A stretch of DNA of 32,804 nt, taken from NCBI GenBank assembly GCA_028288625.1, contig JAQBNI010000027.1:1-32804 (forward strand). Direction: 5' to 3'. This document shows positions 1 through 32,804 of this stretch, piece by piece; position 1 is the stretch's first letter, and each line of letters opens with the position of its first letter. The position numbers and the translations under genes were made by a program. The stretch is from Bacteroidota bacterium. GTDB taxonomy: Bacteria > Bacteroidota > Bacteroidia > Chitinophagales > JADIYW01. The notes under the pieces were generated by a model. It was given only the letters and a program-made list of their open reading frames with translations. It had not been told where the DNA came from and made no database searches.

Positions 1-416
1 TGTCCCACGGGCATGCCTGCATATACGCGCACAGGATGGATCACTGAAATTTCAAGCGTCCAGTGGTTGCAAAAACCTACATCGCCTTTTCCTGCAGTTG
101 CATGAATGTCGATGCCTAACCTTCCGATCGAAGACTTGCCTTCCAAAAACGGAACGTGTGCATGTGTTTCAGTATATTCTTCGGTAACGCCCAGGTAAAG
201 ATTCCCGGGATGAAGCACGTAACCTTCTTCAGGAATGAGGATCGGTGCTATCTGATTGTGTTTCTTAGCGTCGAGTTCAGGGCTGGTGTACATCGCAAGA
301 TCTTTGCCGAGATGTACGTCGTATGAATTTGTGCCTAAGCAGTCTCTGTCAAAAGGCTCGATGACGATCGTGCCCTTTTCCATTTCATTCAGAATTCCTT
401 TGTCCGTTAATATCAT
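1..416 (-). CDS. dcd: dCTP deaminase (3' part outside window)
   Basis: This is the N-terminal ~138 residues of a dCTP deaminase; the gene runs off the left edge of the window. The enzyme deaminates dCTP to dUTP in the cytosol and so feeds thymidylate synthesis. The read begins MILTDKGILNEMEKG. It contains the family core GKSSIGRLGIDIHATAGKGD, followed by VGFCNHWTLEIS, where the glutamate of LEIS is in the position of the family's catalytic Glu. The ATG at 416 gives the standard short N-terminus. A perfect TAnnTTTG promoter box ends 4 bases before that ATG, so transcription may start at or next to the start codon. The gene is downstream of, and on the same strand as, the response regulator, across a 135-base spacer. 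Confidence 0.93.
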   Translation of the reverse strand, partial: MILTDKGILNEMEKGTIVIEPFDRDCLGTNSYDVHLGKDLAMYTSPELDAKKHNQIAPILIPEEGYVLHPGNLYLGVTEEYTETHAHVPFLEGKSSIGRLGIDIHATAGKGDVGFCNHWTLEISVIHPVRVYAGMPVG

Positions 417-420
417 GGCG

Positions 421-428
421 CAAAAGTA
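421..428 (-). promoter_or_regulatory. Bacteroidota -7 promoter box for dcd
   Basis: On the minus strand this reads TACTTTTG, an 8/8 match to TAnnTTTG. Only four bases (CGCC) separate it from the dcd ATG, which places the expected transcript start at the start codon. No TTTG -33 element was found at 19-21 bases upstream. Confidence 0.6.
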
Positions 429-449
429 AGAAAAAAGTCCACAGTTATC

Positions 450-542
450 GGATCACAGTTCACAGTAAGAATTCACAGATATTGATTCATTATTCACATG
501 TATAATTAATCACAATATTCCGTGAACGGTGAACCGTCATCC
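450..542. repeat. Iterated-word spacer with complementary arms
   Basis: The dcd/response-regulator spacer holds short iterated words: CACAG several times on the left (438-480) and CCGTGAAC-like words on the right (520-549). The left arm 450-466 and the right arm 526-542 are reverse complements at 14 of 17 positions, enclosing about 59 bases. No ORF lies inside. The arms could pair in a minus-strand transcript. The function is unknown. Confidence 0.5.
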
Positions 543-551
543 GTGAACCTT

Positions 552-1259
552 TTACGCCATCTGGTTTTCTACAAGCTTGTAACCTTGTCCGTGTATATTC
601 AAAATCTGCAAGCGCTCATCATCCCTCAGGTATTTCCTGATCTTTGAAATAAATACATCCATGCTGCGCGCTGTGAAATAGCTATCGTCCTGCCAAACGT
701 GCTTAAGCGCCAACTCTCTTTCGAGTATCTGGTTTTTCTTTTCAAAAAACAAGCGCAGCAATTCATTTTCTTTTGTTGTCAGCTTGATCTCATTTCCTTT
801 CACATATAATTTGTGATTTTTATAATCGAGCCTTGTATCTCCCGCAGTGTATTCATCCAGTGCTGCCTGCACTTCGTGCTTTTCCGTTCTGCGAAGGATT
901 GCATTCATTTTCAATTCTAAAATTTCCATACTGAACGGCTTGGTAATATAATCATCCGCGCCCAATGTTAATCCTCTTATCTTATCTTCTTTCAGCGATT
1001 TCGCCGTGAGAAAAATAATCGGAACTTCCTTATCGTCTCTCCTGATCTCTTCAGCAACGGTGAACCCGTCTTTCTTCGGCATCATCACATCCAGCAAAAT
1101 AATATCATACTTATTTTTTCTGAATGCAAATAATCCTTCCACGCCATCGCGCTTCAGTTCCACTTCAAAATTTTTATGCTTGAGGTACTCCTGCAGTAAC
1201 ATCCCCAGGTTCGGGTCGTCTTCTACAAGTAAAACTTTCTTTTTAATTGTTGTGTTCAT
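552..1259 (-). CDS. OmpR-family response regulator
   Basis: This is a 235-residue two-component DNA-binding regulator. The receiver domain (about 8-120) has the acidic pair D14-D15, the phosphoacceptor D57 in LLDVMMPKKDG, T85 in FLTAK and K107 in ITKPF. The C-terminal half (about 135-232) is an OmpR/PhoB winged helix, with TTKENELLRLFFEKKNQ and a recognition-helix region SMDVFISKIRKYL. It lies 30 bases downstream of the histidine kinase on the same strand, so the two are almost certainly one operon and a cognate pair. The target genes and signal cannot be read from the sequence. Length and motifs are normal for the family. Confidence 0.95.
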   Translation of the reverse strand: MNTTIKKKVLLVEDDPNLGMLLQEYLKHKNFEVELKRDGVEGLFAFRKNKYDIILLDVMMPKKDGFTVAEEIRRDDKEVPIIFLTAKSLKEDKIRGLTLGADDYITKPFSMEILELKMNAILRRTEKHEVQAALDEYTAGDTRLDYKNHKLYVKGNEIKLTTKENELLRLFFEKKNQILERELALKHVWQDDSYFTARSMDVFISKIRKYLRDDERLQILNIHGQGYKLVENQMA

Positions 1260-1289
1260 TTTTTTAAAAATTTAATGTGATGAAATCTT

Positions 1290-2801
1290 TTATGTCGTTG
1301 ACGGCAATTGAATAATAAATTTTGAACCTTCTTTTAATTTACTTTCTACCCAGATCTTCCCGTTGTGCTTTGCAATGATGGACTGAACATAACTCAATCC
1401 CAAACCAAATCCCTTCGTATCATGCACATTTCCTTTTGTTACCCGGTAGAACTTTTCAAATACTTTTTGCTGATCTTCCTTCGACAAGCCAACACCGTTA
1501 TCCTGAATCTCTATCTGCATCCCGCCTGAAAAATTAAAAGTATTGATTTTAATAGACGGTATCTTGTTATTGTATTTTATGGCATTATCGATCAGGTTAT
1601 TAATCACGTTTGTAAAATGCATCTCATCTACTTTAATGATCGGGTTCTGTGCATCCAGGTTCAATTGTATCCGACCATTCAACTCTTCCAGGATCAGGTT
1701 AAACCTTGCCGCAGCCATCGTAATAATAGAATGCAGGTCGCAGTCCTCGAGATTTAACTGTAATTCTCCTTTTTCTAAACGCGCGATTTGCAGCACTTGT
1801 TCAACATGATTGTACAGCCTCTTATTCTCATCAAAAATGATGCCTGCGTATTTCGACCGGTTGTCCTTGGATTCAGAGATCGTATTGTCTTTCAGCATTT
1901 CACTTGCAATAGAAATAGTAGCGATGGGCGTCTTTAACTCGTGCGTCATGTTGTTGATGAAATCCGTTTTCATATCCGATAATTTCTTTTGCCGGAAAAT
2001 AATTTGAAACGAAAGAATAAAAGCCGCGACCACCATTAAAAAGAAAACCGAAGAGGATAAGATCATCGGCGACATCGAAGTATATAAATATTTCTTGCGG
2101 TCGGGCAACAACAGCTTTAATGATTTATTATCATCGAACATACTCCTGCGAAAAAGATCTACGGTGTACGATGTGTGATACAGATCCGATAACGGCGCAT
2201 TTTTAGAAAGCAAAACAAAATTATTCGGAGCATATTCGGTAACACCATAATGAACTCTTGTTTTTATGCCGTGTGATCTCAATGCATCGTTGATGATCTG
2301 TTTTAATTTAGAAGTATCCAGCAATTCCGTGATCGGCTGCAAGCTCGTCATCTGCTGCGCCATAAATTCCTGGAGGTTATCGATCTCTATCGGGTAAGCA
2401 TCATTTGGATTTTGAGTTTGCATCAGCGGGCTGCTTTCCGCGGGATAATTATTTTCCGCCGTGTAATTATTTTCCGTGTAGCAATTGCTCAGCGGAGGAT
2501 AAGCTTCGGCTTTTAATTTGTAATCACTTTCATTCCCTGCCGTATCATACATTTCGATAATTACTTCGCCTTTTTCGTTAGTGTGTATTTTGCGCGATTG
2601 AAGCATGCGCGACACGATCGGGTGATAAGAAAGATCTTCGATCTTCGTGGACATTTCATTCATCGCCTCGAATACTGCTTTATCGAAATCCTGCTCTCGC
2701 GATTTGATTGCACCCTGTAACCAGAATATCTGGACAATCCCTACACCGAATAATCCGAGGAATAACAAGACAGAAGTAAAAAGGAGTAGATTCTTATTCA
2801 C
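1290..2801 (-). CDS. Membrane sensor histidine kinase
   Basis: This 503-residue inner-membrane kinase is the partner of the response regulator just downstream. It has an N-terminal membrane helix (about 4-26) and a periplasmic region (about 30-240) with no recognised sensor domain. A second helix (about 246-269) follows, then a HisKA domain with H287 in MTHELKTP. The HATPase_c domain has the N box NNLIDNAIKY (401-410), G1 DNGVG (434-438) and G2 GFGLGLS (464-470). The start is GTG at 2801: it gives a complete first helix, and a perfect promoter box ends 4 bases before it. The periplasmic part includes a tandem six-residue repeat, NNYTAE/NNYPAE (111-122). Confidence 0.95.
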   Translation of the reverse strand: MNKNLLLFTSVLLFLGLFGVGIVQIFWLQGAIKSREQDFDKAVFEAMNEMSTKIEDLSYHPIVSRMLQSRKIHTNEKGEVIIEMYDTAGNESDYKLKAEAYPPLSNCYTENNYTAENNYPAESSPLMQTQNPNDAYPIEIDNLQEFMAQQMTSLQPITELLDTSKLKQIINDALRSHGIKTRVHYGVTEYAPNNFVLLSKNAPLSDLYHTSYTVDLFRRSMFDDNKSLKLLLPDRKKYLYTSMSPMILSSSVFFLMVVAAFILSFQIIFRQKKLSDMKTDFINNMTHELKTPIATISIASEMLKDNTISESKDNRSKYAGIIFDENKRLYNHVEQVLQIARLEKGELQLNLEDCDLHSIITMAAARFNLILEELNGRIQLNLDAQNPIIKVDEMHFTNVINNLIDNAIKYNNKIPSIKINTFNFSGGMQIEIQDNGVGLSKEDQQKVFEKFYRVTKGNVHDTKGFGLGLSYVQSIIAKHNGKIWVESKLKEGSKFIIQLPSTT

Positions 2802-2805
2802 TAAA

Positions 2806-2813
2806 CAAAATTA
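2806..2813 (-). promoter_or_regulatory. Bacteroidota -7 box for the kinase-regulator operon
   Basis: The minus strand reads TAATTTTG, an 8/8 match to TAnnTTTG. Four bases (TTTA) separate it from the GTG start of the kinase, which suggests a leaderless transcript. No convincing -33 TTTG was seen. Confidence 0.55.
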
Positions 2814-2938
2814 CATCGGGTTACAGTTGCGAGATGTTAACAATTCTTAATGTATTGATACTTATGGTATTAATTGAAAATCAATCATTTATATAAATAC
2901 AAAATTTAAACTTTACATTATTTCCAAAGGATTTAAAA

Positions 2939-2946
2939 TATATTTG
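2939..2946 (+). promoter_or_regulatory. Bacteroidota -7 box for the lipoprotein hydrolase
   Basis: This reads TATATTTG, an 8/8 match to TAnnTTTG, and ends six bases before the ATG at 2953. A possible TTG start at 2944 falls inside this box, which argues for the ATG at 2953. The -33 element is weak. It diverges from the kinase promoter across a ~150-base spacer that also contains the short palindrome ATTGA-AAA-TCAAT (2873-2885). Confidence 0.55.
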
Positions 2947-2952
2947 CGAAAG

Positions 2953-4239
2953 ATGAAAAAAACAATCGTTTGCTGCTACTTTTTCGCCTTCCTGTTTCTG
3001 AATGCATGCAGTTCTGAAACTACTGCGGAACAAGGTAAAATTTACAATCATCTTACACTTGCAAAAGACACTACTTTATCTTACGCGCTCTACATACCAA
3101 AAAATAAATACGCGGAGAAGCAGCTCGCTTTTATTTTTTTTGATCCGCATGGCAGCGGAGAATTGCCGGTGAGCATGTACAAAGATCTTGCGGATGAATT
3201 TGGGATCATATTGATTGGAAATAATAATTCTTCGAACAACACGGAATTCATGGAGATCCATCATAATTTTTTAATGCTGCTAGAAGAAATAAAAACAAAG
3301 TATAAGCTGGACGAAAAAAATATTTGTTTGTGGGGATTTTCCGGTGGGGCAAAGGGCGCAATCTATAATGCCGGCGCGCAAAATAATATTGGCTACAGTA
3401 TTTACGGCGGCTCGGTGATGGAAATAAAAAATATGAATTGCGATTATCTCGGCTTTAACGGAAAACAGGACATGAACTATACGGACCTGCTAGCTTTTTC
3501 TATGCAGAATAGAAATAATCCAAGACATTTTCAATTGCAATTCAACGGTAAACATGCATGGGCAGACACAACCACTGCAAAAGAAGGCTTCCGCTGGTTC
3601 CTGCTGAAAAAAATGCAGCATAAAGAACTTGGGGAAAATAAGGAAATTATTTCTGCTTCCTCTTCGACATATAAAAAAGAAATTGAAAAAGATATTGATG
3701 AAAAGCAATATACCGATGCATTGCTTGCTTGTAATAAAGCGATCTATTTTTTATCCGGTTTAAGTGATGTGAGTAATTTTGAAACCAGGAGAGATTTTAT
3801 TTTGCAACAGCCGCAATACAAAACGCAATTGCAGGAATTGCAGCAAACGGTTCAAACAGAAAGTGAATTAAAGAACAAGTACCAGGCAGATTTCTTTTCA
3901 AAAGATTCTGCTTACTGGAAAAAAACGATCGACGGATTAAGGTCGAATGCAAAAACCGATCAATCGGGCATGTACGACCGTTTGCTTGGATTTATTTCTC
4001 TGATGAGTTATTCATTTGCGAACCGCGCATTTAAAGAAAATCATTTTAACGAGATACAACAGATCTTATTTATCTACAGGTATGCAGATCCGTCGAATCC
4101 TGAGCATGCTTTTATGCGCGCAAAGATGTATGTATTGCGAAACCAATTTGAACTTGCGCGTGCGGCATTACAGGAAGCCCTAAAATTAGGAGTCGATCGC
4201 AGCAGGATCGCGAATGATGAGTTGTTGAAAAATCTGTGA
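2953..4239 (+). CDS. Lipoprotein with alpha/beta-hydrolase domain and helical tail
   Basis: This 428-residue protein starts with a lipoprotein signal peptide whose lipobox LNAC gives the lipidated C19, so it is probably anchored in the cell envelope. The middle (about 40-210) looks like an esterase/poly-hydroxybutyrate-depolymerase-type hydrolase: FFDPHGSG, the nucleophile elbow GFSGG with S130, a candidate acid in NGKQDMNY and a candidate histidine in GKHAW. The C-terminal half (about 230-428) is charged and helical and looks TPR-like near the end (HAFMRAKMYVLRNQFELARAAL). The substrate is unknown. ATG 2953 is preferred over TTG 2944 because the TTG lies in the promoter box. Its stop is two bases from that of the convergent DUF962 gene. 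The hydrolase assignment rests on motifs only. Confidence 0.8.
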   Translation: MKKTIVCCYFFAFLFLNACSSETTAEQGKIYNHLTLAKDTTLSYALYIPKNKYAEKQLAFIFFDPHGSGELPVSMYKDLADEFGIILIGNNNSSNNTEFMEIHHNFLMLLEEIKTKYKLDEKNICLWGFSGGAKGAIYNAGAQNNIGYSIYGGSVMEIKNMNCDYLGFNGKQDMNYTDLLAFSMQNRNNPRHFQLQFNGKHAWADTTTAKEGFRWFLLKKMQHKELGENKEIISASSSTYKKEIEKDIDEKQYTDALLACNKAIYFLSGLSDVSNFETRRDFILQQPQYKTQLQELQQTVQTESELKNKYQADFFSKDSAYWKKTIDGLRSNAKTDQSGMYDRLLGFISLMSYSFANRAFKENHFNEIQQILFIYRYADPSNPEHAFMRAKMYVLRNQFELARAALQEALKLGVDRSRIANDELLKNL

Positions 4240-4241
4240 GA

Positions 4242-4589
4242 TTACACCGTCGTTGTACCCACTACTTTCTTGGCTTCTGCCAGTTTCTTATCGATTTGTC
4301 CCGTTAAAAAATGGAAGTACATAATAAAGTCGGACGCGAAACTATAAAACGGGTATTGAAAAGTAGCAGGCTTGTTTTTCTCAAATACGAAATGTCCTAT
4401 CCAGGCAAAACCATAACCCACAACCGGTATCAACAGGATCTTCCACCATATCGGATCAATAATAAACCAGATAAATATGCCGATGATGAGCGTAGTGCCA
4501 ACGTAATGAAAAAGCCTGCAGGTCGGATCGCTGTGTTCCGTTAAATAGTACAGGTAAAAATCTTTGAGCGTATGATATTTTCTTTCCAT
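4242..4589 (-). CDS. DUF962 / Mpo1-like membrane protein
   Basis: This is a 115-residue integral membrane protein. The sequence matches the DUF962 (Mpo1/YGL010w) pattern: an N-terminal FYLYYLTEHSDPTCRLFHYVGTT, two hydrophobic segments (about 30-62), then GYGFAWIGHFVFEKNKPATF. The histidines H19, H28 and H66 sit at the family's conserved positions. Yeast Mpo1 is an iron-dependent dioxygenase of fatty-acid alpha-oxidation; whether this protein does the same is inference. A longer reading starting ten codons upstream exists, but ATG 4589 gives the usual family N-terminus. The gene stands alone between two plus-strand genes. Confidence 0.85.
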   Translation of the reverse strand: MERKYHTLKDFYLYYLTEHSDPTCRLFHYVGTTLIIGIFIWFIIDPIWWKILLIPVVGYGFAWIGHFVFEKNKPATFQYPFYSFASDFIMYFHFLTGQIDKKLAEAKKVVGTTTV

Positions 4590-4677
4590 GATCGAAGTAT
4601 TGAATATAAATTTAATCATAATTTAGATATAATACGATCAATTTATTCTTCATCCTTCACTTTTTTATCTTTACTTC

Positions 4678-5568
4678 ATGCAGATCCGCAGCAAGGCTTA
4701 TCTTCAAATGCATTGCGCAACATTTTTATGGGGCGTCACTGCGATATTAGGCAAACTCATCTCGATAAGGGAATTTCCGCTGGTGTGGTACCGGATGCTG
4801 ATCGTATGCATTTTCATGTTGTGTATGCCTTCTTTATATTCGTCTTTAAAAAAAGTAAATAAAAAAAATATTCCTGTTTTATGCGGCATCGGCATTTTGA
4901 TCGCAATGCACTGGGTGGCATGGTATGGCGCCATTAAATATGCAAACGCATCTGTTGCAGTAAGCTGCATTTCCTGCATCGCAATTTTTATCGCCATACT
5001 CGAGCCCATATTCAACCGCGTTCCTTTTGATCGCTCAAATATTATTTTAGGATTGATCGTCATCCCCGGAATTATGCTCATTAACCAATCTCTGGATCTG
5101 CAATATAAATTCGGATTTTTTTTAGGCATGGTCGCGGCTATGTTAGGTGCCATCTTTACTATCCTCAATAAAAAATATACGCAGGATATCGAACCTTCTT
5201 CCATCACTTTTATACAGATGTTATGCGGATTTATTTTTCTGACGGTTTGCCTGCCATTTTATATCCTGAATAACCCCGGAAATTTTTATTTTCCTTCAAC
5301 ACAGGATCTGATACTACTGGTGATACTGTCCGTTGTATGTACAGTGATCCCATACAATTTGTTTCTTTACGCGCTGAAGAAAAGTGATGCTTTTACAACA
5401 GCATTGGTCAACAATTTAGAACCTGTTTACGGCATTATTTTAGCAGTAATTATTTTACATGAGAACAAGGAACTGAACTGGCAATTTTATCTGGGAACGA
5501 CGATCATCACATCTGCTGTTTTTATTCACGCTTATTTAAATAGAAGGAAAACTTCAGACTATAAATGA
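4678..5568 (+). CDS. EamA/DMT-family transporter
   Basis: This 296-residue inner-membrane protein has about ten hydrophobic helices and the two-fold EamA repeat of the drug/metabolite transporter superfamily. Typical segments are LQMHCATFLWGVTAILGKL at the start and DAFTTALVNNLEPVYGIILA in the second half. The likely role is export or exchange of a small metabolite; the substrate cannot be predicted. A near-consensus promoter box (TATCTTTA, 7/8) at 4666-4673 ends four bases before the ATG. The stop overlaps the start of the next gene by four bases (ATGA), so the two are probably translationally coupled. Confidence 0.92.
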   Translation: MQIRSKAYLQMHCATFLWGVTAILGKLISIREFPLVWYRMLIVCIFMLCMPSLYSSLKKVNKKNIPVLCGIGILIAMHWVAWYGAIKYANASVAVSCISCIAIFIAILEPIFNRVPFDRSNIILGLIVIPGIMLINQSLDLQYKFGFFLGMVAAMLGAIFTILNKKYTQDIEPSSITFIQMLCGFIFLTVCLPFYILNNPGNFYFPSTQDLILLVILSVVCTVIPYNLFLYALKKSDAFTTALVNNLEPVYGIILAVIILHENKELNWQFYLGTTIITSAVFIHAYLNRRKTSDYK

Positions 5569-6035
5569 AAGCTGCAACCATTAACGAACTCAAAAATGAA
5601 TTGATTCACCTGCATCGCGATGAAGTGGTGGAGTTATGTTTGCGACTTGCGCGTTACAAAAAAGAAAACAAGGAACTGCTCTCCTACCTGTTATTTGAAG
5701 CGCACGACGAACCGCAATACCGGGAAAATGTAAAGCAGCTGATGAACGAGCAATTCGAAGAAATTAATTTTAAAAATGTATATCTCGCAAAAAAGAGTTT
5801 GCGCAGAATTCTGCGTATCACAAATAAATACATTAAATATTCGGGCAACAAGGAAACAGAAGCAGAGCTGTTATTGCATTACTGCGGGCTATTGAAAGAT
5901 TCAGGGATTCCATATACAACCAATAAAGTATTGTTTAACATTTTTCAAACCCAGGTAAAAAAGATCAACGCTGCTATCAGCACTTTTCATGAAGACCTGC
6001 AGTATGACTACGTGAAAAAATTAGAAGATCTTTGA
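5565..6035 (+). CDS. Conserved-looking protein of unknown function
   Basis: This 156-residue soluble, highly charged and apparently all-helical protein has no signal peptide or membrane helix. I do not recognise the family. The N-terminus (NELKNELIHLHRDEVVELCLRLARYKKENKELLSYLLFE, given here only as a landmark through residue ~47) resembles helical adaptor or scaffold proteins rather than an enzyme. It overlaps the transporter gene by four bases and is probably co-translated with it. Its last bases also contain the TTTG of the promoter for the thioesterase gene. Confidence 0.8.
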   Translation: MKAATINELKNELIHLHRDEVVELCLRLARYKKENKELLSYLLFEAHDEPQYRENVKQLMNEQFEEINFKNVYLAKKSLRRILRITNKYIKYSGNKETEAELLLHYCGLLKDSGIPYTTNKVLFNIFQTQVKKINAAISTFHEDLQYDYVKKLEDL

Positions 6036-6063
6036 AATGAAATCGATATTTAAATTACTTTTG
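6031..6063 (+). promoter_or_regulatory. Complete Bacteroidota promoter for the thioesterase gene
   Basis: TTTG (6031-6034), then 21 bases, then TACTTTTG (6056-6063). This matches both elements of the Bacteroidota consensus (TTTG, 19-21 bases, TAnnTTTG). The -33 element overlaps the TGA stop of the upstream gene. The thioesterase ATG is 12 bases downstream of the box. Confidence 0.7.
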
Positions 6064-6075
6064 TAAAAACAGGTT

Positions 6076-6480
6076 ATGACTTTTGAAGAACGGGCAGCGT
6101 TATCTGAAACGCATATTTTTAAAGCGGTATTTCCTAATACCACCAACCATTATGACACGCTTTTTGGCGGCAGCGCCATGCAGCTTATGGATGAAGTCGC
6201 GTTTATTACGGCTACGCGTTTTGCGAGGATGAAAATGGTGACTGTTTCTTCTGATCGTATTGATTTTACCGTTCCTATTCCAAGTGGTACGATAATTGAG
6301 TTGGTTGGCAAGGTAACAAAGATGGGCAATACCAGTTTGCATATACACGTGGATATTTTTATGGAGGAAATGCACAGCGACAAACGTGTCAGCGCGATCA
6401 GCGGTGAATTTATTTTTGTAGCAATCGGTGTAAATAAGATGCCGGTTAAAATTGATATCAGTAATATTTTGCAGGATTAA
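6076..6480 (+). CDS. Hotdog-fold acyl-CoA thioesterase (YciA-like)
   Basis: This 134-residue protein of the acyl-CoA thioesterase II/YciA hotdog family hydrolyses acyl-CoA to free acid and CoA in the cytosol. It has the motif TNHYDTLFGGSAMQLMDEVA, with the family's catalytic-type N24 and D39, and the downstream strand pattern VTVSSDRIDFTVPIPSG. This length is typical of a single hotdog domain that works as a multimer. It has its own promoter, so it may be transcribed separately from the transporter pair upstream. Substrate chain length cannot be told. Confidence 0.9.
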   Translation: MTFEERAALSETHIFKAVFPNTTNHYDTLFGGSAMQLMDEVAFITATRFARMKMVTVSSDRIDFTVPIPSGTIIELVGKVTKMGNTSLHIHVDIFMEEMHSDKRVSAISGEFIFVAIGVNKMPVKIDISNILQD

Positions 6481-6485
6481 AAGTA

Positions 6486-6534
6486 GATACGCACCGACGT
6501 GCGTATCAATTAGCACCGGCGTACGTATCAATTA
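6486..6534. repeat. 22-base tandem repeat with internal palindrome
   Basis: Two adjacent 22-base units (6491-6512 and 6513-6534) differ at two positions; each begins GCACCG and ends CGTATCAATTA. The first unit, with five preceding bases, forms a perfect 9-bp stem with a 4-base loop (6486-6507; GATACGCAC/GTGCGTATC). No T-run follows, so a simple intrinsic terminator is not supported. It lies between the thioesterase and thioredoxin-like genes. Confidence 0.65.
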
Positions 6535-6576
6535 GAATATTCTGTGAACTGCCCGTAAAATATAAAAGAGTAAACA

Positions 6577-7734
6577 ATGAAAAAAATAATTTTTATGCTG
6601 ATGTTTATTCCGCTGTTGAGCATGGCGGAAGAGAGCGGGATCATTTTTGAACACGATGTTTCGTGGCAGCAAATTTTAGACAAGGCAAAAAAGGAAAACA
6701 AATTTATTTTGCTCGATGCATATACTACATGGTGCGGACCATGCAAGTGGATGACAAAGGAAGTATTTCCCAAACCGGAAGTGGGCGCCGTTGTAAATCC
6801 AAAATATGTTTCTACAAAATTTGATATGGAAAAAGGTGAAGGACTGGAACTGGCAAAGAAATATGAAGTGCGCAATTATCCCACCTATTTATTTTTTGAT
6901 CCGAATGGAAATTTAGTACATCGCAGTCTGGGCTCCATGCCCGCGGAAGATTTTATCCGGGTTTGCAAAGATGCACTGGACTCTACAAAGCAATATGTAA
7001 CGCTCAGGCAAAAATATTTAAAGGGGCAACAGGATAGCTTGTTTTTGCGCGAGTTTGCATTCGTTGCTGAAAATGCGCAGGATAGTTTATCTAAGATCGC
7101 AATGATGAAATATTTCAAAGCGAATAATAACCAGCTCAACAGCAATACCATCCAGTTTATGTTCGCTTTAACAAGCAGTGTAAGAGATACAAGTTTTAAT
7201 ATTTTACTCCATCATAAAGAAGAATTTTATAAAGTGATTGGTAAGGATGAAGTAGACAACAGGATTGAAGAGCTAGTCTGGAGTGAAGCCCGTAAAGCAA
7301 GTAAGAAGGGAACAGATCCCGAAGCATTCAAAAAAGTGATCCAGCAATATATTCCTGAAAAAACGGAAATGCTGTCTGCAGAATTTGAAATGAGCTTATT
7401 GTGGCGTAAGAGCAATTTTAAAGAGTATTTACCGAAAGCATTGGCGTTCGTTGACAAATACTGCCAGAATGATTTCGATCGTCTTGATGGCATTGCAACC
7501 AACCTTCTCGAATATTATAAAGATAAAACCGTATTGCAAAAAGCGCTGAAGATGGCATTGCGATCTGTAGAATTGAAAAGCAATTTCGATAATAATTCAA
7601 CTGTTGCACAATTGTACAACAAACTTGGTGATAAAGTAAATGCAAGATTATTCGCAGAAAATGCGCTTGCGTTGGCTAAACAGGAAAAAGCGGAAACTTT
7701 TGATATAGAAAAACTCCTGAAGTCGCTGAAATAA
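6577..7734 (+). CDS. Exported thioredoxin-fold protein
   Basis: This 385-residue protein has a signal peptide (about 1-17, ending SMA) and a thioredoxin-like domain (about 20-135). The active site is W52-C-G-P-C-K57, and the cis-proline is in RNYPTYLFF. It probably acts as a thiol-disulphide oxidoreductase in the periplasm. The C-terminal ~240 residues are helical and charged, without a recognised domain, ending in a region that looks TPR-like (AQLYNKLGDKVNARLFAENAL). This fusion makes it much longer than plain thioredoxin. Its stop directly abuts that of the convergent gene, with no bases between. Confidence 0.88.
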   Translation: MKKIIFMLMFIPLLSMAEESGIIFEHDVSWQQILDKAKKENKFILLDAYTTWCGPCKWMTKEVFPKPEVGAVVNPKYVSTKFDMEKGEGLELAKKYEVRNYPTYLFFDPNGNLVHRSLGSMPAEDFIRVCKDALDSTKQYVTLRQKYLKGQQDSLFLREFAFVAENAQDSLSKIAMMKYFKANNNQLNSNTIQFMFALTSSVRDTSFNILLHHKEEFYKVIGKDEVDNRIEELVWSEARKASKKGTDPEAFKKVIQQYIPEKTEMLSAEFEMSLLWRKSNFKEYLPKALAFVDKYCQNDFDRLDGIATNLLEYYKDKTVLQKALKMALRSVELKSNFDNNSTVAQLYNKLGDKVNARLFAENALALAKQEKAETFDIEKLLKSLK

Positions 7735-8622
7735 TTATTTCTGTAAAATGATCTTCACGGATTCGCTCTTGCTCATATCGGAGTTGAGCATAAAAGTCCT
7801 CACATGCTCGTTGTCATCAATAGAAATTGCTGCTGTATTCGGCGGTATGCTGCCCAGATTTTCTGCAAACAGCAACAACACATTATCCTTTTGCTTCAGC
7901 TCCAAATGTATCGTGTACTTTTCTTTTCTCAGGTGAAAATTATTTAGGATCCATGTGTCGTTAAACTTCAACGAAATAATATCTCCATCTTCCTTGTTAT
8001 TATCCCAGACCAGCAGCGTGATCTTTTCGTGTTGCACGGTCCATTCTTTTGAAGAAATCACCTTTCGTTTTGCGACTTCCTTTAATTTATTTTTTTTCTC
8101 CGTGATGATCGAATCCGTTCTTCTTTCCAGCTCTGCAAATGTTGTATCTGTTTTTACAGGGTGTAAAAGCACAGTGGTAAAACATTCGAAATTCGGAATA
8201 TAATTTCCGGCTGTATCGCGGTTCACAAAATCCTGCGTTTTGCGGTACAATGCATTGCGATACAGATCCAGTTCACAAAGATGATCATCTCTTTTCACTA
8301 AAAAATATCCGGTAAAGCAATCGCTGATATGCGGAATAGAAAAAGGAAATTCGCTGACAACGCGAAAGCTATCTAGATACAGGCGGTTCTGATTCTTCAG
8401 CGATAAGTTCAATAAAAATTCACCGATATAATCGCCGCTGAAAACTTTTAAATGCATCGCGTATTCATCTTTCCCGGAAGACTCAATCTCAGCATTTAAA
8501 AAATAATCCTTATTATCTGTATGTCCAATGATTGTTCCTCTCCAGTTACCGGTAAGCGTGTCATTCGCAAAAGAAATGGAGATCAGGAAAAAGAAAGAAA
8601 GGATAGCGGTAATTTTTTTCAT
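7735..8622 (-). CDS. Exported protein of unknown function, translationally coupled to folP
   Basis: This 295-residue protein has a signal peptide (about 1-19, ending SFA). The N-terminal part (LTGNWRGTIIGHTDNKDYF) resembles a small beta-barrel/lipocalin-like start. The last ~100 residues have the pattern ISLKFNDTWILNNF...LLLFAENLGSIPPNTAAISI, a C-terminal beta domain I associate with other Bacteroidota exported proteins but cannot name. Its ATG overlaps the TGA of folP by four bases, so the two are probably coupled, although no functional link is obvious. Confidence 0.8.
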   Translation of the reverse strand: MKKITAILSFFFLISISFANDTLTGNWRGTIIGHTDNKDYFLNAEIESSGKDEYAMHLKVFSGDYIGEFLLNLSLKNQNRLYLDSFRVVSEFPFSIPHISDCFTGYFLVKRDDHLCELDLYRNALYRKTQDFVNRDTAGNYIPNFECFTTVLLHPVKTDTTFAELERRTDSIITEKKNKLKEVAKRKVISSKEWTVQHEKITLLVWDNNKEDGDIISLKFNDTWILNNFHLRKEKYTIHLELKQKDNVLLLFAENLGSIPPNTAAISIDDNEHVRTFMLNSDMSKSESVKIILQK

Positions 8623-9452
8623 ACAATTCTTTCTCCCTCATAAATTTTTATACATTCCATCGCTTCTTTCACATCATGAACACGTAAAATATTTGCACCG
8701 TGATTCAACGCCATTGTATTTGCAACATTTGTAGCATGCAGCGCATCATCGGGCGTGGTTCCTCCTAATTTCTTCAGCATACTTTTCCTGGATAAACCAA
8801 CCAATAAAAGCTTATTGAGCTGTTTAAATATTTCCAGGTGCTCCAGCAAATAAAAATTTTGCTCGATCGTTTTTGAAAAGCCAAAACCCACATCTGTTAT
8901 AACATCTTTTACGCCGGCTTCCGTCGCGACCTTAATTTTTTGGATAAAGTAATCAAGTATATCGACAAGAATATTACCGGCGGATATTTTTTGGTGCATG
9001 GTTTCAAAATTTCCAACGCGGTGCATTAATATTACCGGACAAGAATATTTCGCCGCGATGTTAAACATATTTGCATCTTCTCCCGCAGAAATATCATTGA
9101 TGATCGCAACGCCGTTTTGTATTGCTTCTTCCGCGACACGGCTCCGGAAACTATCGATACTTAAAATAGCATCGGGAAAACTCTGATGAATTCTTTTAAT
9201 GGGATTGATCACACGTTTTAATTCTTCTTCCTCTGAAACGCTTTCTGCGCCGGGTCTTGTAGAAACGCCGCCGATGTCAATAATAGCAGCACCATCATTC
9301 AGCATTTTTTCAACATACAATAACATGGTTCTCTCATCCGTATATTTATCTCCATCATAAAAAGAATCAGGCGTCACATTTAAAATCCCCATCACAACTG
9401 GAGTGCTGATAGTCAGGAGTTTACCATTGCAGTTTAAAGTGAAAATTTTCAT
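8619..9452 (-). CDS. folP: Dihydropteroate synthase
   Basis: The enzyme condenses dihydropterin pyrophosphate with p-aminobenzoate in folate synthesis and is the sulfonamide target. At 277 residues it has normal length. Motifs appear in order: GILNVTPDSFYDG (22-34), IDIGGVSTRPGAE (58-70), SIDSF (98-102), INDISAG (118-124), LMHRVG (142-147), DVGFGFSKT (187-195), GLSRKS (219-224) and RVHDV (257-261). LMHRVG and DVGFGF differ slightly from the more common LMHMxG and DPGxGF forms. A reading 41 codons longer exists, but ATG 9452 gives the proper N-terminus and keeps the divergent promoter region free. It is divergent from the DUF1599 gene and coupled to the exported protein downstream. Confidence 0.95.
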   Translation of the reverse strand: MKIFTLNCNGKLLTISTPVVMGILNVTPDSFYDGDKYTDERTMLLYVEKMLNDGAAIIDIGGVSTRPGAESVSEEEELKRVINPIKRIHQSFPDAILSIDSFRSRVAEEAIQNGVAIINDISAGEDANMFNIAAKYSCPVILMHRVGNFETMHQKISAGNILVDILDYFIQKIKVATEAGVKDVITDVGFGFSKTIEQNFYLLEHLEIFKQLNKLLLVGLSRKSMLKKLGGTTPDDALHATNVANTMALNHGANILRVHDVKEAMECIKIYEGERIV

Positions 9453-9500
9453 AAAAAGATGTGCTGAACCATTTTTCGCAGAAAAAAAGGTAAAGTTATG

Positions 9501-9508
9501 TATTTTTG
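9501..9508 (+). promoter_or_regulatory. Bacteroidota -7 box for the double-DUF1599 gene
   Basis: This reads TATTTTTG, an 8/8 match to TAnnTTTG, and lies 23 bases before the GTG at 9532. It supports that GTG over any start further upstream, which would lie inside or before the promoter. It sits in the ~80-base region shared with the divergent folP gene, where a near-match for the minus strand (TAACTTTA) also occurs. Confidence 0.6.
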
Positions 9509-9531
9509 GCGAGCCAACTAACGCATTTCTT

Positions 9532-10080
9532 GTGAACGAAAAAACTATTACGCAGTACGAACAGGCTTTTGCCAAATGTAAAGATGTATTTGTAAAAAAA
9601 ACAAAGGATTACGGAACCTCGTGGAGAATATTGCGCCCCCGCTCTATTACCGACCAGATCTATATTAAAGCAAAACGGATACGCACGATCGATGAACACG
9701 GAGAGCAAAGGATCGGCGACAGTATAGAATCTGAATTTGTGGGCTGCGTGAATTATGGAATTATTGCAATGGTACAGTTGGAACTCGAAGATAAAAAAGA
9801 GGTTGCTGTTGAGTTGAAAGCGGAAGAAGCGGAATTATTATTTGATGAGCAATGTAACGCGATCAAAAAATTATTCCTGGCGAAAAATCATGATTATGGT
9901 GAAGCGTGGCGGGATATGCGGATCAGTTCTTACACGGATCTTATTCTGTCAAAATTACATCGTATTAAACAAATTGAAGAAAACAAAGGACAAACGATCG
10001 TGTCTGAAGGCATTGATGCTAATTATATGGATATAGTGAATTATGCTATTTTTGCGATCATAAAGCTTAGTGAAGCTTAA
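9532..10080 (+). CDS. Protein with two DUF1599 (Nmad1-type) domains
   Basis: This 182-residue cytosolic protein is made of two copies of the same ~70-residue module (about 13-84 and 108-180). Each copy begins with a helix and the signature DYG-x-x-W-R (KDYGTSWR, HDYGEAWR). Each continues with a helix containing K-RI-x-x-I-(D/E)E and ends in VNYxIxAxxxLE. This is the DUF1599 family, which has been renamed a nucleotide-modification-associated domain from comparative genomics; its biochemistry is not established. The frame is open for 43 codons upstream, but no ATG is available and the promoter box at 9501-9508 points to GTG 9532. The gene is divergent from folP and upstream of the DoxX-like gene. 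Confidence 0.82.
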   Translation: MNEKTITQYEQAFAKCKDVFVKKTKDYGTSWRILRPRSITDQIYIKAKRIRTIDEHGEQRIGDSIESEFVGCVNYGIIAMVQLELEDKKEVAVELKAEEAELLFDEQCNAIKKLFLAKNHDYGEAWRDMRISSYTDLILSKLHRIKQIEENKGQTIVSEGIDANYMDIVNYAIFAIIKLSEA

Positions 10081-10110
10081 TAAAGTGAGAATGAAGTGAA
10101 GGTGAAGTGT

Positions 10111-10143
10111 GTGGTCAGTACGGCTACAAGCCGTCTGTACCAC
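10111..10143. repeat. REP-like bulged stem-loop
   Basis: A hairpin of GTGGT-CAG-t-ACGGC, loop TACAA, GCCGT-CTG-t-ACCAC: 13 base pairs with one bulged T on each side. It is preceded by iterated GAAGTGA-like words (10083-10110). No T-run follows, so it is more like a repetitive extragenic palindrome than an intrinsic terminator. It lies 3' of the DUF1599 gene. Confidence 0.6.
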
Positions 10144-10189
10144 TTTGAAAAGCTAGATGAAAATTTATTAATCAACAAAAATTTATTTT

Positions 10190-11419
10190 ATGGATCTGAT
10201 AACGTTAATAGGGATTTTTTTCGCAAGCGCATTTGTCCTGACGCTCTTAGAAAAATTTGTTTTTAAGATCACCAATCTGCCTGCCAACTTTATTCGAAAC
10301 GTAGTCGGGATCTGGTTCATATTTTCAGGCGTTGTAAAAGCGATCGATCCCACAGGAACCTCGATCAAGATGGAAGAATATTTCGAGATCTTTGAAAAAT
10401 ATATTCCTGCGTTGACCTTCTTATGGAAATTACTGGTAGAACATGCGCTGATCGTTTCTGCGCTGATGATCATCCTTGAAATTTATCTAGGGCTGGCATT
10501 GCTGTTAGGAACATGGAAAAAAGTAACCATATGGTTATTGATATTATTGATCGCCTTCTTCACTTTCTTAACCGGTTTCTCTGCAAAGACAGGAAAAGTA
10601 ACGGACTGCGGCTGCTTCGGAGATTTCCTCAAGCTCGCTCCTATTCAATCTTTTTATAAAGATCTTTTTTTATCGGCGATGATCCTGGTGATCTTTTTCA
10701 GTAAAAGATCTATCCGTGAAATATTTCCGAAAAAAATAAACCGTGCAGTATTACTCATATTAACTCTGGCTGCAATTGGTTTTACTTATTTAAATGTATA
10801 CCACGAGCCGGTGAAGGATTTCAGACCTTACGTCGTTGGCACTTCCATTCCCGATTGTTTAAAGCTACCGCCAAATGCGAAACCGTATAAATATGAGAAC
10901 ACCTTTATCTATAAGAATAAAAAAAGCGGTGAAGTAAAGGAATTTAAAAATACATGGCCCCAGGATCTCGATAACTGGACATTTGTGGATCGCAAGGATG
11001 TGATGATCCAAAAAGGTGATGATCCGAAATGCAAGGATTTTGCTATACGCGATGCAAACGGGAGCGATAATTCTTCTTCGTTCTTTGAAGAAACGGAATA
11101 TGTATTCTTTATTATCGTACCGGAATTGAAAAAAGCAAATGATAAAGGTTTTGAAAAAATGAAAGCGATTGGGGAAGCTGCGGAAAAAGATGGTAAGTAC
11201 GTGTATATTCTCACGGGAAGTGTGATCGCCGACATGCAGGCTTATGAAAAACAGCATGGCTTGCATTTCGAAGTGTACAATTCCGATGCAACACCTTTAA
11301 AAACGATCATGCGGTCTAATCCCGGATTATTGATTTTGAAGAAAGGAATTATTGCAGGCAAATATCATTACCACGATCTGACAACTTATGAAAATTTAAA
11401 AAAAGAAGTATTGAAATAA
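10190..11419 (+). CDS. DoxX/MauE-like membrane protein with soluble C-terminal domain (BT_3928-like)
   Basis: This 409-residue protein has an N-terminal membrane part (about 1-200) with about six hydrophobic segments. It includes FIFSGVVKAIDPTGTSIKMEEYF, and the MauE/DoxX cysteine pair C140-G-C142 in TDCGCFGD. The C-terminal ~200 residues are soluble. They end in NPGLLILKKGIIAGKYHYHDL, which resembles the C-terminal half of a thioredoxin-like fold without a visible CXXC. The combination is typical of a Bacteroidota family often called BT_3928-like. A redox or quinone-linked role in the envelope is inferred only from the MauE resemblance. Confidence 0.85.
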   Translation: MDLITLIGIFFASAFVLTLLEKFVFKITNLPANFIRNVVGIWFIFSGVVKAIDPTGTSIKMEEYFEIFEKYIPALTFLWKLLVEHALIVSALMIILEIYLGLALLLGTWKKVTIWLLILLIAFFTFLTGFSAKTGKVTDCGCFGDFLKLAPIQSFYKDLFLSAMILVIFFSKRSIREIFPKKINRAVLLILTLAAIGFTYLNVYHEPVKDFRPYVVGTSIPDCLKLPPNAKPYKYENTFIYKNKKSGEVKEFKNTWPQDLDNWTFVDRKDVMIQKGDDPKCKDFAIRDANGSDNSSSFFEETEYVFFIIVPELKKANDKGFEKMKAIGEAAEKDGKYVYILTGSVIADMQAYEKQHGLHFEVYNSDATPLKTIMRSNPGLLILKKGIIAGKYHYHDLTTYENLKKEVLK

Positions 11420-11433
11420 GTTTGCAGAAATTC

Positions 11434-11463
11434 TTACGACTCACGACTTACAACTTACGACTC
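11434..11463. repeat. Iterated-word spacer (TTACGACT type)
   Basis: The short spacer before the permease gene is almost entirely built from variants of TTACGACT/CACGACT/TACAACT in the same orientation. It is one member of a class of iterated-word spacers seen across the window. No self-complementary arm is visible here. Confidence 0.55.
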
Positions 11464-11466
11464 TTT

Positions 11467-12528
11467 ATGTACAAATTCATTCTCAATAAATTATTTTACG
11501 GCATACTTGTGCTGCTCGGGGTGATATTTGTGATCTTCGCATTGTTCAACATTTTACCTGTCGATCCGGCACGCTTAACGCTCGGGCAGCGTGCAGATGT
11601 CGAGTCCGTACAAGCCATCAACAAGGAACTCGGTTTGGATAAGCCTAAATATGTACAGTTCGCTTTATACCTCAACGACCTCTCTCCGATTGCTATTCAT
11701 TACAATGATGCGGCAAGCAAGGAAAAATACCGCTACATTAAATTGTTCAATGTAAGTAAGGAAAAAGCATTGGTGATCAAGCCGCCATATCTAAGGCGTT
11801 CCTATCAAACACGTGAAGATGTATTAAGTATTTTAAAAAGAGCATTGCCGCAAACAATTCTCCTTGCATTTGCTGCAATGCTGATCGCAAGTGTTACGGG
11901 AATTTTTTTAGGTGTGATCGCTGCAGTGAAGCAGCACAGCTGGTTTGATAACCTTGCGATGTCGTTTTCCGTTCTAGGAATTTCCGTTCCTTCTTATTTT
12001 TCCGCGATTGTGCTCGGATATTTTTTCGGAATCGTTTTACATAAGTACACAGGACTCGATCAAACAGGCGGATTAACTGTAATAGATGACTACGGCAACG
12101 AAGTGCTCGCATATAAAAATCTGATTTTACCTGCAATCGCATTAGGCACTCGACCAATCGGTATTATTTTTCAATTAACGAGAAGTGCAATGCTCGATGT
12201 GTTGTCGCAGGACTACATCCGTACTGCGCGCGCAAAAGGTCTTTCGTTTGGTAAAATTTTATTTAAACATGCTTTGCGCAATGCGATGAATCCTGTGGTT
12301 ACAACGATCTCCGGCTGGTTTGCATCGCTGCTCGCCGGTGCATTTTTTGTGGAAGTTATTTTTGACATCAAGGGTTTAGGTTACACTGCTGTTGATGCGT
12401 TGCAGAAATTTGACTTTCCTGTTGCAATGGGAACTGTTTTATTTACTGCTTCTGTATTTATCATTATGAATTTCCTGGCAGATATTTTGTACGCGCTGCT
12501 CGATCCGAGGATCAGGATTGGTAAATAA
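11467..12528 (+). CDS. DppB-type ABC transporter permease
   Basis: This 353-residue inner-membrane permease belongs to the dipeptide/oligopeptide/nickel (DppB) class. It has TM1 at about 8-30 (FNILPVDPARLTLG follows) and the cytoplasmic EAA loop RTARAKGLSFGKILFKHALR (252-271). It ends LLDPRIRIGK. Between TM1 and TM2 there is an extra ~45 residues (about 72-115) compared with typical DppB. No DppC, binding protein or ATPase gene lies nearby, so partners must be encoded elsewhere. An earlier TTG at 11422 is in frame but would translate the iterated-word spacer, so ATG 11467 is chosen. Confidence 0.9.
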   Translation: MYKFILNKLFYGILVLLGVIFVIFALFNILPVDPARLTLGQRADVESVQAINKELGLDKPKYVQFALYLNDLSPIAIHYNDAASKEKYRYIKLFNVSKEKALVIKPPYLRRSYQTREDVLSILKRALPQTILLAFAAMLIASVTGIFLGVIAAVKQHSWFDNLAMSFSVLGISVPSYFSAIVLGYFFGIVLHKYTGLDQTGGLTVIDDYGNEVLAYKNLILPAIALGTRPIGIIFQLTRSAMLDVLSQDYIRTARAKGLSFGKILFKHALRNAMNPVVTTISGWFASLLAGAFFVEVIFDIKGLGYTAVDALQKFDFPVAMGTVLFTASVFIIMNFLADILYALLDPRIRIGK

Positions 12529-12530
12529 TG

Positions 12531-12606
12531 GTTAGGTGTAAGTAATAAGGTATAAGTAGTAAGTAATTTATAATTCAACATTCATCATTAAACATTCAAC
12601 ATTGTC
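12531..12606. repeat. Iterated-word spacer, two word types
   Basis: The left half (12536-12566) repeats AGTAA/TAAGTA words. The right half (12573-12603) repeats ATTCAACATT/ATTCATCATT/AAACATTCAACATT words. The two halves are not clearly complementary. No ORF or promoter box was found; the ATG of the shikimate kinase follows immediately. Confidence 0.55.
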
Positions 12607-13110
12607 ATGTTAATCTTCCTCATCGGTTTCATGGGCAGCGGTAAATCATACACTGGCAGGAATCTTGCGCCATTGCTCGGTGTTGAGCATATCGACCTGG
12701 ATCATTATCTTGAACAAAAAGAGAACATGAGCGTGAAGCAGATCTTTGAAAAAAAAGGTGAAGAGCATTTTCGCAAACTGGAAAAAAAATATTTTCATGA
12801 CCTCATTCCGCAGCAACAGCTTGTAATAAGTACGGGCGGCGGAGCGCCATGTTTTTATGACAATATGGAGGTGATGAATGCTAAAGGACTAACGATATAT
12901 TTAAACCGTACCAAAGATTTTGTTATTCAGCATTTACTTCGCGGACAGCACAAGCGCCCTTTAGTTGCCTCGATGACACGTGAACAGCTTGAAAATTATT
13001 ATGATGAATTGCTTGAAAAAAGAAAGCATTTTTATGAAAAAGCAAAGCTGCAAGTCGGAGATGCAGACACGGAAGAAATTTTCAGGATGATAGAGAATGC
13101 AGCGTTCTAA
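12607..13110 (+). CDS. aroK: Shikimate kinase
   Basis: This 167-residue cytosolic enzyme phosphorylates shikimate at the 3-position using ATP, in aromatic amino-acid synthesis. It has the Walker A motif GFMGSGKS (7-14), the shikimate-binding D32 in IDLDHYLE, R56 in EEHFRKLE, the STGGGAPC loop (75-82) and a lid segment with RGQHKRPL. Length is normal. The start is taken at the only ATG, which follows an iterated-word spacer. It stands alone on the plus strand, one base from the convergent SanA-like gene. Confidence 0.95.
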   Translation: MLIFLIGFMGSGKSYTGRNLAPLLGVEHIDLDHYLEQKENMSVKQIFEKKGEEHFRKLEKKYFHDLIPQQQLVISTGGGAPCFYDNMEVMNAKGLTIYLNRTKDFVIQHLLRGQHKRPLVASMTREQLENYYDELLEKRKHFYEKAKLQVGDADTEEIFRMIENAAF

Positions 13111-13111
13111 T

Positions 13112-13768
13112 TCATTTAATAATGATTTTTCTTCCTAAAAGATGCGGCTTCGTATGAAATACATAAAGATCTCCAAACATCAACAGCCGCGCTAACTTTT
13201 CACGGACAACATTATACAAGCCTTCTTTAAAAGTTACGTCCTTTGCATTGTAGCCTACCGCATCCAATCCATAATACTTCGCAATAAATAAAGCACGCTC
13301 ATTGTGAAATTTTTGAGATATGATGGTCACGCTTTTCTGACCGAAAACTTTTTTGCAGCGGATAACGGAATCATGAGTACGGAAACCTGTAAAATCACAT
13401 ACGAGTGCTGAATCCGGTACGCCGAGTGCAATAAACGCTTCGTAAAAATCCTGCAGCTCATTATAACCATGCCAGCCTATATCGCCGCTTATTAAGATCT
13501 TGTCTATCTTTTTCGCTTTCCATAATTCGTAAGCTGCTTCCAGCCTGTATTTCCAAAAGGGATTTATCGTTTTACGGTCGTGTGTGGTCTTGCATGTCCC
13601 CAATAATAAACCTACATGATGGTAAGGAACATCAGAAATATTGTTGTATGTTTTTCCCTCCGCATTTTTTTCTACAGCATACGAGCAATAGAAAATAAAT
13701 GCAATAAATAAAATTATAATGGGAAGATATAACCGCAGAAATAATTTTTTGCTGAAAAGTTTTTTCAT
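13112..13768 (-). CDS. SanA/YdcF-like DUF218 membrane protein
   Basis: This 218-residue protein is anchored by one N-terminal helix (about 10-32). The rest is a DUF218 domain: HHVGLLLGTCKTTHD, a conserved ISGDIGWHGYNE segment, FRTHDSVIRCKKVFG and VTIISQKFHNERALFIAKYYGLDAVGY. E. coli SanA is linked to envelope barrier function and vancomycin sensitivity at high temperature; the biochemical activity of this subgroup is not settled. A near-consensus promoter box TAATTTTA (7/8) ends about five bases before the ATG. The stop is one base from that of aroK. Confidence 0.88.
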   Translation of the reverse strand: MKKLFSKKLFLRLYLPIIILFIAFIFYCSYAVEKNAEGKTYNNISDVPYHHVGLLLGTCKTTHDRKTINPFWKYRLEAAYELWKAKKIDKILISGDIGWHGYNELQDFYEAFIALGVPDSALVCDFTGFRTHDSVIRCKKVFGQKSVTIISQKFHNERALFIAKYYGLDAVGYNAKDVTFKEGLYNVVREKLARLLMFGDLYVFHTKPHLLGRKIIIK

Positions 13769-13780
13769 TAGTATAAAATT

Positions 13781-13812
13781 ACTAAATACTAATTACTAAG
13801 TACTAAATACTA
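13781..13812. repeat. Iterated-word spacer (ACTAAATACTA type)
   Basis: The 11-base word ACTAAATACTA occurs twice with a 21-base period (13781-13791 and 13802-13812), with ATTACTA variants between. The second copy overlaps the TAG stop of the following minus-strand gene. The same nine-base core, ACTAAATAC, reappears at 18232-18240 in another spacer. Confidence 0.6.
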
Positions 13813-14892
13813 TTTTATCTTATAAAAATATTTCAGCTGAAGATCCAGCGGCAGCGATGCATAATTAAAGAAGTTATCCTTATAAGCCACTTTATTTTTT
13901 TCGAGCAGCTGTACCATATTATAGCCTGTTGCGCCCACATACGGGATTGAATCGCTTAACTCCGTATAAAAATTCTTTTCCGATGGATCGCTTTCATTAA
14001 ACACAAAACCCGGTTCATACATCGGATCATTTTTTACAATATATTCCGTAGGTTTTATATTTTTAAAATTCTCTTTCAGCTGCTTCTCCATCATCAGGCA
14101 TGTGCCTTCCAGCTTTTCCCAGAAATTTTCAGGTGTTTCTATCCAGAATTTTTTCTTTTTAAAATATGCGAGATTTCTCTTCGAGCGCAGCCTTAAAAAA
14201 TCGGTGAACAATTTTTTCTCCTCTTCAATGGAGCTTGCTTTTACAGCTCTTTTCAATAATTCATTTTCCCGCTGCAGCGTATCGCGGAATTCCTGATTTT
14301 TTAAATAAATGGTTTGCATACTGTCCATGTCGATCATCTTCTTTTCCTGGTAAAGCCGCAAAACATAAGTAAGTATGGCTTCATTGGAATATTGAAACTG
14401 GTGATACAATTCATGCATTAATGCGATCGACCATTCCTGTGTGCTGTTGATCTTTATTCTTTCCTTTTTTGTAAGTTCCGGCGAACTGCAAAACAATACC
14501 GGCGTCCTGTAATTGATATACCCTTTTGTTTTTGGATCGAATTGAAAAGTAGTTTCCATTACAAACTTTGCACTGTCAAGCGGCATACGCAGTTTCCATA
14601 TATTCCAGTCATAATCATTATAAAGAATACTGTACTTGCTTACTTTATCCTTCATTTCCGGCAATGGGTTGATGAAGTATGAAGCAGAATCAGAAAAATA
14701 AACAATGGTTCCCGGAAAATCATTGGTTGAAAAATTCTTCCAGTATAATTCACCAACATATTTTTTGATCTGGCGGATATATTCAAATCTTTCGGTGATC
14801 AGTTTTTCTTCCTGTGTAGGTTGAAGGATCTGCGCTTTTAAATCAACAGAAATGATCAGCAGAAAAAGATAAGTAAAGAATTTAATTTTCAT
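13810..14892 (-). CDS. Secreted HEXXH-motif protein, possible metallopeptidase
   Basis: This 360-residue protein has a signal peptide (about 1-20, ending LKA-Q). The central motif is MHELYHQ, with H160-E161-x-x-H164 as candidate zinc ligands and catalytic glutamate. A downstream LEGT segment could supply a third glutamate ligand, as in gluzincin peptidases. No known peptidase family was recognised beyond this. The rest is rich in charged helical segments. It lies between the SanA-like gene and the phosphoribosyltransferase on the same strand, separated from each by a spacer of 41-76 bases. Function as a peptidase is inferred from one motif and is not certain. Confidence 0.72.
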   Translation of the reverse strand: MKIKFFTYLFLLIISVDLKAQILQPTQEEKLITERFEYIRQIKKYVGELYWKNFSTNDFPGTIVYFSDSASYFINPLPEMKDKVSKYSILYNDYDWNIWKLRMPLDSAKFVMETTFQFDPKTKGYINYRTPVLFCSSPELTKKERIKINSTQEWSIALMHELYHQFQYSNEAILTYVLRLYQEKKMIDMDSMQTIYLKNQEFRDTLQRENELLKRAVKASSIEEEKKLFTDFLRLRSKRNLAYFKKKKFWIETPENFWEKLEGTCLMMEKQLKENFKNIKPTEYIVKNDPMYEPGFVFNESDPSEKNFYTELSDSIPYVGATGYNMVQLLEKNKVAYKDNFFNYASLPLDLQLKYFYKIK

Positions 14893-14968
14893 AAGACCAT
14901 ATTTTATTGACCGGAAACTGTGTTATAAAATAACTTGTTGCACTGCATAATGTTCAATTTCTGTGCCA

Positions 14969-15487
14969 TTAGAATAAGTAGGCGCCTTCGGGAACTTCAC
15001 CTTTAAATTGCACAATGATATGCTCATTAAGTGTGGTAGCAATGGGAGAACCAACAATATCAGCCTTTATCGGGAATGTCTTATGCGTCCTGTCCACCAG
15101 CACCGCAATAATAATTTTCTTTGGATAAAAAGCTGTGATCGGTTTTAATGCGTAAAATAAAGTCCTTCCCGTGTTGCCAACATCATCTATAACAAGCACC
15201 GTTTTTCCTGTAAGATCAATATCATCTTTTATAATTATCTGTTCTTTGAGCGGTTCTTCTTTATGAATAAATATGGAAGAAAATTGTATCTTCTTGCTCA
15301 TATCGTATTGCAGAATTTTTGCAGCGATAATTTTTGCAAGCGTTATTCCGCCGCCGGGTTCAATTCCGAGGATCACGAGCTCATCATTTCCATAAGTCAT
15401 CTCCAATGCCTGGAAAGCCATCCTGTCCAGCTTGAGTTCAATTTTTGAAGCATCGAGAATGGTATGTGCTGTTGCAGGAATCGTCAT
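14969..15487 (-). CDS. PyrR-like phosphoribosyltransferase
   Basis: This 172-residue type I phosphoribosyltransferase has the PRPP-binding loop VLVIDDVGNTGRTL (97-110). After it comes AVLVDRTHKTFPIKADIVG, which closely follows the PyrR pattern LVDRGHRELPIRADYVG. PyrR proteins are uracil phosphoribosyltransferases that, in Gram-positive bacteria, also regulate pyr mRNA. No pyr genes are nearby here, so the regulatory role is not supported. GTG 15490 directly precedes ATG 15487; the ATG is preferred. A near-consensus box TAATTTTA (7/8, 15494-15501) ends six bases upstream of it. Confidence 0.85.
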   Translation of the reverse strand: MTIPATAHTILDASKIELKLDRMAFQALEMTYGNDELVILGIEPGGGITLAKIIAAKILQYDMSKKIQFSSIFIHKEEPLKEQIIIKDDIDLTGKTVLVIDDVGNTGRTLFYALKPITAFYPKKIIIAVLVDRTHKTFPIKADIVGSPIATTLNEHIIVQFKGEVPEGAYLF

Positions 15488-15585
15488 CACTTTTAAAATT
15501 AGATTATCTTTAAATAAATTGTATTTTTCTTATCAGAAATTAAAAATAAGTAGATATTGGTGTATTTTCGCAATAATTCTAAATA

Positions 15586-16917
15586 ATGATGAATTTTTTA
15601 ACCGTAATCCAGATCCTCCTGTTTATTGGCTTAGTTGGCGGCTCTTTTTTTGTAGCGATCCGTAAATTCAAAGAAATTTATGACAACGTAAATAAAGGAA
15701 GACCCGAACACATTCCATCTACTTTTTTCTTCAGGTTAAAAAGCATGCTACTGATTGCATTCGGACAAAAGAAAATGTTCAAGCTTACTTTTCCTGCATT
15801 CCTGCATCTTGTAATTTATGTTTCATTCGTGATCACACAAATTGAGCTGATAGAAATTTTTATTGATGGATTCACCGGCAATCACAGAATATTATACCAC
15901 GCATTTGAAGGAAACGCATTAGAAAAGCTATATGTATTTGTCATCAATTTTATCGAGATCTTATCGCTGTTAACTTTCTTTGTTACTATTCTTTTTATTT
16001 TACGGCGAACAACATTTAAAGTACGACGTTTTCAAATGCCTGAATTAAAAGGATGGCCATGGAAAGATGCATTGCTGATCCTTGCTTTTGAGCTCACATT
16101 GATCATTTTTATTTTTATGATGAACTCGGGAGACAGCGCATTGGAAATGAAAGAACACGGCAAAGATTATGGTTTCTTGTTGAGCGGACTTTTTGGAAAC
16201 ATGCTTACAGGTTTGCCAAATGGTGCTTTGTTTTTCATAGAAAAAACAGGATGGTGGGGACACTTATGTATGGTAATGACGTTCCTGGTTTATCTTCCTT
16301 ATTCAAAGCATTTACATATCCTGTTAGCTTTTCCGAATACTTATTTCACACGACCTGAACCGAAAGGTGAAATACACAATATGCCGGCGATCATGCATGA
16401 AGTCACATCGATGATCGATCCGAGTTATAAAGTTCCTGCGACTGACGGCGAAATAAAATTTGGTGCGAAAGACGTGTACGACCTTTCCTGGAAAAGCTTG
16501 CTCGATGCATATTCGTGTACGGAATGCGGGCGATGCACTGCAGCTTGTCCTGCAAATATTACGGGCAAAAAATTATCTCCGAGAAAAATTATGATGGATA
16601 CGCGCGACAGAATGGAAGATCTCACAAGGGGAAGAAAATTACACGGACCTGATTTTACGGATAATAAAAGTTTGCTCGGAGATTATATTACGAAGGAAGA
16701 ATTGCGTGCGTGCACAACCTGCAATGCGTGCGTGGAAGAATGCCCGGTGAGTATTAATCCATTGACGATCATTTTAGAGCTGAGAAGAAATATGATCATG
16801 GAAGAAGCGGATTCTCCTCCTGAATGGAATAATATGTTTTCGAATATGGAAAACAACCAGGCACCGTGGCAATTTTCTCCAAGCGACCGATTGAATTGGG
16901 CGAATGAAATGAATTAG
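15586..16917 (+). CDS. Membrane Fe-S oxidoreductase with two [4Fe-4S] motifs (HdrC/GlpC-like)
   Basis: This 443-residue protein has about five or six N-terminal hydrophobic helices (1-250), resembling the cytochrome-b-like NarI domain, with scattered histidines. A ferredoxin-type domain follows: C311-x2-C314-x2-C317-x3-C321 and C376-x2-C379-x2-C382-x3-C386. Such proteins pass electrons between a soluble partner and membrane quinone. The partner is very likely the CCG-domain protein encoded at 17361, with an S23 gene between them. The physiological donor is unknown. The last sense codon and the TAG stop form part of an inverted repeat whose other arm lies after the S23 gene. Confidence 0.9.
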   Translation: MMNFLTVIQILLFIGLVGGSFFVAIRKFKEIYDNVNKGRPEHIPSTFFFRLKSMLLIAFGQKKMFKLTFPAFLHLVIYVSFVITQIELIEIFIDGFTGNHRILYHAFEGNALEKLYVFVINFIEILSLLTFFVTILFILRRTTFKVRRFQMPELKGWPWKDALLILAFELTLIIFIFMMNSGDSALEMKEHGKDYGFLLSGLFGNMLTGLPNGALFFIEKTGWWGHLCMVMTFLVYLPYSKHLHILLAFPNTYFTRPEPKGEIHNMPAIMHEVTSMIDPSYKVPATDGEIKFGAKDVYDLSWKSLLDAYSCTECGRCTAACPANITGKKLSPRKIMMDTRDRMEDLTRGRKLHGPDFTDNKSLLGDYITKEELRACTTCNACVEECPVSINPLTIILELRRNMIMEEADSPPEWNNMFSNMENNQAPWQFSPSDRLNWANEMN

Positions 16918-17337
16918 AGAATTGGATGATTGTAGAATTATAGAATACTAGACATGAATACTAAATCAAAATTTGCGGATGAGTTAAAACAAAGAACCAA
17001 GAAATTTGCCGTGGATTCAATTCATCATTTTAGAAAGCTGCCAAAAACAGATGAAGCAAGAATAATAGGAAAACAATTTTTAAGATCGGCGACATCAGTT
17101 GCAGCAAATTATCGGGCAGTCTGCAGGGCAAGAAGCGATGCGGAATTCTATTCAAAATTATGTATCGTCGTTGAAGAAATAGATGAAACCGTTTTATGGT
17201 TAGAAATAATGGAAGAATCTGATATTGCCCAATCCAAATCCTTACTTAAAGAATCAGATGAACTCATGAGAATATTATCTGTTTCAAAGAGTACTGTTTC
17301 ATCCAAACTAAAGCCTTAATTCTACAATTCTCTAATT
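16912..17337. repeat. Inverted repeat bracketing the S23 gene
   Basis: The right arm, 17317-17337, is a 21-base sequence overlapping the TAA stop of the S23 gene. Its reverse complement equals the left arm, AATTAGAGAATTG (16912-16924) plus TAGAATTA (16933-16940), except that the left arm has eight extra bases, GATGATTG (16925-16932). The left arm overlaps the TAG stop of the upstream Fe-S gene. Pairing of the arms in mRNA would loop out the S23 ORF and bring the two Fe-S genes within about 25 bases of each other. The arms also belong to the iterated-word class of spacer sequence. Confidence 0.7.
16954..17319 (+). CDS. S23/Avd-type four-helix-bundle protein
   Basis: This 121-residue, wholly helical protein belongs to the S23 (23S rRNA intervening-sequence protein) family. 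It carries the family signature FLRSATSVAANYRAVCRARS followed by FYSKLCIVVEEIDETVLWLE. Relatives are encoded inside intervening sequences of 23S rRNA in several bacteria, and Avd proteins of diversity-generating retroelements share the fold. No reverse transcriptase or template/variable repeats are present here. It sits between two Fe-S genes that otherwise look like one operon, and it is bracketed by an inverted repeat. Its function is unknown, and its base use does not stand out by eye. Confidence 0.92.
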   Translation: MNTKSKFADELKQRTKKFAVDSIHHFRKLPKTDEARIIGKQFLRSATSVAANYRAVCRARSDAEFYSKLCIVVEEIDETVLWLEIMEESDIAQSKSLLKESDELMRILSVSKSTVSSKLKP

Positions 17338-17360
17338 AACCAATTCAACAATTATAAAAC

Positions 17361-18146
17361 ATGCAATACAAAGTTCCTGTGATGAGTGAAATGGTAGCGG
17401 AAGGAAAAATTCCTGATGTAGTATTCTGGATCGGTTGTGCAGGCAGTTTCGATCAGCGCGCACAGCGTGTAACCATTGCTTTCACAAAAATTCTAAATCA
17501 GCTTCAAATTAATTTCGCTGTGCTCGGCACGGAAGAAGCATGCACCGGCGATCCTGCAAGACGTGCGGGAAATGAATTTATTTTCCAGATGCTCGCACAG
17601 CAAAATGTTGCGACACTAAATAACTATGGCGTAAAGAAAATTGTATGCACTTGCCCGCATTGTTTCAATATCATCAAAAATGAATATCCGCAATTAGGAG
17701 GTAATTATGAAGTGATTCATCATTCTCAATACTTGCAGCAACTACTGAATGAAGGAAAATTAAAAGTGGAAGGAGGAGTATTTAAAGGCAAGCGAATTAC
17801 CTATCACGATTCCTGTTATCTCGGAAGAGCCAACGGAATTTATGAAGCGCCGCGTGACGTAATTGAAGCGCTAGATGCCGATCTTGTGGAGATCAACAAA
17901 TGCAGGACCACCGGTTTATGCTGCGGCGCAGGCGGCGCGCAGATGTGGAAGGAAGACGAGCCCGGCAGAAAACGCATCAACGAAGAACGCACCGAACAAT
18001 TGATGGAAGTATATCCTGATATTATTGCAGTAGCGTGTCCTTACTGCAACACGATGATCACGGATGGCGTAAAAGGAAAAGAAAAACAAGACGATATAAA
18101 AGTGGTAGATATTGCGGAACTAATTTCCAAAGCCAATAGTTATTGA
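17361..18146 (+). CDS. CCG-domain Fe-S oxidoreductase subunit (HdrB/GlpC-C/LutA-like)
   Basis: This 261-residue soluble protein has two cysteine-rich CCG-type modules. The first has C26, C61 and CTCPHC (96-101). The second has DSCYLGR (C152), LCCGAGG (C187-C188) and ACPYC (226-229). The set is typical of subunits that bind unusual [4Fe-4S] clusters, as in heterodisulfide reductase HdrB and the C-terminal half of GlpC. Together with the membrane ferredoxin protein at 15586 it forms a full HdrC-HdrB-like unit, here probably quinone-linked. The ATG lies 24 bases past the inverted-repeat arm. Confidence 0.9.
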   Translation: MQYKVPVMSEMVAEGKIPDVVFWIGCAGSFDQRAQRVTIAFTKILNQLQINFAVLGTEEACTGDPARRAGNEFIFQMLAQQNVATLNNYGVKKIVCTCPHCFNIIKNEYPQLGGNYEVIHHSQYLQQLLNEGKLKVEGGVFKGKRITYHDSCYLGRANGIYEAPRDVIEALDADLVEINKCRTTGLCCGAGGAQMWKEDEPGRKRINEERTEQLMEVYPDIIAVACPYCNTMITDGVKGKEKQDDIKVVDIAELISKANSY

Positions 18147-18152
18147 ATACGG

Positions 18153-18239
18153 TATTAAGTATTGCGTAGTGCGTATGAACCAATATGATATGTTTTACCA
18201 ATAAAAAAATATTGAATTAAGAATACCCAATACTAAATA
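18153..18239. repeat. Iterated-word spacer with complementary arms, no ORF inside
   Basis: In the 128-base spacer after the CCG gene, 18153-18168 (TATTAAGTATTGCGTA) and 18224-18239 (TACCCAATACTAAATA) are reverse complements at 14 of 16 positions and enclose 55 AT-rich bases. A second, shifted pairing exists between GTAGTGCGTA (18166-18175) and TACGAACTAC (18245-18254), 9/10. The rest is iterated ACTAAAT/ACTAACT words. No gene or RNA was recognised in it. Confidence 0.5.
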
Positions 18240-18274
18240 CGCTGTACGAACTACTAACTACTAAATTCAAGATT

Positions 18275-18763
18275 ATGCTTACTCCCTACCATATCATGCC
18301 TGAAACTTCGAAAGTCTGGGTCTACCAGGCAAACCGCAGTTTTACGCAGGATGAAGTCTGGGACATCAGCGATATTCTCGAGAATTTTGTAGATCAATGG
18401 AAATCACATCAGCGCGAAGTAAAAGGCTACGGCTCCCTTTACTACCGCCGTTTTTTAGTCTTGATGGCGGATGAAGATGCAACGGATGTCAGCGGTTGTT
18501 CTATCGACAGTTCCGTTAAGCTCATCCGCGAACTGGAACAGGCATACGACCTTAATTTTTTTGACAGGATGAAAGTCTGTTATAAAATTACAAAAGATCT
18601 TATCGGCAGTTTTCCTCTTCCAAAATTAAACGAAGTTATAGAAAGCGGAAAGATCAACGATGATACCATCATCTTTAATAATCTCGTATCCACAAAAAAA
18701 GAATTTGAAAGCAGCTGGGAAATTCCTTTTAAAAATTCCCCGTTAGCGAAACTCGTTATTTAA
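18275..18763 (+). CDS. Conserved-type Bacteroidota protein of unknown function
   Basis: This 162-residue cytosolic protein has no signal peptide or membrane helix. Similar proteins in Bacteroidota are sometimes labelled ABC transporter ATPase, but no Walker A, Walker B or signature motif is visible, so that label is not used here. The visible pattern is SKVWVYQANRSFTQDEV, WKSHQREVKGYGSLYYRRF and a cysteine in SGCSIDSSVKLIRELE. ATG 18275 is the first start; a second ATG lies seven codons in (MPETSKVW) and is equally plausible. It follows an iterated-word spacer and probably starts its own transcript. Confidence 0.82.
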   Translation: MLTPYHIMPETSKVWVYQANRSFTQDEVWDISDILENFVDQWKSHQREVKGYGSLYYRRFLVLMADEDATDVSGCSIDSSVKLIRELEQAYDLNFFDRMKVCYKITKDLIGSFPLPKLNEVIESGKINDDTIIFNNLVSTKKEFESSWEIPFKNSPLAKLVI

Positions 18764-18789
18764 CCAACTTTTTTTACTATTTTAGCTAC

Positions 18790-19389
18790 ATGCGAATTAA
18801 GATTCTATACCTGCTGATCGCTATTTTATTGATTTCAAGTTGCGCAAGACCTTATCGTAAAATAAATATTTCTTCTATTCCCTTTAAAGAAAATCGCGAA
18901 GAATTCAACATTAGTTATTCTGTTCGCCAGGGCGTTTTATACAACATGAAGGATTTCTTTTATGCAAAAAAGGAAATGAAAAAAAACATGAGCCTGATTG
19001 CCTTTAAGATCGTCAATAAATCAGAATTGCCTTTAAGGGTCAGCGATCTCCAGTTTTCCTGCGGCGCATCGGTACCTATTGCTCCAATTAAAGTAGATGA
19101 ATTTTACAACGAGTTAAAACAAAAAGCCGCATTGTACTGGTTGTATTCTGTAGGCGTAATGCCTTTCAGAAGAGGTCCGGCAAAACCATGGATCTATCTT
19201 CCGTTCGGAATTGTGATGGCAGGCGCAAATTTTGGTATCGCCTATCGCGCCAATAAAAAATTCAAAACCGATCTGAATTTATTAGACCTGACCAACAAAA
19301 TTATACAGCCCGGTGATAGCATCCGCGGTGTATTGCCTTTCAAAAATGTCGCTAACTGCGGAGATATTTTTATCACTAAAAGAGAATAA
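18790..19389 (+). CDS. Small lipoprotein of unknown function
   Basis: This 199-residue protein begins with a lipoprotein signal whose lipobox is LISSC, with the cysteine at residue 18. After it comes a beta-rich region (SYSVRQGVLYNMKDFFYAKKEMKKN is cut here at landmark level: SYSVRQGVLYNMKDFF). A hydrophobic stretch (about 129-155) contains RGPAKPWIYLPFGIVMAGA and could be a membrane or barrel segment. No family was recognised. It lies 26 bases after the preceding gene and six bases before the DUF3817 gene, so the three may be co-transcribed. A weak promoter-like TATTTTAG sits four bases before the ATG. Confidence 0.8.
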   Translation: MRIKILYLLIAILLISSCARPYRKINISSIPFKENREEFNISYSVRQGVLYNMKDFFYAKKEMKKNMSLIAFKIVNKSELPLRVSDLQFSCGASVPIAPIKVDEFYNELKQKAALYWLYSVGVMPFRRGPAKPWIYLPFGIVMAGANFGIAYRANKKFKTDLNLLDLTNKIIQPGDSIRGVLPFKNVANCGDIFITKRE

Positions 19390-19395
19390 TATAAA

Positions 19396-19704
19396 ATGGA
19401 AAACCAAGCAGCTCCTTCGAATATTCCTATTGAAAATACAACAAAGAACTTCTTAAGAATTGGTAAGGCAGAAGGTTATAGTTTTTTGATCTTACTGTTC
19501 ATCGCCATGCCCTTAAAATATATTGCGCACCACCCGGAATATGTGCGTATTGCCGGAACCATACACGGCATACTTTTTATTGCGTTCATTTACACTATCA
19601 TTCAGATGTACCACAGAGACTTACTCACCACAAAAAAATCAGCTTTTGCCCTGCTGATGTCTTTATTGCCATTTGGCACCTTTTTCCTGAAAAGATTACT
19701 ATAG
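19396..19704 (+). CDS. DUF3817 membrane protein
   Basis: This 102-residue integral membrane protein has about three hydrophobic helices. The pattern FLRIGKAEGYSFLILLFIAMPLKY, HxxEYVRIAGTIHGILFIAF and SLLPFGTFFLKRLL fits DUF3817, a small-membrane-protein family of unknown role. It lies six bases downstream of the lipoprotein gene and is probably in the same transcript. The 170 bases after it hold the promoter region of dnaK. Confidence 0.88.
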   Translation: MENQAAPSNIPIENTTKNFLRIGKAEGYSFLILLFIAMPLKYIAHHPEYVRIAGTIHGILFIAFIYTIIQMYHRDLLTTKKSAFALLMSLLPFGTFFLKRLL

Positions 19705-19874
19705 ACATCAAATTCTTTTTAAAAACTATTACTGATAGAGGCTGTTTTAATATGGCTGGAAGGGAGAAAAAATGCCTCGAAAAGGGATGTATATACCTGT
19801 CAAAGTGTCACTATTTATACCGTGGCATATAAGTTGTCAAACAGATAGTAATCTTAACCACGAAAACTTAAAAA

Positions 19875-21794
19875 ATGGGAAAAATAATAGGAATTGACTT
19901 AGGAACAACTAACTCTTGCGTCGCAGTAATGGAAGGCAGCGACCCTGTAGTAATTACAACTGATGAAGGAACAAGAACTTTGCCTTCCGTAGTGGGGTTT
20001 TTGGATAATGGCGAACGCAAGGTAGGTGCGCCTGCAAAGCGCCAGGCGATCACCAATCCGAAAAATACCGTGCACTCTATTAAGCGCTTTATGGGGAAAC
20101 ATTTCAGTGAGATTTCTGCTGAAAAAAAATATGTTTCTTATGATGTATCGCAGGGTGAAAATGATACGGTGAGGGTAAAGATCCATGACAGATTGTACAC
20201 CCCTCAGGAAATATCTGCCATCATTTTACAGAAGTGCAAGAAAATGGCGGAAGACTATTTAGGGCAAACTGTAACAGAAGCCGTGATCACGGTTCCTGCA
20301 TATTTTAATGACTCTGAACGTCATGCTACAAAGGAAGCAGGCTTAATTGCAGGACTGGATGTGAAGAGAATTATTAACGAGCCTACAGCAGCAGCTTTAG
20401 CTTATGGTTTGGATAAGGGTGGAAAAGATATGAAGATCGCTGTGTATGACTTAGGGGGCGGTACATTTGACGTTTCTATTCTTGAATTAGGTGGCGGTGT
20501 TTTTGAAGTGAAATCTACAAACGGAGACGTTCACTTAGGTGGTGATGATTTCGATCAGGAAATTATAAACTGGCTTTCTACAGAATTTCAAAATGAAGAA
20601 AGAGTAGACCTTCGCAAAGATCCGATGGCTTTACAAAGATTAAAGGAAGCTGCGGAAAAAGCGAAGATAGAATTATCTTCTGCAACGGAAACAGAGATCA
20701 ACTTACCTTATATTACTGCAGCAGATGGCGTACCAAAACACTTAGTGAAAAAATTATCGCGTGCTAAATTCGATCAGCTAACTGAAAAATTAGTTGAGCG
20801 TACTTTGGAACCGTGCAGAAAAGCAATAAAAGATTCTAATATTTCTACTTCAGAAATTGATGAAGTGATCCTCGTAGGTGGTTCTACACGTATACCGAAA
20901 ATCCAGGAAGTTGTAGAAAAATTCTTCGGCAAAAAACCAAGCAAGGGTGTAAATCCTGACGAAGTTGTAGCGATTGGCGCAGCAATACAAGGCGGCGTTT
21001 TAACGGGAGATGTAAAAGACGTTTTGTTGTTAGATGTTACGCCACTTTCTTTAGGGATTGAAACTTACGGCGGTGTATTTACAAAACTCATCGAAGCAAA
21101 CACAACGATACCGGCAAAAAAATCTGAAACTTTCTCAACAGCGTCAGACAGTCAACCTTCAGTGGAATTAAATGTACTGCAGGGTGAAAGACCAATGGCA
21201 AAAGACAATAAAAGTATCGGGCGTTTTCACCTCGACGGTATTCCACCTGCGCCGCGCGGCGTTCCGCAAATCGAAGTAACATTTGATATCGATGCGAACG
21301 GAATTCTAAACGTTGCAGCAAAAGATAAAGGAACAGGCAAGGAACAAAATATCCGTATCACTGCATCAACCGGCTTGAGCAAGGAAGAAATTGAAAAGAT
21401 GAAAGCGGAAGCAAAAGCAAATGAAGCGGTAGATAAAGAAGCGCGTGCGAAAGTAGATAAGCTGAACGAAGCGGATAACCTGGTGTTCCAGACGGAAAAG
21501 CAATTGAAAGAGTTTGGCGAGAAATTGCCTGCTGATAAAAAAGAGGCGGTTGAAAGTGCAGCTACTAAATTAAAAGAAGCGCACAAAAACCAGGATATGC
21601 CTGCTCTCGAAATTGCATTAACCGAACTGAATAATGCATGGCAGGCTGCTTCACAGGATCTGTATAATGCAACACAGGGCGCGGGACAACAGCAAGATGG
21701 TGATGCTACAGGCAACGGTGCTGATAATGGAAACACAGGCGGTGGCACTGCAGGCGAAAATGTAACAGATGCAGAATTTGAAGAAGTGAAATAA
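19875..21794 (+). CDS. dnaK: Hsp70 chaperone DnaK
   Basis: This 639-residue chaperone has normal length. The ATPase domain (about 1-380) starts [17 protein letters not shown], contains [13 protein letters not shown] and [13 protein letters not shown], and ends before the linker [15 protein letters not shown]. The substrate-binding beta domain and helical lid follow, with a glycine/glutamine-rich tail ending DAEFEEVK, the conserved DnaK C-terminus. It folds and protects proteins together with DnaJ and GrpE, which are not encoded here; the gene is monocistronic and followed by a strong terminator. No CIRCE element (TTAGCACTC-N9-GAGTGCTAA) was found upstream. Its 170-base upstream region has no consensus TAnnTTTG box. 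Confidence 0.98.
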
Positions 21795-21825
21795 TCATTT
21801 TAATTTTTATAATAGGTTTAGATTT

Positions 21826-21853
21826 ACCCGGCAGCAATGCCGGGTATTTTTTT
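21826..21853 (+). terminator. Intrinsic terminator of dnaK
   Basis: A perfect 8-bp stem, ACCCGGCA/TGCCGGGT (21826-21833 and 21838-21845), with loop GCAA, is followed by A and seven T. It lies 31 bases after the dnaK stop. Confidence 0.9.
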
Positions 21854-21953
21854 ATCCTTCCAATCTGATTCTCACTAAAACTTTATTTGTATTTTTTACA
21901 TCATTCCAACTTGATTGGAATCTTATGTCGAAGTGTTTTAAGAAATTACTGAA

Positions 21954-24900
21954 TTATCTCAGCAGCAATACTGTGCCTTTATAGGTCTTAACCTGGTCGT
22001 CCGGCATTTTCGCGATAAAGAAATAAGTGTAACTATCTACCTGGCTGTTCGCCCCTTTATAAGTGCCGTTCCAGCCGTGTGTTACATCTCCGGGAATGAA
22101 ATTCTGGGATTCAAATACAAGCTCACCCCAACGGTCGAAAACATCATATTGCAATACGAGCATTCCCCTGATATGGGATAACGGAACGAGGATATCATTG
22201 AGTCCATCTCCGTTGGGAGTAAATCCGGTTGGAATATACACATCGTAAAAACATTCCTTTTTAATTCTTACGGAATCCGAGTTAGTACAAACACTATCCG
22301 AAACCCTTACCGAATATAAACCGCCGGTAGTAACAAGAATTGAATTCGTGGTATCATTCGTACTCCATAAAACCGAATTGAAATTTCCGTTTCCTATAGA
22401 GAGTATAACACTGTCGCATATCGTAGTATCACTTCTTAAACTTAATACCGGAAGCGGAAATTGCTGAATAACGATCGTGTCTTTTTCGCTTCCGCATTGA
22501 TTTTTATTTTCAGCGATATATGTACCGGGTTTGTCAATAAGAATTTGCTGTCCTGTCTGACCGGTGCTCCACGTAGTATTGGCTTCTCCGGTAGTTAATT
22601 GTTTTGAAAAAGTACCGCAGAAAGAAGTATCATTTCCTAAAAATAAAGCATTAGGAGGATTGATGACATCAACAAAAATAGTATCTCTTACCGTACATGA
22701 TCCGTTTGAAACTTCCACCCAATACCTGTCTACCTGGCTTACCGTGATGGTTGGTGTTTGCTCACCATGTTTCCATAAATAAGTAATGCCCACTCCCGGA
22801 ACTCTTGCATTCAATACAATTGAATCTCCTATGCATATCGCAGTATCTCTTCCCAGTTCAAGGGGAATAGCAGCAGCGGTATTGATTACAATCGTGTCAG
22901 CAATTATGCCGCAGCTGTTCGAAGCTTTTGCAATATAAGTTCCGTTTTGTGAGATAGTAAAAGACGGACCAATAGATACCTGCGTTCCGTTGCGGAACCA
23001 TTTGGTCTGGTTGTTGCCTGTAGACAAAACCGTTGAAAAACTATCGCAATAAGTAGTATCGCTGCCAAGTGTCGAATTGAATGTCGGCGGAAATATTTCT
23101 CTCACTAAAATGGTATCACTTCCGGAACATCCGTTCTTCGTTACCTGCGCCCAATATTTTCCCGCAGATGAAATGACAATGAAATGTGTAATTTCTCCGG
23201 TACTCCATAAATAAGAATCATATCCTACCCCGGCGTCAAGACTTACTGTGCTGCCACTACAGATCGTTGTATTGCCACCAAAGCTGAAAACTAGTCCACT
23301 TGATTGGGTGATTATAATAGTGTCTGACACAGTGCCGCATGATCCTGTTATTCTTGCCCAATAAGTGCCCGGTTGAGTTATAGTAATTTGTGAGGCGGTA
23401 ACACCTGTACTCCATACCGTAGTATTATTTCCTGTAGATAATACCCTTGAAAAAACACCGCAATAATTAGTGTCTCTTCCAAGATTTATAGGTGGCTGCA
23501 ATGCAGATGGAGTGATACCTATCGTATCTGCAACATTTCCACAACTGCTGGTTATCGTAGCAATATATGTTCCCGTTTGCGTGATGTTAATTGAAGCACC
23601 GGTTGCATATGGCGTACCATTTCTTTGCCATGATGTAGTTGCATCACCGGTAGATAATGTTTTTGAAAATGTTCCGCAGAAGGATGTATCATTTCCTAAA
23701 TTAGGTTTAACAGGTTTAGGATTTACATTGATCGTGACACTTTTTACTGCAGTGCAAAAAGAATCTTTGGAGGTAATGTTGTAAATAACGCTATCCTTAG
23801 TGTTCCCCGTATTGGTTAATGTTTGATTGATTGTATTTCCGGTTCCCGCAGCTGCTCCTGTAATGTTTGTGCCTGCAGTTACCGTCCAGGAAAAAGTTGC
23901 AGTCGCATCGCTGCTGCTGTTATTGATAACTGCATTACTTCCGCTGCAAATAGTTGAATTTGGAGTTGTTGAAGTAACATCCAAACAGATCAATTTAAAT
24001 TTTATAGCGTTGGACACCGGTTGTGTTCCGTTCGGATGTGTAATTGCTTTTATATAATGAAATCCGGTATTGCAAAAATTCGTAGCAGGATTTGCAGAAC
24101 CGTCATTTGGAATATTATAAGTGATGGTTTGTGTTTTAAGAATTGAATCCAGCACAACACCGTTGCATTTATCTGCCGCGTTATTTTGTATACCGCCGTT
24201 TCCAACGGATGATGTGTCTGTATTAGTAAGATGAATGGCATAGTTACCATCGCCGGCATTCGGATTTGCCATATTAAAAGCCTGGAGCCCGCATCTGTCA
24301 TAGGTTAATTCATCTGAACAACCCGGAGTAAATATAAAAGTCGTCCTGTAACGCGTTCCCATTAAGTTAGCGCAAATCGGATTGCCGTTATTTACAAAAG
24401 AACCATTGTTTACACCTTGTGTACATGCATTCTGCAAAATATAAACCGGCTGGTTAGTGCTGCACAGGCTACTGAAATTATAAGGATAATCTGTTCCGTT
24501 TCCTGTAAAGACAATGACCAATGCATTTGCTGGAATAAAATCTGCCGGTCCCGCAGGAATTAAATTCGCTGCATTGCAGGTACCTGTTCTTAACAAGGTC
24601 ATGAGCGCAGCCGATGGTGTTTGAAAATTACATGCGCCGGCTCCCATATTGATATCGGTATTGGAAGGAAGATCTATTTGTAATGTGCTTGGCAAAAATC
24701 CTGCATTGCCCGAAGTGATGAGTATATATTCGTTTGCAGGTTCTGAGCGTCCAAGATCATTGCATGCATCAATGAAAATACCAAGTATCCTCGGGCAAAC
24801 GGAAACGATAGGATTTGATGTTGTATTCGAAGCATCAATATGTATAAATCCTATGCTGTCTCCCTGTCCGAGATAAGGATTGAATAAGGGATTAGTAGAC

Positions 24901-25070
24901 TGATAAAAAACGATATTACTGTTGGCAGGAACATTGCTCCATGTGGCGCTGAAGGAATCTACTCCGTTGGTGCAATAAATTTCAGGTGACTTCTCCGTTA
25001 AATTAATAGTTTGCGCCCTTGCAAATACAAAAGTGAAACAAACGATTAGAGATAAAACTATTCTGTACAT
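21954..25070 (-). CDS. T9SS-secreted Ig-like repeat protein, gliding-motility-type C-terminus
   Basis: This 1038-residue secreted protein has a signal peptide (about 1-20, ending ARA-Q). The N-terminal region (about 25-360), rich in paired cysteines, includes ILGIFIDACND and ANEYILIT. A short PKD-like stretch follows, then seven Ig-like repeats (about 453-940). Each repeat starts LGxDTxxC and ends with a second cysteine and D-T/S-I/V. The type B T9SS sorting domain (about 943-1038) has IPTGFTPNGDGLND and VFDRWGELVFES and ends YKGTVLLLR. The protein should be exported by T9SS and sit on or leave the cell surface, like SprB-type adhesins. It is a paralogue of the gene 31 bases upstream. A promoter box overlaps that spacer. 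Confidence 0.93.
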   Translation of the reverse strand: MYRIVLSLIVCFTFVFARAQTINLTEKSPEIYCTNGVDSFSATWSNVPANSNIVFYQSTNPLFNPYLGQGDSIGFIHIDASNTTSNPIVSVCPRILGIFIDACNDLGRSEPANEYILITSGNAGFLPSTLQIDLPSNTDINMGAGACNFQTPSAALMTLLRTGTCNAANLIPAGPADFIPANALVIVFTGNGTDYPYNFSSLCSTNQPVYILQNACTQGVNNGSFVNNGNPICANLMGTRYRTTFIFTPGCSDELTYDRCGLQAFNMANPNAGDGNYAIHLTNTDTSSVGNGGIQNNAADKCNGVVLDSILKTQTITYNIPNDGSANPATNFCNTGFHYIKAITHPNGTQPVSNAIKFKLICLDVTSTTPNSTICSGSNAVINNSSSDATATFSWTVTAGTNITGAAAGTGNTINQTLTNTGNTKDSVIYNITSKDSFCTAVKSVTINVNPKPVKPNLGNDTSFCGTFSKTLSTGDATTSWQRNGTPYATGASINITQTGTYIATITSSCGNVADTIGITPSALQPPINLGRDTNYCGVFSRVLSTGNNTTVWSTGVTASQITITQPGTYWARITGSCGTVSDTIIITQSSGLVFSFGGNTTICSGSTVSLDAGVGYDSYLWSTGEITHFIVISSAGKYWAQVTKNGCSGSDTILVREIFPPTFNSTLGSDTTYCDSFSTVLSTGNNQTKWFRNGTQVSIGPSFTISQNGTYIAKASNSCGIIADTIVINTAAAIPLELGRDTAICIGDSIVLNARVPGVGITYLWKHGEQTPTITVSQVDRYWVEVSNGSCTVRDTIFVDVINPPNALFLGNDTSFCGTFSKQLTTGEANTTWSTGQTGQQILIDKPGTYIAENKNQCGSEKDTIVIQQFPLPVLSLRSDTTICDSVILSIGNGNFNSVLWSTNDTTNSILVTTGGLYSVRVSDSVCTNSDSVRIKKECFYDVYIPTGFTPNGDGLNDILVPLSHIRGMLVLQYDVFDRWGELVFESQNFIPGDVTHGWNGTYKGANSQVDSYTYFFIAKMPDDQVKTYKGTVLLLR

Positions 25071-25083
25071 AAAATAATAACTT

Positions 25084-25091
25084 CAAATTTA
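25084..25091 (-). promoter_or_regulatory. Internal Bacteroidota -7 box before the second T9SS gene
   Basis: The minus strand reads TAAATTTG, an 8/8 match to TAnnTTTG, 13 bases before the ATG at 25070. A TTTA lies 19 bases upstream, inside the 3' end of the preceding gene. The second paralogue could thus be transcribed alone as well as by read-through. Confidence 0.55.
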
Positions 25092-25101
25092 GTGCATAGT
25101 T

Positions 25102-28100
25102 TTATCGTAATAAAGTTACGTTGCCTTTCATAACTTTTTTATCTCCGTTGCTAAACTTAGCAATCACATAATAACCGTAAACTTCCATTTGCGCGGGCTC
25201 ACCCTTGTATTTTCCATCCCAACCGGCAGCTATATCTCCCGGAAGAACGTTATTTGATTCAAATACTTTATTGCCAACACGATTATATATGGTGAATTTC
25301 TCTATGGTGGTATTTCTCGGATTTCCCCTGACTAAAAAAACATCATTGATCCCATCTCCATTCGGTGAAAATGCATTAGGCATCCAGATATCATTTACGC
25401 AATTGGACGTAATACTGATGGAAGATGTATTGGAACATCCGTTGCTATCCGTTACAGTAAGCGTGTAAGTATCTTCCGCCATTACCACTATAAAAGTATC
25501 TTGAGATCCTGTGCTCCAAACATATGATTTAAATCCACCGGGAGCATTTAATTGTATTTGTCCTTCGCAGAATGCAGTATCATTACCAAGATCTGCTACC
25601 GGAAGATCATGTTGTGCAATAGTGATTGCATCCTCTACTGTTCCGCATGCATTGGAAATTGTGGCGGTATAAGTTCCCGCCTGGGAAACCGTGATTTGTG
25701 CAGCAGTAACTCCTGTGCTCCATACCGTTGTTTGAACCCCCGTAGACAATACCTTCGAGAAAGTCCCGCAGTAAGTAGTATCGTTACCCAAAGAAAACTG
25801 TGCCGGCGGATCTAAATTACTTACCTGTACAGAAGCTGAGCTGGAACATCCGTTCTTATAAACCGTAACCGAATAGTTACCCGGGAGAGCAACTGTAATA
25901 TCGGAAGTTGTTTCATTTGTATTCCAGCGCAGAGAGTCAATATTTGTCGCATTTGCTGTAAGCACAGTTGAACTTCTTATGCAGATTGATGTAGTTCCGG
26001 TAATGTTCACTTGTGGGATTAGATTAACAATTACATTTACAGAATCGCGCCCTGTACAATTATTTCCAACTACAGCTACAGTGTATTGCCCTGCAGTTTT
26101 TACTGTGATAGTTTGAGAAGTTGCGCCGGTGCTCCATGAATATTGATTAAATCCTCCACCTGCATTTAAAACAATTGAATCGCCTGCGCAGAACGGTGTA
26201 TTTCCCGTAATCGAAGGGTTACAAATAGTAACCGTACATGAAGACACGTTCACCGCTGATGTTCCAGGACATGCTCCAACATATGCTGTAACAGAATAAT
26301 TTCCAGGTATAGAAACAAAAATCTGGCTGCCTGTTGCTCCCGTATTCCATCTTATAGAATCAAATTGTCCCGAAATTCTCAATGTATCTGTACTACCTAT
26401 GCAAAGTTGATTATTACCGGTGATGAAAATCTGAAGCGGTGCTGCATTAAAAGACACCGTGTCTTTTTTAGATCCGCATCTTCCTGTTGTCGTAACAATA
26501 TATTGTCCGGCTTGATTTGCATTAGTGAATTTTATAGAAACATTTGGTTTCGTTGAATTAAAACCGTTGGGACCGCTCCAGGAGTAAGCAGCAGTATTGT
26601 CAATGTTTGCTACTGTTAATCGAATTGAATCTGTAGAGCATGTAATTTGATTGATACGTGCATCCGGTTTTGCAACAGGATTTACTGCTACTATAGACTT
26701 ACAAACTGTAGTTTGTGTAGGCAAACCTTCATCAACAGTTAAACTTACATTATAAACTCCCGGTTGGTTATAGGTATATACCGGTGGATTTACCAGGGTA
26801 CTTGATTGTATAGATGAATTAGTACAATTGCCAAATACTAATCTTGAAAGTGTATTTGAGTTTACGTTTGGTATAAGCATATATACGCTATCTCTTACCC
26901 TGAAAATATTAGATATGCTATGAGGAAAATCCAGACCGCCTATATTTCCAATATTTGTAAATGTTGGTGCTGATGTAAGACCATTCGGAAATTCCATTTT
27001 GGTAATAGTATTATTAATATGTGTGATAAACCCGAAGGTAGTGCCGCAATCTCTTAATAATTTAATACCATAATTATCAGAATTAACCGGTATACTATAT
27101 GACTGAAGCGTTGGAGTATTTAAATATGAATTGCCAAAGCTCAGTCTGTTTACTACATGAGCGAGTGTAGAATTTAGAAACATATATTTATTTCCATTTT
27201 CTTCCACAAATGTAAATTCTCCCAGGTTATTTAAGCCCGCTACAGTCGTGTTAGTTGCTGTTGGTATATTACCCAAAGAAGTTCCAAAAGACAGCCTGAC
27301 AAGATCATTATTTAATGCATTTGTTATAAATCCATACCAGTTATTACTTTCCTGAAATAAATACAATCCGCCCGGAAAGTGCAAATTACCAATTGCTCCT
27401 AAGTCTGTAGCAGTAGGTGTATTACTCAAACTTGTTCCGAATGACATTCTTACTATTTTTGAAAAACTCTCCCCGCCTGAACATAAAAATCCGTACCAGT
27501 TTCCGTTTGCATCTTTCTTTATTTGTATGCCTTCTATTTTTATATTATTTGTTATTCCTAAATCCCCAAAGTTTGTTACAGTAGGCGTATTTAAATAGCT
27601 ACTTCCATAATTTAACCTTACAATCTGACCGTTTCCGGCACCACCATTTGTAACATGATTCACTACAAATGCATAGTTTATATTGTTATCTGATACAAGC
27701 TCAACATATACAGGTGAACTAAATTGACTATTAATATTCCCCAGGTTTGTCCCGGCTGGTGTACTATTCAAATTGCCTGAACAAAAATTCCAATAGTTAG
27801 TTGTGGCACAGTTCGCCGAAAGATTTGTTAATGTGACATTCGCACCAACACAAACTGTATCCGGCGCATCAAAATCAGGTGTGCAAACTAAACACTTATT
27901 CACTACTACTTTCACCGTTTGTATTTTTATACATCCTGCATCATTTGAAATAGCCGTGTACGTCACGCTATCTTTTGTATTTCCGCTATATGTGAGCACT
28001 TGCTTTATCGTATTCCCGCTTCCTGCCACAGCGCCTGTAATTGCAGCACCTCCGGAGATTGTCCAGCTTAAAGCTGCATTCGGATCTGTACTCGAAATAT

Positions 28101-29226
28101 TTATTTTGACAGAATCCCCGCTACAAATATTCGTCGTATTCGATACAGCAGCAACATCATTACAAACCAGTTTAAATTTTATGGTGTTTGAAATGGGTTG
28201 TGATCCGTTTGGATGAGTGATCGCTTTAATATAATGAAATCCGGTATTGCAAAAACTCAACGGTATCTTAAATTTAAGGATCGTATCTGTATTGAAATTT
28301 AACTGAGAATAATCGAGACCACCACAGCTGTCAATAAGATTTCTGCGGATTCCGTTATTTGCAACGCTTGCCGTATCCAGCCCTTGCTGGCGGATCGCAT
28401 ATGTTCCGTCCTTATTGAAAATATTGCAAAGGTCATAAGTGAAATTATTCGAACAGTTTTGTCGCTTGTCTGTAGCTGTTGTCGTTCTGTAGCGCGTAGC
28501 TCCGCAATTCGAAGCATTGGTGAATGCACCAAGCGTTCGCGTACAGCTGCTTTGCAGCACATAGATGGGATGACCTAAATTACAAAGTCCGTTTACATTA
28601 TAATTTGCCGTAACGGAATCGCTCGTAAAAACTAAAATAATTGCATTTGGCGGAATAGAATCTGTTGGGTTTGCAGGAATGATATTCGAAGCATTACACG
28701 AACCCGCTCTCAAAGATGCGATCAGCGCAGCGTTCGGTATTTTGTAACCACACGGATTTGCATTTATATTAATATCAGCATTTGTAGCACCTGCATTATT
28801 TTGCGAAGAGTAATCAATAGCTAAATTATTTACGCGCACTCCGCTTCCCGAAGTAAGAATAATATATTCATTTTGAGGTTCAGTTCCGGAAACACCACAG
28901 GCGTCAATTAATATACCTACTATTTTTACACAAGAACCAAAACTTACGGTATCGACCGGAATAGCATTGCCGGGAATAAATCCAATACTGTCTCCTTGTC
29001 CCTGATATGGGTTAAATGTGCTGTCTGTATTCTGATATACAACGACATTCGTGTTTGCAGGTATGCCGGATGCTGAAACGGAATAAAGCAGCGTATCGTT
29101 TCCGGTAGAACAGATCACCGTTGGTGAAACTGGGCTTAGAGTAATTACAGGAACCGCGAGCACAAGGAATGCAGAGCAAATAACCGCAAAGATAGTGAAC
29201 AAGATACGGCAGGAAAATTTCTTCAT
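25102..29226 (-). CDS. T9SS-secreted giant protein with embedded propeller-like repeats
   Basis: This 1374-residue secreted protein has a signal peptide (about 1-25). Its N-terminal cysteine-rich region (about 30-355) is shared with the paralogue downstream, including ILIDACG, NEYIILTSG and FCNTGFHYIKAITHPNG. From about 495 to 805 there are six ~50-residue units marked by (R/K)(L/M)xFGxSxxNTPT, probably a beta-propeller; the paralogue lacks them. A PKD domain (about 812-848, YTYNQPGVYNVSLTV) and Ig-like repeats with paired cysteines (about 850-1275) follow. The type B T9SS sorting domain (about 1280-1374) has MPNAFSPNGDGINDVF and ends GNVTLLR. A surface or adhesin role is inferred from architecture. 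It is first of the tandem pair. Confidence 0.93.
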   Translation of the reverse strand: MKKFSCRILFTIFAVICSAFLVLAVPVITLSPVSPTVICSTGNDTLLYSVSASGIPANTNVVVYQNTDSTFNPYQGQGDSIGFIPGNAIPVDTVSFGSCVKIVGILIDACGVSGTEPQNEYIILTSGSGVRVNNLAIDYSSQNNAGATNADININANPCGYKIPNAALIASLRAGSCNASNIIPANPTDSIPPNAIILVFTSDSVTANYNVNGLCNLGHPIYVLQSSCTRTLGAFTNASNCGATRYRTTTATDKRQNCSNNFTYDLCNIFNKDGTYAIRQQGLDTASVANNGIRRNLIDSCGGLDYSQLNFNTDTILKFKIPLSFCNTGFHYIKAITHPNGSQPISNTIKFKLVCNDVAAVSNTTNICSGDSVKINISSTDPNAALSWTISGGAAITGAVAGSGNTIKQVLTYSGNTKDSVTYTAISNDAGCIKIQTVKVVVNKCLVCTPDFDAPDTVCVGANVTLTNLSANCATTNYWNFCSGNLNSTPAGTNLGNINSQFSSPVYVELVSDNNINYAFVVNHVTNGGAGNGQIVRLNYGSSYLNTPTVTNFGDLGITNNIKIEGIQIKKDANGNWYGFLCSGGESFSKIVRMSFGTSLSNTPTATDLGAIGNLHFPGGLYLFQESNNWYGFITNALNNDLVRLSFGTSLGNIPTATNTTVAGLNNLGEFTFVEENGNKYMFLNSTLAHVVNRLSFGNSYLNTPTLQSYSIPVNSDNYGIKLLRDCGTTFGFITHINNTITKMEFPNGLTSAPTFTNIGNIGGLDFPHSISNIFRVRDSVYMLIPNVNSNTLSRLVFGNCTNSSIQSSTLVNPPVYTYNQPGVYNVSLTVDEGLPTQTTVCKSIVAVNPVAKPDARINQITCSTDSIRLTVANIDNTAAYSWSGPNGFNSTKPNVSIKFTNANQAGQYIVTTTGRCGSKKDTVSFNAAPLQIFITGNNQLCIGSTDTLRISGQFDSIRWNTGATGSQIFVSIPGNYSVTAYVGACPGTSAVNVSSCTVTICNPSITGNTPFCAGDSIVLNAGGGFNQYSWSTGATSQTITVKTAGQYTVAVVGNNCTGRDSVNVIVNLIPQVNITGTTSICIRSSTVLTANATNIDSLRWNTNETTSDITVALPGNYSVTVYKNGCSSSASVQVSNLDPPAQFSLGNDTTYCGTFSKVLSTGVQTTVWSTGVTAAQITVSQAGTYTATISNACGTVEDAITIAQHDLPVADLGNDTAFCEGQIQLNAPGGFKSYVWSTGSQDTFIVVMAEDTYTLTVTDSNGCSNTSSISITSNCVNDIWMPNAFSPNGDGINDVFLVRGNPRNTTIEKFTIYNRVGNKVFESNNVLPGDIAAGWDGKYKGEPAQMEVYGYYVIAKFSNGDKKVMKGNVTLLR

Positions 29227-29292
29227 TTTTTACAGCTTTAAGAGCCCGGCAAGATAAGAATATTTATGAAAAATTTAATATCATATAGACAT

Positions 29293-29323
29293 AAAAAAAG
29301 GGCGAAGAGTTGCTCTTCGCCCT
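29293..29323 (-). terminator. Intrinsic terminator of groESL
   Basis: On the minus strand a perfect 11-bp stem, AGGGCGAAGAG/CTCTTCGCCCT, with loop CAA, is followed by a run of T (plus-strand A-run 29293-29299). It lies about 107 bases after the groEL stop and before the T9SS gene. Confidence 0.9.
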
Positions 29324-29368
29324 AGGTTTTATTGTTGATATTCGAGTTGCATGGTGATAGTGAACGAG

Positions 29369-29426
29369 ATCCCTCGCGCTGAGCGCTCGGGATAGTTCGA
29401 CTGTGTATTCGCGAGCGAATACAGTC
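29369..29426. repeat. Pair of adjacent palindromes downstream of groEL
   Basis: Palindrome 1 (29369-29393) is ATCCC-TC-GCGCT-g-AGCGC-TC-GGGAT, with a 2x2 internal loop. Palindrome 2 (29399-29426) is GACT-gt-GTATTCGC-GA-GCGAATAC-AGTC. They are five bases apart, and palindrome 2 ends three bases from the groEL stop. They resemble repetitive extragenic palindromes, but no second copy lies in this window. Confidence 0.6.
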
Positions 29427-29429
29427 TCA

Positions 29430-31073
29430 CTACATCATTCCGCCCATTCCGCCTGGCATGCCGCCCTGCATTCCACCGCCTGCGCCATCCTTGCTAGGTT
29501 TTTCTACTATTGCAGCTTCCGTTGTCAGGATCATACTGGCAATCGATGCAGCATTCTCCAGCGCTACGCGCGTAACCTTTGTCGGATCGATCACACCTGA
29601 TTTATACAGGTCTTCGTACACTTCAGTTTTCGCATTATATCCGTAATCTTTCTTTCCGTTTTTTACATTAAACACAACTATAGAACCTTCTACTCCTGCA
29701 TTTTCAGATATCTGGCGCAAAGGTGCTTCCAATGCCACACGGATAATTTCAATACCGGTTTGCTCATCTTCATTTGCTCCTTTCAATTTTTCTAAAACTG
29801 CCTGCGTCCTGATCAACGCTACGCCGCCACCCGGTACTATACCTTCTTCAACTGCTGCACGTGTTGCATGTAAAGCATCATCGACTCTATCTTTCTTCTC
29901 CTTCATTTCCACTTCAGATGGTGCACCAACATATAATACTGCAACGCCGCCGCTTAATTTCGCTAAGCGCTCCTGTAATTTTTCTTTATCGTAATCGGAT
30001 GTTGTCGTTTCGATTTGCGCCTTGATCTGGTTAACTCTTCCTGTAATATCTTCTTTTTTACCAGCGCCGTTAATAACCGTAGTATTGTCTTTATCGATCA
30101 CAATTTTTTCAGCAGTTCCCAGCTGATCCAGCTGTGTATCTTCCAACTTATAACCTAACTCATCTGAAATAACTTGTCCGCCTGTAAGAATTGCGATATC
30201 CTGCAACATTGCCTTTCTTCTGTCGCCAAAACCGGGAGCCTTCACTGCAGCAATCTTTAATGATCCGCGCAAACGGTTCACTACTAATGTAGCCAACGCT
30301 TCGCTTTCTACATCTTCTGCAATAATTAATAATGCTCTTCCCGTTTGAACTACTTTTTCCAGGATCGGTAAAAGATCCTTCATGGAAGAAACTTTCTTAT
30401 CGTAGATCAGGATAAAAGGTTTTTCCATTTCTACTTCCATTTTTTCAGGATTGGTAACAAAGTATGGAGAGATATAACCCCTGTCGAATTGCATGCCTTC
30501 CACAACATCAACATAAGTTTCTGTTCCTTTCGCTTCTTCCACCGTGATCACACCTTCTATAGAAACTTTTTCCATCGCCTGTGCGATCAGGGTTCCGATC
30601 TCTTCGTCGTTGTTGGAAGAAATTGTACCTACCTGCTGGATCTTGCTGAAATCTTTTCCAACTTTTTCAGATATATTTTTTAATTCCGCAACCACTGCCT
30701 GAACCGCTTTATCTATACCGCGTTTCAAATCCATTGGGTTTGCACCAGCAGTAATACTTTTTAATCCGGGTCCGATGATCGCCTGCGCTAAAACCGTTGC
30801 TGTTGTTGTTCCGTCTCCTGCAATATCGTTTGTTTTAGAAGCCACATCTTTTACCAGCTGCGCGCCCATGTTTTCAAACGGATCTTCCAGTTCTACTTCT
30901 TTTGCTACTGTAACGCCGTCCTTTGTAATTGCAGGCGCTCCGAATTTCTTTTCTATAATTACATTTCTTCCCTTAGGTCCCAGTGTAACTTTTACGGCAT
31001 TTGCCAAAGCATCTACGCCCGCTTTTAATTTATCTCTTGATTCTGTGCTGTAACTGATTTGTTTCGCGCTCAT
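29430..31073 (-). CDS. groEL: Chaperonin GroEL (Hsp60)
   Basis: This 547-residue cytosolic chaperonin has normal length. It has the ATP-binding segments [17 protein letters not shown] and [15 protein letters not shown], the hinge and apical sequences [15 protein letters not shown] and [17 protein letters not shown], and [14 protein letters not shown]. It ends in the glycine-methionine tail [11 protein letters not shown]. It folds client proteins inside the double ring capped by GroES, whose gene is 68 bases upstream on the same strand. Stop is TAG. A strong terminator follows. Confidence 0.98.
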
Positions 31074-31110
31074 TTTTTATAATTTTTTATTTGATTGAAT
31101 AAATTTTAGT

Positions 31111-31127
31111 CCTGAATCAAGTTCAGG
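31111..31127. repeat. Small palindrome in the groES-groEL spacer
   Basis: CCTGAA, loop TCAAG, TTCAGG: a perfect 6-bp stem between groES and groEL, flanked by GT and TTGAC that partly extend it. It recalls the TCCTGAA...TTCAGGA interspersed palindromes I have seen in Bacteroidota intergenic sequence. Only one copy lies in this window. Confidence 0.5.
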
Positions 31128-31141
31128 TTGACAACGACTCG

Positions 31142-31444
31142 TTAAACGATTGCCAAAATGTCAGATTCTCTCATGATAAGATAATCTGTTCCCTCGATAC
31201 TGATCTCGGTTCCGCTGTACTTTCCGTAAAGCACTGTATCGCCTACTTTAACTTTTAAGGGAATAAGTGTACCGCTTTGCTCGCCGTATTTTCCTTCGCC
31301 GATTGCAACGATTTCTCCTTTTTGCGGTTTTTCTTTTGCTGAATCAGGAATGATAATGCCCGATTTTGTGGTTGTTTCTGCTTCGTTAGCTTTTACTACT
31401 ACTCTGTCCGCCAACGGTTGAATGTTTAATTTACTACTTGCCAT
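31142..31444 (-). CDS. groES: Co-chaperonin GroES (Hsp10)
   Basis: This 100-residue cap of the GroEL ring has the pattern [29 protein letters not shown] with the mobile loop, then [16 protein letters not shown] and [16 protein letters not shown]. It ends [12 protein letters not shown]. The family usually has about 95-100 residues. It is the first gene of groESL and has a complete Bacteroidota promoter upstream. No CIRCE element was found. Confidence 0.97.
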
Positions 31445-31482
31445 AATTATTTTAAAAATTGGTTTACAATTGATTTAACGCG

Positions 31483-31514
31483 CAAAAATAGTCTAATTCT
31501 GTGCCATTCCCAAA
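31483..31514 (-). promoter_or_regulatory. Complete Bacteroidota promoter of groESL
   Basis: On the minus strand TTTG (31514-31511) is followed by exactly 20 bases and TATTTTTG (31490-31483). Both elements match the consensus. The groES ATG is 38 bases downstream. The spacer contains TGGCA, which also occurs upstream of dnaK at the same distance from a TGTCA. Confidence 0.75.
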
Positions 31515-31619
31515 TAATAGCCAAAATGACAAGTACCGGTGAAAAAATTTCAGTTTTACGGGTTACTTATGTGTAATAAATAATATAAAGTCAGTAAATT
31601 AATCACTTAAATAATTGGT

Positions 31620-31988
31620 ATGAAAAAGATTGTGTTGATGATCTCTATATTTTGCGGTGCTGTATTAGCTATTTCCTGTAACGAAGGAGAAAAGAAAGCA
31701 TTGCTAACAGGCGAATGGCGCGGAGCGGAGTGGCTGATCAATGGTCATGCATCCGCTTACGATGTAAACCAGGTCTATTTTAATTTTGGGAAGGATGACC
31801 GGTATAATTCTGATTTTGGAGGTGACAAAGAAAAAGGCAGTTATATTATCCGGGATGATAAATTATACACGACGCCTGATGATGAACTGGAGATCATGGT
31901 GAAGATTGAAAAACTGACGAAGGATAGCCTGGTATTCGATATGAACAGGAGTGGTCAATCTGAAAAACTTACACTCGTGAGAAAATAA
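31620..31988 (+). CDS. Small lipocalin-like lipoprotein
   Basis: This 122-residue protein has a lipoprotein signal (lipobox AISC, cysteine at residue 20). The mature part starts with LLTGEWRGAEWLINGH and continues with alternating beta strands, a pattern common in short Bacteroidota lipocalin-like proteins in which GxW marks the first strand. Ligand and role are unknown. Its stop is one base from that of the convergent esterase gene. No consensus promoter box was seen in the spacer before it. Confidence 0.82.
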   Translation: MKKIVLMISIFCGAVLAISCNEGEKKALLTGEWRGAEWLINGHASAYDVNQVYFNFGKDDRYNSDFGGDKEKGSYIIRDDKLYTTPDDELEIMVKIEKLTKDSLVFDMNRSGQSEKLTLVRK

Positions 31989-31989
31989 A

Positions 31990-32804
31990 TTATTGGATAA
32001 TTAATTTCCCCACAGATACTTCATGTGTTTTATCGTCGGTCAGCCGCACAACATACAAGCCTTTTTGCAAGCCCAGCGATTGAGATGAAACCATCTTGCC
32101 TGAATATATCTCCTTATACACTTCTTTTCCATTAATATCTTCTATTGTCATTACCTGTCCAATGTATGGCTTTGTGTTATTAAATATAAAATCATCAAAT
32201 GTTGGATTTGGATACATGCTTACATCACTCACCTTATTATTTCTTACGTACGTTGCAGTGGAACATCCTAACTGGTAAGCAAAAAAGTTTTTCATATACC
32301 AAACGGTGCTGTCAAACCACGGCTGCGTTACCGTCCCGAAATAATCTGAAGAATAGGAAGTGTGTCCTGCATCGGGAATAATGTAAAAAGGATTATAAAT
32401 TCCAAGTTCCTGCGCCTTTGTATGTAAAATATTGCTGCCGTCTACATACATCAAAGTGGGAATGTTATATGGTCGACCGCGGTTAAACGGAATCTCAGGA
32501 TCCCAGATATTGTGCACGCTTAAAAAATTTGTATGCTCGTTATCGAGATAACTTTTATCTCCCAGTGCGCCGTTAATATTTACAACACCAAAAATCGTTT
32601 TTCCGAAATCGATAAAATCGTAATCTCCGAAAACGCCTCCTATTGCATCTAAAGAAGATTTCCATTCAGGGTTAAGTGTATCTAAAGAATCGAGGTAAAC
32701 CGTATGCATTACATTGAACGCACCTGCGCTTCCTCCGCATAGAAAAATTTTCGTCGTATCAATTCTGAATGGATTTGCACTGTCACGCGCGCTATTAAAA
32801 AAGT
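31990..32804 (-). CDS. T9SS-secreted esterase-like protein (5' end outside window)
   Basis: About 271 C-terminal residues are visible; the frame is open to the right edge and its true start lies beyond it. The first visible part reads TTKIFLCGGSAGAFNVMHTV, with a GxSxG nucleophile elbow of alpha/beta-hydrolases (GGSAG). A likely catalytic histidine lies in IIPDAGHTSYS. The last ~75 residues are a type A T9SS sorting domain: VSMYPNPTFDDF, then SLGLQKGLYVVRLTD and a final KLIIQ. The enzyme is thus probably a secreted or surface-bound esterase; its substrate is unknown. An internal ATG at 32709 is not the real start because coding similarity continues upstream of it. Confidence 0.88.
   Translation of the reverse strand, partial: FFNSARDSANPFRIDTTKIFLCGGSAGAFNVMHTVYLDSLDTLNPEWKSSLDAIGGVFGDYDFIDFGKTIFGVVNINGALGDKSYLDNEHTNFLSVHNIWDPEIPFNRGRPYNIPTLMYVDGSNILHTKAQELGIYNPFYIIPDAGHTSYSSDYFGTVTQPWFDSTVWYMKNFFAYQLGCSTATYVRNNKVSDVSMYPNPTFDDFIFNNTKPYIGQVMTIEDINGKEVYKEIYSGKMVSSQSLGLQKGLYVVRLTDDKTHEVSVGKLIIQ

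What the first reader, a model, noticed from the sequence alone, without database searches (positions are those of the whole stretch)
16912..17337. S23 gene bracketed by an inverted repeat inside an Fe-S operon
The S23-family ORF separates two genes that look like one HdrC-HdrB-type unit. A 21-base sequence overlapping its stop (17317-17337) is the exact reverse complement of a sequence overlapping the stop of the upstream gene (16912-16924 plus 16933-16940), apart from an 8-base insertion in the left arm. S23 proteins are known from 23S rRNA intervening sequences, which are also bounded by complementary ends and removed by RNase III. The layout here suggests an intervening-sequence-like cassette in an mRNA, either mobile or processed out. 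That step is inference.
Basis: partly seen in the sequence, partly recalled or inferred. Interest (0 to 1): 0.72.

Follow-up and report, generated by a model that had tools for sequence, protein, structure and literature searches.

The report
Mobile S23 gene cassette between genes
The small S23 gene sits between two genes of a metabolic operon inside a pair of matching repeat arms; the same arm-gene-arm cassette, with different arm sequences each time, occurs at many operon junctions across Bacteroidota and looks like the mobile inserts so far known mainly from ribosomal RNA genes.

Summary
The S23 gene (16954-17319) lies between HdrC-like and HdrB-like genes inside complementary arms. Of 217 S23 loci, almost all from Bacteroidota, 72% have complementary arms at a score that mismatched left/right arms reach in 4.5-5.7% and other genes in 7.6%. 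Arm sequence differs from site to site, but the period is 7 or 8 nt in 152 of 157 armed loci.

The arms usually begin at the stop codon of the upstream gene. Of eight genomes of the genus, five have an empty HdrC/HdrB junction, one a small hairpin without S23, two the cassette. In another genome two 78%-identical S23 copies lie in unrelated contexts with homology running from arm to arm: the mobile unit is arm+S23+arm. S23 is under strong purifying selection (median dN/dS 0.09). The Coxiella 23S rRNA intervening sequence has the same parts, heptamers included.

Best reading: an intervening-sequence-like mobile cassette in protein-coding operons. Excision from mRNA by RNase III is inferred, not shown; tests for strand-specific RNA pairing were negative.

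The parts
15586..16917 (+). upstream gene, HdrC-like Fe-S protein; its stop codon TAG (16915-16917) lies in the first repeat unit of the left arm
   Evidence: ORF; Fer4 families; orthologs in all 8 genomes of the genus
16891..16953 (+). left arm; 8-nt quasi-tandem repeat, units at 16911-16918, 16919-16926, 16927-16934, 16935-16942, 16943-16950
   Evidence: period 8
16954..17319 (+). S23 / four-helix-bundle protein, 121 aa
   Evidence: PF05635, TIGR02436; AlphaFold2 model pLDDT 92.8 with four helices; closest folds 2rld, 2gsc
17317..17348 (+). right arm, reverse complement of the left arm; begins in the S23 stop codon
17361..18146 (+). downstream gene, HdrB-like protein with two CCG domains
   Evidence: PF02754
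18152..18240 (.). second, S23-less hairpin of 7-nt repeats (GTATTAAGTATTGCGTA / GTATTTAGTATTGGGTA) after the HdrB-like gene; related kind of feature, weaker
   Evidence: score 12.0, period 7 at 0.62

Best explanation
This is an intervening-sequence-like mobile cassette in a protein-coding operon. It consists of a left arm of 7- or 8-nt quasi-tandem repeats, one gene for an S23 four-helix-bundle protein, and a right arm that is the reverse complement of the left. Arms and gene are gained, lost or exchanged as one unit (shown by comparison). The unit occupies short junctions between co-directional genes, beginning at the stop codon of the upstream gene, so it adds DNA without breaking a reading frame (shown). 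In the transcript the arms can pair into a long stem with the S23 message in the loop, as in 23S rRNA intervening sequences (predicted). Most likely RNase III cuts this stem and releases the S23 RNA while the flanking genes are translated from the pieces (inferred). The S23 protein is conserved and so has a function; it probably binds nucleic acid of the element (inferred from its fold, shared with the retroelement protein Avd). How the cassette moves and how new arms arise is not known.
For: Own-arm complementarity in 72% of 217 S23 loci vs 5.7% of mismatched arms, and in 72% of 109 vs 4.5% mismatched and 7.6% of 421 other genes. Period 7 or 8 in 152 of 157 armed loci. Empty, hairpin-only and S23 states at one and the same junction. 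Two S23 copies in genome G040, 78% identical, unrelated flanks, homology from arm to arm. At shared sites with flanks at least 65% identical, arms are conserved in 40 of 52 pairs when S23 is at least 60% identical and in 0 of 42 when it is below 50%. Left arm begins a median 1 nt before the end of the upstream stop codon; 126 of 147 armed cassettes are co-directional with both neighbours; predicted folds pair the arms in 38 of 53. dN/dS median 0.09, window pair 0.127/2.03. RNase III is encoded in G000. The Coxiella 23S intervening sequence has S23, a 28-bp terminal stem, heptamers and RNase III excision (PMC4990558).
Against: No RNA evidence. G-U mismatches are not more frequent than A-C (67 vs 79) and compensatory changes are rare (5 vs 111 one-sided), so selection on RNA pairing is not demonstrated. 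About a quarter of S23 genes lack detectable arms, among them subfamilies that may have other roles. No target-site duplication was seen at L152/L156.
Confidence: 0.6

Rival explanations
1. A mobile element that works at the DNA level only. The arms are its ends, used as DNA hairpins (cruciform or single-strand form), and the transcript is not specifically processed; S23 is an accessory protein of mobility.
For: No strand-specific pairing signal; arms move with the gene; S23-less hairpins are abundant in one genus (48 per Mb in G040).
Against: No transposase, recombinase or reverse transcriptase in the cassette; no target duplication seen; strong preference for sense orientation in operons (126 of 147), though selection after insertion could cause that.
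Confidence: 0.22
2. A settled regulatory gene: S23 binds its own mRNA hairpin and regulates the operon, and the arms are its operator.
For: Strong purifying selection on S23; some sites are shared by many lineages (fadB/fadA in 33 loci).
Against: Presence/absence among close relatives; unrelated operons; at the same site S23 and arms are exchanged; arms differ everywhere.
Confidence: 0.1
3. A retroelement-like system in which an Avd-like S23 protein and a reverse transcriptase rewrite the arms.
For: Fold match to Avd 4dwl and to the retroelement complex 8ub7; arms turn over with the cassette.
Against: No PF00078 reverse transcriptase in 7 of 8 genomes of the genus, including the window's.
Confidence: 0.04
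4. Chance inverted repeat in AT-rich sequence, or a pair of terminators.
For: The region is AT-rich and the arms are repetitive.
Against: Shuffles, mismatched arms and other genes; 376 nt between the arms; recurrence with a 7/8-nt period at S23 genes.
Confidence: 0.01

Closest known systems
23S rRNA intervening sequences with an S23p ORF (Coxiella burnetii; also Leptospira and Brucella according to PMC4990558)
   Same: Size (428-444 nt there, about 410-460 nt here), one S23 ORF, complementary ends that form a stem, tandem 7-nt repeats next to the S23 start, presence/absence between relatives
   Different: Here the host is a protein-coding operon, not rRNA; S23 is under purifying selection, while the Coxiella ORF is decaying and judged not to be expressed; excision by RNase III is proven there, only inferred here
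Diversity-generating retroelement protein Avd (BPP-1, 4dwl; PMC10053308)
   Same: Four-helix-bundle fold, homologous to PF05635
   Different: No reverse transcriptase, template repeat or variable repeat near the cassette or in the genome
Intergenic heptamer repeats (TAACTGA in Beggiatoaceae, Cyanobacteria and some Bacteroidetes, PMC4679880)
   Same: 7-nt tandem repeats between genes, close to start codons
   Different: One fixed heptamer in direct orientation and no S23 there; here many heptamers, in inverted pairs around a gene
REP elements with RAYT genes (from general knowledge, not tested)
   Same: A gene flanked by inverted palindromic repeats, with gene-less copies elsewhere between genes
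   Different: S23 is no transposase, and the ends share no sequence between copies, only period and complementarity

Membership tests
S23 / 23S rRNA-IVP protein family (PF05635, TIGR02436) | Profile match above the curated cut-off and four-helix-bundle fold | tested here: met
   49.7 bits vs 33.8; 77.2 vs 24; model matches 2rld with TM 0.81/0.87
rRNA intervening sequence (IVS) | Located inside a 23S (or 16S) rRNA gene | tested here: not met
   Located between two protein genes
rRNA intervening sequence (IVS) | Complementary ends forming a terminal stem | tested here: met
   predicted fold pairs 30 left-arm bases with the right arm
rRNA intervening sequence (IVS) | Excised from the transcript by RNase III | not testable with these tools
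   RNase III gene present; no RNA data
rRNA intervening sequence (IVS) | Sporadic presence/absence in relatives | tested here: met
   Junction empty in 5, small hairpin in 1, S23 in 2 of 8 genomes
Diversity-generating retroelement | Reverse transcriptase with template and variable repeats | tested here: not met
   No PF00078 match in G000
Insertion sequence / MITE | Terminal inverted repeats conserved in sequence among copies | tested here: not met
   Arms differ at every site; mismatched arms fit no better than other genes; the one exception is the recent pair L152/L156
Insertion sequence / MITE | Target-site duplication | tested here: inconclusive
   None evident at L152/L156; spacers of empty sites are too diverged to align

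The most novel reading that the evidence does not exclude
A widespread class of mobile elements has ends without any conserved sequence, defined only by a 7- or 8-nt period and mutual complementarity. It carries S23 through the operons of Bacteroidota, settles at stop codons, and includes the rRNA intervening sequences as one special location. Its protein, a relative of the retroelement factor Avd, would act on these hairpins by an unknown copying mechanism.
Probability: 0.35. Interest if true: 0.88.

Novelty: new variant of a known kind. Interest (0 to 1): 0.74.

Why it matters
S23 proteins are common (TIGR02436 in 114 of 148 sampled genomes of the phylum) and have no known function, and the origin and function of rRNA intervening sequences are described as unclear (PMC4990558). 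If S23 cassettes are mobile units with self-complementary heptad ends, the rRNA cases are a small visible part of a larger family that mostly lives in protein operons. Origin, mobility and protein function then become testable in culturable Flavobacteriia, Sphingobacteriia and Cytophagia.

Tried and rejected
One search read minus-strand loci in the wrong orientation and so missed arms at L001 and L003; corrected. RNA-level selection, tested by G-U against A-C mismatches, was negative, and so was a count of compensatory changes. The idea that the 7/8-nt period serves to place stop codons in all frames is only weakly supported (326 vs 276 expected stops in left arms). An Avd-like retroelement was rejected because no reverse transcriptase is present. 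My by-eye naming of the L057 site as atpF/atpH was wrong. No 23S gene was found in the window's assembly, so an rRNA intervening sequence in the same organism could not be checked. Density of S23-less hairpins did not track S23 copy number over eight genomes. Rfam has no match in 15500-18800.

Full report
WHAT WAS CHECKED. The window is contig C67 of a 3.7 Mb draft genome, G000; its phylum is Bacteroidota, by inference from the S23 relatives found. The arms are present as described. The best gapped alignment pairs 16891-16940 with 17317-17348 (score 18.7). Dinucleotide shuffles gave at most 14.7. Pairing either window arm with arms of other S23 loci gave at most 14.2 in 430 tries. The left arm is a quasi-tandem 8-mer, so the 8-base 'insertion' is one repeat unit.

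S23 GENES OF THE SAME GENOME AND GENUS. G000 has 8 full S23 loci and a fragment. In 33 distinct S23 loci of the genus most have complementary arms right at the gene, each with its own sequence: AGTCGTA units, TTTGCAG units, GTCAATA units, AATTAGCG units and so on. Arms of one locus do not fit those of another: 1056 cross pairs had a 95th percentile of 13.7, while 23 of the 33 own pairs score 15 or more.

ACROSS THE PHYLUM. TIGR02436 occurs in 114 of 148 genomes sampled over the phylum. With loci from there, from two more fetches, from two whole genomes and from named GTDB genomes, 217 S23 loci were analysed. 72% score at least 13, against 5.7% of cross pairs. In the first 109 loci the rates were 72% for S23, 4.5% for cross pairs and 7.6% for 421 other genes. 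The best period of the arms is 7 in 119 and 8 in 33 of 157 armed loci. Autocorrelation peaks at lags 7, 14, 21 and, lower, at 8 and 16. Examples outside Bacteroidota proper are Ignavibacteria (L188, L219), Balneolota (L231) and several metagenome bins that could be mis-binned (L220, L229, L243).

THE UNIT MOVES. In complete genome G040 the S23 genes L152 and L156 are 78% identical. L152 lies after a gene that looks like an alpha-amylase, L156 after one that looks like sppA (names by eye from the translations). Homology begins at the left arm (agtgagaggtgagacg) and ends at the right arm; the flanks are unrelated. In the genus of G040 the sppA junction is empty (27-59 nt), holds an S23-less heptad hairpin (72-107 nt), or holds the S23 cassette (454-471 nt); the amylase junction shows the same three states. 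The HdrC/HdrB junction of the window does too: empty in five genomes, a small hairpin in G001, S23 in G000 and G004. At shared sites with flanking genes at least 65% identical, arms are conserved in 40 of 52 pairs when S23 is at least 60% identical and in 0 of 42 when it is below 50%. Flavobacterium fluvii and Flavobacterium sp. 245 have 92% identical neighbours (fadB/fadA) but S23 only 43% identical, with unrelated arms (L174, L240). Together these facts show that arms and gene are gained, lost or exchanged as one cassette.

WHERE IT SITS. Armed cassettes lie on the strand of both neighbours in 126 of 147 cases, and the left arm begins a median of 1 nt before the end of the upstream stop codon. 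Sites supported by NCBIfam are fadB/fadA, fadA/acyl-CoA dehydrogenase, nuoC/nuoD, sucB/lpd, nuoJ/nuoK, sdhA/sdhB, sufB/sufC and a metH in two pieces. Survival may explain the choice of site: between two genes an insert does little harm (inference).

THE PROTEIN. S23 of the window is a divergent member, 79% identical to its ortholog in G004 and 15-27% to the others aligned. dN/dS is 0.127/2.03 for that pair and has a median of 0.09 for 55 same-site pairs. The AlphaFold2 model (pLDDT 92.8) is a four-helix bundle closest to the S23 structures 2rld and 2gsc; Avd 4dwl and the retroelement complex 8ub7 also match, weakly by E-value. Homology of PF05635 and Avd is noted in PMC10053308.

MECHANISM: SHOWN AND INFERRED. 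Shown: unit structure, gain, loss or exchange of the unit, position at operon junctions, conserved protein. Inferred: pairing in the transcript and cutting by RNase III. The arms pair in predicted folds of 38 of 53 cassettes and RNase III is encoded. But strand-specific signs of RNA pairing are missing (67 G-U, 79 A-C), and close orthologs show conservation (470 positions) or one-sided loss (111) with hardly any compensation (5). Within a locus the arms match each other (mean score 18.8) far better than the same-side arms of another species at the same site (10.2; 238 of 255 pairs). Arms therefore look inherited for a while and then replaced together with the gene, not kept by base-by-base covariation. 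How new arms arise is open. The left arm is rich in G and poor in C (0.22 vs 0.083), which is unexplained.

RELATION TO WHAT IS KNOWN. The closest described element is the Coxiella 23S rRNA intervening sequence: 428-444 nt, S23 ORF, 28-bp terminal inverted repeat, tandem GACAGAT heptamers before S23 that vary in number among strains, and excision by RNase III (PMC4990558). There the heptamers are a local detail; here they are a general feature. In CPR bacteria the same protein domain occurs in 16S and 23S inserts (PMC11270868). Intergenic TAACTGA heptamers are known from other bacteria, without mention of S23 (PMC4679880). Seven literature searches found no description of S23 cassettes in protein operons, but the library lacks preprints and most subscription journals, so novelty is provisional.

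LIMITS. Loci share ancestry, so counts are not independent. The score threshold leaves weakly armed loci uncounted. Some S23 subfamilies (L005/L029; L053/L056/L075) have no clear arms and may have other roles. S23-less 7/8-nt hairpins are abundant only in G040 (48 per Mb) and rare (0-10 per Mb) in seven other genomes, without a clear relation to S23 number. No RNA evidence was available.

Noticed in passing
window 433-553: A further S23-less inverted repeat with 7-nt period (score 13.2, gap 14) beside the response-regulator gene on the minus strand.
   Followed up: partly
window 18152-18240: S23-less hairpin of GTATTAA-like heptads after the HdrB-like gene; looks like the hairpin-only state of the same kind of element.
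   Followed up: partly
L275-L294 (G040:C1:4600001-5000000): 19 intergenic inverted repeats with a 7/8-nt period in 400 kb, 18 of them with loops too short for S23: a lineage-specific expansion of hairpins with varied sequence.
   Followed up: partly
L001 (G000:C35): S23 copy with well-paired AGTCGTA arms but an in-frame TGA in the match: perhaps a decaying cassette.
   Followed up: no
L009 and L006 (G000:C109): A truncated S23 fragment with heptad arms lies about 2.6 kb from a full S23 cassette on the same contig.
   Followed up: no
L004 (G000:C149): An S23 cassette lies exactly between the N-terminal part of MetH (model positions 1-338) and the rest (339 onward). Whether the insertion split the gene was not tested.
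   Followed up: no
L053, L056, L075: S23 genes without clear arms; L053 and L075 share the same gene context and a long ORF in another frame overlaps. Possibly a different use of S23.
   Followed up: no
L005, L029: Longer S23 variants with a C-terminal extension and no arms in two genomes of the genus.
   Followed up: no
left arms of 78 armed loci: Marked strand bias: G 0.22 and C 0.083 in left arms, mirrored in right arms; no explanation.
   Followed up: partly
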